Shown: positions 1 through 64,000 of the stretch, piece by piece
Position numbering within the stretch: the stretch's first letter is position 1
How the letters are laid out: every line of letters begins with the position of its first letter
Origin: Pelagibius sp.
GTDB lineage: Bacteria; Pseudomonadota; Alphaproteobacteria; Kiloniellales; Kiloniellaceae
Direction: 5' to 3'
Length of the DNA stretch: 64,000 nucleotides
Assembly: GCF_028281305.1 (NCBI RefSeq)
Contig: NZ_JANQKD010000003.1
Coordinates: forward strand, 1 to 64,000
Program-made: the position numbers and the translations under genes
The notes under the pieces: generated by a model
What the model was told of the DNA's origin: nothing
Seen by the model: the letters and a program-made list of their open reading frames with translations, nothing else
The model's database searches: none

Positions 1-168
1 CCAGAAATGGTTGATCCGAGCCTCTCCCGGCATTGGACCATCTTGGTGATACGATACCGTGTCATACCCGCCAATCGCGACGGCCAACTGGTTTCCTGCG
101 GACGCGGGCAAAGAGGCGATGGCAAGAGTCGCTACTGTAGCAAGTGCTGTTACAGATTTTCTGATCAT
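1..168 (-). CDS. YHS-domain-like secreted protein, partial (C-terminus runs off the window)
   Basis: Reverse-strand translation from 168: MIRKSVTALATVATLAIASLPASAGNQLAVAIGGYDTVSYHQDGPMPGEARINHFW. Signal peptide followed by the YHS-type 'GGYDxVSY' motif; an upstream in-frame ATG lies at 180. Confidence 0.75.
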   Translation of the reverse strand, partial: MIRKSVTALATVATLAIASLPASAGNQLAVAIGGYDTVSYHQDGPMPGEARINHFW

Positions 169-687
169 ATTAGTCTCCATACGAAGTACCGTTGATGCGG
201 TTAGTATGGTTCTACTAATAAAACGAACAGATCACTTACCAATCACTTTTATGCCAGAGAGAAGTTACCCAGATAAACATCTTGTGTTTTGATTTCATAT
301 CCGACATCTCCCATTTGGTTCCCTTCGCCGCAGCCTCTATCGCCCTCTCTTGGCGAAGCTCTTTCTTCAGCTTGGTAAGGTTTTTCCACTCCATGTCCGC
401 GCGGATAAGGCCATTGAATGGCTCGGCCCCCGAGAAGCCAGATGCAAGACCAACCGGTAGGTAGTGAAACTCGTCACAGAGTTAGACGAGTTATCCGCCG
501 TTGCTCGCTGAGCCTTGGCTTCAATCGCAACACGCCCACATGTGGGGGTATTTCGACATGTCGAGGTAATGCTGTCCGCCGCAATCTGACGCCCGATGCT
601 TCTCGTTCTTCCAGGCTTTAGTGTGTTCGGTGTGTACCGTCTTGGCAGCATCCCGGAAGGCCGGTACAGCTTCTCTCCTGCGCCTGC

Positions 688-724
688 GCGCGGGGCGCGG
701 GGTTCGAATCCCGCCCCATCCGCC
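688..724 (+). other. tRNA 3'-end-like fragment (T-loop GGGTTCGAATCCC plus terminal CCA), possible attachment-site remnant
   Basis: Sequence 'gcgcgcggggcgcggggttcgaatcccgccccatccgcca' resembles a tRNA T-arm and CCA end, but no matching 5' acceptor, D-arm or anticodon arm was found and the T-stem is imperfect. Confidence 0.35.
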
Positions 725-809
725 ATTCGCCGCCGATTGAGGGACGCTCTGCTCTCTGGTTCAATGGCCGCTGTGCGGACTTTTCGGACCTTCGTCCACC
801 TGATCGCAT

Positions 810-1154
810 TCAAAGGTCGTGGAAGAAGTAAAAGAGATTTCCATAGGCATCGCGAACCGTAAACTGACGCAATCCCCACGGCTTGTCGCAAGGCCCTTGG
901 AGAACATCTGCACCTAGCCGTACCAGTTCTGAGTGTGATTCATCCACGGATTCAGTGAAAACCCAGAACACGCCAGGTGAGATTTTCTGGGCGGTTTTTC
1001 GGAAGAAGATCGCGCAATCCCCGTGCGCTACAGCGCCAATGCTTCCTTCTTCATTGTACCACGCGATTTCGAAGCCGAGCTTGTCGCGGTAATACTCCTG
1101 CGCTTCTCGCACATTCGGTACTGCAAGTTCGGGTGTGGGCTGTGAAATCTTCAT
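810..1154 (-). CDS. VOC-family (glyoxalase/bleomycin-resistance-like) protein
   Basis: MKISQPTPELAVPNVREAQEYYRDKLGFEIAWYNEE...VRDAYGNLFYFFHDL; typical VOC fold motifs. Start chosen at the internal Met. Confidence 0.8.
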   Translation of the reverse strand: MKISQPTPELAVPNVREAQEYYRDKLGFEIAWYNEEGSIGAVAHGDCAIFFRKTAQKISPGVFWVFTESVDESHSELVRLGADVLQGPCDKPWGLRQFTVRDAYGNLFYFFHDL

Positions 1155-1380
1155 CCGGATACTCTCCAATGGCGAATCAATGTTTCGCATTTTCATCGCG
1201 CGTGGCCAGCCAATTGCTGCGTTTCTGCCGACGAAGCATATGGCCGCTTTGGCACAACACTGCATGAAGGCACCTCGAAGAACCTTCTGCTTTTGACCTG
1301 ACTGCCTTCGCTCCTGTCACCACGGTGACAAGAGGGCTGTGGTTCTGTGCCGTCCTGTCCACCCAGTGGGAGAGTACGTC

Positions 1381-1776
1381 ATGAAGAGAACAGCCGTAAA
1401 TCCGTGGCCGTGGTCCTTGAACTACGGCTACAACCAAGCCGAAATCCTTGAAGGTGCGAAGCGACATCTGGTTTGTGCAGGGCAGACCGCCGTGGACGCA
1501 GAGGGCGCCCCACAACACCCAGGCGACATGCGCGCGCAGATCGCTTTGGCGCTTGATAACCTCGAAGCCGTCCTGAAAGCAGCGGACATGGGGCTTGCCA
1601 ATGTCGTTCGCTTGGGAGTTTTCACGACCCACGTGGACGATGCTATGAAGCACTTCGACATCCTGGGCGCGCGGTTTGGACCCCCCGGTGTTTCACCGCC
1701 CATGACGCTGCTTGGCGTAACCCGCCTTGCTTTGCCGCCTCTGCTCTTCGAGATCGAAGCCACAGCGGCAGACTGA
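1381..1776 (+). CDS. RidA family protein
   Basis: MKRTAVNPWPWSLNYGYNQAEIL...HLVCAGQTAVDAEGAPQHPGDMRAQIALALDNLEAVLKAAD; RidA/YjgF pattern. Confidence 0.8.
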   Translation: MKRTAVNPWPWSLNYGYNQAEILEGAKRHLVCAGQTAVDAEGAPQHPGDMRAQIALALDNLEAVLKAADMGLANVVRLGVFTTHVDDAMKHFDILGARFGPPGVSPPMTLLGVTRLALPPLLFEIEATAAD

Positions 1777-1856
1777 TCACAGTATCTGTCCGCATTGGAA
1801 TCCAAAGGCCATCCGCGCTAAGGTCTTCGCTATAAGCCATTGGAAAACAGAGCCCA

Positions 1857-2534
1857 ATGCGTCGCTCAGAAAGACTGTTTCGGATCGTGAACGAAATGCG
1901 CAGCCGAGGGGTCAGCCGCGCCGCGGACCTGGCCGCGCATTTCGAGGTGAGCGTGACCACGATCTATCGGGATATCGCCCATCTTCAGGCCTCCGGGCTG
2001 CCGATCGATGGGGAGGCCGGGATCGGCTATCTGCTCCGTCCGGGCTTTGACCTGCCGAATGTGACCTTCACGCATGATCAGGTTGATGCCCTAGCAGTCG
2101 GTTTGTCTTTCGTGGAGCGCACCGGCGATCCGGTGCTCGCCTCCGCAGCGCGGGAAGCACGGGCCAAAATACAGGCGAGCATGCCTGCACCGGAAGAGCG
2201 CAAGCTGGCCGATGCTCCGTTTTACAGCCTTCAGCCCAAACGAGGCGCATCGCAAGACAACGGCCTCCTTCGGGAGGCAATCCGCAATCAACGTGTCGTC
2301 GAGATCGTCTACAAGAGTGGCGAAGGTAACCTCTCGCGCCGACGCGTGCGTCCGCTCGTGATTTGGGACCTGCCTGACGGTTGGATGGTCTCCGGCTGGT
2401 GCGAACTCAGGGAGGGGTTCCGGACGTTCCGATGGGACCGGATCACGGAACTCACCAAGACGGAAGACAGGTTCGAAGAAGACGAGGAGACCGGCCTGAT
2501 TGCCTTCATGGAGTTGGAGCGCTGCCACGCCTGA
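1857..2534 (+). CDS. YafY-type HTH / WYL-domain transcriptional regulator
   Basis: MRRSERLFRIVNEMRSRGVSRAADLAAHFEVSVTTIYRDIAHLQASGLPIDGEAGIGYLL plus a WYL-like C-terminal region. Confidence 0.88.
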   Translation: MRRSERLFRIVNEMRSRGVSRAADLAAHFEVSVTTIYRDIAHLQASGLPIDGEAGIGYLLRPGFDLPNVTFTHDQVDALAVGLSFVERTGDPVLASAAREARAKIQASMPAPEERKLADAPFYSLQPKRGASQDNGLLREAIRNQRVVEIVYKSGEGNLSRRRVRPLVIWDLPDGWMVSGWCELREGFRTFRWDRITELTKTEDRFEEDEETGLIAFMELERCHA

Positions 2535-2640
2535 AGTCAGCCGCGGTCATGCGCTGCCCCCAGAAGGGCTTCGTTCTCATTTTCGTCACGCCCGGCCCGC
2601 CAAATGCGATGGTCCCTGCACCACAACCCTGGAGCACGAC

Positions 2641-3015
2641 ATGACGACATCGGTCTTTGATCCACTGGTCGAGGTAGAGGTACTTGAACAGCTCGAGTTT
2701 CGTGAGCTCGCGGGCTTCAACGAGGGCGCGGTGGGCGTCTTCTGGGCTGACGCGGGCGCCACCGGCCCTTGGGAAATGCACCCGGACTGCGAAGAGTTCC
2801 TCATGGTGCTGGAAGGCGAAGTCGAGGTCGAAATCCTGCCCGAAGACGGTGGGCCCGCAGAGGTGCGGCGGCTTCGGGCAGGCGCCGCCACAGTCGTGCC
2901 GCGCCGCTGCTGGCACCGGCATACCATCCTGAAGCGCACCAAAGAGCTCTACCTGACGCCTGGCGCCACGGAAAACTCTGACGCCGAAGACCCGCGATCG
3001 AACGCCGACGAATGA
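2641..3015 (+). CDS. Cupin-domain protein
   Basis: GPWEMHPDCEEFLMVLEGEVEVEILPEDG...VVPRRCWHRHTI; cupin beta-barrel motifs. Confidence 0.8.
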   Translation: MTTSVFDPLVEVEVLEQLEFRELAGFNEGAVGVFWADAGATGPWEMHPDCEEFLMVLEGEVEVEILPEDGGPAEVRRLRAGAATVVPRRCWHRHTILKRTKELYLTPGATENSDAEDPRSNADE

Positions 3016-3221
3016 ACGCGGGGCGGCCCGGGCGAAGCAGCATCCAGCCGAGGCCCACGCCTTCCATGCCCCGGCAGAAGAGGCCGCTGAACGCTGCCCC
3101 GTTGTCTTTGCCCGCCTTAGCACCATGATCATTGGGGGTGCCGGCACCCGAATCGGCTTGCCGACAGAGGCCGGCGCGCCTAGGTTCCGGCCGCCGCCAG
3201 CAGGAGAATCAGGAGGTTTCT

Positions 3222-4106
3222 GTGGGTCTTGTGGCCGAAGTCGTTTTGCCGATCGCGTTGGCGTTCATCATGTTTGCGCTCGGCCTGGGCCTCACGTTCG
3301 ATGACTTTGCGCGCGTCGTGCGGCGTCCGCGGGACTTCGTCGTCGGGGCTCTGTCGCAGATTCTGCTGCTGCCCGCAGTCGCTTTCCTGATCGTCAGCCT
3401 GTGGTCGCTGCCGCCGGAGCTGGCGCTGGGGGTCATGATCATCGCGGCGGCCCCGGGCGGCGTGACCTCGAACATTCTGACTGCCTTTGCCCGCGGCGAT
3501 GTCGCCCTGTCGATCTCGCTGACAGCGGTCATCAGCCTGCTCAGCGTCATCACCATCCCTCTCGTTGTCGTCTTCTCCTACAACCAATTCATGGGCGGCG
3601 ATGTCGGCGCCGACGTCTCGGTCGCCAAAACGGCCATAAGCGTCTTCGTCATCGTCACCATCCCGGCGCTTCTCGGCCTGCTGCTGCGCCATAGCGCCGA
3701 GGGCTTTGCGCTTCGTTTCGAGCCTCTGGCGCGCCGGATTTCAACGTGGTTGTTCGCCCTGGTGCTGGCCGGCGCGATTTATCAGGAGCGGGCCAGCATT
3801 GTCGAGTACCTGGCCCAGGCGGGCCTCGTGACCCTGGTGCTCAACGTCGTCATGATGGCTCTGGCCTATCTCATCGCGCGGCTCTTCGCGTCGGGCATCC
3901 GCCAGCGGGTCGCTATCTCCATCGAATGCGGGCTTCAGAACGGTACTCTTGCGATCGCGGTCGCGACCCTGCTGTTCGGCGGCGGCCTCGTGACCGTGCC
4001 GGCGGCAACCTATAGCGTGCTTATGTTCGCCACCGCCCTGGTCTACATCGCCTTCCTGCGCCAGCGGATGCCCGCGCCACAGCAGGTCGCGGACGAGGTG
4101 GTCTAG
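3222..4106 (+). CDS. Bile acid:sodium symporter family (BASS) transporter
   Basis: Multi-TM protein with 'ALGLGLTFDDFARVVRRPRDFVVGALSQILLLPAVAF' and 'ALGVMIIAAAPGGVTSNILT'. GTG start at 3222 follows an AGGAGG at 3211. Confidence 0.85.
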   Translation: MGLVAEVVLPIALAFIMFALGLGLTFDDFARVVRRPRDFVVGALSQILLLPAVAFLIVSLWSLPPELALGVMIIAAAPGGVTSNILTAFARGDVALSISLTAVISLLSVITIPLVVVFSYNQFMGGDVGADVSVAKTAISVFVIVTIPALLGLLLRHSAEGFALRFEPLARRISTWLFALVLAGAIYQERASIVEYLAQAGLVTLVLNVVMMALAYLIARLFASGIRQRVAISIECGLQNGTLAIAVATLLFGGGLVTVPAATYSVLMFATALVYIAFLRQRMPAPQQVADEVV

Positions 4107-4284
4107 GGCCTCCACGAATCCCTGGCACAACGCGCCAACGGCGATCACAGATTGGTGATCTGCGCCGCGGGGCTTAGTTCGGGTAGAGTCTGCCGGTCCA
4201 GCGTGACCGACCGCGGTCTGAAGGGACCGGAAGCGCCAGTTCCGGCCTACGCTGGGTGCAGCCGCATCCTTCAGGGATCCCGCG

Positions 4285-4809
4285 ATGAAGCGACAGAAGC
4301 GCAAGACGACGACCAAACGGAAAGAGGCCGGCCCCTCCAGCGGGCAGCCTGCGGCCGCCACGGCCCCACGGAAGAAGTTGCGCAGCCGGCGCGACCTGTT
4401 GCAGAACGCCGGTTACGGCGTTCTCGGCCTGGGTGTGTTCGGCGCAGGCGGGTGGTATCTCGCAAGCAGCGTCCACGCCAGCATCCTCGAGCGCGACTTT
4501 TCGCGCCTCGGAAACGGAATCCCGACCGTCGTGCAGATCCACGATCCGCAGTGCCCCCAGTGCCGTGATCTGCAGCGCGAGGTATGCAAGGCGCTTTCGG
4601 AATTGGACGACGCGGAGATCCAGTATCTGGTCGCCGACATCCGCCAACCCGAAGGACGGGCGTTCGCCGCGGAAAACCGCGTCGGCCATGTCACCGTGTT
4701 GCTCTTTGACGGCAAGGGAACGCGCCGCGGCGTTATGGTCGGCCAGAACAGCAGCGATGTCCTGCTGAGCGAGTTCAGGAACCTGATTCGCAGGTCCGCT
4801 TCAGGATAG
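4285..4809 (+). CDS. Membrane-anchored thioredoxin-fold protein
   Basis: N-terminal Lys/Arg-rich segment, one TM, then 'TVVQIHDPQCPQCRDLQREV' (CPQC redox motif). Confidence 0.7.
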   Translation: MKRQKRKTTTKRKEAGPSSGQPAAATAPRKKLRSRRDLLQNAGYGVLGLGVFGAGGWYLASSVHASILERDFSRLGNGIPTVVQIHDPQCPQCRDLQREVCKALSELDDAEIQYLVADIRQPEGRAFAAENRVGHVTVLLFDGKGTRRGVMVGQNSSDVLLSEFRNLIRRSASG

Positions 4810-4845
4810 GGTCATCCCCTTCCCTGCTCTGCAGCACGCCTAACG

Positions 4846-5442
4846 TCAGCTGCCGCTTCGCAGCAGGCCGGTTGCAAGATGGCGGAACGCCTCGACGGCG
4901 CGCAGGAAAACCGCGTGGGGATCGTCAGCGGCGGCGATCCAGAGCGAGGCGTTGAGGGCCGTCCCGTTGAGCAGCCGCGCGGCCGCTTCGGCATCGACCG
5001 GTTTGACGGTCCCGGCATCGATCAGCGCCTGAATCAGCGCCGTCGTTCTCTGCAGGCAGGCGCTCTGGTTCGGCCATTGTGACGGGTCGCCGAGCACGGC
5101 CGGCCCGTCCAGCAGCATGATACGCTGGATCTCCGGCTCCAGCGCCATCTCGATGTAGGCGGCATACTCATCGAGAAACCCCTGCCAGGGATCTTGTGCC
5201 TGGTCGTGAACGCTGTGCAGGTGCGCCAGCATCTCCGTGTCGATCTGGTCGATCACCGCCTGCAGCAGCCCCTTCTTGTCGCCGAAGTTATGATAGAGCG
5301 CACCCCGCGTGAGGCCGGCTGCGGCAGTCAGGTCGTCCATGGACGCCGCCGCATAGCCTTTGTCCGCGAAAGCCCTCCGCGCGGCCTTGATCAGCTTCGC
5401 CCGGGTCTCCTCCACCATCTGCGCACGCCGTTGTGCGGCCAC
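4846..5442 (-). CDS. TetR/AcrR family regulator
   Basis: VEETRAKLIKAARRAFADKGYAAASMDDLTAAAGLTRGALYHNFGDKKGLL HTH. GTG start at 5442 preferred (GAGGAGG upstream); the ORF track extends to 5487. Confidence 0.88.
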   Translation of the reverse strand: MAAQRRAQMVEETRAKLIKAARRAFADKGYAAASMDDLTAAAGLTRGALYHNFGDKKGLLQAVIDQIDTEMLAHLHSVHDQAQDPWQGFLDEYAAYIEMALEPEIQRIMLLDGPAVLGDPSQWPNQSACLQRTTALIQALIDAGTVKPVDAEAAARLLNGTALNASLWIAAADDPHAVFLRAVEAFRHLATGLLRSGS

Positions 5443-5460
5443 CGCTCCCTCCTCCTCAAG

Positions 5461-5529
5461 ACATACGCCGCGTATATTTGTTGACATACGCTTCGTATGC
5501 CCTTAGATGCCGACATACGTCCCGTATGT
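5461..5529. promoter_or_regulatory. Three palindromic operator candidates, ACATACG-N3-CGTATGT
   Basis: acatacg-ccg-cgtatat (5461-5477), acatacg-ctt-cgtatgc (5484-5500), acatacg-tcc-cgtatgt (5513-5529), between the divergent TetR and RidA genes. Confidence 0.75.
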
Positions 5530-5604
5530 CAACCGCCGCATGTCATTGCCCATTCGGCCCGATGCAACCTGATCGGAAAGGCCCGATCGAGCAGGAGCAA
5601 ATCC

Positions 5605-6003
5605 ATGACCAAACGCGATGCAGTCTTCCCGGCCGGCCGTCAGGCGCTCTACGAGATACACCATTACTCGGCGGCCATCCGCTCCGGCGACCTCCTGTTC
5701 GTCTCCGGCCAGGTCGGCAGCCGCGAGGATGGATCGCCCGAGCCCGATTTCGAGAAGCAGGTCCAGCTTGCCTTCGACAATCTTACGGCCGTCCTGAAAG
5801 CTGCCGGCTGCACATTTGACGACGTTGTCGACGTGACCACCTTCCACACCGACCCGGCGGCGCAGGTCGAGACGGTCTCCGCAGTTCGGCTGAGGGCGGT
5901 CGGCGAACCGCCCTACCCCAACTGGACCGCGGTCGGTGTGACCTGGCTTTCGGGCTTCGACTTCGAGATCAAGGCCATCGCCCGCATTCCTCAAGCCGCC
6001 TGA
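5605..6003 (+). CDS. RidA family protein
   Basis: MTKRDAVFPAGRQALYEIHHYSAAIRSGDLLFVSGQVGSREDG...FEIKAIARI. Confidence 0.88.
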   Translation: MTKRDAVFPAGRQALYEIHHYSAAIRSGDLLFVSGQVGSREDGSPEPDFEKQVQLAFDNLTAVLKAAGCTFDDVVDVTTFHTDPAAQVETVSAVRLRAVGEPPYPNWTAVGVTWLSGFDFEIKAIARIPQAA

Positions 6004-6081
6004 ACGCCTGGCGGCAAGCGGTGCCGCAATTACACGGCGCTCTTTGAGGCCGTAGAACCATTCCTCTACACGGAGACGGAG

Positions 6082-7185
6082 ATGACACTTCCCCAGACGA
6101 TGCGGGGCATGGTCCTGACGGGCCATGGCGGCCTAGAGAAGCTGGAATGGCGCGAGGATCTTGCGGTTCCCAACCCGGGCGCGGATGAAGTCCTGATCAG
6201 GGTCGCGGCCTCTTCGGTGAACAACACCGACATCAACACGCGCACCGGCTGGTATTCCAAGAGCGTGCGCGGCGATACGGCCTCCGGCGCGACGCAGGGC
6301 TACGGCGCCGCAGCGGATGCCGACGGCGGCTGGTCCGGTGTGGCGTTTTCCTTTCCGCGCATCCAGGGCGCGGACTGCTGCGGCGAGATCGTGGCAGCCG
6401 GGGCCGCGGTGCCGGCGGCAAGGATCGGGGAACGCGTCCTCGTGCGCGCCCTGCAGTCCACGGCATCGCCGGGGTCCGGGCCGGCCACGGCCACCTTTGG
6501 GTCGGAGTGCGACGGCGCTTTCGCAGACTACGCCCTCGCCCGCTCAGAGGACGCGATTGCCGTGCGTTCAGACCTTTCGGATGTCGAACTCGCCTCCTTC
6601 CCTTGCGCCTTTTCGACGGCCGAGGGCATGGTCCAACGCGGCGGTCTTGGCGCGGAGCGGGTGCTGATCACGGGTGCTTCGGGGGGTGTCGGCTCGGCCG
6701 CGATCCAGCTGGCCAAGCGGCGCGGCGCCGAGGTGACGGCTTTGACCAGCGCATCCAAGGCCGATGAACTGCGCGCGCTCGGCGCGGACGTGACGCTCGA
6801 TCGCGATGCGCCGCTTCCGGAGCACGGCTTCGACATCGTGCTCGACCTGGTCGGCGGGCCGCGCTGGCCGGATCTGGTCGGCGGGCCGCGCTGGCCGGAT
6901 CTGATCGACGCCCTTTGCGATGGCGGGCGCTACGTCACCGCCGGCGCGATTGCCGGCCCCATCGTGGAGTTGGATCTGCGTACGCTTTACCTGCGCGATC
7001 TCTCCTTCTTCGGCTGCACGCACCAACCGGCCAATGTGTTCACCGATCTGGTGCGCTACATCGAGGCGGGCGAGATTCGCCCGACCGTCGCGCAGACCTA
7101 CGGGCTGGCGGACCTGCGCGCCGCCCAGGAAGCCTTCCTGACCAAATCCCACGTCGGCAAAATCGGCATCCGGGTTCACGACTGA
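6082..7185 (+). CDS. Zinc-type / quinone-oxidoreductase family alcohol dehydrogenase
   Basis: GroES-like N-terminus and Rossmann 'VLITGASGGVGSAAIQLAKRRGAEVTALTSASK'; contains a 27-bp in-frame tandem duplication. Confidence 0.88.
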   Translation: MTLPQTMRGMVLTGHGGLEKLEWREDLAVPNPGADEVLIRVAASSVNNTDINTRTGWYSKSVRGDTASGATQGYGAAADADGGWSGVAFSFPRIQGADCCGEIVAAGAAVPAARIGERVLVRALQSTASPGSGPATATFGSECDGAFADYALARSEDAIAVRSDLSDVELASFPCAFSTAEGMVQRGGLGAERVLITGASGGVGSAAIQLAKRRGAEVTALTSASKADELRALGADVTLDRDAPLPEHGFDIVLDLVGGPRWPDLVGGPRWPDLIDALCDGGRYVTAGAIAGPIVELDLRTLYLRDLSFFGCTHQPANVFTDLVRYIEAGEIRPTVAQTYGLADLRAAQEAFLTKSHVGKIGIRVHD

Positions 7186-7198
7186 GCCAGGCAACCGA

Positions 7199-8119
7199 TC
7201 ATGGCACGACGAGAACGAGCTTTCCGGCCTGTCCGTCGGCAGCCGCCGTATGCGCCCGGGCAGCCTCCGGCAAGCGGTAGGTCGTGATCTCCGGCAGCGG
7301 CAACTGACCTTCCGCGAAGAGCTGGCCGAGCTGCTCGAGCGCGGCCCGGTTAGGCACGACCTGGAGCATATGCCCTTCGACAGCCATGCCGCCGGGGATC
7401 TGCGGGGGCTGCACGGTGGAGACAACCCGGCCGCCTGGCCGAACCCAGGCGATTGCGCGCTCCAAGAGCGGGCCGCCAACCGTATCGATCAGCAAGTCAA
7501 CGGCTGGCGACGCAGTATCGAGCCTGTCTTCATCCGTGGCGAGACGCTGAACATCGGCCGGCAAATCCGCGCGCCCCAGGTCGTGTGCAGTGGCGGCGGC
7601 CCATACTTGCGCATCCCGCAGAACAGCAAGCGCCAGGCACAAACGCCCGACGTTGCCGGCAGCACCGAGAACGAGCACGGTCTGGCCCGGGCGAAGGTCG
7701 CCGAGACCGTTCACGAGCTGATGGGCCGCGAGTCCGACGACCGGAACGGACGCGGCTTCGATAAGCTTCAGTTCCTGCGGAAGCGCGGCGAGCGCGGACT
7801 GCGGAAGGACTGCGCGCTCGGCATAGGCGCCGGGACGCCCGATCGGAATCATGCCGAACACCGCGTCGCCCAGCCTGAAGTCGGTCGCCGCCGCACCGGC
7901 CGCGGCGACGATACCGGCGATGTCCCAACCGAGGATCGCCGGCAACGGCAGCGGCATCAGCCCGGCAAGCGCACCCGAACGGATCTTCCAATCGAGCGGG
8001 TTGATCCCGGCCGCACGGACATCGACAACGACCTCGTCCGGACCGGGGGTCGGATCCGGGGCCTCCTCGAAGCGCAACACCTCGGGTTCGCCATAAGCGT
8101 GCATTCGAACGGCTTTCAT
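7199..8119 (-). CDS. NADP-dependent oxidoreductase (MDR superfamily)
   Basis: MKAVRMHAYGEPEVLRFEEAPDPTPGPDEVVVDVRAAGINPLDWKIRSG; typical MDR start. Confidence 0.88.
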   Translation of the reverse strand: MKAVRMHAYGEPEVLRFEEAPDPTPGPDEVVVDVRAAGINPLDWKIRSGALAGLMPLPLPAILGWDIAGIVAAAGAAATDFRLGDAVFGMIPIGRPGAYAERAVLPQSALAALPQELKLIEAASVPVVGLAAHQLVNGLGDLRPGQTVLVLGAAGNVGRLCLALAVLRDAQVWAAATAHDLGRADLPADVQRLATDEDRLDTASPAVDLLIDTVGGPLLERAIAWVRPGGRVVSTVQPPQIPGGMAVEGHMLQVVPNRAALEQLGQLFAEGQLPLPEITTYRLPEAARAHTAAADGQAGKLVLVVP

Positions 8120-8247
8120 GGCGCCGCCTCCCCGCTGCCGGCAGCGGCATAGGGGACATGCATCGGCGGCCAGCCTTTGCACAGCCGGGTGACAAGCTCA
8201 GCATCGCCGTGTTGCGTCATCGCGCAGCTCCGTTCTTGGTTGGAGAG

Positions 8248-8272
8248 CAGCCCGGCGGCTTGAGACCGCCGG
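8248..8272 (-). terminator. GC-rich hairpin downstream of the iron-ADH gene
   Basis: gcccggcgg-cttgaga-ccgccgggc, perfect 9-bp stem; weak U-tract. Confidence 0.45.
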
Positions 8273-8280
8273 GCCCTGGT

Positions 8281-9471
8281 TCAGGCCGCTGCACTCCGCT
8301 GTGGAATCCCCTCGCCGCTGATGGCCCGGCGAAAGAGCGCTTGCATCTCTGCGACGCTCGCCGGTCTTGGATTGGTGGCCGCGCAGGCATCGGCAAGCGC
8401 GTGATCCGCCAGATGCGGCACGTCTTCATCCGTGACACCCATCTCTCCTAGGTTGACGGGGATGCGCATCGCCTGATTGAAAGCCAACACCTTGGCTATG
8501 AGATCCTGCACAACGTCATCGGTGCTGCGACCCTGCCTTTCGATGCCCATGTGCTCGGCGATCTCGGCGTAGCGCTCGCCGGCGACCGTGGCGTTCCAAG
8601 CGATGACGTGTGGCATGAGCACGGAGTTGATAACCCCGTGCGCAAGGGTGTGATACATGCCGCCGACCTGGTGCGACATGGCGTGGATGAAACCGAGACT
8701 CGCGTTGTTGAAGGCCATGCCGGCAAGGAACTCGGCATAGGTCATGTCGGATCGTGCGCCGCGATCCTTGCCGTCGCGGTAGGCGTCGACCAGCGACTTT
8801 TCGATCAGCTCGACCGCCCGAAGCGCGCCCGGGTCGGTCAGATGGCTGGCAGCGGTCGACACATAGGCTTCGAGTGCATGGCTGAGGGCATCCATACCCG
8901 TCGCTGCGGTCAGACCTGCCGGCATTCCCTCCATGAGCTTAGGGTCATCGACCGAAACGCTTGGGGTGCAGCGCCAGTCGACGACCGGCAGCTTCGACCG
9001 GGCTTCCTCGTCGGTGATGATGGCAAAACGGGTGATCTCGCTGGCCGTGCCGGAAGTGGTGTTGACGGCAAACATCGGCGCCATCTTGACCCGCATCCGG
9101 TCGACGCCGGCATAGTCGCGGATCGATCCGCCGTTGGTGGCAACGATGCCGATCCCCTTGCAGCAGTCGTGCGGAGAGCCGCCACCGAAGGAAACAAGAA
9201 AATCGCATTCTTCGCGGGCATAGATGGCCGCCCCCTCGTCACACTCTGCGACCGTGGGGTTCGGCGTCACCTGGTCGTAGACGACGTAATCGATCCCCTT
9301 CGCCTCGAGCCGCTCGATAAGCGGCTTCGTTGCATGGACCTCCCTGTGGAGTGGCTCATCCGTAACGATCAACGCTTTTTCAAAGCCTTGGGACGACATC
9401 TGGTCGACAGCCGCGTCAAGCGCACCGTCGCCCGCGATGTTCATGGGGGGCAGGAAGAAGAAGTCGGGCAT
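8281..9471 (-). CDS. Iron-containing alcohol dehydrogenase
   Basis: MPDFFFLPPMNIAGDGALDAAVDQMSSQGFEKALIVTD...FLVSFGGGSPHDCCKGIG...GFIHAMSHQVGGMYHTLAHGVINSVLMPHV. Confidence 0.92.
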   Translation of the reverse strand: MPDFFFLPPMNIAGDGALDAAVDQMSSQGFEKALIVTDEPLHREVHATKPLIERLEAKGIDYVVYDQVTPNPTVAECDEGAAIYAREECDFLVSFGGGSPHDCCKGIGIVATNGGSIRDYAGVDRMRVKMAPMFAVNTTSGTASEITRFAIITDEEARSKLPVVDWRCTPSVSVDDPKLMEGMPAGLTAATGMDALSHALEAYVSTAASHLTDPGALRAVELIEKSLVDAYRDGKDRGARSDMTYAEFLAGMAFNNASLGFIHAMSHQVGGMYHTLAHGVINSVLMPHVIAWNATVAGERYAEIAEHMGIERQGRSTDDVVQDLIAKVLAFNQAMRIPVNLGEMGVTDEDVPHLADHALADACAATNPRPASVAEMQALFRRAISGEGIPQRSAAA

Positions 9472-9628
9472 GGCAATTCTCCGGAATCTCGGGTTCTGAC
9501 ACCAATCCGAAAATGAGGCCGGGCGGACCGCTTCACAGCGTGAAGCGATCGGCACGAACGCTTGGGGAGCGGGCCTCGCCGCCAATCCGCGCAGGCCCTC
9601 AGTACCCGGCCTCAGTCGGAGGGGGCGA

Positions 9629-11143
9629 TCAGTTCAGCTTGACGTAGACGGCCTTGGTCTCGGTAAAGGCCTCAAAGGCCTGGCGGCCGCGGTTGCGCCC
9701 CCACCCGGACTGCTTGTAACCGCCGAAGGGCATCGCGGCGTCAAAGACGTTGTAGCAGTTCACAAAGACCGTCCCGGCACGGACCGCCTTGGCGACATGA
9801 TGGGTCTTGCGGACGTCTGTCGTCCAAATGCCGGCGCCAAGACCGTAGTCGGAATCATTGGCGCGCCGGACGACATCATCGATCTCGGAGAACCGCTCAA
9901 TCGACGCGACGGGACCGAAGATTTCTTCGCGAACGATCGACATGTCCGGATCGACGTCGGTGAAAAGCGTCGGCTGGACGAAGTAGCCCTTGTCACTTGC
10001 CCGGGCGCCGCCGACCGCGACGGTTGCGCCGTCCGACTTGCCGGCATCGATGTAGCCCATCACCGTGTTGAGCTGGTTCTGGGAGACGAGCGGCCCCATG
10101 TCGGTGCTGGGTTCCTGGCCTGAGCCGAGACGGATCTTCTTGGCTTCCTCGACCATGCCCGCCACGAACTTGTCATAGACCTTGTCTTCGACATAGATCC
10201 GCGTGCCTGCGCAGCAGCACTCGCCCTGGTTAAAGAAGACGCCCATCGCAACGCCGGCAATGGCATCATCGAGATCCGCATCGGCGAAGATGATGTCCGG
10301 CGACTTTCCGCCAAGCTCCAACGTCACCTTCTTGAGGTTCGAGTCGGCGACCGACTTGAGCAAGCCTCGGCCGGTGCGGGTGGAGCCCGTGAAGCCGATC
10401 TTGTCTACCTGCGGATGTTCCACGAGGCGTGCGCCCGCGTCTGTGCCGTAGCCATGAACGATGTTGATGACGCCAGGCGGCACACCGGCCTCAAGCGCCA
10501 GCTCGCCGAAGCGCGTGATCGACAGCGGCGTTACCTCGGAAGGCTTCAGCACGACCGTGTTCCCGGCGGCGAGCGCGCCCGCCATCTGCCAACCTGCGGC
10601 GATCAGAAGCGGGTAGTTCCAGGGCGTGATGAGACCGACGACGCCGACCGGCTCTTCGACCGTGTAGGCGTGGAACTCCGCGCCCGGTATCGCGAAGTCC
10701 GATGTCGGCACCACATGGCCTTCGCGCGTGCGGGCATGGGCGGCCATGTAATGGAAGAGGTCCGCGGTCAGAGGAATATCCGCCACGCGGGCAACCTTTA
10801 CCGGCTTGCCGTTGTCGAGGCTTTCGATCCAGGCCAGTTCCTCACCGTTCTCCTCGATGAGGTCGCCCAGTTTCTGCAGAATGCGCTGACGCTCGGCAGG
10901 AAGCATGCTCGGCCAGGGCCCTTCGTCGAAGGCTTTGCGCGCTGCGGCGACCGCAGCGTCGACATCTGTGGCATTGCCGAGCGCGACCGAGGCAAGCGCC
11001 TCCTCGGTTGCCGGATTGAGCGTCTCAAAGGTTTGTCCAGATTTCGCGTCGACCCACTCGCCGTCAATGAGAAGCCGGTGGGTCCGGTTGAGGAAACTCT
11101 CGGCGGGACCGAGTGAGGACTTGAGAGGCGTTACGACGTTCAC
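9629..11143 (-). CDS. NAD(P)-dependent aldehyde dehydrogenase
   Basis: VTLELGGKSPDIIFADADLD and FFNQGECCCAGTRIYVE; Cys active site and the ALDH glutamate motif. Confidence 0.95.
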   Translation of the reverse strand: MNVVTPLKSSLGPAESFLNRTHRLLIDGEWVDAKSGQTFETLNPATEEALASVALGNATDVDAAVAAARKAFDEGPWPSMLPAERQRILQKLGDLIEENGEELAWIESLDNGKPVKVARVADIPLTADLFHYMAAHARTREGHVVPTSDFAIPGAEFHAYTVEEPVGVVGLITPWNYPLLIAAGWQMAGALAAGNTVVLKPSEVTPLSITRFGELALEAGVPPGVINIVHGYGTDAGARLVEHPQVDKIGFTGSTRTGRGLLKSVADSNLKKVTLELGGKSPDIIFADADLDDAIAGVAMGVFFNQGECCCAGTRIYVEDKVYDKFVAGMVEEAKKIRLGSGQEPSTDMGPLVSQNQLNTVMGYIDAGKSDGATVAVGGARASDKGYFVQPTLFTDVDPDMSIVREEIFGPVASIERFSEIDDVVRRANDSDYGLGAGIWTTDVRKTHHVAKAVRAGTVFVNCYNVFDAAMPFGGYKQSGWGRNRGRQAFEAFTETKAVYVKLN

Positions 11144-11346
11144 CGCGAAGCTCCTTTCCAGTTCCGAGTTGCATCGACCGGTTCGGCGCGGACTGCAGTC
11201 GGCCTCCGAACCCAGGAGCTATGGTGAAGACTTGAACGCGCCGCGTATTCCAAGGACGCGGCACGGATTCTGAATTCCCTGATCCCACCGACATGAAAGT
11301 CGGAGCAGGCCCGAAATCACCGAAGAGAGTCGCCGGCGACTTAGGC

Positions 11347-11934
11347 CTAGGCTTTGCGACCAAGCTCAAGCAGAAGCTGGGTCTTCATCAGGTCGCGTGC
11401 CTTTGCCGGTGTCACCCGCGACCCCCGGATCAGCATGGCGCCGGCAAGGCCGTCCATCAGTGCAGCGAGGCGCCATGCCGCCGCCTCTGTATCGATCCGC
11501 TGCGACCCTCTTTTCTTCCCTGTCCGAACGAGCAGGTCTGCGATCAGCTGGTGCCACTCCGCCATGGACGCATTCATGACTTGCGCCAGACGGTCGTCGC
11601 GATGCGCCTCGTCCTGCGCATTGAGCCAGAGGCGCCAATGCCGCATGTCCCCGTCTTCGACCATCCAGTCGGCCAGACGTTCGAGCGCCTCCAGCCCTGG
11701 CAAGCCCGCCACCAGCGCCTGCACCTCGTCAATCTCCCGCCTTGCAGCCAGGCGCACGGCTTCGGCCCGCAGTTCGGCCCACGACGGAAAGTAGTGGTGC
11801 AAGAGCCCGGAACCGACCCCAAGGGCCTTGGTCACGTCGCGCGTCGCCGCTTGTGCCAATCCCCTGCGAAGCACGGCTTCCGTTGCGGCTTCGACGATCT
11901 GGCGGCGGCGCTCGGCACCCGACAGACGCGCCAT
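11347..11934 (-). CDS. TetR family (BetI-like) regulator
   Basis: MARLSGAERRRQIVEAATEAVLRRGLAQAATRDVTKALGVGSGLLHHYFPSWAEL. Confidence 0.88.
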   Translation of the reverse strand: MARLSGAERRRQIVEAATEAVLRRGLAQAATRDVTKALGVGSGLLHHYFPSWAELRAEAVRLAARREIDEVQALVAGLPGLEALERLADWMVEDGDMRHWRLWLNAQDEAHRDDRLAQVMNASMAEWHQLIADLLVRTGKKRGSQRIDTEAAAWRLAALMDGLAGAMLIRGSRVTPAKARDLMKTQLLLELGRKA

Positions 11935-11964
11935 TGCAATGTCTCCTTGAAGCTTGGATCTGTG

Positions 11965-11996
11965 TTGAACATATGCTCAATTGAACAATTGCTCAA
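11965..11996. promoter_or_regulatory. Two adjacent 16-bp operator-like sites, TTGAACA-N2-TGCTCAA
   Basis: ttgaacatatgctcaa|ttgaacaattgctcaa, directly abutting, in the TetR/amine oxidase divergent intergenic region. Confidence 0.7.
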
Positions 11997-12009
11997 CTCA
12001 GGAAATCGC

Positions 12010-13479
12010 ATGCGCCAAGAAAACCACGTCATCGTCGTCGGCGGCGGAGCCGCAGGACTGGCCGCCGCTGCGGCCGTGGAACAAGCCGGCCTCTCCTGCC
12101 AGCTGCTGGAAGCGCAGGCGTGCCTGGGGGGCCGCATCCGGACGGTCCCGCTGCGCAGCGGCGGCGTCTTCGACGAGGGCGCGCAGATGGTGAACGGCGA
12201 CATGCACGCCGTCCTCGACCTTGCAGCGCGGGCAGGCCTGCACCTGTCGCCGGTCCCGCGGGCCGGGATCGGCCTTTGCCTGGCTCAGGGGAGCACCCGG
12301 CGCTTCGAAGATCTGATTTCAGTCGGCGAACTGCATGAACTTCTGGAGGAACAGGTGCTGCGCTGGGACAGCCCCGGCGAGGCGCTCCGCGCGCTGCGCC
12401 TGAAGCTCGCGTGGTGGAACACCCCCTGGGAAAGCCTTGGCGAAGCGGGGCGCGGGCTGCGGCTGCTGGTCGCAAAGCGGACTGCCCCGAAGGAGAGCCT
12501 TGCCGAGGCTCTGCGCGGCTTGTTGTTGGAGGCCGAAGAGCACGCCATGGCCTACTCCCACTTCTCCGAGGTCCTCGGCGCCGCACCGGAGGACATCCAT
12601 GCGCAGGCGGTGAGAGACATCTTCGCGCGCTACGCTTCGGAGCGGGATGACCTGGAATTCCAGATCGCCGGCGGCATGATCGGGATCGTCGACCAGCTTG
12701 CATTGGAGCTGCGCCACAGACCGCGCCTGAGCACGCCCGTTGAGCGCATTCGCGCCACCGGCGATCGGGTGGAGGTCGTCGCGGCAGCGGAGACCTGGAC
12801 AGCCGATCATGTGATCGTGGCCGTGCCGCCGCCCGCGGCCCGGCGGATCACTTTCGAAGTGGACAGCGGCGATGAGCTGGCAGCGCTTCTGGCGTCCTTC
12901 ACGGCCGGCGCCATGATCAAGACGGTCCTCGTTTTCGATCGCGCATTCTGGCGTCTCAAGGGACTCAGCGGCGCGGCGCTCTTCGCGGACACACCGGGCC
13001 TGGCGGTGGTCGATGGAAGCGGCGACGGCCCCTTCCCGTCCCGGCTCACCGCCTTCCTCGGCGGCCCCCTCGCGCGCCAATGGGCTGCGCTGTCGCAGGA
13101 GGCGCGCCAGGACCTGCTCCTGGGCCGCCTGAGCCACGCCTTTGGCGAGGGCGTCCGCGCGCCTTTGGAGACCGCCGAAGCGGTCTGGATCGACCATCCC
13201 TGGTCCGGCGGCGGTTACAACGCGACCGTCCGGGTCGGCGGCAATCCCGACGCGGTCGCCCGGCTGGCCGCCTGGGGCGGCCGGGTCCGCTTCGCCGGGG
13301 CGGAAGTCGATGACCGGTTCTGGGGCTATGTGGAGGGCGCTATCCACAGCGGGCGTTCCGTCGCCGCACAGATCACCGGCAACGCTGCTGGCGATGTCAT
13401 TTGTGAGACTGCGGAGCCCCAAGGGGCTTTTGGGGGGAGCCGCCCGAAGGCGGAAAGGGGTGTTGTCTCAGAGCGGTAG
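12010..13479 (+). CDS. Flavin monoamine oxidase family FAD-dependent oxidoreductase
   Basis: MRQENHVIVVGGGAAGLAAAAAVEQAGLSCQLLEAQACLGGRIRT (GxGxxG dinucleotide motif) and C-terminal 'GRVRFAGAEVDDRFWGYVEGAIHSGRSVA'. Confidence 0.9.
   Translation: MRQENHVIVVGGGAAGLAAAAAVEQAGLSCQLLEAQACLGGRIRTVPLRSGGVFDEGAQMVNGDMHAVLDLAARAGLHLSPVPRAGIGLCLAQGSTRRFEDLISVGELHELLEEQVLRWDSPGEALRALRLKLAWWNTPWESLGEAGRGLRLLVAKRTAPKESLAEALRGLLLEAEEHAMAYSHFSEVLGAAPEDIHAQAVRDIFARYASERDDLEFQIAGGMIGIVDQLALELRHRPRLSTPVERIRATGDRVEVVAAAETWTADHVIVAVPPPAARRITFEVDSGDELAALLASFTAGAMIKTVLVFDRAFWRLKGLSGAALFADTPGLAVVDGSGDGPFPSRLTAFLGGPLARQWAALSQEARQDLLLGRLSHAFGEGVRAPLETAEAVWIDHPWSGGGYNATVRVGGNPDAVARLAAWGGRVRFAGAEVDDRFWGYVEGAIHSGRSVAAQITGNAAGDVICETAEPQGAFGGSRPKAERGVVSER
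13404..13470. repeat. Nested inverted-repeat element at the 3' end of the amine oxidase gene
   Basis: Outer TGAGAC (13404-13409) / GTCTCA (13465-13470); inner perfect hairpin agccccaaggggct (13415-13428) and gccgcccgaaggcgg (13439-13453). Confidence 0.55.
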
Positions 13480-13558
13480 AGGCACTTCTTCAACACTGCC
13501 CTCGACACCGCTATGTGACATTTGGACGAAACAGCAAAAAATGATGGCGCGCCTCTTG

Positions 13559-15809
<2,251 letters not shown>

Positions 15810-15866
15810 ATTCGGCGGGGAGTGTCCCTTCCCTCCTTCGAAGACAGTGATGCGTTAAGATGCATC

Positions 15867-15891
15867 GGGCGGGCCTTTCGGTCCGCCCTTT
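15867..15891 (+). terminator. Rho-independent terminator downstream of katG
   Basis: gggcgggcc-tttc-ggtccgccc followed by tttgcttt. Confidence 0.7.
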
Positions 15892-15964
15892 GCTTTGAAG
15901 GCCAGGCAGTCCGGTGCTCCGGGTGTCTGGACGAGGCCTAAGTACACCGCGGGGGTCGGCACGC

Positions 15965-16108
15965 CTAGAGATTGCCGTAGATGAAGTTTGCCCGCGGCTC
16001 AAAGGCGCCGAAGGCGATCGCGAGGATCAGAAGGGCAAACCAGCACGCTGTGAGGGTGATCGCCAGCGGGCGCGGCAGTCGTCGGATAAGCTGTGTATAG
16101 AGCCACAT
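15965..16108 (-). CDS. 47-aa single-TM microprotein with C-terminal FIYGNL; candidate DltX-type acyl shuttle
   Basis: Hand reverse-complement translation: MWLYTQLIRRLPRPLAITLTACWFALLILAIAFGAFEPRANFIYGNL*. ATG immediately follows the MBOAT TGA (ggagcagggTGAATG), with GGAG at SD distance. Basic N-terminus then a TM predicts N-in/C-out. Below the ORF-track size cutoff. Confidence 0.82.
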   Translation of the reverse strand: MWLYTQLIRRLPRPLAITLTACWFALLILAIAFGAFEPRANFIYGNL

Positions 16109-17257
16109 TCACCCTGCTCCCAAAACGAGGCGGCCGAAGACCTCGGCCATGGTGGCAAGATCGGGCTGGCGGACCAGTAGGAAGCCCAGCATTGCGAAAT
16201 GCAGGGTCACGACACCGCCGCAGAAGTTCGCCGCAAAACGCAGAATCCGCTGCTCGTCCGGCAGTGGTCCCAACCGGCGGGCCACCTGCTGCCAGACAAT
16301 GATGCCGAGACCGTGGTAAAGGCCCCATAGCAGGTAACGGAGCGACATTTCATGCCATAGCCCGATCGCCACCATGGTTGCCAGAGACGACAGTGCCGGG
16401 TTGCGGGTCACTGCGCTGATCCCGCCGTAGACGTACTGCCGCACGAGGCTGGTTAGCGAGATATGCCACCGTTGCCAGAAAACGGGCAGACTGGTGCTCA
16501 GAAAGGGCCAGTTGAAGTTCTCCATGACCCGGACCCCCAACAGCCGGGCGAAGCCTATCGCAATGTCGGACGCGCCCGAAAACTGCATGTAGAGGCCGAA
16601 GCCAATTCCCAGCATTGCAAGGTAGAGCCCTGCCCGCGACTCGGGCTCGGCAAGGCCGCCGGTCCAATCGCTGTAGAGTTGGGCAATCAGAAAGTTGCCG
16701 ACGAAAGCGATCTTCACGTAGCCGTAAACCAAGCGCTCGAGGCCCTCTGAAAACAGCGCCGGATCCCAGCGGTGCCTCCGGCGGTCGCGGTCGAAGGCCG
16801 GATAGCGGTGAATCGGGCCGATAACCAGCGTCGGAAGGAAGAACAGGTATTCGCCGAGGTCAAAAAACGCCTTTGCCTCGAGCCGCCCCATATAGCGCTC
16901 CAGCACAAAGTGAACGCAGCGCAGTGAGTAGAAGGAGAGTCCGAGCGGGATGATGGTGCCCCGCAGAACGTCATCTCCAGCGGTCGAGCTGAGGACCTTG
17001 AAAAAAATCAGACAGGCCAACGCCGGCAACAGCGCCACGGCGGTTTGCGCCCCGCTCATTGTGGGGCGCCGCGTGAGCTGGGCTGTAGCCAAAGTCAGCA
17101 GCACCAGCAGTACTGCCGAGAGCGGTGCCTTGATGGCGAGAAAGACGAGGGTGATGGCGGCAAGAAGACGAAAACGCGACGCCGCCGGCCACAGCCAGAA
17201 CAGGGTCGTTGTGCCCGAAATCCAGGCGAGCCACTCCATAGACAGATAACTCACCAC
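16109..17257 (-). CDS. MBOAT family O-acyltransferase (DltB/AlgI-like)
   Basis: Multi-TM; 'MVAIGLWHEMSLRYLLWGLYHGLGI' matches the MBOAT catalytic His region, and 'FLPTLVIGPIHRYPAFDRDR' is DltB/AlgI-like. Alternative start at 17239. Confidence 0.88.
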   Translation of the reverse strand: MVSYLSMEWLAWISGTTTLFWLWPAASRFRLLAAITLVFLAIKAPLSAVLLVLLTLATAQLTRRPTMSGAQTAVALLPALACLIFFKVLSSTAGDDVLRGTIIPLGLSFYSLRCVHFVLERYMGRLEAKAFFDLGEYLFFLPTLVIGPIHRYPAFDRDRRRHRWDPALFSEGLERLVYGYVKIAFVGNFLIAQLYSDWTGGLAEPESRAGLYLAMLGIGFGLYMQFSGASDIAIGFARLLGVRVMENFNWPFLSTSLPVFWQRWHISLTSLVRQYVYGGISAVTRNPALSSLATMVAIGLWHEMSLRYLLWGLYHGLGIIVWQQVARRLGPLPDEQRILRFAANFCGGVVTLHFAMLGFLLVRQPDLATMAEVFGRLVLGAG

Positions 17258-17275
17258 AAACCCGCCCTTGCCGCG

Positions 17276-18199
17276 CTACGCCTTGCGTGTCGACCGCGCA
17301 TGATGGCCGAGGCTATGCAGATAACGCCGCCGTGCCTCCTGGAAGTCAGGTGCCGGCCCCGTCTCAAGAGGCGGGTAACCGAGCCTTTCCAGCCAGTCCG
17401 CAGCCAGCGGGGCGAGCCTGGCGACCTGTGGCATCGGCAGTTCCCGCCAGCGGTCCCGACTGTTCGTGTGAACGCTGCTGCTCTGATAGCTCTTGTGGTC
17501 GCTGAACCCGAGATCGCCGACCCGCGCCAGCGCGCCTTCGGCGAAACCGGTATCTGTGTCGGCGCCCATAAAGCCGAGAATGTCCGTCAGACTTCCGGTG
17601 AGGTCGTCGACAAGATCCTCGTAGCGGAGGATCAGAACCTGCTGTGGGCGCCGCTGGCCCAGTGCTACCAGGGCCTCGCTGACGTCGATCCAGGAATGCA
17701 GGAAGGCTTCGATCGGCTGCGGCCAGCGGCGCACATAGTGATGAAGCACCTGAGGGTAGCTTCCCATGGCATCGCAGAACTCGCGGCAGCTCACCGCCAC
17801 GCTGAAGGGATGGCGCAGGATCCCCAAATAGCGTACCCGGTCGCCGCAGAGCCGCTCGATCATCGGGATCTGGAAGGCGTCGAAGGCTGTTTTCTCGGCC
17901 CAGAAACGTTTGCCGGATTGCCGTGCGAAGTCGTCGAGGAAGCCGAAGCAAAGTGCCCGCAGGCGATCCAACGTTTCGCTTTCCTCGAAACCCAGGTATT
18001 CAAGTCCCGACAGCACGCCCATATCGGTACCTTCAGCGGTTACATCCGCCGCCAGAAAACGGGCTGCCGCCCCGAACAGATGAGTTTCGGGCGGAGCGGC
18101 GATTTCCGGATGGGCATCGAGCAACCGGCGCAGCAGCGTGGTGCCGGAGCGCGGATGCCCCAAGATGATGGTTCCGCTGATTGTCGAGGCAGCGCTCAC
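17276..18199 (-). CDS. Sulfotransferase family protein
   Basis: 'GTIILGHPRSGTTLLRRLLDAHPEIAAPPETHLF' (5'-PSB PAPS-binding loop) and 'YLGILRHPFSVAVSCREF' (3'-phosphate binding region). Confidence 0.9.
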   Translation of the reverse strand: MSAASTISGTIILGHPRSGTTLLRRLLDAHPEIAAPPETHLFGAAARFLAADVTAEGTDMGVLSGLEYLGFEESETLDRLRALCFGFLDDFARQSGKRFWAEKTAFDAFQIPMIERLCGDRVRYLGILRHPFSVAVSCREFCDAMGSYPQVLHHYVRRWPQPIEAFLHSWIDVSEALVALGQRRPQQVLILRYEDLVDDLTGSLTDILGFMGADTDTGFAEGALARVGDLGFSDHKSYQSSSVHTNSRDRWRELPMPQVARLAPLAADWLERLGYPPLETGPAPDFQEARRRYLHSLGHHARSTRKA

Positions 18200-20082
18200 G
18201 ACCCTGTTTCTTTCAGCGACCGGCGATCACCCAGCTGCCGCTCAACGGCTTTCACTGCATGGTCAATGCTGATCATGCTCATGGTTTCGCGGGGACTCAG
18301 CTGAAGCCGGAAGGCCCGCTCCAGCGCCATCACGAACTCCAAGAATTTCAGTGAGTCGACGCTGCCCGTGTCGTCCAATCGGGTTTCCGCAGACAGACTC
18401 TCCGGCGGCACCCCCAGGGTCTCCGCCGCCACAGCCAGCACCTGGTCAAGCAGCGTTGCGCCCTGTCTCTGGCCGCTCTCTTCGGCCTCGGCTACCAGCC
18501 GGCGTAGCGCCTCGATCTCGACCTTGCCCGAAGGGCCGTAGGGCAGCGCCGGCAAGACCACGATGCGGTCAGGCACCTTCTCCGGTGCCAGCTCCTGCCG
18601 GCAATGCGCCATGACCGCTGGCGGCAAGTCGGTGTGCGAGCTCTCGGACGCTACAACGCAGCCGATCACGCGCTCACCCAAAAGACGGTCCGGCAGACCG
18701 ACCGTCGCCGCCGCTGTCACCTCAGGAGCCGACAGCAGCGCCGTGGTCACGTCTTCGGGGTAGACATTGGTGCCGCCGCGCAGGATGACGCTCTTGATGC
18801 GGCCGACGATCCGGTAGAAGCCATCGGCATCGCGCATGCCGAGATCGCCGGTCTTCAGCCAGCCCTCTTCGGTGAGAACCGCCCGCGTTGCTTCCGGCGC
18901 CTTAAAGTAGCCGGCCATCACGTTGTCGCCGCGGATCCAAATCTCACCGGGCTGGCCATCGGCCGCCGGTCGGCCATCGGGATCGGCAAGCATCACCTCG
19001 CAGTCCACCGGCTTTCCGATGGTGCCTATGCGCCGCGTCTCCGTGCTGGGGCCACAGTAGAGCGCCTCGCAACAGGTTTCCGTCAGGCCATAGGCATTCA
19101 CGACCATTATTTTGAAGCGCGCTTCTACCGTCTGCCATACGCCTTCGTCCAGCGGTCCGGCCGTGGAAACGGCGAAGCGAAACTCCGGATGGCGGAAGCT
19201 GTCATTGTAGTCCTCCGGCAGCATAGCCATCATACCCAGCACGGTCGGCACGGTGACGAGGTGGCTTGCGCGGTGTTGGTAGGCTGCGTCGAGCATCTGC
19301 CCAAGCGAATGCATTGCGACCGGTTGCGGGCGCACGACGGTCGCGCCGCTGGACAGCGCTTGAAGCGGGCCCTGGTTCAGGCCATCCGAGTGATGCAGGG
19401 GCAAGTGATTGACGATGACACTGTTCTCGCCGATACCGAACTGCCGCTGGAGGGTTTGCATCTGCACGGCCAGGTTCGCAAAGGTGATCTCCACCCCCTT
19501 GGGCTCCGAGGTGGTACCGGAGGTGAAGAGTATTAGCGCCGTGGCATCGCTTGCCGCGTGCGTCACCGGCGCTGTCTCGCTCTGCTCTTGGAGCATCGCC
19601 GGATAGCTGTCCGTGTTATCTCGAGACCGCCCGCGCAGCAGCAGACCGAAAGCGTTTTTCTGTACCTTCAACGGCTCGATCCGGATCACTGGCACTTCGA
19701 GACGGCTGCTCACCGCGAGGCTTCGCTCAACGACCGCCGTGTCGGCGAAGACGGCCGCAGGCTCTGCCCTTTCGATCAGCACCGTAAGCTCGGCGGCTGA
19801 GGCGGCGGGGTCAATAACGACAGCGGTCAGTCCCATGGTCAGCGTAGCGCCATAGAGGGTCGTGACCGCGGCATCGTCCGCCGAGGCAATCACTACCCTT
19901 GCTTCGGGCTCAAGACCAAGCCGAGCAAAGAGCCCGCGGGTCTGCGCTATGCGCGTTCCTACCTCGCCATGGGTCAGAGTGACGGCACCGAGGAAGAAGG
20001 GTTTGGCCGCCGCCATTCGCTCGGCGGTGCCGGCGATCATCCGGCCAATGGTCCCATTGACCGGGCTGTCGGTATCCGTCAT
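18196..20082 (-). CDS. AMP-dependent acyl/amino-acid ligase fused to a C-terminal phosphopantetheine carrier domain (DltA/DltC-like fusion)
   Basis: 'ALILFTSGTTSEPKGVEITFANL', 'NAYGLTETCCEALY', 'GWLKTGDLGMRDADGFYRIVGRIKSVILRGGTNVYPEDV'; C-terminal 'TRLDDTGSVDSLKFLEFVMALERAF' with DSL carrier serine. ATGA overlap with both neighbours. Confidence 0.9.
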   Translation of the reverse strand: MTDTDSPVNGTIGRMIAGTAERMAAAKPFFLGAVTLTHGEVGTRIAQTRGLFARLGLEPEARVVIASADDAAVTTLYGATLTMGLTAVVIDPAASAAELTVLIERAEPAAVFADTAVVERSLAVSSRLEVPVIRIEPLKVQKNAFGLLLRGRSRDNTDSYPAMLQEQSETAPVTHAASDATALILFTSGTTSEPKGVEITFANLAVQMQTLQRQFGIGENSVIVNHLPLHHSDGLNQGPLQALSSGATVVRPQPVAMHSLGQMLDAAYQHRASHLVTVPTVLGMMAMLPEDYNDSFRHPEFRFAVSTAGPLDEGVWQTVEARFKIMVVNAYGLTETCCEALYCGPSTETRRIGTIGKPVDCEVMLADPDGRPAADGQPGEIWIRGDNVMAGYFKAPEATRAVLTEEGWLKTGDLGMRDADGFYRIVGRIKSVILRGGTNVYPEDVTTALLSAPEVTAAATVGLPDRLLGERVIGCVVASESSHTDLPPAVMAHCRQELAPEKVPDRIVVLPALPYGPSGKVEIEALRRLVAEAEESGQRQGATLLDQVLAVAAETLGVPPESLSAETRLDDTGSVDSLKFLEFVMALERAFRLQLSPRETMSMISIDHAVKAVERQLGDRRSLKETGS

Positions 20083-20978
20083 GGCGTTCCTCCCAGGCGC
20101 GCCTGCAGCCGGCCGAGGAGCATCTCGGTAAAAACCGCGCGCCCTTTGGCGTTCATATGGACGACGTCGCAGTAGTGATCGTTGGAGAGGGTGATCCCGT
20201 GATCGATGGTCCTGAGGTCCGCCGGACGCTTGTATCCCGGCAGCACTGCATGGCCCTCTTCAGTGATCGGCACCGGCAGAACCGCGATTTCGATGCCGGC
20301 GTCTTCGGCGGCAGCGACAAAGCGGGCGATAGCCTTCGCATTCGCTCCCTCGGCATCGAAGCTCACCCACTCGGAAACGCGTTCTTTGCGTTCGTGGGCG
20401 TTTTCGTCGGAGAGCACATCGCAGCGAACATCCGTCTGCAGCATGGCCTGATCGACGTTGCCCGGATTCCAGGGGCCGCTCCCAGCAACCTGCCAAATGA
20501 GGTATGTGCGGCCGAGAAGAAGGCGGCTCCCGGTCTCTCGCTCCTTGGCAAAGAGATCTTCCTGGAGGATCACCAGCCTGGGCCGTGCGGCGAGGATCTG
20601 CGGAGCCAGTCCCGCAAAATCCGACCAGATCGCCCAGACATTGGACAGCCGCAGCGCCGCGGCAGGCATGTCGAGGCGTTGACTGAGCAGCCGTGAGAAG
20701 GCTACGTCCTCGGGCAGCGCATAACGCAGGCGCGAGTCGCCGATCATGACGACGCCCTGGGCACCAGCCTCAATCTTCGCGGCCAAGGCCTCAATGCGCG
20801 GGGCATTGTGGAGGTCGAAGGCCTCTGAAGGTGGCGTTTCGGCGCGAAGATAAAGATAACCGCCACAGATGAGCGCGACCGCCAGAATTGCGGTCAGCGG
20901 CCAGACGGAGAGAGGAAGTCGGGACGGATCCCCGGCGGTCGGCCCAGACCCCGGCGAACCTTCGGCGAGATTGGTCAT
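20079..20978 (-). CDS. Membrane-anchored SGNH/GDSL-like protein (DltD/AlgX-type extracytoplasmic transferase candidate)
   Basis: N-terminal TM 'LSVWPLTAILAVALICGGYLYL'; block I 'GVVMIGDSRLRYALPE'; C-terminal 'CDVVHMNAKGRAVFTEML' (DxxH). Start chosen at MTNLAEG (20978); longer ORF to 21041. Confidence 0.8.
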   Translation of the reverse strand: MTNLAEGSPGSGPTAGDPSRLPLSVWPLTAILAVALICGGYLYLRAETPPSEAFDLHNAPRIEALAAKIEAGAQGVVMIGDSRLRYALPEDVAFSRLLSQRLDMPAAALRLSNVWAIWSDFAGLAPQILAARPRLVILQEDLFAKERETGSRLLLGRTYLIWQVAGSGPWNPGNVDQAMLQTDVRCDVLSDENAHERKERVSEWVSFDAEGANAKAIARFVAAAEDAGIEIAVLPVPITEEGHAVLPGYKRPADLRTIDHGITLSNDHYCDVVHMNAKGRAVFTEMLLGRLQARLGGTP

Positions 20979-21402
20979 GCGCCCCCGCATACCCCCGGGC
21001 GTGAAGGTTCGCTGAGCCGACAGCAGAGGCGTCGGGAGCATGCCAACGTCTCGTCGCTCATATCAGGACGCCCTCTGTCGATCACGACCCCAGGTGGCGC
21101 GGCTTCCCGGCTCGGGGCAGTCCGCGTCGGCATAGAATCCACGGATATCGTTAAGGAACCATGAGGGTAGAAGCCGCCATGGAGCCGTCATGGAGCCGCG
21201 TGGCCATGTCTGGGAGCCGCCCCTGCCTGCGGCAATCGTCTTCGAAGGCGAGCCGGTGCGCAGGCCGTTGCCGAGCAGACCGGCTTCACCATGCTGGGCG
21301 ATGCCGAGGGTGGCTTCGCCAAGTACGGTATCAATCTTGAGTAGCTGATACGGAGCGCCGATCTTCTTGAGTGTCCACTCGGCTTGACAAAAGTGTTCGA
21401 AG

Positions 21403-22344
21403 CTAGCTGCCAAAAGATCCGCCCCCGGGTGCAGAGGTCTGCGCGAGGGATTTCAGGACAGAGACAAGCCAAGCGAGGCCGGGATCGCCATCCGACCGTC
21501 CGCGCCAGACACAGGAGAAGGCGAAATCATCGGTCTCGAAAGGCGGATCGGTGAGCCTGAGATCGTACATGTCAACAAAGGGTTCGACCACGCTGAGCGG
21601 CTCCGTGGCGACGAGCGAGGACGCAGTCAGAACATGGGGTAGAACCAGAAAATGCCCGAGCGTCAGCGCGACGTCCCTGCTATGGCCGGCGCGCTTCAGG
21701 AAGCGGTCCGCATAACCTGTCGGCTCGCCGGCAAGGGAGACGTGGACGTGGCGTGCCGAAAGGTAGCGGTCGAGCGTCAGGGCGCCCGAAGCTAAGGGGT
21801 TGCCGGCGCTGACGGCACAGACGAAGCGGTCGCGGAAAAGGCTGAGTTGGCGCAGGCGCTTCGGCGCCGTGGGAAAACTCCCGACAAGGCACTCCACCTC
21901 CCCCCGATCCAGCATCTCAAAGCCCGCGGCACGGCTGGTGTGGCGCACCAGAAAGGTGATGCGATCCATGTTGTTGGCGCTACGGTCGATCAGCCCTGGC
22001 AGGAAGACCGCTGCGGCGTAGTCCGACATGCCGATGACGAAGCGCCGCCGGTCCGTCTCAGGATCGAACGCCCGCTCCTGCCGCAGGAGCACATCAAGTT
22101 CGTTCAGGGCGGCAGCAATGCCCGGCGCCAGCCCCAGTGCCTTCTGCGTCGGTTCCATACGGCCGCCGCTGCGCACGAAAAGAGGGTCGTTCCAGAGTCC
22201 GCGCAACCTGTTGAGGGCGTGGCTGACGGCGGACTGGGTCATGCCCAAACGCTGGGCGGTTCTGCCGACACTTCCCTCGTCGGCGAGGGTATGGAACACG
22301 AGCAACGCGGAGGTATCGAGCGACCTTAATTTCAATTCATTCAT
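21403..22344 (-). CDS. LysR family transcriptional regulator
   Basis: MNELKLRSLDTSALLVFHTLADEGSVGRTAQRLGMTQSAVSHALNRLRGLWNDPLFVRSGGRMEPT. Confidence 0.94.
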   Translation of the reverse strand: MNELKLRSLDTSALLVFHTLADEGSVGRTAQRLGMTQSAVSHALNRLRGLWNDPLFVRSGGRMEPTQKALGLAPGIAAALNELDVLLRQERAFDPETDRRRFVIGMSDYAAAVFLPGLIDRSANNMDRITFLVRHTSRAAGFEMLDRGEVECLVGSFPTAPKRLRQLSLFRDRFVCAVSAGNPLASGALTLDRYLSARHVHVSLAGEPTGYADRFLKRAGHSRDVALTLGHFLVLPHVLTASSLVATEPLSVVEPFVDMYDLRLTDPPFETDDFAFSCVWRGRSDGDPGLAWLVSVLKSLAQTSAPGGGSFGS

Positions 22345-22428
22345 GATGTGTATTAGTATTATGAGTTTGGTTCATTCTCAAGCCGGCGCCATCTGGTTGA
22401 GCAGTCACACAAAGACCGGGAGCCGAAA

Positions 22429-22926
22429 ATGACTGCGAAACCCACCCGAAAATCGGGCCTGCCGGCCCTCGCCTTCGCTTGCCTTCTGTGGCCGGCCGCT
22501 GCGGGCGCGCAGGCGGACACAAGCGAGCCTGCCCGCGCCGCCTGCCCGCCGGGTGACCGCTATGAACGTGGCCTTGAGCGCGTCGATGAGATCACCCGGG
22601 GACAAGGGCGTGCCGTTGTCGAGGCCCTGTCGCGGACGTCGCCCGACCTGGCGCGCTACGTCATCGAGTACCCCTACGGCGACCTCTTCTGCCGGCCCGG
22701 CCTGACCGACCGCCAGCGTCAGCTGGCAATCGTCGCAGCCCTCGCAGCCCTGGGATACACGCAACCCGAGTTGAAGGTGCATATCCACGGGGCCTTGAAT
22801 GTCGGAATCACCGAGCAGGAGATCGTCGAGACGATGATCCTGATGTCCGTCTATGCCGGCTTTCCCGCCTCGCTTCACGGCCTGCGCGCCGCCCAGGAGG
22901 TCTTCGAGACCCGCGCCGAGCAGTGA
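22429..22926 (+). CDS. Secreted carboxymuconolactone decarboxylase family protein
   Basis: Signal peptide; 'RYVIEYPYGDLFCRPGLTDRQRQLAIVAALAALGYTQPELKVHIHGALNVGITEQEIVETMILMSVYAGFPA'. Confidence 0.9.
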   Translation: MTAKPTRKSGLPALAFACLLWPAAAGAQADTSEPARAACPPGDRYERGLERVDEITRGQGRAVVEALSRTSPDLARYVIEYPYGDLFCRPGLTDRQRQLAIVAALAALGYTQPELKVHIHGALNVGITEQEIVETMILMSVYAGFPASLHGLRAAQEVFETRAEQ

Positions 22927-23081
22927 GGCTACCGGCACCCTGAGGGACCGAATGGATGCTTCGGTGTCGGGACTTTGCGGCATGGCCAAGCTCTATTATG
23001 CTGCCGGTTGTGGCAACGCCGTGCCCAGAGACGGCAGAAGGCACAGGCACTGATCGGAGAGGCAGCCGGAGGTCGGCGATT

Positions 23082-23702
23082 ATGGAAGCTCAGCGCAGCA
23101 GCGCGGAAAGCAGCGAACGGACACCAGGAGACGGGGAGGACAGGGTCGCACGCTTTCGTGGCGCCGCCCGTGTCATCCTTGAACACGACGGGCTCCGCCG
23201 CAACGGCCTCGACCGAGTCCTCCAGGCGCTGAAAGCGCTTGCCGCCGACGGGGCGCTCTGGGGCAGCGACCGCTATCCTGACCCGGAGCCGGACCAGCAG
23301 CAGGCCCGCTATCTCATTGCTATGGACGACGACCAGACCTACGCGCTCTATCTGAACGTGATGCGCCCGGGAAAGGTGGTGCCGCCGCACAACCACACGA
23401 CCTGGGCCTGCATCGCCGCCGTCGAGGGCGAGGAGCACAACACCCTCTATGAACGCACCGATGACGGATCGAACCCCGGCAAAGCCAGCCTCTCGGAGTC
23501 AGAGACCCTGGTGATCGGTCCGGGAAACGGCATCGCCCTGATGCCGGATGATATCCACTCCGTCCAGATCAAGGGCGACCGGGTCATCCGCCACCTCCAC
23601 ATGTACGGGCACGCCCTGGAAACACTGACCGAACGTCTCACCTTCGATCTGGCTGAGGGGACCTGTCGTATCATGGACATCGGCGTCAAGACCCGCACCT
23701 AA
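23082..23702 (+). CDS. Cysteine-dioxygenase-like cupin protein
   Basis: '[43 protein letters not shown]...[28 protein letters not shown]'; HxH...H metal motif of CDO-type enzymes. Confidence 0.75.
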
Positions 23703-23759
23703 GCCTGCAATGCTGCTCAGAAAAGGACGCCGGCCCAAGACGCTGGCGGCACCGCCGTT

Positions 23760-25346
23760 GTGACTCCGGAAGTCCTGAAAGAGGCCCTGCACGGCCCGGA
23801 AGAGATCGCCCTGCTGGACGTGCGCGAGCATGGGCAATATGGCGAAGGACACCCCTTCTACGCCGTAAGCTGTCCTTACAGCCGGCTGGAGCTGCGCATT
23901 GGCGACCTGGTGCCCCGTCGCACGGCCCTCTGTGTGCTGCTGGATGACGGCGACGGTGTTGCAGAACGAGCAGCCAGGCGGCTCGGCGCCCTCGGCTACA
24001 GCAATGTGGCGGTGCTACAGGGCGGCGCAGCGGCCTGGGCCGCCACCGGCTTCACCCTCTTCAAGGGCGTGAACGTGCCGAGCAAGACCCTCGGGGAACT
24101 GATGGAGGCGGCCGCCCATCCGCCGACCCTTTCCGCCGAAGCCCTGCATGCCTGGCAGCGCGAAGGGCGGCCCGTTCACGTCTTCGACGGCCGGCCCTTC
24201 AGCGAGTTTCACAAGATGAGCATCCCCGGCGCGCGCTGCGTGCCCAACGGCGAAGCGCTCCATCGCTGGCACGATCTTGTGGGCGATCCCGAGACGCCTG
24301 TGGTCATCAATTGTGCCGGACGCACGCGCGGCCTGATCGGCGTCGAGAGCCTGCGCCGCGCCGGCGTTCCAAACCCGGTCTATGCTCTCACCAACGGGAC
24401 CCAGGGTTGGGCGCTCGCGGGCCTGGACCTCGTGCGCGGTTCCGAAAGCCGGGCGCTTCCCGAAGGTGACAGCGGCACTTTCGACCCGCAGGCGGTCGCG
24501 GACGGCTTCCCCTGCCCCACCGCGACGCCCGAACAGCTTGCGGCCTGGCAGCGCGATGAAAAGCGGAACTGCTATCTGTTCGACGTGCGCAGCCGCTCGG
24601 AGTACGACGCAGGTCATCTGGCCGGCGCGGTTCATGCGCCCGCGGGGCAACTCGTGCAGGCAACCGACCAGTGGATCGCCGTGCGGCGGGCACGCAGCGT
24701 CATAACGGACACCACGGAAAACGGTGTCCGGGCCCGCTTCGCCGCCTTCTGGCTGCGCTGCATGGGCCACGAGGCTTATGTGCTGCGAAACGGAACTGCG
24801 GAGGCACTTGTCTCCTCCGATACGGAGAGGACGTTCGTCCCGTCCCTGCCCGCCGAGGTCGTTGAGGTTCCGCCGGAAACCGCGCAACAGCACCTTTCGG
24901 CCGGCCACACCGTCGCAATCGACCTGCGCCCCAGCACCGCCTTTCGCAGGGAGGCGATCCCCGAATCCTGCTGGTCGATCCGCCCAGAGCTTCCCGGCCT
25001 GCTGCGCGCGATGCTGTCCGCTGGGCGCCGGGAGGTGCTGCTGGTGGCCGACGACCCGGCTGTGGCCACGCTCGCGGCCATTGATGCCCTGGAGATGAAG
25101 GGGATCACCCCGCTGCTGCTGCAGGGCGGCTTCCGGGCCTGGCGGGACGCCGGCCTGCCGGTCGGAGCGCGGCCGGATGAGCCCAGGCAGGAAGAGGCGA
25201 TCGACTACCTCTACTTCGTGCATGATCGCCATGACGGCAACGCCGAGGCGTCGCGCCGCTACCTGGCCTGGGAGCTGCAGCTCGTCGACCAGATCGACGA
25301 CCGCGAGCGCGCCGGCTTCAGCCTGGGCCAAGAAGAGCCTGGATAA
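23760..25346 (+). CDS. Multi-domain rhodanese (four rhodanese-like repeats, one apparent active-site Cys)
   Basis: Repeats beginning LLDVREHGQYGEG, VHVFDGRPFSEFH, YLFDVRSRSEYDAGH, AIDLRPSTAFRRE; only repeat 2 carries the Cys loop 'NCAGRTR'. GTG start. Confidence 0.88.
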   Translation: MTPEVLKEALHGPEEIALLDVREHGQYGEGHPFYAVSCPYSRLELRIGDLVPRRTALCVLLDDGDGVAERAARRLGALGYSNVAVLQGGAAAWAATGFTLFKGVNVPSKTLGELMEAAAHPPTLSAEALHAWQREGRPVHVFDGRPFSEFHKMSIPGARCVPNGEALHRWHDLVGDPETPVVINCAGRTRGLIGVESLRRAGVPNPVYALTNGTQGWALAGLDLVRGSESRALPEGDSGTFDPQAVADGFPCPTATPEQLAAWQRDEKRNCYLFDVRSRSEYDAGHLAGAVHAPAGQLVQATDQWIAVRRARSVITDTTENGVRARFAAFWLRCMGHEAYVLRNGTAEALVSSDTERTFVPSLPAEVVEVPPETAQQHLSAGHTVAIDLRPSTAFRREAIPESCWSIRPELPGLLRAMLSAGRREVLLVADDPAVATLAAIDALEMKGITPLLLQGGFRAWRDAGLPVGARPDEPRQEEAIDYLYFVHDRHDGNAEASRRYLAWELQLVDQIDDRERAGFSLGQEEPG

Positions 25347-25376
25347 GGCCTGCCGGCGTGGCGGACGAAGTCCCCC

Positions 25377-26969
25377 TTACTCCGGCAACTCCCCCAGGGC
25401 GGCTGTATAGCGGTCGCAAAGGGTCTTGATCACTTTCACCCTGGCGTAGCGCTTGTCGTTTCCTTCGACCAGGGTCCAGGGTGCCGCGGCCGTGCTGGTG
25501 TACTGCACCATGTCGTTGACGGCCTGCTCGTACTCCTCCCACTTGTCCCGGTTGCGCCAGTCCTCATCCGTCAGTTTCCAGCGCTTGTACGGCGTCTTCT
25601 CGCGCAGCTTGAAGCGCGCGAGCTGTTCGTCCTTGCTGATATGGATCCAGTACTTCACGAGGATGATACCGTGATCGATCAGCTGATCCTCGAAGTCGTC
25701 GATCTCCCCGTAGGACCGGCGCCACTCGTCCTCGCTGGCCAGCCTCTCGATGCGCTCGACCAGGACGCGGCCGTACCACGAGCGGTCGAAGATGGTGATC
25801 TGACCCGCGGCCGGGATACGGCGCCAGAAACGCCAGAGGTAATGCTGGGCTTTTTCCTCATCGGTCGGAGCGGCGATGCCGTGAACCTGATAGTTCCGGG
25901 CGTCGAGCGCCTCGTTGATCCGCCGGATGGCACCGCCCTTGCCGGCCGCGTCCGGCCCCTCGAAGAGCAGAATGGTCGAAACACCGTTCGCCTTGGCCTG
26001 CAGATGCTGTCTGTAGAGCCGGGCCTGCAGGTCGACCAGTTGCGCACGGTAGTCATCGCGGACAAGCCGCTTCGACATGTCCAGGCTGCTGAGAACAGTG
26101 ATCGACTTGGCGGCGAGGTAACCTGTGTCATCGGCAGGCTTGGGCTTAGGCTTGGCCTTGACGAGCTTGGCCGTGGCCTTGGATTTGCCCTTCGACTTGC
26201 TCTTGGCCTTGACGGCGCTGGGGGCGCAGGCCGCCGCCATCGCCTCTTCGTTCAGGCGGTCCTCTATCTCGCGCTCCAGGGAGTCGCGCAGGATCGTCGC
26301 CACGGTCACTGCCCGGTAGTTCGGATCCTGGCCTTCCACCACGGTCCAAGGGGCGATGCCCCGGTTGGTGCGCGAAATCACCTGCTCGGCCGTACGGATG
26401 AAGGTGTCGTAGTTGCGCCAGTTCTCCCAATCGCGCTCGGTCACCCGTGCCTTGGTCAAGGGATCGTCTTCCAGGTTCCGCAGACGCTGTTCCTGGGCAT
26501 CGCGGCTGAGATGCATCCAGAACTTCTGCACCACAGCGCCGTCGCGGGCCAAGGCGCGCTCGAAGCGCACGATGCGATTGAGCTGTTTCAGAAAAGCCGC
26601 TTCGTCGATCTTCTTGTAGACAAAGTCCAGAACAGGCCGCGAGTACCAGGCACTGAGGAACATGCCGATGCGTCCGCGCGGCGGCAGATCACGCCAGTAG
26701 CGCCAGAACTCCGGGCGGTCGTGGTCGCGGCTGTTGGCGTCGTCATAGGCGCGCGTGATCAGCCAGCGCGCATCCATCCAGGCGTTCAACAGGCCGACGG
26801 TCTCGCCTTTGCCGCCGCCATCGACGCCGGCGAAGACCAGAACCGTCTGAAAGTGCCGCTGCTTGCGCAGGTCGTCCTGAAGCTCCAGCAGTTCCTGGCG
26901 GAGAACCGGCGCGATCTTCTTGAAGTCTTTCTTGGAGATGGCGCGGCCAAGTTCAGCGGTCTCAAACAT
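25377..26969 (-). CDS. pap: Polyphosphate:AMP phosphotransferase (tandem PPK2 domains)
   Basis: Two PPK2 modules: 'VLVFAGVDGGGKGETVGLLNAWMDAR' and 'ILLFEGPDAAGKGGAIRRINEALDAR', joined by a Lys-rich linker KAKSKSKGKSKATAKLVKAKPKPKP. Confidence 0.92.
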   Translation of the reverse strand: MFETAELGRAISKKDFKKIAPVLRQELLELQDDLRKQRHFQTVLVFAGVDGGGKGETVGLLNAWMDARWLITRAYDDANSRDHDRPEFWRYWRDLPPRGRIGMFLSAWYSRPVLDFVYKKIDEAAFLKQLNRIVRFERALARDGAVVQKFWMHLSRDAQEQRLRNLEDDPLTKARVTERDWENWRNYDTFIRTAEQVISRTNRGIAPWTVVEGQDPNYRAVTVATILRDSLEREIEDRLNEEAMAAACAPSAVKAKSKSKGKSKATAKLVKAKPKPKPADDTGYLAAKSITVLSSLDMSKRLVRDDYRAQLVDLQARLYRQHLQAKANGVSTILLFEGPDAAGKGGAIRRINEALDARNYQVHGIAAPTDEEKAQHYLWRFWRRIPAAGQITIFDRSWYGRVLVERIERLASEDEWRRSYGEIDDFEDQLIDHGIILVKYWIHISKDEQLARFKLREKTPYKRWKLTDEDWRNRDKWEEYEQAVNDMVQYTSTAAAPWTLVEGNDKRYARVKVIKTLCDRYTAALGELPE

Positions 26970-27149
26970 GGTGTGTTCCTGCGGTCGGGATTCAGCGCCG
27001 CCCTTGCCCCCGGCAACGCCCCACCACAGTAGCACAATCGCGCTCAGTACTATTTCTCGATCACCGGCACATATCGACCGGCTTTTTTCTGCTGTTAAGT
27101 CATATTCTTAGATGTCTTTTCTCATGTGGTGGCGCAGCTAAGCGCTGGG

Positions 27150-28652
27150 TCACACCGGGTCGCCGGCGATCACGCCCTTCAGGGACCGGGTGGCCGCGGC
27201 CCGGTCGCCGCGCAGCAACCCGTTCAACGCCGCCAGCGCGCTTGGCCGCGCTTCGACGTTCCACGCCAGCCAGAGCAACGGATAGAGGACGACACCGCCG
27301 GCGACCAGCAGAGCGAGCTCGAAAGCCGGTGCAAGTTGGCCGCCGATACTCCAGCCCAGCGCGGCAACCATGAGGGCCATCACGACCGACGGCACGGCGG
27401 CGCGGGCGAGAACGCCGAACTGGCGGGCGACGGAAACGCCGCTGTGTCTGGCGACAAAGGCGGATAGCACCGGCGCCAAGAGCCACTGCCGCAAGGCCAA
27501 ACCGGCCACCGCACCAGCCAGGCCGAACTGGGCCCCGATGCCGCAGGTGACCGCCCCCACGGCGATGGCGATCAGCCTGGCGCGGCTGATATCGCCCAAA
27601 GCGCCATAAGCGGTCAGTACGTTGGCGGCAAACCCGGACAGCGGCGTGCGCAACGATGCCAGCACGAGAATCTGCATGACGACAACCGCATCCGTCCACT
27701 CACGCCCGAACACCAGCGGCAGCAGCAGAGGCGCCGTGACCAGCGTTCCCAAGAGCGCCGGCCAGAAGGTCCAGGTGCCGACGCGGATGAGGGATGCGAT
27801 CAGGCTTTCGATTTTCGCCGGTTCGCTTCGCAGCCGTGCCGTCGCAGGAAGGGCAACTGCCGACATCGGCCCGCTGAGCACCGCGTTCAGCTGACCGATG
27901 AAGCGTCGCGCGACAACGAAGAAGCCAAGCGCCTCGGTGCCGAGGACGTAACCGATGATGCCGCGCGGCAGGGCCTGCACGGAGATGTAGCCCAGGGCCT
28001 TGTTCTCGATGCGGCGCAGGCCAAAGCGCGCCATCGCTGAGAGGTCGCCGGTCGAAAAGGCGGTCTTCGGTACCCACCGCACGGCGATATGCTTCAGGAT
28101 CAGCCCGATGGCGCGCCGCGCCAGTTCAAGGCCAACCAGACTCCAGAGTCCAAATCCGGCAAGCGCCAGGGCGATACCCATAGACACGGCGAGAATGCTC
28201 GCCACGGCACTCACCTTGGCCAGGGTCGAGAACCGCAGGTCCCGAACCAGCAGCTGATTGGGAACGCTGGTGGCCGCTGTCAGGAGCGGCAGCAGCGCCA
28301 TGACAGGCAGGATCTCCGCCAGACCCGGCGTGTCGAAGAGACCCGCGGCCAGGCGTCCACCGGCAGCGAGCAGTACTGCGCAGACCAGACCGACGCCGAC
28401 CAGGGCGGTGTAGACCGCGGACTTTTCAGCCTCGGTCAGTGTTTTCTTCTGGACCACGCCGTCGGCGGCGTGGCCGCCCACGAAGACGTCCGCCAGCATC
28501 GTGAACAGCAGTGCGAGGGCGAAGACGCCGTAGGTTTCGGCCCCCAGCAAGCGGACAAGGACGATCAGGCTGACAAGGCCGGTTACGACCTGGATGATCT
28601 GACCGGCCGAGGCCCAGGCGGTCTGGGTGATCAGGGTTTGTGCACGGGCCAT
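27150..28652 (-). CDS. Polysaccharide/LPS-type flippase (MOP superfamily)
   Basis: Multi-TM; 'WASAGQIIQVVTGLVSLIVLVRLLGAETYGVFALALLF'. Confidence 0.85.
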   Translation of the reverse strand: MARAQTLITQTAWASAGQIIQVVTGLVSLIVLVRLLGAETYGVFALALLFTMLADVFVGGHAADGVVQKKTLTEAEKSAVYTALVGVGLVCAVLLAAGGRLAAGLFDTPGLAEILPVMALLPLLTAATSVPNQLLVRDLRFSTLAKVSAVASILAVSMGIALALAGFGLWSLVGLELARRAIGLILKHIAVRWVPKTAFSTGDLSAMARFGLRRIENKALGYISVQALPRGIIGYVLGTEALGFFVVARRFIGQLNAVLSGPMSAVALPATARLRSEPAKIESLIASLIRVGTWTFWPALLGTLVTAPLLLPLVFGREWTDAVVVMQILVLASLRTPLSGFAANVLTAYGALGDISRARLIAIAVGAVTCGIGAQFGLAGAVAGLALRQWLLAPVLSAFVARHSGVSVARQFGVLARAAVPSVVMALMVAALGWSIGGQLAPAFELALLVAGGVVLYPLLWLAWNVEARPSALAALNGLLRGDRAAATRSLKGVIAGDPV

Positions 28653-28668
28653 CGGCCGGAATGCCGGG

Positions 28669-29781
28669 CTAGCCGCCCTGGCTGCGGACCGGTGCCAGGC
28701 TCGCCTGCTTGCGGGCCAGCCTTGCGCTCCACAGGTCGAGGGCAGCCGTCACCACGGCGACCCCGAGCTTCTGAGCCCGGTAGCTGCGGCGCAGAATCGG
28801 TATCTGGCGAACGAAGGGCTTTGCGATGCCCTCCACATGCCGCCAGTGCAGCATGCCCTTGCGTGTTTCGAAGTAAGGGTCGTCGTACATCGACCACTTC
28901 CGCTGGAAGTGCTCCAGGCTCTTGCGCTGCCAGACCGGCGACCAGCGCAGGGCAAAGTAGGGCCAGTCCTCCTTTGTCAGGGGCCGGGCGCGGCTGGGGA
29001 AGAGATAGGTGACCACCGAGCTCGGTTCGAACATCACCCGCCCGCCGCTCTGCCAGACCGTCATGCAGAAGTCGATGTGCTCCTTTGTCGCCAAAAGATT
29101 CTCGTCCAGATCGCCCAGACGCTCGAAGGTCGCCTTGCGGATCAGCGCGCAGTGAAACTCACAGCACTGCGTCTCGCCGCGGCGAAGCTGGACGTCTTCG
29201 ACGTTCTGGCCCTGCAGGAGGTGAATGTCGGTCATCCGCCACTTGCCTGGTGCGGCATTGAGAAAGGTCGGCAGATCCTTTGCGAATTCGCCGCCCGCCT
29301 GGTGGATCTCGCTGTGCACCGGAAGCCGCTGACAGGTGAGCGGGGCGACCGCTTCCGCCCCCGTCTCTTCGGCGCACTCGACCAGGGCGTGAAGCCAGCC
29401 CTTGGAGACGATCACGTCGTTGTCGATAAAAACGACATAGGGTGTGGTGACCAGCCGCTGACCCAGATTGCGAGCCTGATTCGGCGTGAGGAATTCGTCC
29501 TGCCGGTGATAGCGGAACCCGTGCTGCTCGCAAGCCGCCTTGATCCGCCCGGCAATCTGCGCCGGGCTTCCCGCATCCAAATAGATCAACTCGTAGGGTG
29601 TCTCGGTCAATTCGATGATGCTGCGGAGGGACTCTTCAGCCACCCCGAAACGTTCCCGCGGTGTCACGACGATCGTTGCAAGTGCTGCCGTTGCAAGTGC
29701 TGCCGTTGCAAGTGCTGCCGTTGCAAGCGCTGGCGTTTCAGGAGCTGGCGTCTTCGTGGTCGGGTCTGGCATCTCGATCAC
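28669..29781 (-). CDS. Glycosyltransferase family 2 with an N-terminal ALATA repeat
   Basis: 'ELIYLDAGSPAQIAGRIKAACEQHGFRY...NQARNLGQRLVTTPYVVFIDNDVIVSKGWLHALVECAEETGA'. Confidence 0.88.
   Translation of the reverse strand: MIEMPDPTTKTPAPETPALATAALATAALATAALATIVVTPRERFGVAEESLRSIIELTETPYELIYLDAGSPAQIAGRIKAACEQHGFRYHRQDEFLTPNQARNLGQRLVTTPYVVFIDNDVIVSKGWLHALVECAEETGAEAVAPLTCQRLPVHSEIHQAGGEFAKDLPTFLNAAPGKWRMTDIHLLQGQNVEDVQLRRGETQCCEFHCALIRKATFERLGDLDENLLATKEHIDFCMTVWQSGGRVMFEPSSVVTYLFPSRARPLTKEDWPYFALRWSPVWQRKSLEHFQRKWSMYDDPYFETRKGMLHWRHVEGIAKPFVRQIPILRRSYRAQKLGVAVVTAALDLWSARLARKQASLAPVRSQGG
29675..29734. repeat. 15-bp tandem repeat (gttgcaagtgctgcc x3 plus one degenerate copy)
   Basis: Exact copies at 29675-29689, 29690-29704, 29705-29719; degenerate gttgcaagcgctggc at 29720-29734. 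Confidence 0.95.
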
Positions 29782-29846
29782 CTTCTATTGTGCTTCTCTG
29801 GCTATTGCGCCTCTCTGGCTATAGTGCCTCTCGGGAATTCGTTCCT

Positions 29847-31190
29847 TTATCGCTGCACAGTCGTCGCCTCATGATCCGGCGCCGCACGACCTGACGGCGC
29901 CATGCCCAGTCCTTCGCGACGGGCGGCCTTGGGCAAGTCGTGAACGCCGGACGACAGCGCCCGCCGATATACCTCCAGCAGCTTGTCGGTAACGGCATCG
30001 CTGCCATAGCCATCCGCAACCCGCGCCCGCGCCCGTCGTGTAAGCGCCGGCCAGTCGGCCTCGCAGAGCAGAAGCCTGTCCAGCGCCGCGGCCAAATCGG
30101 CGGGGTCTCCCTCCTCCGCTAGGACACCGGTCTCCCCCTCTTCGACCAGCTCCGGAATGCCGCCGTGCCGGGTCGCACAGGTTGGGACGCCGACGGCCAT
30201 TGCTTCCTTGATTGTGTTCACCGGCGCATCGGCCCCGCCGGTCGGACTCGTCATCGACGCGGCGACGAAGATATGACTGGCCTCCAGAAGCGCCCTGATC
30301 TGCGCGTGGTCGCAAGCGCCGAGAAAGCGAACGCGGCCGGCGAGCCCCGCCTCATCGGCCTGCTTTTCCAGGGCAGACCGCTGCTCCCCATCGCCGACAA
30401 CGGTCAGATTTAGGTTGCGCCCTCTTTCGATGAGGCGCCGGAGCGCTTCGATGAGAACATGAACGCCCTTGCGGGGCGTCAATCGGCCGACGGTGATGCA
30501 CTCGACCGCGCCATCACCGAGGGGTCGTGGGTCGCGGTACGGAAAGCCCTCAAGATCTATGCCCGAGCCGACGACTGCGATTCTGTCCGCCGGGCAACCA
30601 AGGCCGATGGCTCTATCGCGGAAGTGCGCGCAGTTGGCCACAAAACCCTCAGCGGCGTCCCAGAGATAGTCATACACATCGGGCCCATGAGCACGGACCA
30701 CCTCAGAAATGTCATAGCCGCGGAAGTGAACGATCAGGCGTCCCTTCAGGATACCAGCCCGCCGATGCTTCAGAACGAACTCGCCCAGGGTTGCGAAGTG
30801 GCAATGCAGGATGTCGTAGCTGCCAGGAACGGCGAAAGCTTCAGCCTGATAGGAGGAGGTCAGGTCCGTCCAGCCTCTGCGATAGATCCGCGGCTTCAGC
30901 ACAGGCAACCTCCCGACGCCGTGCCTGCGCGCGAGCCGCCAGGAGACGGCGGGCAGTTGCAGAAGCCGGCGCCCGTAACCTGCGGGCCAGCTTACATTGC
31001 GGAAACGGCCGCGAAGCTTGCGCTGTATCGACGGAGCGGAGGAGAACCCGGTCGCTTCGATACTCGAAAGGCCGTAGATGTCGACCTCGTGCCCGCGATC
31101 GATCAAGCTCGCCGCGGCCAGGGCGATGAATGGCTCCGACATCATGGGAAAGCCATTTGTGAAGAAAGCAATCTTCAACAGCGCTGTCAC
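29847..31190 (-). CDS. Glycosyltransferase family 4
   Basis: 'LKIAFFTNGFPMMSEPFIALAAASLIDRGHEVDIYG', 'ITVGRLTPRKGVHVLIEALRRL', 'GADAPVNTIKEAMAVGVPTCATRHGGIPELVEEGETGVLAEEGD'. Confidence 0.94.
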   Translation of the reverse strand: MTALLKIAFFTNGFPMMSEPFIALAAASLIDRGHEVDIYGLSSIEATGFSSAPSIQRKLRGRFRNVSWPAGYGRRLLQLPAVSWRLARRHGVGRLPVLKPRIYRRGWTDLTSSYQAEAFAVPGSYDILHCHFATLGEFVLKHRRAGILKGRLIVHFRGYDISEVVRAHGPDVYDYLWDAAEGFVANCAHFRDRAIGLGCPADRIAVVGSGIDLEGFPYRDPRPLGDGAVECITVGRLTPRKGVHVLIEALRRLIERGRNLNLTVVGDGEQRSALEKQADEAGLAGRVRFLGACDHAQIRALLEASHIFVAASMTSPTGGADAPVNTIKEAMAVGVPTCATRHGGIPELVEEGETGVLAEEGDPADLAAALDRLLLCEADWPALTRRARARVADGYGSDAVTDKLLEVYRRALSSGVHDLPKAARREGLGMAPSGRAAPDHEATTVQR

Positions 31191-31475
31191 CCGAAATCAG
31201 CGGATGGGACCGGCATCAACAAGAGCGAGCCCAAAATATCACCCGCCTGTCCCAATTCCACCGAACATTGATGACGACACATAGAGATCACAACCCTTGG
31301 GAGGCCTGTCGGAAGAACATTGGAAAAAACACGGTCTGATGCAATTTGATCGCTTCTTGGAAGTTATGTTTAGAGAGCGCCGCGGGACTTCGATGAAGCC
31401 TTTACATCTGCATACTTCAGCGTGCTTTTTTGCGGCGCCGCCTGGTCCGGAAGAACTGCGGCACCGCTCAAGCGC

Positions 31476-32672
31476 ATGACGCCATCTATCGACGATTTCT
31501 CCACAACAGCAATCGTTTCGACCTTCAATAGAGCCGCCTTGGTTTCGGAGTGCGTTGAGTCGCTCCTTGGCCAAACGCTGCCCCCTGCCCAGATCATTGT
31601 CGTCAACGACGGCTCCGACGACGACACGGAAGACATCCTGCGCACCTACGGCGACCGGATCGAAGTCGTTCAGCGTGCCAACAAGGGAAAGTCGGCGGGC
31701 ATCAATCTGGCTCTGTCAATGGCACGCCATCCGCTGATCTGGATCGTTGACGACGACGACCTCGTGCTGCCGCAAGCCTTGGCAATCCTGACCGGTCTGC
31801 TGAAGGGCGCGCCCGAGGCCGGCTTTGCATACGGCCGCTACCTGCGCTTCGCAGTCGATCCGCGGACCGGACGCCAGGACCTCTTCAATACCGGTTATTG
31901 GGAGACCTGCGCCCCGGAGAACTTTCTGGCCGCCACCCTCGAGGACTTCTTCGTTCATCAGCCGGGAATGCTGGTGCGCCGCGCCGTTTACGATCAGGTC
32001 GGCCCTTTTGACGAGCGCCTGCCACGGTCGCAGGACTACGACATGCTGATCCGCCTTGCCCGTGTCACCCTGCCCGCCCCGACGGAGGCGGTCCTCTTTC
32101 ACCAGCGCCAGCATGACGGCGACCGTGGCACCGCCGCGGCGCGCTTTACCGTTGACCAGCGTGAACTTCGGTGGATTGAAGCGGACAAGCAGATCCTTCA
32201 GCGATGCTACAGGACTCTGGAACTGCGCGAGTATCTCTCGTCGCGGATCATCGAAACTGCAGAGGCGCGCAGGCACGCCCTGCTCCAACGCGCGACGATC
32301 ATGGCACGCAAGAAGCTCTGGGATCTGGCGCTCGACGACCTCGAGTCCGCCGCGCTGGTGTCGGGCGCCGGCCTGAGCGCGACTGAGAAAACCACTCTGC
32401 GACGCGCGGTCTTCTCGAAGTACGGCTGCCGCGAGTTGTTGGCCGACAAATCAGTTTCGCGGCGTGTACAGCGGCTCGCACGGCGCTCTACTGGAGGGCG
32501 GCAGATGGCCCGCACCCTGGCGCGGGGACTGTTGTGGCGGGTGAAAGAACAACTGCGCGCCGGCAATCGCCTGGAAGCAGGCCGCCTCGCCTCTCTCATG
32601 CTGTCCTGGGGACTGCAGCCGCCGTTTTCCCATGGTTCGCCCCGCCCCTCCAAGCAGCCGAGGGAAAGCTGA
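31476..32672 (+). CDS. Glycosyltransferase family 2
   Basis: 'TTAIVSTFNRAALVSECVESLLGQTLPPAQIIVVNDGSDDDTEDILRTYGDRIEVVQRANKGKSAGINLALSMARHPLIWIVDDDD'. Confidence 0.93.
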   Translation: MTPSIDDFSTTAIVSTFNRAALVSECVESLLGQTLPPAQIIVVNDGSDDDTEDILRTYGDRIEVVQRANKGKSAGINLALSMARHPLIWIVDDDDLVLPQALAILTGLLKGAPEAGFAYGRYLRFAVDPRTGRQDLFNTGYWETCAPENFLAATLEDFFVHQPGMLVRRAVYDQVGPFDERLPRSQDYDMLIRLARVTLPAPTEAVLFHQRQHDGDRGTAAARFTVDQRELRWIEADKQILQRCYRTLELREYLSSRIIETAEARRHALLQRATIMARKKLWDLALDDLESAALVSGAGLSATEKTTLRRAVFSKYGCRELLADKSVSRRVQRLARRSTGGRQMARTLARGLLWRVKEQLRAGNRLEAGRLASLMLSWGLQPPFSHGSPRPSKQPRES

Positions 32673-32703
32673 CAGGCGCTGAAGGGGCAACGCGTCCGCT
32701 CCG

Positions 32704-32745
32704 TTGGGCCCTCCATTGGCCCCTCCATTGGCCCCTCCATTGGCC
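32704..32745. repeat. 12-bp tandem repeat (ttggcccctcca), about 3.5 copies
   Basis: ttgggccctcca ttggcccctcca ttggcccctcca ttggcc between the GT2 and SorC genes. Confidence 0.9.
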
Positions 32746-32752
32746 GTCGTCT

Positions 32753-33727
32753 TCAGCGCTTGGCCAGCAGTGCCTTTGCCGTTGCCTCGTCGGTGATGAG
32801 AGCTGAGACCAGTTTGCCGGCCAGCGCTGCCTTAAGGGCGGCGACTTTCTTCTTGCCGCCGCCAACCACAACGGTCAGCCGCTGTGGCGGCGTTTCGAGC
32901 GGCAGGCTTGCAACCCGCCTGTTGACCGGATTGTCCAGGGGCCGGCCCGCAGCATCGAAAGACCAGCCGGTGATCTCCCCGACCGCGCCGGCCTCGATCA
33001 GGGCTGAAACGTCGGCATCGCTCAAGAAGCCGTCGCGGTGGATCGGCGCATGCCAACCAATTTCGCCGATGCCGACAAAGCTGGCATCGGCCTGGTCGCG
33101 CAGTTCCCGCAGGGCCCGAAACGCGCGCTGGTCCTGCAGAACCTCACGGTCCGCAACCGTCTCTGTCACCACGGGCGCCGGCACCGGATAGCGTTGCGCG
33201 CCCACTTTGTCACCGAGCCGCATGACCACGTCATAGGGGTTGGCCTGGCCGCCCGCCGCCATGGCACCGACCAGAGAGACGACCTTGTGTTGCGGGCGCT
33301 CCATCGTATCGAGTTCTTCGACGGCCGCCCGCAGCGTCCGTCCGTTGCCGACGCAGACCGTGACCGCAGACTTGCGCGACAGCAGCCGTTGCAGCCGAAC
33401 CGCAGCAGCCACCGCGATCCCCGCCGTCGAGCCGGGGGCAGCCGGGTCGCTCGGCGTTACGTCGCAGAACTCGAGGGCGAAGCGGTCCGTCAGCCGTGCA
33501 GACAGCTCCGTACAGGCCGCGACGGGGTGGTCGAGCCGGAACTTGATCATCTTCTCGCTCACCGCCAAAGCCACCAGCCGCTGGACCGCCTGGCGGGAGA
33601 GATCGAGCTGCGCGGCGATCTCATCCTGCGTCCGGCCGGCGATGAAGTAGAGCCAGGCCGCTCGCGCGGCGTCGTCGCGCCGGCGATCGCTTTGCCTATC
33701 GGCTGTCTTCTCGACGGTCTTGTCCAT
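32753..33727 (-). CDS. SorC/DeoR-type sugar-binding transcriptional regulator
   Basis: 'AAWLYFIAGRTQDEIAAQLDLSRQAVQRLVALAVSEKMIKFRLDHPVAACTELSARLTDRFALEFCDV' plus a sugar-binding domain. Confidence 0.9.
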   Translation of the reverse strand: MDKTVEKTADRQSDRRRDDAARAAWLYFIAGRTQDEIAAQLDLSRQAVQRLVALAVSEKMIKFRLDHPVAACTELSARLTDRFALEFCDVTPSDPAAPGSTAGIAVAAAVRLQRLLSRKSAVTVCVGNGRTLRAAVEELDTMERPQHKVVSLVGAMAAGGQANPYDVVMRLGDKVGAQRYPVPAPVVTETVADREVLQDQRAFRALRELRDQADASFVGIGEIGWHAPIHRDGFLSDADVSALIEAGAVGEITGWSFDAAGRPLDNPVNRRVASLPLETPPQRLTVVVGGGKKKVAALKAALAGKLVSALITDEATAKALLAKR

Positions 33728-33976
33728 TCCCGCTCCCTCCCTGAGGTATCACCCCAACGGCCGGGCCTAACGTCTTGGCCGGGCGCGCAGAAGCGCTTCT
33801 AGCGCGGATGCCGGCCGATGCAAAGCAGATCTCGGTTCGGGTCCAAGCTGCCGCACGGTTGCAACATTCTTAAAGCAACAAGCTTGACTTATTCATCAGA
33901 GCGTGCGATCAATTGCTCAATAAACGAGCATATGCCCAATAACCTACATGCTCATAACTTTGGGAGGAAGGCTAAA

Positions 33977-35287
33977 ATGAATCCCACGCGACTTGCCCCA
34001 CGCCTCACCTTGGGGGCCTGCGCTCTCCTCGCATCCACCGCGCTTGCCTCGGCGGAGACGTTGACGATCGCTACGGTCAACAACGGCGACATGATCCGCA
34101 TGCAGGGTTACACCGACGACTTCACCGCCAAGACCGGCCACGAGGTCGAGTGGGTCACACTGGAAGAGAACGTCCTGCGTCAGCGCGTGACCACGGACAT
34201 CTCCACCAAGGGCGGGGCTTTCGACATCATGACCATCGGCATGTACGAAACCCCGATTTGGGGCGCGAACGGCTGGCTGGTTCCGCTCGACGATCTGAGC
34301 GCGGAATACGATGTTGACGACATTCTGCCGGCGATGCGGGACGGACTGAGCCACGACGGCACGCTCTACGCTGCGCCGTTCTATGGTGAAAGCTCGATGG
34401 TCATGTACCGCACCGACCTCGTCGAAGCGGCCGGCATGACCATGCCTGAAGCTCCGACCTGGGATCAGATTGCGGAACTGGCCCGCGCGATGACCGATCG
34501 TGAAAACGAAATCAACGGCATTTGCCTGCGCGGCAAGGCCGGTTGGGGCGAAGGCGGCGCCTTCATCACAGTTACAGCAAACTCGTTCGGCGCGCGCTGG
34601 TTCGACGAAAACTGGAGAGCCCAGTTCGATCAGCCCGAATGGGCCAATGCACTCAACTTCTTCGTCGACCTGATGGCAGATGCGGGCCCTCCGGGATACG
34701 CGACAAACGGCTTCAACGAGAACCTGTCGCTGTTCCAGCAAGGCAAGTGCGGCATGTGGATCGACGCGACCGTTGCGGCGTCCTTCGTGACCAACCCCAA
34801 CGACTCCACCGTCGCGGACAAGGTGGGTTTCGCCCTGGCGCCGGACACCGGCCTCGGCAAGCGGTCCAACTGGCTCTGGGCCTGGGCGCTGGCCATTCCG
34901 GCCGGCACGCAGAAGGCTGACGCCGCCAAGCAGTTCATCGAGTGGGCCACCTCGAAGGAGTACATTGAGCTGGTTGCCTCGAAAGAAGGTTGGGCCAACG
35001 TGCCGCCGGGCGCACGGACCTCGCTCTACGAGAACCCTGAGTACCAAAAGGTGCCTTTCGCGCAGAAGACGCTGGAGTCCATCAAAGCCGCTGACCCGAC
35101 GAACCCGACCGTCATGCCGGTGCCCTATGTCGGTATCCAGTTCGTCGCCATTCCGGAGTTCGCCGGCATTGCCACCGAGGTGAGCCAGGAGTTCTCGGCC
35201 GTCTACGCGGGCCAGCAGACTGTGGATGAGGCGCTTGCCAAGGCGCAGGCCCTGACCACCGACGCCATGGAAGCCGCGGGCTACTGA
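33977..35287 (+). CDS. smoE: ABC transporter substrate-binding protein, sorbitol/mannitol type
   Basis: 'LASAETLTIATVNNGDMIRMQGYTDDFTAKTGHEVEWVTLEENVLRQRVTTDISTKGGAFDIMTIGMYETPIWGANGWLVPL'; first gene of an smo-like operon. Confidence 0.88.
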   Translation: MNPTRLAPRLTLGACALLASTALASAETLTIATVNNGDMIRMQGYTDDFTAKTGHEVEWVTLEENVLRQRVTTDISTKGGAFDIMTIGMYETPIWGANGWLVPLDDLSAEYDVDDILPAMRDGLSHDGTLYAAPFYGESSMVMYRTDLVEAAGMTMPEAPTWDQIAELARAMTDRENEINGICLRGKAGWGEGGAFITVTANSFGARWFDENWRAQFDQPEWANALNFFVDLMADAGPPGYATNGFNENLSLFQQGKCGMWIDATVAASFVTNPNDSTVADKVGFALAPDTGLGKRSNWLWAWALAIPAGTQKADAAKQFIEWATSKEYIELVASKEGWANVPPGARTSLYENPEYQKVPFAQKTLESIKAADPTNPTVMPVPYVGIQFVAIPEFAGIATEVSQEFSAVYAGQQTVDEALAKAQALTTDAMEAAGY

Positions 35288-35300
35288 ATCTTCCTCCCAG

Positions 35301-35335
35301 CCGGAGGGCGGGTGCGCCCGCCCTCCGGTCCTTTC
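35301..35335 (+). terminator. Strong 12-bp-stem hairpin between substrate-binding protein and permease (attenuator/mRNA stabiliser)
   Basis: ccggagggcggg-tgcg-cccgccctccgg followed by tcctttctctct. Confidence 0.8.
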
Positions 35336-35397
35336 TCTCTTGAGATTACAACCCCGAGTCTCAAACACTTCGGGCGTTGACAGAGGAGGTCTGTCCA

Positions 35398-36276
35398 ATG
35401 GCCACCCAGCATTCGCGTTCCGCAGCCCGCTTGATGTTGGCGCCGGCCGTGATCCTGCTTCTGGGCTGGATGCTCGTGCCGCTTACGATGACGCTTTTCT
35501 TCTCCTTCAAGAAGTACCTGCCGATGCGCGGCGACTCTATGGCCAATGGACTGGACTGGGTCGGTTTCGCGAACTACACCCGCTTCGTAACCTCCAGTTC
35601 CTTCTGGCCGAGCGTGCAGACGACCCTGGTCATCGTCGGCGGTGTCCTGATCATCACCGTTGTTTTTGGCGTGCTGCTGGCGATCCTGCTGGACCAGCCG
35701 ATGTGGGGCCAGGGCATGGTTCGGATCTTCGTCATCGCGCCCTTCTTCGTGATGCCCACCGTGTCGGCGCTGGTCTGGAAGAACATGTTCATGGACCCGG
35801 TGAACGGCCTTCTGGCACATCTCTGGAAATTCTTCGGCGCCGCGCCCGTGGAGTGGCTCAGCCAGGCGTCGATGCCGTCCCTGATTATGATCGTCAGCTG
35901 GCAGTGGCTGCCCTTCGCCACCCTGATCCTCCTGACAGCGATCCAGTCGCTCGACAGCGAGCAGCTGGAAGCCGCCGAGATGGACGGCGCTCCGGCCCTG
36001 AAGCGGTTTTGGTTCATTATCCTGCCGCATCTGAGCCGCGCGATCACCATCGTGATCCTGATTCAGACGATCTTTCTCTTGGCGATCTTCGCAGAGATCT
36101 TCGTCACAACCGGCGGCGCGTTCGGCACCAAGACACTCAGCTACCTGATCTTCCAGCGCGTGCTGGAAAGCCAGAACGTGGGCCTTGGCTCTGCCGGAGG
36201 CGTTTACGCCATCATCCTCGCCAATATCGTCGCGCTCTTCCTGATGCGCATTGTCGGCAAGAACCTGGACGCGTGA
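35398..36276 (+). CDS. smoF: ABC transporter permease (sorbitol/mannitol type)
   Basis: MATQHSRSAARLMLAPAVILLLGWMLVPLTMTLFFSFKKY...; EAA loop 'EAAEMDGAPALKRFWFIILPHL'. Confidence 0.9.
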   Translation: MATQHSRSAARLMLAPAVILLLGWMLVPLTMTLFFSFKKYLPMRGDSMANGLDWVGFANYTRFVTSSSFWPSVQTTLVIVGGVLIITVVFGVLLAILLDQPMWGQGMVRIFVIAPFFVMPTVSALVWKNMFMDPVNGLLAHLWKFFGAAPVEWLSQASMPSLIMIVSWQWLPFATLILLTAIQSLDSEQLEAAEMDGAPALKRFWFIILPHLSRAITIVILIQTIFLLAIFAEIFVTTGGAFGTKTLSYLIFQRVLESQNVGLGSAGGVYAIILANIVALFLMRIVGKNLDA

Positions 36277-36289
36277 GGAGGAACGGATA

Positions 36290-37120
36290 ATGGCCCGCGC
36301 TGTCACGACACAACGCAAGACGATCAACACGGTCGCTGCCTGGGTGATCGGCCTTCTGATCTTTTTCCCGATTCTCTGGACGATCCTCACCAGCTTCAAG
36401 ACCGAGGCACAGGCGATCAGTGACCCGCCGATCTTCCTCTTCTTCGACTGGACGCTGGAAAACTACTCGGTCGTACAGGAGCGCTCGGACTACATGCGCT
36501 TCCTCTGGAACTCGGTGATCCTGGCGGGCGGCTCGACTCTTCTGGGTATCATCATCGCCGTGCCCGCTGCCTGGTCGATGGCTTTCGTGCCCTCGCGCCG
36601 CACCAAGGACATCCTGCTTTGGATGCTCTCAACCAAGATGCTGCCGGCGGTGGGCGTGCTCTATCCGATCTATCTGCTGTTCATCCAGTTCGGGCTGCTC
36701 GACACGCAACTGGGGCTGACTCTCGTCCTGATGTTGATCAACCTGCCGATCATCGTCTGGATGCTCTACACCTACTTCAAGGAAATCCCCGGTGAGATCC
36801 TCGAGGCTTCGCGGATGGACGGCGCCGGCCTGCGCGAAGAGATCCTCTATGTCCTGACGCCAATGGCCTTGCCCGGCATCGCCTCGACCGTTCTGCTGAA
36901 CTTCATCCTCGCCTGGAACGAGGCCTTCTGGACCCTCAACCTGACCGCCGCCCAAGCCGCACCGCTGACCGCGTTCATCGCCAGCTATTCCAGCCCCGAG
37001 GGCCTGTTTTTTGCCAAGCTCAGCGCGGCCTCGACCATGGCGATTGCGCCGATCCTGATCCTCGGCTGGTTCAGCCAGAAACAACTCGTCCGCGGCCTGA
37101 CCTTCGGCGCGGTGAAATAA
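36290..37120 (+). CDS. smoG: ABC transporter permease (sorbitol/mannitol type)
   Basis: [43 protein letters not shown]...; EAA loop '[25 protein letters not shown]'. Confidence 0.9.
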
Positions 37121-37131
37121 GGAAGACGGAG

Positions 37132-38132
<1,001 letters not shown>

Positions 38133-38136
<4 letters not shown>

Positions 38137-38903
38137 GCCGTCTGGAAGGAAAGACCGCCCTCGTCACAGGCGGGGCGCGCGGGATCGGCAGCGCGATCTG
38201 TCACGCCTATGCGGCCCAAGGAGCGAAGGTCGCCATTGCCGACCGTCTGTTCGAAGACGCGCAGGAGACCGCAGCACGCCTCGGCGACGCCGGCATTGCG
38301 GTGGCGATGGACGTCACGGACCTGGCTGCGATTGCCGCCGGTGTCGCTGCGGTCGAGAAGAAATGGGGCGGTATCGACATCCTGGTCAACAACGCCGGCA
38401 TCTTCAACATGGCCGCCATCGAGGAGGTGACGGTGGAGGACTATCGCCGCCAGTACGACGTGAATGTCGGGGGCACGATCTTTGCCATTCAGGCTGTCGT
38501 GCCAGGCATGCGGAAACGCGGTGGCGGGGCCATCATCAACTTCTCGTCGCAGGCGGGCCGGCGTGGGGAGCCCAATATCACGCTCTACTGTTCGACCAAG
38601 GCGGCGGTGATCTCGATCACCCAGTCCCTGGCGCTGGAGCTGGCCAAGGACAGGATCCGCGTCAATGCCATTGCCCCGGGCGTCATCGACACCCCGATGT
38701 GGACCCAGGTGGACGCGCTTTTTGCCAGGTATGAAAACAAGCCCGTCGGACAGAAAAAGCGTGAAGTGGGCGAAGCCGTGCCGCTTGGCCACATGGGTGC
38801 GCCTGAAGATGTCGCCGAACCCGCGGTGTTCCTTGCCTCCGAGGAGGCAAGATATATCACGGCACAGACGCTGAATGTCGACGGCGGCAACTGGATGAGT
38901 TGA
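38133..38903 (+). CDS. smoS: SDR, sorbitol dehydrogenase-like
   Basis: '[20 protein letters not shown]', YxxxK, C-terminal '[32 protein letters not shown]...[13 protein letters not shown]' typical of SmoS-like enzymes. Confidence 0.88.
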
Positions 38904-38916
38904 GAGGTCTGGTGAG

Positions 38917-39693
38917 ATGTATCTCGAGAAGCTGAAGTTGGATGGACGTGTCGCGGTGGTCACCGGCGGCGGGCAAGGCATCGGGGCCGCCTGCGCCCGG
39001 GCCCTGGGAGAGGCCGGCGCCACCGTCGTCATTGCCGAACTCCATCCCGAACGGGCCGAGGCCTCGGCCGCGGAGCTGGTCGCGTTGGGCCTTCAGGCGG
39101 AGGCCATGCCGCTCGATGTCACCCAGTCCGCGGCCGTCGACAAGGCGGCGGACGAGATCGTCGCGCGCCACGGCCGCGTGGATGTGTTGGTGAATAACGC
39201 CGGAGTGGCCAAGAGCGATGTGAAGGCCGAAGACACCAGCGACGACCACTGGCGCTTCCACATGGACGTCAACCTGGACGGCCTGTTCTGGTGCTGCCGT
39301 GCCTTTGGCCGGCAGATGCTGAAGCAGGGCAGCGGCTCCATCGTCAACATCGGCTCCATGTCCGGCTTCATCGTGAACAAGCCGCAGCCGCAGGCCTTCT
39401 ACAACGCCTCCAAGGCCGCGGCCCACCACCTGACCAAATCCCTGGCCGCCGAGTGGGGCGCCAAGGGCGTGCGGGTGAATGCCGTGGCGCCGACCTATAT
39501 TGAAACCCCGTTGACCGCCTTTGGCATGAATGAGTGTCCGAAGATGTACGAGACCTGGCTGGAGATGACGCCGATGGGGCGCGTCGGTCAGCCGGACGAG
39601 ATCGCCTCAGTCGTGCACTTCCTGGCATCAGACGCCGCCAGCCTGGTCACGGGCGCCATTGTGCTCGCCGACGGCGGCTACACCTGCTGGTGA
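38917..39693 (+). CDS. SDR family oxidoreductase (polyol dehydrogenase-like)
   Basis: 'VAVVTGGGQGIGAACARALGEAGATVVIAE', 'FYNASKAAAHHLTKSLAAEW', 'ADGGYTCW'. Confidence 0.92.
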   Translation: MYLEKLKLDGRVAVVTGGGQGIGAACARALGEAGATVVIAELHPERAEASAAELVALGLQAEAMPLDVTQSAAVDKAADEIVARHGRVDVLVNNAGVAKSDVKAEDTSDDHWRFHMDVNLDGLFWCCRAFGRQMLKQGSGSIVNIGSMSGFIVNKPQPQAFYNASKAAAHHLTKSLAAEWGAKGVRVNAVAPTYIETPLTAFGMNECPKMYETWLEMTPMGRVGQPDEIASVVHFLASDAASLVTGAIVLADGGYTCW

Positions 39694-39702
39694 TGGGCAG
39701 GG

Positions 39703-40689
39703 TCAGGCGGGTTCCAGCAGTGCCTTCGCCGTATCGGTGTCGGTGACCAGATCGGTGAAGTAGCCGCGCTCCAAAAGCGCCCGCAGCACCGGGACCTTGG
39801 CCGGACCGCCGGAGACCATCACCCGCCGCGGGATCTTGATGAAGTCGCTGGGCGGGAACCCGAGCACCCGGCGATTGATCGGATGGTCGAGGATCTGCGC
39901 TTCGGCATCGATGTAGTAGCCCAGGAAATTGCCGATGGCGCCCGCCTTGGAGGCTTCGCGGAACTCCGCGTCGTCGACGAAGCCCATGCGCCGGATGGTG
40001 CTGGAATCGACCCCGCCGACGCTGGCCAGGGCGAGGTCGGCCGACTGGGTCTTCAAATAGACCTCCCGCATCATCGGCTGCTGCAGGATCGTATCGCGGC
40101 TCTCCTCGCTGTCGCAGACGATGGGGCCCGGCAGGTAGTAGCATTCCGCGTGCAGCCGGGCCGCGAGGTCGGTGGTCGCCTCGAAGGCGTCCACCGAGGA
40201 ACGCCTGGTCAGTGAGCCCAGCATCGAAACCACCGCCGCATCGCGCAACGGCTTGTCCTCCGTCGCCTGGGCCATGGCCTTAAGGGTAACGCCCCAGGCG
40301 ATGCCGATGGTCATGCCGTCGTCGTAGAGGGCGCTCAGCGGGCCGGCGGCGGCACGGCCCAGCACCTCGGCCAGTTGCGCCTCGTCGGCTACGCCGCCGA
40401 TCACCACCTCGACCAGATCCAGGCCGTAGGTCTCGGCGAGCTGCTGCTCGAGGGCGACGTTCTCCGCCAGCTTGGAATGGATGGTGACTCGGACGATGCC
40501 GCGCCGCCGCGCCTCGGCCAGCAGGCGGTTCACCCGCACCCGGTTGATGCCCAGGGTTTCGGCAATTTCCTGCTGCGTGCGCCCCAGCATGTAGTAGTGC
40601 CAGCAGATGCGCACCGCCAACTGCTCGGGCCAGGTTTCGCGCTGGGCCTCGTCGCCGAGGCGCTGAGCATCATGGTTCGCCCGAACCAT
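39703..40689 (-). CDS. SorC/DeoR-type sugar-binding transcriptional regulator (second paralogue)
   Basis: 'HYYMLGRTQQEIAETLGINRVRVNRLLAEARRRGIVRVTIHSKLAENVALEQQLAETYGLDLVEVV'. Confidence 0.92.
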   Translation of the reverse strand: MVRANHDAQRLGDEAQRETWPEQLAVRICWHYYMLGRTQQEIAETLGINRVRVNRLLAEARRRGIVRVTIHSKLAENVALEQQLAETYGLDLVEVVIGGVADEAQLAEVLGRAAAGPLSALYDDGMTIGIAWGVTLKAMAQATEDKPLRDAAVVSMLGSLTRRSSVDAFEATTDLAARLHAECYYLPGPIVCDSEESRDTILQQPMMREVYLKTQSADLALASVGGVDSSTIRRMGFVDDAEFREASKAGAIGNFLGYYIDAEAQILDHPINRRVLGFPPSDFIKIPRRVMVSGGPAKVPVLRALLERGYFTDLVTDTDTAKALLEPA

Positions 40690-40912
40690 AGGTCACTCTC
40701 TTCGTCCGTCCGGTCTGAGAGCATTAGCATGAACAAATGATATTGCACGGAAAAAAATGTTATGCGACCTTTGCAGTCAAGAATCATAAGGAACGCTGCC
40801 GCGGGCGCCGCCTGCCGGTCCAGCGATTGGGGAGGTTTGAGGTGGGTCCACGGCCGTCGTCACGGCGCGATCCGGAATCAGCAGGGCCGCCGCGCAGGGG
40901 ATTGCGGGCATC

Positions 40913-41806
40913 ATGACGCGCAGCTTGATCCGCGCGCCCCGCTTCATGATCGCCGACCATCCCTTGCCGTGGCTGCTGCCGCTGATTGTGATTCTGGTGG
41001 TCTTCGCCCTCTACCCTTTCTTCTACAACATCTTCCTGTCCTTTCATGAGTTCGCGCCGCGCAAGCGCGAGCTCGTGCCGGTCGGCTTCGACAACTGGGT
41101 CCAGCTCTTCGGCGACCCGCGCATGTGGAACGCCTTCTCCGTCACGCTGCTTTACACCGGGATCTGCCTGGTGATTCAGGTCGTCCTCGGGATGGCGATT
41201 GCATTGCTGATCGATTCCGACGACCCGGGCTTCGGCTTCCTGCGCGGGGTCCTCACTCTGACGCTGGTTATCCCGCCGGCCATCACCGGCATGATGTTTC
41301 TGCTGATGCAGGACGCCCAGTTCGGGATCATCACCTGGACGCTGCAGTCCCTGGGCCTGCTGACCCAGGCAACGCCCATCCTGGCCACACCCTCGCTGGC
41401 GCTCTGGGGCGTGATCGTCGCCGACGTCTGGCAGTGGACGCCCTTCATGGTGCTGATCTTTGTCGCCGGCCTGCGTTCCCTGCCCCGCGACCCCTTTGAA
41501 TCCGCGATGATCGACGGCGCCAGCTCCTGGCAGGTCTTCCGCCGGCTTACCCTGCCGATGATGGGCAAAGTCATCGCCATCGCCGTGCTGATCCGCGGCA
41601 TCGATCTCTTCCGCATGTTCGATTACGTCTTCGTCATGACATCGGGCGGCCCGGGAACCTCGACCTACACCCTCAGCCTCTATGCCTGGGAGCAGACCTT
41701 CAGCTTCATCAAGTGGGGTTACGGCGCCACCCTCAGCCTCTTTGCGCTCTTCGTCATCCTGATCGCGGCCAACCTCTTCGTCGCCGTCTTCAAGGTCAGG
41801 TGGTAG
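40913..41806 (+). CDS. Sugar ABC transporter permease
   Basis: Multi-TM; EAA loop 'ESAMIDGASSWQVFRRLTLPMMGKVI'. Confidence 0.9.
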   Translation: MTRSLIRAPRFMIADHPLPWLLPLIVILVVFALYPFFYNIFLSFHEFAPRKRELVPVGFDNWVQLFGDPRMWNAFSVTLLYTGICLVIQVVLGMAIALLIDSDDPGFGFLRGVLTLTLVIPPAITGMMFLLMQDAQFGIITWTLQSLGLLTQATPILATPSLALWGVIVADVWQWTPFMVLIFVAGLRSLPRDPFESAMIDGASSWQVFRRLTLPMMGKVIAIAVLIRGIDLFRMFDYVFVMTSGGPGTSTYTLSLYAWEQTFSFIKWGYGATLSLFALFVILIAANLFVAVFKVRW

Positions 41807-41809
41807 GCC

Positions 41810-42685
41810 ATGCTGCTGAGCCCCGGACAGAGGATTCTCCGTGCCGTCGCCGCCTGGGCGGTGGTCATGCTCTTCGCCTTCCCGATCTATTACTGGGTGA
41901 CGGTCTCCATCAAGCTGGACCGGGAGATCTTCTCGATCCCCCCCAAGGTCTTCTCTTTCGAGACCAGCGCCAAGTCCTACGAGGAGGTCTTCGGCATTTC
42001 GCTGGGCTTCGAGCAGGGCCTGTCTGTGCTGCCGGGCGGCGGCGACTTCTACATGACTCCCCGCCTCTGGGATTCCATCGTCATCGCCGTCTGCTCGACG
42101 GCCCTCGCCATCGTCATCGCCACACTGGCGGCCTACGCCCTGTCGCGCATGCGCTTTCGCGGCCAGCACCACTTCGTGTTCTGGATCCTCTCGACCCGCA
42201 TGATGCCGCCGGTGGCTGTCGCCATTCCGATGTTCTTCATCTACCGGGACTTCGGCCTGCTGGACACCTACCACGGCGTCATTCTGATCCACGCGCTGAT
42301 GAACATGCCGCTGGCGGTTCTGCTGCTGAAGAGCTTCTTCGACGACATACCCAAGGAGATCGACGAAGCCGCACTGATCGACGGAGCCTCGCGCTTCCTG
42401 GTGTTCCGGAAACTCGTGCTGCCGATGGCGATGGGCGGGATCGCCGCGACCGCGGTGCTGTGCTTCATCTTTTCCTGGACGGAGTTTCTCTTCGTCCTGA
42501 CGTTGACGCAGACGGGCCTGAAGACCGTGCCGGTGGTCTCCTCGACCTTTGTCACCTCGACCGGCACGGCCTGGGGCAACATGGCGGCGCTCGGCACCGC
42601 GGCCATCCTGCCGGCTTTCATTTTCATCCTGCTCGTGCAGAAGAACCTGGTGCGCGGGCTGACATTGGGATCAGTGAAACAGTGA
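41810..42685 (+). CDS. Carbohydrate ABC transporter permease
   Basis: Multi-TM; EAA loop 'EAALIDGASRFLVFRKLVLPMAMGG'. Confidence 0.9.
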   Translation: MLLSPGQRILRAVAAWAVVMLFAFPIYYWVTVSIKLDREIFSIPPKVFSFETSAKSYEEVFGISLGFEQGLSVLPGGGDFYMTPRLWDSIVIAVCSTALAIVIATLAAYALSRMRFRGQHHFVFWILSTRMMPPVAVAIPMFFIYRDFGLLDTYHGVILIHALMNMPLAVLLLKSFFDDIPKEIDEAALIDGASRFLVFRKLVLPMAMGGIAATAVLCFIFSWTEFLFVLTLTQTGLKTVPVVSSTFVTSTGTAWGNMAALGTAAILPAFIFILLVQKNLVRGLTLGSVKQ

Positions 42686-42762
42686 AGTGGAGCACGAGAC
42701 ACCACGATTGTCTGCTGACCTGCGAACGGCCCGCCTGGGCCTAGATTGAGGGAGGAATTGCG

Positions 42763-44271
42763 ATGAGAGAGTCTGATCGAAAGTTGTACCTTGCCTCCGT
42801 CACGGATCGTTACGTCCGCGGCGACCTGTCACGGCGCAAGTTCCTGCGCGCCGCGAGCAAGCTGGGCCTGGGTGCCGGGGCGCTGGGCCTCACCGCTACC
42901 ATGCCCTTCGGGTTCCGGGGCGGCGTCTTCAACACGGCGGCCGCCGCGGAGATCGTCCCCGATGCTGATATGATGGCCTGGCTGAAGGACGTCGCGAAGC
43001 CCTTCGCGGGACAGACGATCCGCCTCGCCACAGAGTCCACGCCGCCGTCCAACGCGATCAACGAGCACCTGAAGCCCTTCTTCGAGGAGGCCACGGGCAT
43101 CAATGTGGAGATCGAGGTTCTGCCGCTGGAACAGGTGCTCCAGAAACTGACCCTGGACGTCGCCTCCGGCCTCGGCACCTACGATCTCTACTACCTGGAT
43201 CAGAGCTGGATGGCGAGCTTCTCCGGCGACGTGCTCGATCCGCGCGAAAAGTATGCGGCCAAGCCGGACCTGGCGATGCCGAACTACAACTTCGACGACT
43301 TCCTCGGCCCGCTGGTCGACGGCATCTCGATGTACGACGGCATCATGGTCGGCGTTCCCTACGACATCCCGATCTTCATCTACATGTACCGCAAGGACGT
43401 CTACGACGAGCTTGGCCTGAAGGTTGCAACCACCATGGACGAGTTCCTGGCCAACGCCCAGGCAATCCAGAAGGCCAAGGGCCCGGACATCTACGGCACG
43501 ACGGGCCAGATGAAGTCCGGCCACTACAGCCTGGAGTGCGACTGGACGGCCTGGCTCTGGGGCCATGGCGGATCGATCTTCGGCCCTGACCAGAAGTTCA
43601 GCGGCAACGATGCCGAAGGCCTGGAGGCCATGGATTACTGGGTGAAGCTGAAAGAGAACATGCCCCCGGGCGTGACCTCCTGGACCTGGGACGGCCAGGG
43701 CCAGTCGGTGGCCCAGGGCATCGCCGGGCAGGTCCTGAGCTGGGGTGAGTTCTTCCCCTCCTGGGACAACCCCGATGCGTCCCAGGTCTCGGGCCTTATG
43801 GAGGCGGCCATTCCTCCGGCTCCCAAGGCGCTGCGCACGGTGGAGCAGACCGGCTTCGGCGAGATCCCCGGCGTCGGCCACCAGGGCGGCTCCTCGCTGG
43901 CGGTCTCCAAGTACTCGAAGAGCCCGGATGCGGCCTGGCTGTTCGCCCAGTGGGCGACCTCCGCCGACACCCAGGTCTTCATCACCACCTTGGGCGGCGG
44001 CACCGGCCCGACCCGCACCAGCGTCTACGACGACGCCCGGGTGAAGGCCAATGCCAAGCCCGGCATTCCGGGAACGACGCGTCACCTGAACGTGGTCCGC
44101 GAAACCATCGACAACTACATGGGCTCCGAACCGGATCTGCCGGAATGGGCGGAGCTCGCCAACGACACTATCCCTGTTGAACTTGGCCGTTTCTTTGCCG
44201 GTGAATACGACAGTGCGAAGGCGGCAATGGACTCCATTGCCGAGAAGACCAACAAGATCGTATCCGGTTAA
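42763..44271 (+). CDS. ABC transporter substrate-binding protein (Tat-like signal)
   Basis: 'LSRRKFLRAASKLGLGAGALGLTATMPFGF' Tat-like signal then a family 1 solute-binding fold. Confidence 0.88.
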   Translation: MRESDRKLYLASVTDRYVRGDLSRRKFLRAASKLGLGAGALGLTATMPFGFRGGVFNTAAAAEIVPDADMMAWLKDVAKPFAGQTIRLATESTPPSNAINEHLKPFFEEATGINVEIEVLPLEQVLQKLTLDVASGLGTYDLYYLDQSWMASFSGDVLDPREKYAAKPDLAMPNYNFDDFLGPLVDGISMYDGIMVGVPYDIPIFIYMYRKDVYDELGLKVATTMDEFLANAQAIQKAKGPDIYGTTGQMKSGHYSLECDWTAWLWGHGGSIFGPDQKFSGNDAEGLEAMDYWVKLKENMPPGVTSWTWDGQGQSVAQGIAGQVLSWGEFFPSWDNPDASQVSGLMEAAIPPAPKALRTVEQTGFGEIPGVGHQGGSSLAVSKYSKSPDAAWLFAQWATSADTQVFITTLGGGTGPTRTSVYDDARVKANAKPGIPGTTRHLNVVRETIDNYMGSEPDLPEWAELANDTIPVELGRFFAGEYDSAKAAMDSIAEKTNKIVSG

Positions 44272-44284
44272 AGTGGGATGCGGC

Positions 44285-44321
44285 GGTGGGCTGCAGACGA
44301 TCGCAGCCCACCTCCTTTTTT
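44285..44321 (+). terminator. Hairpin plus T-tract after the substrate-binding protein gene
   Basis: ggtgggctgc-agacgatc-gcagcccacc-tcctttttt. Confidence 0.85.
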
Positions 44322-44358
44322 CGGATTTTCCGTGGTCGGACAACAAAGCTGAAGGTCT

Positions 44359-45891
44359 ATGGCCGCCTCTCGGGACCTTGTCATCGGGATCGACTCCTCG
44401 ACGCAAAGCACCAAGGCAATCGCCTGGACCCGCGAGGGAGAGGCCCTGGCCGAGGGACGGGCGCCGCTGGCGTTGTCCAACCCCCAGCTCTATCACTTCG
44501 AGCAGGACAGCGAGGATTGGTGGCGGGCCTGCGTCACGTCCCTCAAGGACCTGCTGTCCAAGGTCGACGCCGCGCGGATCGCCGCCCTCGCCATCTCAAA
44601 CCAACGCGAGACTTTTGTCCCGCTCGACGAAGCGGGTGCGGCCCTGCGCCCCGGCATTCTCTGGCTGGACGAGCGGGCGCGCCAGGAGGTCGAGGATCTG
44701 AGCGCCGAGCTCGGCGCCGAAACGATCCACCGCATCACGGGGCGCTTCCCTGACATCACGCCTTGCGTTTACAGCTATCTCTGGATCAAACGGCACGAAC
44801 CCGAGGTCTTCGCCCGCACCGCCTGCTTCGCGGACGTGCAGGCCTTTCTGGTCCAACGCCTCTGCGGCGCCCTCAAGACCGGATGGATTTCCGCCGATCC
44901 CATGGGTCTGTTCGATCTCGTGGAAAAGCGCTGGTCGCCGGAGATCCTGACCGCGCTGGGCCTGCGCGAAGACCAGATGGTACCGGCCTTTGCGCCGGGC
45001 ACGGCCCTTGGGGAGGTGACCGAAGAGGCCGCGGCGGCAACCGGCCTCAGAAGCGGAACACCGATCTTTGCCGCGGGCGGCGATGGCCAGCTTGCCGGGC
45101 TCGGCACAAACTGCACGACGCCGGCCCGCGCCTACATCAATCTGGGCACCGCTGTGGTTTCCGGCGTCTGGTCCCCCTCCTATGCCTACGACCGGGCATG
45201 GCGGACGGAGATTGCCGCCCAGGGCGAAGGCTACATTCTGGAGAACTGCCTGCGCTCCGGCGCCTTCCTCATCAACTGGTTCGTCGACCGTTTCACCCCG
45301 CAGGGGCGCAGCGACCCCAACGTCTTCGCAGACTTGGAAGACGCCGCAGCGGCGATCCCACGCGGCTGCGAGGGTCTCATGGCCCTGCCCTACTGGTCCG
45401 GTGTCATGGACCCGCATTGGGACACGGCTGCGCGCGGCTGCCTCATCGGCTTCGGCGGAGGGCACGGAGCGGCACACGTCTATCGCGCCCTTCTGGAGGG
45501 CATGACCCTGGATCAGGTCATGCGCACCCGCCTGATGGAGGCAAGTGCCGATCTCGACGTGACCGAGTATCTGGCGATCGGCGGTGGCGCAGCGAGCCCG
45601 TTGTGGCGTCAGATGCTGGCCGATGCCTCGGGAAAAACCGTGCGGATCTCCGATACCGTGGAGGCCTCCGCGCTGGGTGCCGGCATGATCGCGGCCACCG
45701 GCGTCGGGTGGTACGGCTCCATCGTCGAGGCCGCCGATGCTATGGCCGGGGAGACAACGGCCGTCGAACCGAACGAGGATCACCGGGGAGACTACGAGGA
45801 GCTGCTGGAGATCTACAGCGGGCTCTACGACGCAACCGCCGCGACCAGCCGGAAGCTGGTCGCCTTTGCTTCACGGGGAACTGTTGAATGA
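44359..45891 (+). CDS. FGGY family carbohydrate kinase
   Basis: 'DLVIGIDSSTQSTKAIAWTREGEALAEGRAPLAL', 'ISNQRETFVPLDE', 'LAIGGGAASPLWRQMLADASG'. Confidence 0.93.
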   Translation: MAASRDLVIGIDSSTQSTKAIAWTREGEALAEGRAPLALSNPQLYHFEQDSEDWWRACVTSLKDLLSKVDAARIAALAISNQRETFVPLDEAGAALRPGILWLDERARQEVEDLSAELGAETIHRITGRFPDITPCVYSYLWIKRHEPEVFARTACFADVQAFLVQRLCGALKTGWISADPMGLFDLVEKRWSPEILTALGLREDQMVPAFAPGTALGEVTEEAAAATGLRSGTPIFAAGGDGQLAGLGTNCTTPARAYINLGTAVVSGVWSPSYAYDRAWRTEIAAQGEGYILENCLRSGAFLINWFVDRFTPQGRSDPNVFADLEDAAAAIPRGCEGLMALPYWSGVMDPHWDTAARGCLIGFGGGHGAAHVYRALLEGMTLDQVMRTRLMEASADLDVTEYLAIGGGAASPLWRQMLADASGKTVRISDTVEASALGAGMIAATGVGWYGSIVEAADAMAGETTAVEPNEDHRGDYEELLEIYSGLYDATAATSRKLVAFASRGTVE

Positions 45892-47219
45892 CGGCAACCA
45901 GCATCCATCACGCCAAGTCCTACGGCGGCGTTATCGACCAGCTTGTGGCGGGGGAGTGGATCGACCCGACAATCGGCGCGCCGGTCAAGCTGCCGATCGA
46001 CAGCATCGTGATCGAGTCCAGCCTCGACGGCCACGAGGCCGACCTGATCGCCGCCCTGCATCCCAAGCGTCCCCTGCTTGTGGTCTGCGACGAGAACACC
46101 CGCGACGTCCTGGGCAAGCGGGTCTACGACGCCCTGCAGCCCCTCGGCCAGGTCGACGAGTACATCTGGGCCAACCCGCGCTGCAGCGAGGAAGGCGTGG
46201 CCGAGCTGATGGCCGAAACCCGCGGCTACGAAACCCTGATCGCCGTCGGCTCCGGCACCGTCAGCGACAGCGTGAAGTATGCCACCTTCCAGGATGGCCG
46301 CGACTACTCGGTCTTCCCCACCTCGCCGATGAACGCCTATTCGACGCCGACCGCCTCGGTCACCTCGTCGGGCATGAAGAAGTCCATCACCTGCCACTCG
46401 GCGCGCGGCATCTTCATCGACATGGAGGTGTTGGCACACTGCCCGAAGCGCCTGGTGCGCGCCGCTTTCGCCGATGTCATCTGCCGCACCACCGCCCAGG
46501 TCGACTGGCTGATGTCGAACCTGCTTTTCGACACCACCTATTCGCCCTCGCCGTATATCTTGCTGGCCTACGACGAGGACGGCATGCTCGATCATGCCGG
46601 CGAGCTGACCTCCGGCAACCTCGACTACCTGGCCATGCTGACTCGCATCTCCACAATCATGGGCTTGGGCACGACATTTACGGGCACCACCCACTCCGGC
46701 AGCATGGCCGAGCACATGATCTCCCACTGCATCGACATGTTCGCCGGAGAGGCACACCCCGGAACCTCCCACGGCGAACAGGTCGGCGTCACCACCCTCA
46801 CCCTCTCCGCGCTTCAGAACCAGATTCTCGGCGCCGACAGCCCGCCGGAGGTTGCCCCGACGGTCATCCCGGAAGACGAACTGGCTGCGCGCTACGGATC
46901 GGAGATGGCCGGCATCATGGTCGAGCAGACCCGCAAGAAGGCGATCGATGGGGCCACAGCGGATCGCATCAACGAGCGCTTTGCGCGGAATTGGGACGGC
47001 TTCGTCGAACCCCTGCGCCAGGTCATGCTGCCGCTGCAACGCCTGCAGACCGCCATGGCAGCAGCGGGCTGTCAGCAGACACCGGAGGACCTGGGCCTGG
47101 ATCCCGCCTTCTACCGGCAGATCCTGGCGGACGGCCGCTTCACGCGAGACCGCTTCACGGCGCTCGACCTTGCGGGGGACAGCAGGCTCCTTGAGCCCTT
47201 TGTCGCAGCGCATCCGTGA
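45888..47219 (+). CDS. sn-glycerol-1-phosphate dehydrogenase-like (AraM/EgsA-type iron-ADH superfamily)
   Basis: 'YETLIAVGSGTVSDSVKYATFQDGRDYSVFPTSPMNAYSTPTASVTSSGMKKSITCHSARGIFIDMEVL...GTTHSGSMAEHMISHCIDMF'. Confidence 0.85.
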   Translation: MTATSIHHAKSYGGVIDQLVAGEWIDPTIGAPVKLPIDSIVIESSLDGHEADLIAALHPKRPLLVVCDENTRDVLGKRVYDALQPLGQVDEYIWANPRCSEEGVAELMAETRGYETLIAVGSGTVSDSVKYATFQDGRDYSVFPTSPMNAYSTPTASVTSSGMKKSITCHSARGIFIDMEVLAHCPKRLVRAAFADVICRTTAQVDWLMSNLLFDTTYSPSPYILLAYDEDGMLDHAGELTSGNLDYLAMLTRISTIMGLGTTFTGTTHSGSMAEHMISHCIDMFAGEAHPGTSHGEQVGVTTLTLSALQNQILGADSPPEVAPTVIPEDELAARYGSEMAGIMVEQTRKKAIDGATADRINERFARNWDGFVEPLRQVMLPLQRLQTAMAAAGCQQTPEDLGLDPAFYRQILADGRFTRDRFTALDLAGDSRLLEPFVAAHP

Positions 47220-47249
47220 AGGCAGACCGGGGGAAAACGAAAGAAGACT

Positions 47250-48317
47250 ATGGCATCGGTTGAGTACGAGAACGTCGGCAAGAGTTTCGGCCCGGTCCGG
47301 GTGATGGAGAACATCTCCTTCACCATCGCCGACCACCGTTTCGTCGTCCTGCTCGGGCCCTCAGGCTGCGGCAAGACCACGTTGCTGCGCATGACCGCCG
47401 GCTTGGAGAGCATCGCTGAGGGAGAAATTCGCATCGGCGGCGAACGCATGAACCAGGTGCATCCGCGCGACCGCGATATCGCCATGGTGTTCCAGAACTA
47501 CGCGCTCTACCCGACGCTCAAGGTCTACGACAACATCGCCTTCAGCCTGCAGGTGCGCAAGCACTCGAAGGTGGAAATCCGCAAGCAGGTCGAATGGGCG
47601 GCGGAGCTGCTGAACCTCAGCCCATACCTCGACCGTTATCCCAAGGAACTCTCCGGCGGCCAGCGCCAGCGGGTCGCCATGGGGCGGGCTCTCGTGCGCC
47701 ATCCACAGGTTTTCCTCTTCGACGAACCCCTGTCGAACCTCGACGCCAAGCTGCGCGGCCAAATGCGCTACGAGATCCGCCGTCTGCACGACCGCCTGCA
47801 GACGACGACGATTTACGTGACCCACGACCAGATCGAGGCCATGACCATGGCCGACGACATCGTGGTGATGCGTGACGGCAACATCGAGCAGATCGGAACG
47901 CCGGAGGAAATCTACGACCGCCCGGCCAACTGTTTCGTGGCGGATTTTATCGGCTCGCCGTCGATCAACTTCCTGAGGGGCGAAGTGCGGGGCGACGGCG
48001 GGGTCCCGGCCTTCCAGTCCGGCAGCGTCGCCCTGCCGCTGCCCGCCAACAACGCTGCGGCCCCTGGCCAAGCGGTGATCTGCGGTATCCGGCCTGTGGA
48101 CGTCTCCGTCGCCGCCGAGGGCGATGTGCGGGCCGAAGTGGTTCTGGTGGAAAGCACCGGTGCCGAGTCGCACGTTCTGCTGTCGGTCGACGGGCAGGAA
48201 CTGCGCGCCGTGGTGCAGGGCCGCTACCGCGCCAAGCCCGGCGAGGTCTGCGCCCTCAAGATCAATCCGGCGGCCCTGCATCTCTTCGATGCCACAAACG
48301 AACAGCGGATCGGCTGA
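47250..48317 (+). CDS. ABC transporter ATP-binding protein (UgpC/MalK-like)
   Basis: Walker A 'GPSGCGKTTLLRMTAG', signature '[16 protein letters not shown]', Walker B '[14 protein letters not shown]'. Confidence 0.94.
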   Translation: MASVEYENVGKSFGPVRVMENISFTIADHRFVVLLGPSGCGKTTLLRMTAGLESIAEGEIRIGGERMNQVHPRDRDIAMVFQNYALYPTLKVYDNIAFSLQVRKHSKVEIRKQVEWAAELLNLSPYLDRYPKELSGGQRQRVAMGRALVRHPQVFLFDEPLSNLDAKLRGQMRYEIRRLHDRLQTTTIYVTHDQIEAMTMADDIVVMRDGNIEQIGTPEEIYDRPANCFVADFIGSPSINFLRGEVRGDGGVPAFQSGSVALPLPANNAAAPGQAVICGIRPVDVSVAAEGDVRAEVVLVESTGAESHVLLSVDGQELRAVVQGRYRAKPGEVCALKINPAALHLFDATNEQRIG

Positions 48318-49375
48318 TGGCGCGGGTTCTCATCCTCGGTGCGGGTGTGATGGGCAGCGCCATTGCCGTGCCCGCACTGGACAACGGGCACCAGGTGACC
48401 CTGGTCGGGACCCATCTCGACGGCGGGATCATCGAGGCTTTGAAAAACGACCACAACGGGCACCCGAAGCTGAAGGCGCCGTTACCGCCCTCCGTTCAAC
48501 CGCTGGAGATCGAGGCCCTCAACGAAGATCACCTGCGCGAAGCCGACGTTGTCATTCTCGGAGTCTCAAGCCCCGGCATCGATTGGGCAACGGAGAAGCT
48601 GCGCCAGCACATGACCGCACCGCGGCCCCTGGCGCTTGTGACCAAGGGCCTCCAGCCCTGGAACGGCGGCTTGCGCTCCTTTGCTGCCGGGCTTGCCGAA
48701 GCGCTGGCCGGCAGCGGGATGACGCCGGACATGGTGGTCGGCATCGGCGGCCCCTGCATCGCCAAGGAACTGGCGGACCGGCAACCGACCGCCGTCGTCT
48801 ACGCCGGACTGGACCGCGAAGTCCTCGAAGGGCTGCGCGGTATGATGCAGACGGACTACTACAGGGTTGCCCTCAGCGACGATCTGGAGGGCGTCGAGGT
48901 CTGCGCCGCCCTGAAGAACTTTCTCGCCATTGCCGTCAGCGCCATGTGGACCCGCTATCCGGAGGTCAACCCCCAGCCCGCAAAGCCCAAGGCGATGAAC
49001 CCGGCCGCCGCCGCCTTTGCGCAGGCGGTGCAGGAAATGGCGGCCCTGACGCGCTGGTTCGGCGGACAGCCCCAGACGGCCTACGGGCTGGCCGGGCTCG
49101 GCGACCTGAATGTCACCGTCGGCGGGGGCCGCAACAGCCGCCTGGGATTTCACCTGGGCGAGGACATGACCTTGGAGGAGGCCCTCGGTGGCCCGCTCGC
49201 CGGGGAAACGGTCGAAGGGGCCGATACGGCGCTGGTCCTCGCCGCCCCTCTGGAGAAAGCCTTTGCGGAGGGGCAGCTCGATCCCTTGGACTACCCGCTG
49301 ACCCGTACACTGATTGCGACCATCCGCGACGGCGGGCCGCTGTCCCTGGACTTCACAGCCATCCGCTTCGCATGA
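48317..49375 (+). CDS. NAD(P)-dependent glycerol-3-phosphate dehydrogenase-like (GpsA family)
   Basis: 'VLILGAGVMGSAIAVPALDNGHQVTLVGTHLD', 'VTKGLQPW', 'EVCAALKNFLAIAVS', 'GLAGLGDLNVTVGGGRNSRLGFHLG'. Confidence 0.88.
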   Translation: MARVLILGAGVMGSAIAVPALDNGHQVTLVGTHLDGGIIEALKNDHNGHPKLKAPLPPSVQPLEIEALNEDHLREADVVILGVSSPGIDWATEKLRQHMTAPRPLALVTKGLQPWNGGLRSFAAGLAEALAGSGMTPDMVVGIGGPCIAKELADRQPTAVVYAGLDREVLEGLRGMMQTDYYRVALSDDLEGVEVCAALKNFLAIAVSAMWTRYPEVNPQPAKPKAMNPAAAAFAQAVQEMAALTRWFGGQPQTAYGLAGLGDLNVTVGGGRNSRLGFHLGEDMTLEEALGGPLAGETVEGADTALVLAAPLEKAFAEGQLDPLDYPLTRTLIATIRDGGPLSLDFTAIRFA

Positions 49376-49399
49376 CGCCCTGCCTGGAAAGGAAGATCG

Positions 49400-49861
49400 A
49401 TGACGACCGCCAAAAGCCTTGCAAAGAGCGTCGGCCTTGGATGCGACCATCTGGGCCTGGACCTGAAGAACGCGCTGAAGACCCACCTGGAGTCCCAAGG
49501 GCTCCAGGTCACGGATGTCGGCGTCGACAGTGAGGACCCCGTCGACTACCCGGACATCGGTGCCGCGCTGGCGCGCCGCCTCGCAGACGGCGAGTTCGAG
49601 CGGGGCATCCTGGTCTGCGGCACAGGCGCCGGCATGGCGATCGCGGCCAACAAAGTGCCGGGTGTCCGCGCGGTCTGCGTGATGGACCCCTACACGGCCG
49701 AGCGCGCCATCGCCTCCAACAACGCCCAGGTGATCACCTTCGGGGCTCAGATCATTGGAACCTCCGTCGCACGGATGCTGACCGACATCTATCTCAGCAA
49801 CGAGTTCCAGGGCGGTCGTTCGGCCCCCAAGGTGGCAAAGCTCGAAGCCCTCGATCGCTAG
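49400..49861 (+). CDS. RpiB/LacA/LacB-like sugar-phosphate isomerase
   Basis: 'LGCDHLGLDLKNALKTHLESQGLQVTDVGVDSEDPVDYPDIGAALARRLADGEFERGILVCGTGAGMAIAANKVPGVRAV'. Confidence 0.92.
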   Translation: MTTAKSLAKSVGLGCDHLGLDLKNALKTHLESQGLQVTDVGVDSEDPVDYPDIGAALARRLADGEFERGILVCGTGAGMAIAANKVPGVRAVCVMDPYTAERAIASNNAQVITFGAQIIGTSVARMLTDIYLSNEFQGGRSAPKVAKLEALDR

Positions 49862-49871
49862 GCATTCGCCG

Positions 49872-51182
49872 GTGTCAGACGGCGCGCGCTACCTCGGCAT
49901 CGATCTGGGCACCAGCGGAGTCCGCGTGGTCCTGACCGACGATCGCGACCGGATCCTCACTCAGCTTCAGGCCCCACTGCCCCAGCCCGACCAGCATGAA
50001 GGCAGCGTGAGGCAAGACCCCGCCCTCTGGTGGCGGGCCGTCGATGACCTGCTGGAGCGGCTCGGCACCGAAGCGGACTTGGCAAGGGTTGCTGCCCTCG
50101 CGGTCGACGGGACCTCCGGCACCATCCTGCTCTGCGACGCGGCCGGCGATCCGCTGGCCCCGGCCCGAATGTACAACGACCGCAGCGCCGTTGACGCGGG
50201 CCGCCGCATTGACGCCGTGGCGCCGGACGCCAGTATGGCGCGGGGCACCGGCGGTGCTCTGGCGCGGCTGCTGGGCCTCCTGGAGGAGACAGGAGCGGAG
50301 CAACCCCGCTTCGCCCTTCACCAGGCTGACTGGATTGCCGGCAGGCTGACCGGCCGCTACGGCCAGAGCGACTTCAACAACTGCCTGAAGCTCGGCTTTG
50401 ATGCCGTGGCGCAGACTTGGCCCGCCTGGATGGCCGAGTTGGACTTCGATCTCTCGCTCTTGCCCCAGGTGGAAGCCGCCGGGCAGCCGCTTGCGTCCTT
50501 GCGCCCGAACCTCGCGCAGCGTTACGGCCTTCCTGCCGGCTGCCTGGTCGTCCGCGGGACCACCGACGGCAATGCCGCCTTTCTGGCCGCCGGCAGCTTC
50601 GAGCCAGGCTTGGCGGTCACCTCGCTGGGCAGCACTCTGACCGTGAAGCTGGTGTCCGCCGATCCTGTCTTCGCACCCGAGTTCGGTGTCTACAGCCATC
50701 GTCTGCTGGGTCACTGGCTGGCCGGCGGCGCCAGCAACACAGGCGGCGCCGCCATCGCCCAGCACTTCTCCGTTGAAGCGCTTGAGCACCTGACGCCGCG
50801 GCTGCGCCCGGAGGTGCCCACCGGGCTTTCCTACTATCCGCTTCCGGCCCCGGGGGAGCGCTTCCCTCTTGCGGACCCGGAGATGCAGCCCCTGGTCTCG
50901 CCCCGCCCCGAAGACGATGCTGTCTTCCTGCAGGGGCTTCTTGAGGGCGTGGCGCAGATCGAGCAGGAAGCCTATGCGCTCCTGGCGAGCCTGGGCGCAA
51001 CGCCGGTCACCCGTGTCCTGACCGTCGGCGGCGGTGCCGCCAACGAAGCCTGGACCCGGATCCGTGAGCGTGTGATGGGCGTGCCGGTCGATACCGCCAC
51101 GCAGACCGAGGCTGCCTACGGAACCGCGCGCCTCGCCCGGCTGGGATTCGAAGCGAAGCAGGCTGCCCCCGACTTCAGTTGA
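49872..51182 (+). CDS. FGGY family kinase (xylulokinase-like)
   Basis: '[24 protein letters not shown]', '[30 protein letters not shown]', '[22 protein letters not shown]'. GTG start. Confidence 0.9.
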
Positions 51183-52389
51183 GATCCATGCAGTTCGCGT
51201 AGTAGGTGACAGTCGCTGGCCAGTCCGAGAAGACCCCGACGATACCGACGTCTTGCGCCAGCACGTGCAGCAGTTCGAACATGACCCCGTCGGAGGTGGT
51301 CGCATCCTTGATCGACTGGTAATACCAGCCTCCGCCGCCGCCAAGCGGCCCGGATCGCTCAAGCGTCCAGGTGATCAGGTTTAAGCCGGCCGCACGGGCT
51401 TCCCTTGCGTAGGCGGAAGGAACGATCTCACCCTCCGCAAGCGTCACCAGCATCCACGTCGGCGGAGCGAGGTAGTTCACCCCCATATCCTTCAGCGCCT
51501 GCATGCTTGGCTCGAATGTCTCCGGCTTCATCGGATCAAAGCCCTCGACGTTGTAGCGGCTATCCAGATAGACCGCCTGCTTGCCGAATTCCGGCTCGTT
51601 CTCGATCCAGTAGAGGACGTCGTTGAGGTTGAACGACTGGGCCCAGACGTCCTCGGGCGGAACGCCGGCGGCTTTGTACTCGTCGATCAGCTTCTGGGCA
51701 TAGTCTTCCTGGGAGAAGCCGTCGAACGGCATCGCGACGGCGGGTGCTTTCAGCTCCGGCGTAAACTTGGCGCCCAGCGTGCGAAACAGATCGATGGACT
51801 CCGCATGGGTCATCAGGGTCCCGGTGCTCGCGGCATAGAGATCGGTGCGCCAGTCCGCAGTGCCGCCCATGTAGGCTTCGACGGTCTGCGCCGTCTTGTC
51901 TGCCGCATCCATCTTCCCGACGAGCGTTCTGAATTCGGCCAGGGTGATATCGCTCGCCCGGCATTCGGCGCTGGCGTCGGCACCGTTCGCAGCCGGCGCA
52001 AAGCCTGCCGTGCATTTGGGTGCCAGAGGGGACGAGAGAATGTTGGTGGTCGTATGAAGGTCGTCCTGCGCATGGCGGCAGACCAGCTCTTTGTCTTTCG
52101 TGAAGGTAACATCGCACTCCAGAATCCCGGCCCCCATGCGTGCCGCCGCCACGTTGGACTCGACCGTATGCTCCGGGAACATCAGCGGTGCGCCGCGGTG
52201 GCCGATGGAGAAGAGCTTGCGCTCAAAGTCTCGCTCGGCGCAGGACAGCAGCTTCGACTTCAGAACGCTGTCGTCCATCTGGTCGATCAGGAAAAAGGGG
52301 CGCGGCCCCAACTGGACCGTCTCGGCCTGCGCAGCGCTCACCGCCGCGGCGGTGCCCAGCACCAGGCATGTCACCTTCAACGCTTTCAT
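51175..52389 (-). CDS. Secreted glycerophosphodiester phosphodiesterase family protein
   Basis: [26 protein letters not shown] signal peptide; '[56 protein letters not shown]'. Confidence 0.92.
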
Positions 52390-52665
52390 ATGCAGCCTCC
52401 ATCTTCCCGTATTCAACAGGGCGCCAGTGGCGCAGGGAAGCATGAATTGCCGATGACGCTCGGATGACAGGGGCGTGAATTCGGGGCGCGCCAAGCTCCT
52501 CATTGGTTCGCAAACCAACAACTGTCCGCTCTTTGCAGTCATTGTTGCGCCAATAGGCAGTGTTCCGGCCGTTGCCGACAGGTTGCTTTTTTTCCTATAA
52601 TCTTCGCCGCTGACGTCATCGTTCCATCCGGTGATGACGGCACGCTGGGAGGCGGGCAACTCTGC

Positions 52666-53148
52666 TTGGGGGGAGCGATGTGCGGTGGACAGGCGACGGG
52701 AATCGACGACCCGGAGTTGATCGAACTCCTGGGCTACTGGCAGAGCTTGAAAGTCGACGGACGGCTCCCGCCGCGCAGGGCGCTCGACCCGGCGGCCCTG
52801 CCGGCTGAAATCGTGCCGCATCTGTTCATGTACGACGTCGAGCGCGAGCCGTTGGACTATCGCATGCGCCTTGCCGGATCGATGCTCTGCGCGACGGTCG
52901 GGTTCGAAATGCGCGGCAAGACCTTCGATGAGATTCATCCACCGGATCGGGCCGCCGAGATCCGGCAGGAATTCGATACGGTGGTCCACAGCGGTCAGCC
53001 CCACTACGTAAAGCGCTCGGCGCAGTGGTTGCCCGACGGATTGCTGCACTATCGCCGCTTGCTGCTTCCTTTCGCCGAAGACGGCGTGACGGTGGACAGC
53101 CTCGGTGGCGCCTCGATGTTCGACCTGCCGGATCGGCCGCTGTTTTAG
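52666..53148 (+). CDS. PAS-domain (PAS_5-type) protein
   Basis: '[81 protein letters not shown]'. Confidence 0.78.
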
Positions 53149-53151
53149 AGC

Positions 53152-54948
53152 CTATTCCGCTGCCGCGATCGGTTCCTTGGCGCGCTTCTCGCGGGCGGCG
53201 GATTCCCGCTGGGCCTTGGCAACGGCCGCCTGGGCGGCTTCCGTATGGGCGAACATCTCCAGCCTCTCGTCTTCGCCGTGGTCGGTTACCGGCGTTAACG
53301 CCAGGTCCGTGTAGTCCTTGCTGGCCGGGTCCCGTTTGATCTGCTGGCACTTGAGCCAGAGCCTGAGGGCAAAGCCGGCGAAAGGAACATAGGTGCGCAG
53401 AACCTCCCAAACCCGGCGCGGGTAGAACACCAGGGGAGATTCGAGAGGCAGCCCCGAGCGGCGCTGCGTACGCACCTTGCGCCGGATGTATCCACCCTGG
53501 AGCGGGTGCACCTTCTCGTAGCGGATGCAGCCGGCGAACTGCAGGGCGTGGGCCCAGATACGCTCCGGTTTATTGCCGCTGACGATGATCCGCCGCATCA
53601 GCGTCTCCAGGTGTTCATCGGAGTAGTAGAGCTCCCAGGCCTTGTTGTAGATGCCCTGCCACTCTTCCTTGGTCATCAGGGAGTGCCCGGTGCAGACGTG
53701 CTCCAGGTCGTAGATGTTCATGTCGGGGTCCATGGGGACCCCGTTGAGGTAGAGGTTCTTGTGATCCTCGGAGCCCGGCAGCGGCGTCAGGCAGAAGAAC
53801 TCCAGGATATCGATGGGCAGCTCGCGTTTGATGACCTCGATATCATGGGCGATCTTCTCCGGCGTATCGGCGGGAAAGCCCAGAATGTAGCCCGCATAGG
53901 TCAGGATCTGGTGATTGCGCCACTCCTGAAGCATCAGCCGGTACTCGGTGATGCGGTTCTGGCGCTTCTTTGCCGCCATCAGATTGTCCGGATTGATGTT
54001 CTCCAGGCCGATGAAGACCCGCGCGACGCCGGCCCGCTTGGCCTTGGCCACGAAGTTCTCGATCTTGTGGCAGAGCGTATCGACCTGAATGATGATGGAG
54101 AACGGCAGGCCGGTCTCTTCCTTCAGGTCGCCCAGCCGGTCGAAGATCGCCTCCCAGTTCTTGTTGCGGGCGAAGTTGTCGTCGGTGATGAAGAAGCGGG
54201 TGATGCCCTGCTCGATGTTCGCCCGCACCAGGCGTTCGACATCGTCCGCCTCGCGGAAGCGCGACTTGCGGCCCTGGACGTTGATGATGGTGCAAAAGCT
54301 GCACTGGAAGGGGCAGCCGCGCCCGGCATCGAAACAGGCCACCGAGCCCCCGTAGCGGCGCACCAGAGACTCCGGCAGGTAGGGCGTGGGTTCGTTGTCG
54401 ATCCCCGGCAGATCGTTCATGTAGTTGTAGATCGGCTTCAGCTCTTCGTTCAGCGCATCGCGGTAGAAGTGATGCAGCCGTCCCTCGCCCTCCCCGGCAT
54501 AGAGCGTGATGCCCAGGTCCAGGGCCTCCTGCAGGTCCGGCGGAAGCTCGGGCAGCATGGACAGGCAGCCGCTCGGATGGAAGCCGCCGATCGCCACCTG
54601 AATGCCCTCGGCGCGGAACTGACGGGCGATGTCCATGGCGCGCGGAAACTGATTCGACTGTACGCCGACGAGGCAGACCACCCCGCGGACGCCGGGCGTC
54701 GTCATGCGTTCGACGATCTGCTTGATCGGTATGATGGTGTTGGTCTCATCGTAGGCGTTCAGTTCGACCTCGACGTCATGGCCGAGGAGCCTGCGGTCGA
54801 TGATATCAAGCGACAGTCCGTAGAGACTGGAGAGGGTGTTGGACGGCACCCAGGCCTTGGCCCATTGGATCACATAGCCGTCGTCGTCGTAGTGCGACGG
54901 CTTAATGAGCTCCACGATGAAACGCCGCATTGAACCGCTCTCAGTCAT
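53152..54948 (-). CDS. B12-binding domain / radical SAM protein
   Basis: 'SVACFDAGRGCPFQCSFCTIINVQGRKSRFREADDVERLVRANIEQGITRFFITDDNFARN' with CxxxCxxC; N-terminal B12-binding-like region. Confidence 0.9.
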   Translation of the reverse strand: MTESGSMRRFIVELIKPSHYDDDGYVIQWAKAWVPSNTLSSLYGLSLDIIDRRLLGHDVEVELNAYDETNTIIPIKQIVERMTTPGVRGVVCLVGVQSNQFPRAMDIARQFRAEGIQVAIGGFHPSGCLSMLPELPPDLQEALDLGITLYAGEGEGRLHHFYRDALNEELKPIYNYMNDLPGIDNEPTPYLPESLVRRYGGSVACFDAGRGCPFQCSFCTIINVQGRKSRFREADDVERLVRANIEQGITRFFITDDNFARNKNWEAIFDRLGDLKEETGLPFSIIIQVDTLCHKIENFVAKAKRAGVARVFIGLENINPDNLMAAKKRQNRITEYRLMLQEWRNHQILTYAGYILGFPADTPEKIAHDIEVIKRELPIDILEFFCLTPLPGSEDHKNLYLNGVPMDPDMNIYDLEHVCTGHSLMTKEEWQGIYNKAWELYYSDEHLETLMRRIIVSGNKPERIWAHALQFAGCIRYEKVHPLQGGYIRRKVRTQRRSGLPLESPLVFYPRRVWEVLRTYVPFAGFALRLWLKCQQIKRDPASKDYTDLALTPVTDHGEDERLEMFAHTEAAQAAVAKAQRESAAREKRAKEPIAAAE

Positions 54949-55138
54949 GCCGCCCCCCAAGTCCGACTTGCCCAGTCAGAATTACCCCATTGCGGGCGCG
55001 AAATACAGGCTGAAGCGAAAGATTGGCGCGATCAGCCCCATTTCCGGCGCACCAGGCCGGGAAAGAGCCGCCGCAACGGCAATTAAGGGTTAGAAGACCC
55101 CGGCTTGTGTCCGGGCGGTACCGGACCCGGGCGACTCC

Positions 55139-55159
55139 GCGCCGGCCGGGGGCCGGCGC
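55139..55159. terminator. Perfect 8-bp GC hairpin
   Basis: gcgccggc-cgggg-gccggcgc downstream of the DUF4399 gene; no clear T-tract. Confidence 0.4.
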
Positions 55160-55181
55160 AGAAGACCTGGGCGCCCGTGGC

Positions 55182-55604
55182 CTACTTGACCGTGACGGTG
55201 ATCCGCTCGGACATCACCGGCGGGTTGTGCGGAATATGGCTCCAGTCGCCCAAAACAAGCTGAAGCGTGTGGGTGCCGGGGGGCAGTTCGACCGTCGCCT
55301 CGGTCTGTCCGCCGCCGAAGTGGATGTGCTTGTCATCCGCGGGGATCGGCTCGTTCAGTTCTTCTCCTTCGATCGCCTCGTTGATGATCAGATGATGGTG
55401 CCCGGTGTTTTCCTTATCGTCCACGCCGGCCGGCGCGACGCCCATGCCGGAGAGGCCGAAGCGGATGGTGACCGGTGAAGAGATCGTCTGACCGTCCTGC
55501 AAATCGATGAAATAGACCCTGGCATCGGGCGGCGCCGGCGTCTCGCCGGCAAGAGCGGAACCGGCTGCCAACACCACGGTGGCGGCGATCACGGGAATGC
55601 GCAT
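55182..55604 (-). CDS. DUF4399-like secreted protein
   Basis: Signal peptide; 'ARVYFIDLQDGQTISSPVTIRFGLSGMGVAPAGVDDKENTGHHHLIIN...DKHIHFGGGQTEATVELPPGTHTLQLVLGDWSHIPH'. Confidence 0.9.
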   Translation of the reverse strand: MRIPVIAATVVLAAGSALAGETPAPPDARVYFIDLQDGQTISSPVTIRFGLSGMGVAPAGVDDKENTGHHHLIINEAIEGEELNEPIPADDKHIHFGGGQTEATVELPPGTHTLQLVLGDWSHIPHNPPVMSERITVTVK

Positions 55605-55690
55605 GGAATAACCTCCCATATAGTCTTAGGCTCATGACCGGCGTGGCCATGATCTGAAGCGAAAACACCCAAAGACCGGAATTTATTCGC

Positions 55691-56221
55691 GTGGCAGTCG
55701 AAAGATCGGCGCAAGACAGCATGAAGGAGCTGCTGGAGGGCTTCTATCCCCGCCTCTGGCGGTACTGCCTCGCCTTGACGCGGGACCTCCCGGCAGCGGA
55801 GGACCTCTGCCAGGCCGCCTGTCTCAAGGCACTTGAGAGTGCGCATCAATTCCAGGCCGGAACGCATGCAGACCGATGGGTTTTCAGCATTGCCAAGAAC
55901 CTCTGGTACAACACCTTGAGGGCCGAGAACGTGCGCCGGGGCGGCGGGCTGGTACCCAGCGACGAACTGGCTTTGCCGGCGCCTGGAACGGACGCCGAAA
56001 CGAATTTTTTCCATGCCGAGGTGTTAAAGGCAGTGATGGACCTGCCCGAGGCGCAGCGCGTGACGGTGTTCCTGGTCTATGTGGAGGGCTTTTCCTACAA
56101 GGAGGCTGCCGAGCACCTGCACATCCCGATCGGGACCGTCATGAGCAGGCTTGCCGCGGCCCGCAGCAAGCTTGCCGCCCTCAAGGCCACCTCGGGCGCG
56201 GCCAAACAACGGACCCTGTGA
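55691..56221 (+). CDS. ECF-type RNA polymerase sigma factor
   Basis: 'LEGFYPRLWRYCLALTRDLPAAEDLCQAACLKALESAHQF' (sigma2) and 'VMDLPEAQRVTVFLVYVEGFSYKEAAEHLHIPIGTVMSRLAAARSKL' (sigma4). Confidence 0.93.
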   Translation: MAVERSAQDSMKELLEGFYPRLWRYCLALTRDLPAAEDLCQAACLKALESAHQFQAGTHADRWVFSIAKNLWYNTLRAENVRRGGGLVPSDELALPAPGTDAETNFFHAEVLKAVMDLPEAQRVTVFLVYVEGFSYKEAAEHLHIPIGTVMSRLAAARSKLAALKATSGAAKQRTL

Positions 56222-56227
56222 CGGATC

Positions 56228-57019
56228 ATGGATAGCAGGTCGATCACCGACGAAGAGTTGGTTGCCTTCCTGGACGGGGAACTCCCGCCCGAGCAGGCAA
56301 AGGCTGTCGAGCAGGCCTTGCGCGACGATCCGGCGCTGCGCGCGCGGCTGGATGCCCTGACCATCGACACCGACACTGTGAAGTCCGCTTTCGACAGCCT
56401 GCTTCCCTTGGCGCCGGGCCACGCGGAACCGGCTCCTAAAGACAGCCCCTCCCAACCCTCCAGCCGCGCTCTGGGACCGCTCGTGAGCCGCAGGGCGGCT
56501 ATCGCCGCGAGCCTCGCCGCCGTTGCCGCCATCGGTTTCGCCGGCGGCCGCCTCACTGCCCCGATGCAGAGCGAAGACTGGCGCATGGCCGTCGCCGAGT
56601 ATCAGCTGCTCTATCGCAGCGAGACGCTGACCCATCTCGATCCAAGCCCGGCGGAGCTCGAAAGCGAGCGGGCAAGGGTCGTCGCCGAACTGGGCCTGGA
56701 TATCGACGGCACGGCGCTGCGCAACGTCAGCGGCCTGCGCTACCGCCGGGCCCAGATCCTCGGCTACGAGGCGGCGCCGCTCGCCCAGTTTGCCTATCTC
56801 GACAGCCGGAACCGTCCGGTGGCGTTCTGCGTGACCCCGACCGAGGCCGCCAGCCGGCCGCTGGAGACGCAGAGCTTCAAGGGGCTCGCCGCCGTGTCCT
56901 GGATTGCCGACGGCTTCGCCTTTCTGGTGATCGGCGACGTCCCGCCAGCGCTGCTGGACCGCGCGGCCCGTGACCTTTCCGCATCCCTCGCTCAGGCCTC
57001 TCGGACCAAGAGTTCCTGA
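56228..57019 (+). CDS. Anti-sigma factor (zinc-finger-less, single TM)
   Basis: 'ITDEELVAFLDGELPPEQAKAVEQALRDDPALRARLDAL' plus TM 'AAIAASLAAVAAIGFAGG'; directly downstream of the ECF sigma. Confidence 0.88.
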   Translation: MDSRSITDEELVAFLDGELPPEQAKAVEQALRDDPALRARLDALTIDTDTVKSAFDSLLPLAPGHAEPAPKDSPSQPSSRALGPLVSRRAAIAASLAAVAAIGFAGGRLTAPMQSEDWRMAVAEYQLLYRSETLTHLDPSPAELESERARVVAELGLDIDGTALRNVSGLRYRRAQILGYEAAPLAQFAYLDSRNRPVAFCVTPTEAASRPLETQSFKGLAAVSWIADGFAFLVIGDVPPALLDRAARDLSASLAQASRTKSS

Positions 57020-57056
57020 GCGGCAGGGCGAGCACCGCCTCGGAAAGCGAAGAGCG

Positions 57057-57920
57057 TCAGATCGCCGTCAGCGGCTCGTAGGCTTCCGGCCGCCGGTCGC
57101 GGAAGAACTGCCAGAGGTTCCGCACCTCGCGGACCATATCCATGTCCATATCGGCGACCACCAGTTCGTCCTTGTCCTCGCTGGCTTCCACAAGGAACTC
57201 GCCGCGCGGATTGACGACGTAGCTGGAGCCGTAGAACTTGCCGATGTTCCACGGAGCCTCGGTGCCGACGCGGTTGACCGCGCCGATGTAACAGCCGTTG
57301 GCGACAGCGGAGGCCGGCTGTTCCAGCTTCCAGAGATACTGGCTGAGGCCGGCCACGGTGGCCGAGGGATTGACGATGTACTCGGCCCCGCTCAGAGCCA
57401 GGGCGCGCCAGCCCTCCGGGAAGTGTCGGTCGTAGCAGATGTAGACGCCGAGCTTGCAGTAGGCCGTCTGGAACATCGGCCAGCCGGAGTTGCCGGGTTT
57501 GAAGAAGAACTTTTCGTAGAACCCGGCGACCTGCGGGATGTGGGATTTGCGGTACTTGCCGAGGTAGCTGCCGTCGGCGTCGATGACGGCGGCGGTGTTG
57601 TAGTAGACGCCGGTGATGTCCTCCTCATAGATCGGAACCACGATCACCATGGAGTGCTTCTTGGCGTACTCCTGCATCAGTTTGACCGTCGGGCCGTCGG
57701 GGACCTTTTCCGCGGCGCCGTACCACTTCACGTCCTGGCTGGGACAGAAGTAGGGCTGGTTGAAGACTTCCTGCAAACACAACACCTGGACGCCCTTGGC
57801 GCCGGCCTCGTCGATCAGCGGCAGATGCGCTTCGTTCATCCTGTCGCGGATGGTTTCCGGGCTTTCCCCCGTATCCGCCTTCAGAGCCATCTGAATAAGG
57901 CCCGCCCGCACCGTCGCCAT
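57057..57920 (-). CDS. Nitrilase superfamily amidohydrolase, beta-ureidopropionase-like
   Basis: 'VLCLQEVFNQPYFCPSQDVKWYGAAE', 'YRKSHIPQ', 'LGVYICYDRHFPEGWRALALSGAEYIVNPSAT' (E-K-C triad). Confidence 0.92.
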   Translation of the reverse strand: MATVRAGLIQMALKADTGESPETIRDRMNEAHLPLIDEAGAKGVQVLCLQEVFNQPYFCPSQDVKWYGAAEKVPDGPTVKLMQEYAKKHSMVIVVPIYEEDITGVYYNTAAVIDADGSYLGKYRKSHIPQVAGFYEKFFFKPGNSGWPMFQTAYCKLGVYICYDRHFPEGWRALALSGAEYIVNPSATVAGLSQYLWKLEQPASAVANGCYIGAVNRVGTEAPWNIGKFYGSSYVVNPRGEFLVEASEDKDELVVADMDMDMVREVRNLWQFFRDRRPEAYEPLTAI

Positions 57921-57983
57921 CGCTTGCTCTCCCTCTGCAATGCGCCCCGGTTTTCCCGCAGCGCCATCTGTCCTGCAGAAGAT

Positions 57984-59616
<1,633 letters not shown>

Positions 59617-59699
59617 CCCGGATGTAGCAACGGGTCGGACGCCGCCTAAACGCAACGACAGACAGGTGGCGAAACACCGCAAACAAGGGAGCTAGGGGG

Positions 59700-60752
59700 A
59701 TGACTTCTCGAATTTCGGGGAACGGTACAGTATTGGCAAAACGCGGCCTGCGGCGCCGCACGGTCGTGCAGGCCGGCGCGGCGGCTCTGGTGGCTGCAGC
59801 CGTCTTTGGACTTTCCGGCGGCGCGGCGCAGGCGGAAAAGCTGAAAGTCGCCGGAATCTACACGGTGCCGATTCAGCAGAAATGGGTGGGCACCCTGCAC
59901 CGGGCGCTGACCGCCGCCAAGGAACGCGGCGACATTGAGTACAGCTTCTCGGAGAAGGTGCCCAACACCGACTACGTCCGGGTGATGCGCGAGTACGCCG
60001 AGGGCGGGGTCGATCTGGTGGTCGGGGAGGCCTTCGGCATCAGCCGGGAGGCCCGCAAGGTGGCCGACGACTATCCGGAGATCGCCTTTCTTATGGGCGA
60101 CCCGGGTGTCCCCCATGGCAAGAACTTCTCCGTCTTCGACAACTGGATCCACGAGCCCTGCTACCTCATGGGCATCGTCGCCGGCACCATGACCAAGACC
60201 AACAGAATCGGCATGGTCGGCGGCTTTCCCATCGGCGAGGTGAACCGGCTGTTCCACGCCTTCATGGAGGGCGCGCGCTCGGTCAATCCGGACGTCGAGT
60301 TCAAGGTCTCCTTCATCGGCTCTTGGTACGACCCGCCAAAGGCCAAAGAGTTTGCCTTCGCCCAGGTCGAGGCCGGGGTGGACGTGCTCTACGCCGAGCG
60401 GGCCGGCGTGGTCGACGCCGCCCGCGAGAAGGGGATCATCGCCTTCGGCAACGTGAACGACATGAACAAGGCCGAGAACGGCACCGACGTGGTGGTCGCC
60501 TCGGCCCTCTGGCACATGGAACCGGCCATCGACTATGCCATCTCCCAGGTGAAAGCCGGCACCTTCACGGCCGAGAACTACAAGGAATGGACGATGATGA
60601 AGGCCGGCGGCGCCTCCCTCTCTCCGTTCTACGAGTTTGAGGACAAGATCCCGGCCGAAACCAAGGCGAAGATCGACGCCCTCGCTCAGCAGATCAAGGC
60701 TGGGGACTTCGTGGTGCAGACCAACGACGACGAACCCAAGTCGACGTTCTGA
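59700..60752 (+). CDS. BMP family ABC transporter substrate-binding protein
   Basis: 'LKVAGIYTVPIQQKWVGTLHRALTAAKERGDIEYSFSEKVPNTDYVRVMREYAEGGVDLVVGEAFG'. Confidence 0.92.
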   Translation: MTSRISGNGTVLAKRGLRRRTVVQAGAAALVAAAVFGLSGGAAQAEKLKVAGIYTVPIQQKWVGTLHRALTAAKERGDIEYSFSEKVPNTDYVRVMREYAEGGVDLVVGEAFGISREARKVADDYPEIAFLMGDPGVPHGKNFSVFDNWIHEPCYLMGIVAGTMTKTNRIGMVGGFPIGEVNRLFHAFMEGARSVNPDVEFKVSFIGSWYDPPKAKEFAFAQVEAGVDVLYAERAGVVDAAREKGIIAFGNVNDMNKAENGTDVVVASALWHMEPAIDYAISQVKAGTFTAENYKEWTMMKAGGASLSPFYEFEDKIPAETKAKIDALAQQIKAGDFVVQTNDDEPKSTF

Positions 60753-60831
60753 CCGGACGCCTTACGGGATCGGGGCAGCGGCGTCAGTGCTGTCCCGACC
60801 CCGCAGAAATCGATCATCGGGGGATCTGACG

Positions 60832-62409
60832 ATGGCGCAGGCGCAAGCGTCCGCCGCTGCCGCCACCGGCGCTGAGCCGGTGTTGCGGCTGTCCGGCATC
60901 ACCAAGCGCTTTGGGGCGCTGGTCGCCAACGATGCCATCTCCCTTGGGTTGGGGCGCGGCGAGATCCTGGCCCTGCTGGGAGAGAACGGCGCCGGCAAGA
61001 CCACCTTGATGAGTATCCTCTTCGGTCACTACCTTGCCGACGAAGGCGAGATCGCGGTCTTCGGCGGAGCCTTGCCGCCAGGCTCCCCCAAGGCCGCCAT
61101 CGCCGCCGGGGTCGGCATGGTGCATCAGCATTTCACCCTGGGCGAAAACCTCACCGTTCTCGACAACATCGTGCTGGGCACGGAACCGCTCTGGCGCCTG
61201 AAGCAGAACCGCGCGGCCGCGCTGCGCCATGTCGAGGACCTGGCGGCGCGCTTCGGCCTGCAGGTCGAGAGCCGGCGCCTTGTGCGCGACCTCTCGGTCG
61301 GCGAGCGTCAGCGGGTGGAGATCCTGAAGGCGCTCTACCGCGGCGCCCGCGTCCTGATCCTCGACGAACCCACCGCGGTGCTGACGCCACAGGAGGTCGA
61401 GAGTTTCTTCGCAACCTTGAAGACCATGGCGGCCGAGGGGCTCTCCATCATCTTCATCTCCCACAAGCTGAACGAGGTGATGGCCATTGCCGACCGCGTT
61501 GCTGTGCTGCGTCAGGGCAGGCTGGTGGCCGACTTCCCCATCGCCGAGGCCTCCCGCGAAGGGCTCGCCGAGGCCATGGTGGGGCGGGCGGTCGCCTTGC
61601 CCGAACGCAGCCGCCTGGAGCCGGGTGCGCCTCTGCTGCGAATGGAAGGCGTCGGACTGCGCGGTGCAGAGGGCAAAGTATCGCTTGAGAATCTCGATAT
61701 AACCCTCTGTGAGAAAGAGATTTTCGGAATTGCCGGCGTTTCCGGCAACGGGCAGGCCGCCCTCGCGGCCCTGATCTCCGGTCTCGATGCCCCGACGGCG
61801 GGGCGCTTCGAGATCCTCGGCGATGCCATCGCCGAGGCTTCCCCTGGCGCCATGCTGAAACGCGGGGTCGGGCGGGTGCCGGAGGACCGTCACGCAACCG
61901 GCGTCGTCGGTGACTTCACGGTGGAGGAAAACCTGGTACTGGAAGCCTATGGCGGAGACCGCTTCTCGCGCTTCGGCTTCGTCAAGGGAGTGGCCCTGCG
62001 CCGCAACGCCGAAGAAAAGATCGCCGCCTTCGACATCCGCGGCGCCGATGCGACCACGGCTACACGCAGCCTTTCCGGCGGCAACATGCAAAAGGTCATC
62101 CTCGCCCGGGTCCTGGACCAGAAGCCACGCATCATCCTCGCCAATCAGCCGACCCGCGGGCTCGATGTCGGCGCCGCGGCGGCTGTGCAGGCTCTGCTGT
62201 TCCAGGCGCGGGCCGAAGGCGCGGGCATCGTCCTGATCTCCGAAGACCTCGAGGAGCTGCTGCAGATGTCCGACCGCATCGCGGTGCTCTACCACGGGCG
62301 TCTCTCCGCACCCGTCCCTGTGGAAGAAGCGGATCTCAGAACCCTTGGCCTTATGATGGCCGGACACGGTACGGCAGAGCATTCGGACGAGGGCCGCCAT
62401 GCGTCTTGA
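60832..62409 (+). CDS. ABC transporter ATP-binding protein (tandem NBDs, nucleoside/BMP type)
   Basis: 'LGENGAGKTTLMSILFGHYLADEGEIAVFGGALP', 'LSVGERQRVEILKALYRGARVLILDEPTAVLTPQE', second NBD 'LSGGNMQKVILARVL'. Confidence 0.95.
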   Translation: MAQAQASAAAATGAEPVLRLSGITKRFGALVANDAISLGLGRGEILALLGENGAGKTTLMSILFGHYLADEGEIAVFGGALPPGSPKAAIAAGVGMVHQHFTLGENLTVLDNIVLGTEPLWRLKQNRAAALRHVEDLAARFGLQVESRRLVRDLSVGERQRVEILKALYRGARVLILDEPTAVLTPQEVESFFATLKTMAAEGLSIIFISHKLNEVMAIADRVAVLRQGRLVADFPIAEASREGLAEAMVGRAVALPERSRLEPGAPLLRMEGVGLRGAEGKVSLENLDITLCEKEIFGIAGVSGNGQAALAALISGLDAPTAGRFEILGDAIAEASPGAMLKRGVGRVPEDRHATGVVGDFTVEENLVLEAYGGDRFSRFGFVKGVALRRNAEEKIAAFDIRGADATTATRSLSGGNMQKVILARVLDQKPRIILANQPTRGLDVGAAAAVQALLFQARAEGAGIVLISEDLEELLQMSDRIAVLYHGRLSAPVPVEEADLRTLGLMMAGHGTAEHSDEGRHAS

Positions 62410-63448
62410 GCCCCGCGCCCATGTGCCGCTGTGGCTGAACCTGGCCGCTCCGCTGACGGCAATCGCCCTGGCCTTCCTGCTCTGCGGGCTGCTCATCGCC
62501 TGGGCCGGCGCGCCGGTGCTGGCCGCCTACGGCGCCCTGGTGAAGGGTGCGCTGGGCTCGGTCTTCGCCCTGAGCGAGACTCTGACGCGCGCGGCACCAC
62601 TGATCTTCACCGGCCTGGCGGCCGCCGTCGCTTTCCGGGCCAAGCTCTGGAACATCGGCGGCGAGGGCCAGCTCTATGCCGGCGCGCTGGCGGCGACCTA
62701 TGTCGGCACCGGGCTCGTCACCCTGCCGCCCCTGCTGATGGTGCCCTTCCTTTTCCTGGTCGGTGCGCTTGCCGGCGGACTGCTGCTGCTCCTGCCGGTG
62801 ATCCTGAAGCTGAAGCTCAAGGTGGACGAGGTGGTGACCACCCTCCTCCTCAACTTCGTCGTCCTGCTCTTTGCCAACTACCTGCTCTTCGGGCCTTGGA
62901 AGGACCCCCTGGCCATGGGCTGGCCTCAGGCGGCGCCGATCATCGACGAGGGCGTACTCTCACCCCTGATTCCCCGCACCCGCCTGCATTCCGGCCTGCT
63001 CTGGGCGGTCTTCTTCGCGGTCGCAGCCTGGGCCTTCATCCGCTACTCCAAATGGGGCTTCGAGATCCGCGCCGTCGGCAACAACCCGGAGGCGGCGCGT
63101 TTCGCGGGCATTCCGATGGGTGCGACCGTGCTGCGCACGGCGCTGCTCTCCGGGGGTCTCGCCGGCATGGCCGGGGTCTGCGAGCTGGCGGGCCTCAAGG
63201 GTTATCTCACCCTCGATATCTCGCCCGGCTTCGGCTACACGGGCATCGCGGTGGCCATGCTGGCGGGCCTGCATCCCCTGGGTGTGATCGCCGCGGCGAT
63301 CTTCGTCGCCGCCATCTACAACGGCGCCGACGCCATGAGCCGGGCCATGTCGATCTCCAACTATCTGGCCGATGTGCTGACCGCGACCGCCCTGCTGCTG
63401 GTGCTGGCGAGCGTGCTCTTCGTGCGCTACCGGCCCCGCCTGCGCTAA
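62399..63448 (+). CDS. ABC transporter permease (BmpA/nucleoside type)
   Basis: 'PLIFTGLAAAVAFRAKLWNIGGEGQLYAGALAATYVG' and 'YSKWGFEIRAVGNNPEAARFAGI'. Confidence 0.93.
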   Translation: MRLEPRAHVPLWLNLAAPLTAIALAFLLCGLLIAWAGAPVLAAYGALVKGALGSVFALSETLTRAAPLIFTGLAAAVAFRAKLWNIGGEGQLYAGALAATYVGTGLVTLPPLLMVPFLFLVGALAGGLLLLLPVILKLKLKVDEVVTTLLLNFVVLLFANYLLFGPWKDPLAMGWPQAAPIIDEGVLSPLIPRTRLHSGLLWAVFFAVAAWAFIRYSKWGFEIRAVGNNPEAARFAGIPMGATVLRTALLSGGLAGMAGVCELAGLKGYLTLDISPGFGYTGIAVAMLAGLHPLGVIAAAIFVAAIYNGADAMSRAMSISNYLADVLTATALLLVLASVLFVRYRPRLR

Positions 63449-63462
63449 GGGGCCGGAGCGGC

Positions 63463-64000
63463 ATGGACATCCTGGAGATCTTCGTCTCGCTGGGCTTCTG
63501 GGCCGCCCTGGTGCGCATGGCCACACCGCTCATCTTCGGCACCCTGGGTGAGCTGATCTGCGAGCGCGCAGGCGTTCTCAATCTCGGTATCGAGGGTATC
63601 ATGACCCTGGGGGCCATGGTCGCCTGGATGTGGGTCTACCAGGGCGGCGGGCTGTGGTCGGCGGTGCTGGTGGCCGCGGCCTTTGGCGCCCTCTTCGGCC
63701 TTCTACACTCCGGCTTCAGCGTCTACCTCGGCGTTTCCCAGCACGTCACCGGGATCGGCATCACCCTGCTGGCTTCTGCTCTGAGTTACTTCGCTTTCCG
63801 CATGCTGCTGCCTGATGTCACCACGCCGCCGAAGATCGACCCCTTTCAGCCTTATCCCGTTCCGGGCCTGTCGGAGCTGCCCTTCCTCGGTGAGGTCCTG
63901 TTCACTCAGAGCCCCCTCACCTACCTGGCCTTCGCGCTGGTGCCCCTGGTCGCCTACGGCCTCTACCGCACGCCGCTGGGTCTGGCCGTGCGCATGGTGG
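63463..64000 (+). CDS. ABC transporter permease (nucleoside type), partial at the window end
   Basis: MDILEIFVSLGFWAALVRMATPLIFGTLGELICERAGVLNLGIEGIMTLGAMVAW...; open to the end of the window. Confidence 0.92.
   Translation, partial: MDILEIFVSLGFWAALVRMATPLIFGTLGELICERAGVLNLGIEGIMTLGAMVAWMWVYQGGGLWSAVLVAAAFGALFGLLHSGFSVYLGVSQHVTGIGITLLASALSYFAFRMLLPDVTTPPKIDPFQPYPVPGLSELPFLGEVLFTQSPLTYLAFALVPLVAYGLYRTPLGLAVRMV

Follow-up and report, generated by a model that had tools for sequence, protein, structure and literature searches.

The operon analysed here raises the question whether an MBOAT acyltransferase of a Gram-negative bacterium can be served by an acyl shuttle that is encoded as a separate microprotein. 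In DltX and in PatA, the acyl group is held as an acyl-Tyr intermediate within an FxYxxF motif and is passed to the serine of an SGNH protein (PMC12148441). Gram-negative MBOATs have been described as carrying FxYxxF fused on two extra transmembrane (TM) helices, with acetyl-CoA as the donor of PatA, and the same article (JBC, 2025) states that MBOAT/SGNH pathways other than Dlt have neither a carrier protein nor a DltX-like microprotein (PMC12148441). The dlt genes themselves have been reported in the Gram-negative Dickeya/Pectobacterium (PMC5541007). A sequence-only reading of the window (the whole stretch of 64,000 nucleotides that was analysed) had stated, in agreement with PMC12148441, that Gram-negative MBOATs usually carry the motif fused, and had claimed that an ORF behind an MBOAT gene encodes a free shuttle in a Gram-negative operon, with Tyr44 as the acyl acceptor.

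A microprotein gene abuts the MBOAT gene

The claimed ORF of 47 codons opening at TGAATG was confirmed by translation of the minus strand (positions 15965-16108), which gave MWLYTQLIRRLPRPLAITLTACWFALLILAIAFGAFEPRANFIYGNL followed by a stop codon; the stop TGA of the MBOAT gene directly abuts the ATG of the microprotein gene, and both ORFs are in the same frame. The claimed basic N-terminus, single hydrophobic segment and FIYGNL tail also held at the level of the sequence, in which R9, R10 and R13 precede a single hydrophobic stretch with a short tail behind it, and from the positive-inside rule the C-terminus is inferred to be extracytoplasmic (periplasmic). A GGGAG is located 8 bases upstream of the ATG, the GC content by codon position (0.57/0.47/0.77) is similar to that of the operon genes, and the frame scored -177 under the in-frame codon model of the operon versus -196 and -209 under the out-of-frame models. 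The window contains 368 ORFs of 30-80 aa, of which that of the microprotein is the only one with a terminal F.Y..[FL], and in control loci (0.94 Mb) a single one of 5804 ORFs of this size has such an ending. Searches of Pfam, NCBIfam and the PDB returned no match to the microprotein. We consider it almost certain that this ORF is a real gene, its expression not having been shown.

The operon encodes a DltB-like MBOAT without its own shuttle motif

The operon on the minus strand encodes, in this order, an SGNH-fold protein, a fusion of an acyl-AMP ligase and a carrier domain, a sulfotransferase, a short DltB-like MBOAT and, last, the microprotein (Table 1). Neighbouring genes abut or share 4-base overlaps, with the exception of 18 bases between the sulfotransferase and MBOAT genes.

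Table 1. Operon features on the analysed stretch.
Feature	Position	Strand	Evidence and characteristics
Microprotein, 47 aa	15965..16108	(-)	One TM segment, basic N-terminus, C-terminal FIYGNL; Tyr44 is the proposed acyl acceptor
MBOAT, 382 aa, DltB-like	16109..17257	(-)	Pfam MBOAT E 9e-17; invariant Trp301-His302 (MBOAT His) in alignment
Sulfotransferase (Sulfotransfer_3)	17276..18199	(-)	Similar genes in the G349, G807 and G510 operons
AMP-forming acyl ligase fused to phosphopantetheine carrier domain	18196..20082	(-)	Profile searches
SGNH-fold protein; N-terminal hydrophobic helix, GDS (Ser103), DVVH (Asp292, His295)	20079..21041	(-)	Alignment and Foldseek

The window MBOAT ends in GRLVLGAG and is without the C-terminal FxYxxF of PatA/AlgI-type MBOATs. 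DltB was the only match when the PDB was searched with the MBOAT profile (E 7e-53) and the top match (8jem/6bug) of the structure model (pLDDT 83); against TIGR04091, the DltB equivalog model, the protein scored 149.8 bits, under the cut-off of 375. No close relative of this MBOAT was found in the plasmid collection, where no match covered 80% and the top identities were about 36%.

The SGNH-fold protein has no Pfam match. It fulfils the SGNH criterion of a serine in G-x-S, an Asp-x-x-His and the fold, and in an alignment of 10 such proteins from related operons Gly101, Ser103, Arg173, Asp292 and His295 were invariant. Its structure model (pLDDT 69, moderate confidence) matched TesA and sialate esterases in Foldseek, with DltD lower down. 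We assign it the DltD/PatB role in our scheme, its transferase activity being inferred; by operon layout, the ligase-carrier fusion would do the work of both DltA and DltC as a single polypeptide.

The host is regarded as Gram-negative because its genome (G000) carries LpxC (E 6e-104), and LpxC matches were present in 11 of the 13 genomes with a free shuttle. When compared with records of the plasmid collection, the 16S rRNA of G461, a member of the same phylum, was nearest to gammaproteobacteria, and on this ground we take the phylum to be Pseudomonadota. The claim of a free shuttle beside an MBOAT in a Gram-negative operon is thus supported by the motif-less DltB-like MBOAT, the SGNH protein and LpxC. 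Genome G012 (L177; 96% complete) contains a free-shuttle operon and no LpxC match. A katG gene adjoins the operon (window 13605-15809) and is also found near the free-shuttle locus of G012 (L177:8238-10433), possibly by chance.

The terminal tyrosine is kept while the gene changes its place

Among 14 aligned microproteins, the column of Tyr44 is the sole invariant position; identities to the window microprotein were 40% (L066) and 36% (L154). The closest MBOATs (48%) are those of G349 and G807, where the microprotein gene lies between the SGNH and ligase genes and its product ends in FIYAGF. Comparison of these two microproteins gave a dN of 0.17 and a dS of 0.98 (dN/dS about 0.18), from which we conclude that this counterpart is under purifying selection. 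The gene is located between the SGNH and MBOAT genes in G510 (ending FRYAGF) and behind the SGNH gene in G197 (ending FIYQGF). Across loci it was found behind the MBOAT gene (window, L066, L154, L060-062, L064, L065), in the SGNH-ligase gap (L059, L153), in the SGNH-MBOAT gap (L155), behind the SGNH gene (L051) and before the MBOAT gene (L094). That the position of the gene varies while the motif is kept argues strongly that its function is tied to the MBOAT machinery. In G461, a radical SAM/SPASM-like gene (L183:9115-10065) directly follows a microprotein gene whose product ends in FIYWDN.

The proposal of Tyr44 as acyl acceptor is supported by this invariance, the acyl-Tyr step itself remaining an inference. 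Two observations open to computation would have refuted the sequence-only reading, namely the lack of the ORF or of its C-terminal Tyr motif at related loci and a non-coding pattern of substitution; neither was made, as both ORF and motif are kept even where the gene has been relocated, and the substitutions between G349 and G807 are biased towards synonymous ones.

Free and fused shuttles lie on two sides of one branch

Free and fused shuttles were compared in loci of the same order, class and phylum together with 80 loci taken from named genomes of many phyla. An MBOAT was called fused when [FLIMVYWS]xYxx[FLIMVYW] occurred at or near its C-terminus, and the fused set was collected with the window MBOAT or its alignment as query. 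The survey comprised 126 MBOATs with their own C-terminal motif (nearly all F[IL]YxxF), 15 without it and 4 truncated by contig ends. The MBOATs found in 63 genomes of the window's order are either long, ending in F[IL]Y[FY]xF or nearly so, or short, without such a motif and next to a small ORF whose product combines a TM segment with a C-terminal Tyr. An automatic rule found a microprotein near 12 of the 15 motif-less MBOATs (13 when L061 is included) versus 10 of the 126 fused ones (Fisher 3e-9), and these last 10 look like chance ORFs. The microprotein of L061, overlooked by the rule, has PYLDL without the Phe; at L063 there is only a doubtful one, and at L069, on the free side of the tree and near a contig end, none was present in the available sequence. 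The free-shuttle MBOATs span several families of the window's class as well as G461 and G510 of the same phylum, and further free-shuttle loci were found in a Nitrospina MAG (L066, ...GVFGYLNL) and a Caldilineae MAG (L094, WIYQGF).

The tree was restricted to the core MBOAT columns because the C-terminal columns belong to the trait itself, and DltB was represented by the 6bug sequence. One branch (support 100/99, present in all 200 bootstrap trees) separated the 15 free MBOATs and the Gram-positive DltB from 56 fused representatives, so that the split between free and fused amounts to one change, and the window MBOAT was nested among the free ones. The branching order within the free group is unsure since several free rows, including DltB, have long branches. 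A carrier-protein domain was found near 12 of 14 free loci versus 2 of 74 fused loci, with a carrier profile seeded partly from free loci. Since one branch sets all the free loci apart, the counts cannot be treated as independent, and the p-values overstate their independence. Beyond what the sequence-only reading had claimed, the window MBOAT is one member of a second, carrier-protein-linked MBOAT branch.

Two further operons differ in gene content. That of G197 (L185 7266-11564; microprotein L051:221-331 (-)) encodes a carrier protein, an FkbH-domain protein, the MBOAT, the SGNH protein and the microprotein ending in FIYQGF, a content from which it may be inferred, as a possibility only, that glyceryl is moved from the carrier protein onto an envelope component. 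The free-shuttle MBOAT operon of G510 (L184 6440-12927) also contains a carrier protein and a sulfotransferase-like gene, together with an exosortase-A-associated ligase (TIGR03098), which has an amino-acid-type FD motif, and a decarboxylase (TIGR03099), both under cut-off.

Comparison with known systems

Judged by its sequence, the microprotein is like DltX (PF12459) in having about 50 aa, a basic N-terminus, one TM helix and a C-terminal F-x-Y-x-x-hydrophobic motif with an invariant Tyr. It is likewise encoded separately, in an operon that also provides a DltB-type MBOAT, an AMP ligase with a carrier protein, and an SGNH protein. FIYGNL meets the requirement for a DltX-like motif with Leu replacing the last Phe, as do FIYAGF, FRYAGF and FIYQGF of its relatives. 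Unlike in the Dlt system, the host is Gram-negative, the microprotein gene is the last and not the first of the operon, ligase and carrier are fused, a sulfotransferase is present, and the ligase is by its motif of the acyl-CoA-synthetase type. The Pfam DltX model PF12459 matched none of 12 microproteins and nothing in the host's own genome; across 399 genomes of the phylum no hit exceeded the cut-off, and in five genomes behind Bacillota loci the model found no DltX. With PatA/PatB and AlgI-type systems the operon shares an MBOAT, an SGNH protein and an acyl-Tyr shuttle motif (acyl-Tyr being inferred here), but its shuttle is not part of the MBOAT chain, and the operon also encodes a carrier domain. 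A Budvicia MBOAT (L121) is of the fused type, and its operon was not identified as dlt.

Proposed mechanism

What is shown by computation is the gene with its conservation and invariant Tyr, its partners in the operon, and the position of the motif-less MBOAT on the DltB side of the tree. It is likely that the microprotein is an acyl-Tyr shuttle that acts in trans, as DltX does, within a Gram-negative pathway resembling Dlt; its expression and the acylation of Tyr44 are inferred, and no complex was modelled. The lack of any match to DltX in Pfam or the PDB counts against this reading, as do the missing, doubtful or deviating microproteins of L069, L063 and L061. In the proposed scheme, the ligase would activate a carboxylic acid and load its own carrier domain, and the MBOAT would receive the acyl group at the cytoplasmic face from this carrier and pass it on to Tyr44 of the periplasmic FIYGNL tail, as inferred from DltB/DltX and PatA. 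From acyl-Tyr44 the group would pass to Ser103 of the SGNH protein and on to an unidentified envelope component. The ligase has the motif LPLHHSDG, which resembles acyl-CoA synthetases, the Asp of amino-acid-activating domains being absent; on this inference from the ligase motif, the acyl group is probably not D-Ala.

Alternative explanations

The alternative that survives best, albeit an unlikely one, is that the microprotein has a structural or regulatory role, as a subunit that keeps the MBOAT stable or provides a docking site for the SGNH protein, its Tyr serving for binding and not for acyl carriage. Single-TM microproteins often act as subunits, and DltX itself contacts DltB as well as DltD (PMC12148441). 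Against this, the partner MBOATs are without exactly the motif whose Tyr accepts the acyl group in PatA, and this Tyr is the sole invariant position; we disfavour the alternative because a trade-off with the fused motif is not what one would expect of a protein that is only a subunit.

There is very little to suggest that the ORF is not a separate gene but the detached C-terminal end of a once-fused MBOAT or the product of read-through of the TGA, apart from the shared frame of this TGA and the ATG in the window's genome. Fused MBOATs carry the motif on two extra TM helices (PMC12148441), whereas the microprotein has a single TM segment and a basic N-terminus; the ORF overlaps the stop of the MBOAT gene in a different frame in L060, L062, L065 and L066, the gene lies elsewhere in the operon in G349, G807, G510 and G197, and the window MBOAT is nested among free ones on the tree. 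That the ORF is untranslated and its terminal motif a coincidence is likewise very improbable: the ORF is short and no family model matches it, but the chance of the terminal motif is about 2 in 10,000 small ORFs, counterparts occur in a dozen other loci, dN/dS is 0.18 in sister genomes, and the codon-frame score favours the coding frame.

A possible division of the MBOATs of SGNH systems into two kinds

A free shuttle beyond the Gram-positive Dlt system was not reported in the literature we searched (titles, abstracts and passages; most subscription papers lay outside the search). On the computed evidence, the shuttle microproteins stand outside PF12459 by its model and yet would be DltX-like in their working, a function that is inferred. 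Our result argues against the published statement that carrier proteins and DltX-like microproteins are absent from the non-Dlt MBOAT/SGNH pathways (PMC12148441), and suggests a simple rule by which carrier-fed MBOATs use a free shuttle and CoA-fed MBOATs a fused one. A bolder reading, towards which we lean without regarding it as secure, is that the MBOATs of SGNH systems are of two ancient kinds, one carrier-fed with a microprotein acting in trans, of which the Gram-positive Dlt system is one case, the other acyl-CoA-fed with a fused shuttle; the trans kind would then represent mostly unannotated envelope acylation in Pseudomonadota, Nitrospinota and Chloroflexota with acyl groups as varied as carboxylic acids, glyceryl and amino acids. 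With shuttle and MBOAT naturally encoded as two proteins, the operon would allow the shuttle to be mutated or labelled while the MBOAT is left untouched. ORFs of the microprotein type adjoin the acyltransferases of an entire branch that is linked to carrier proteins and for the most part undescribed, and such small genes, readily overlooked by annotation, may be essential to envelope modification in Gram-negative bacteria.
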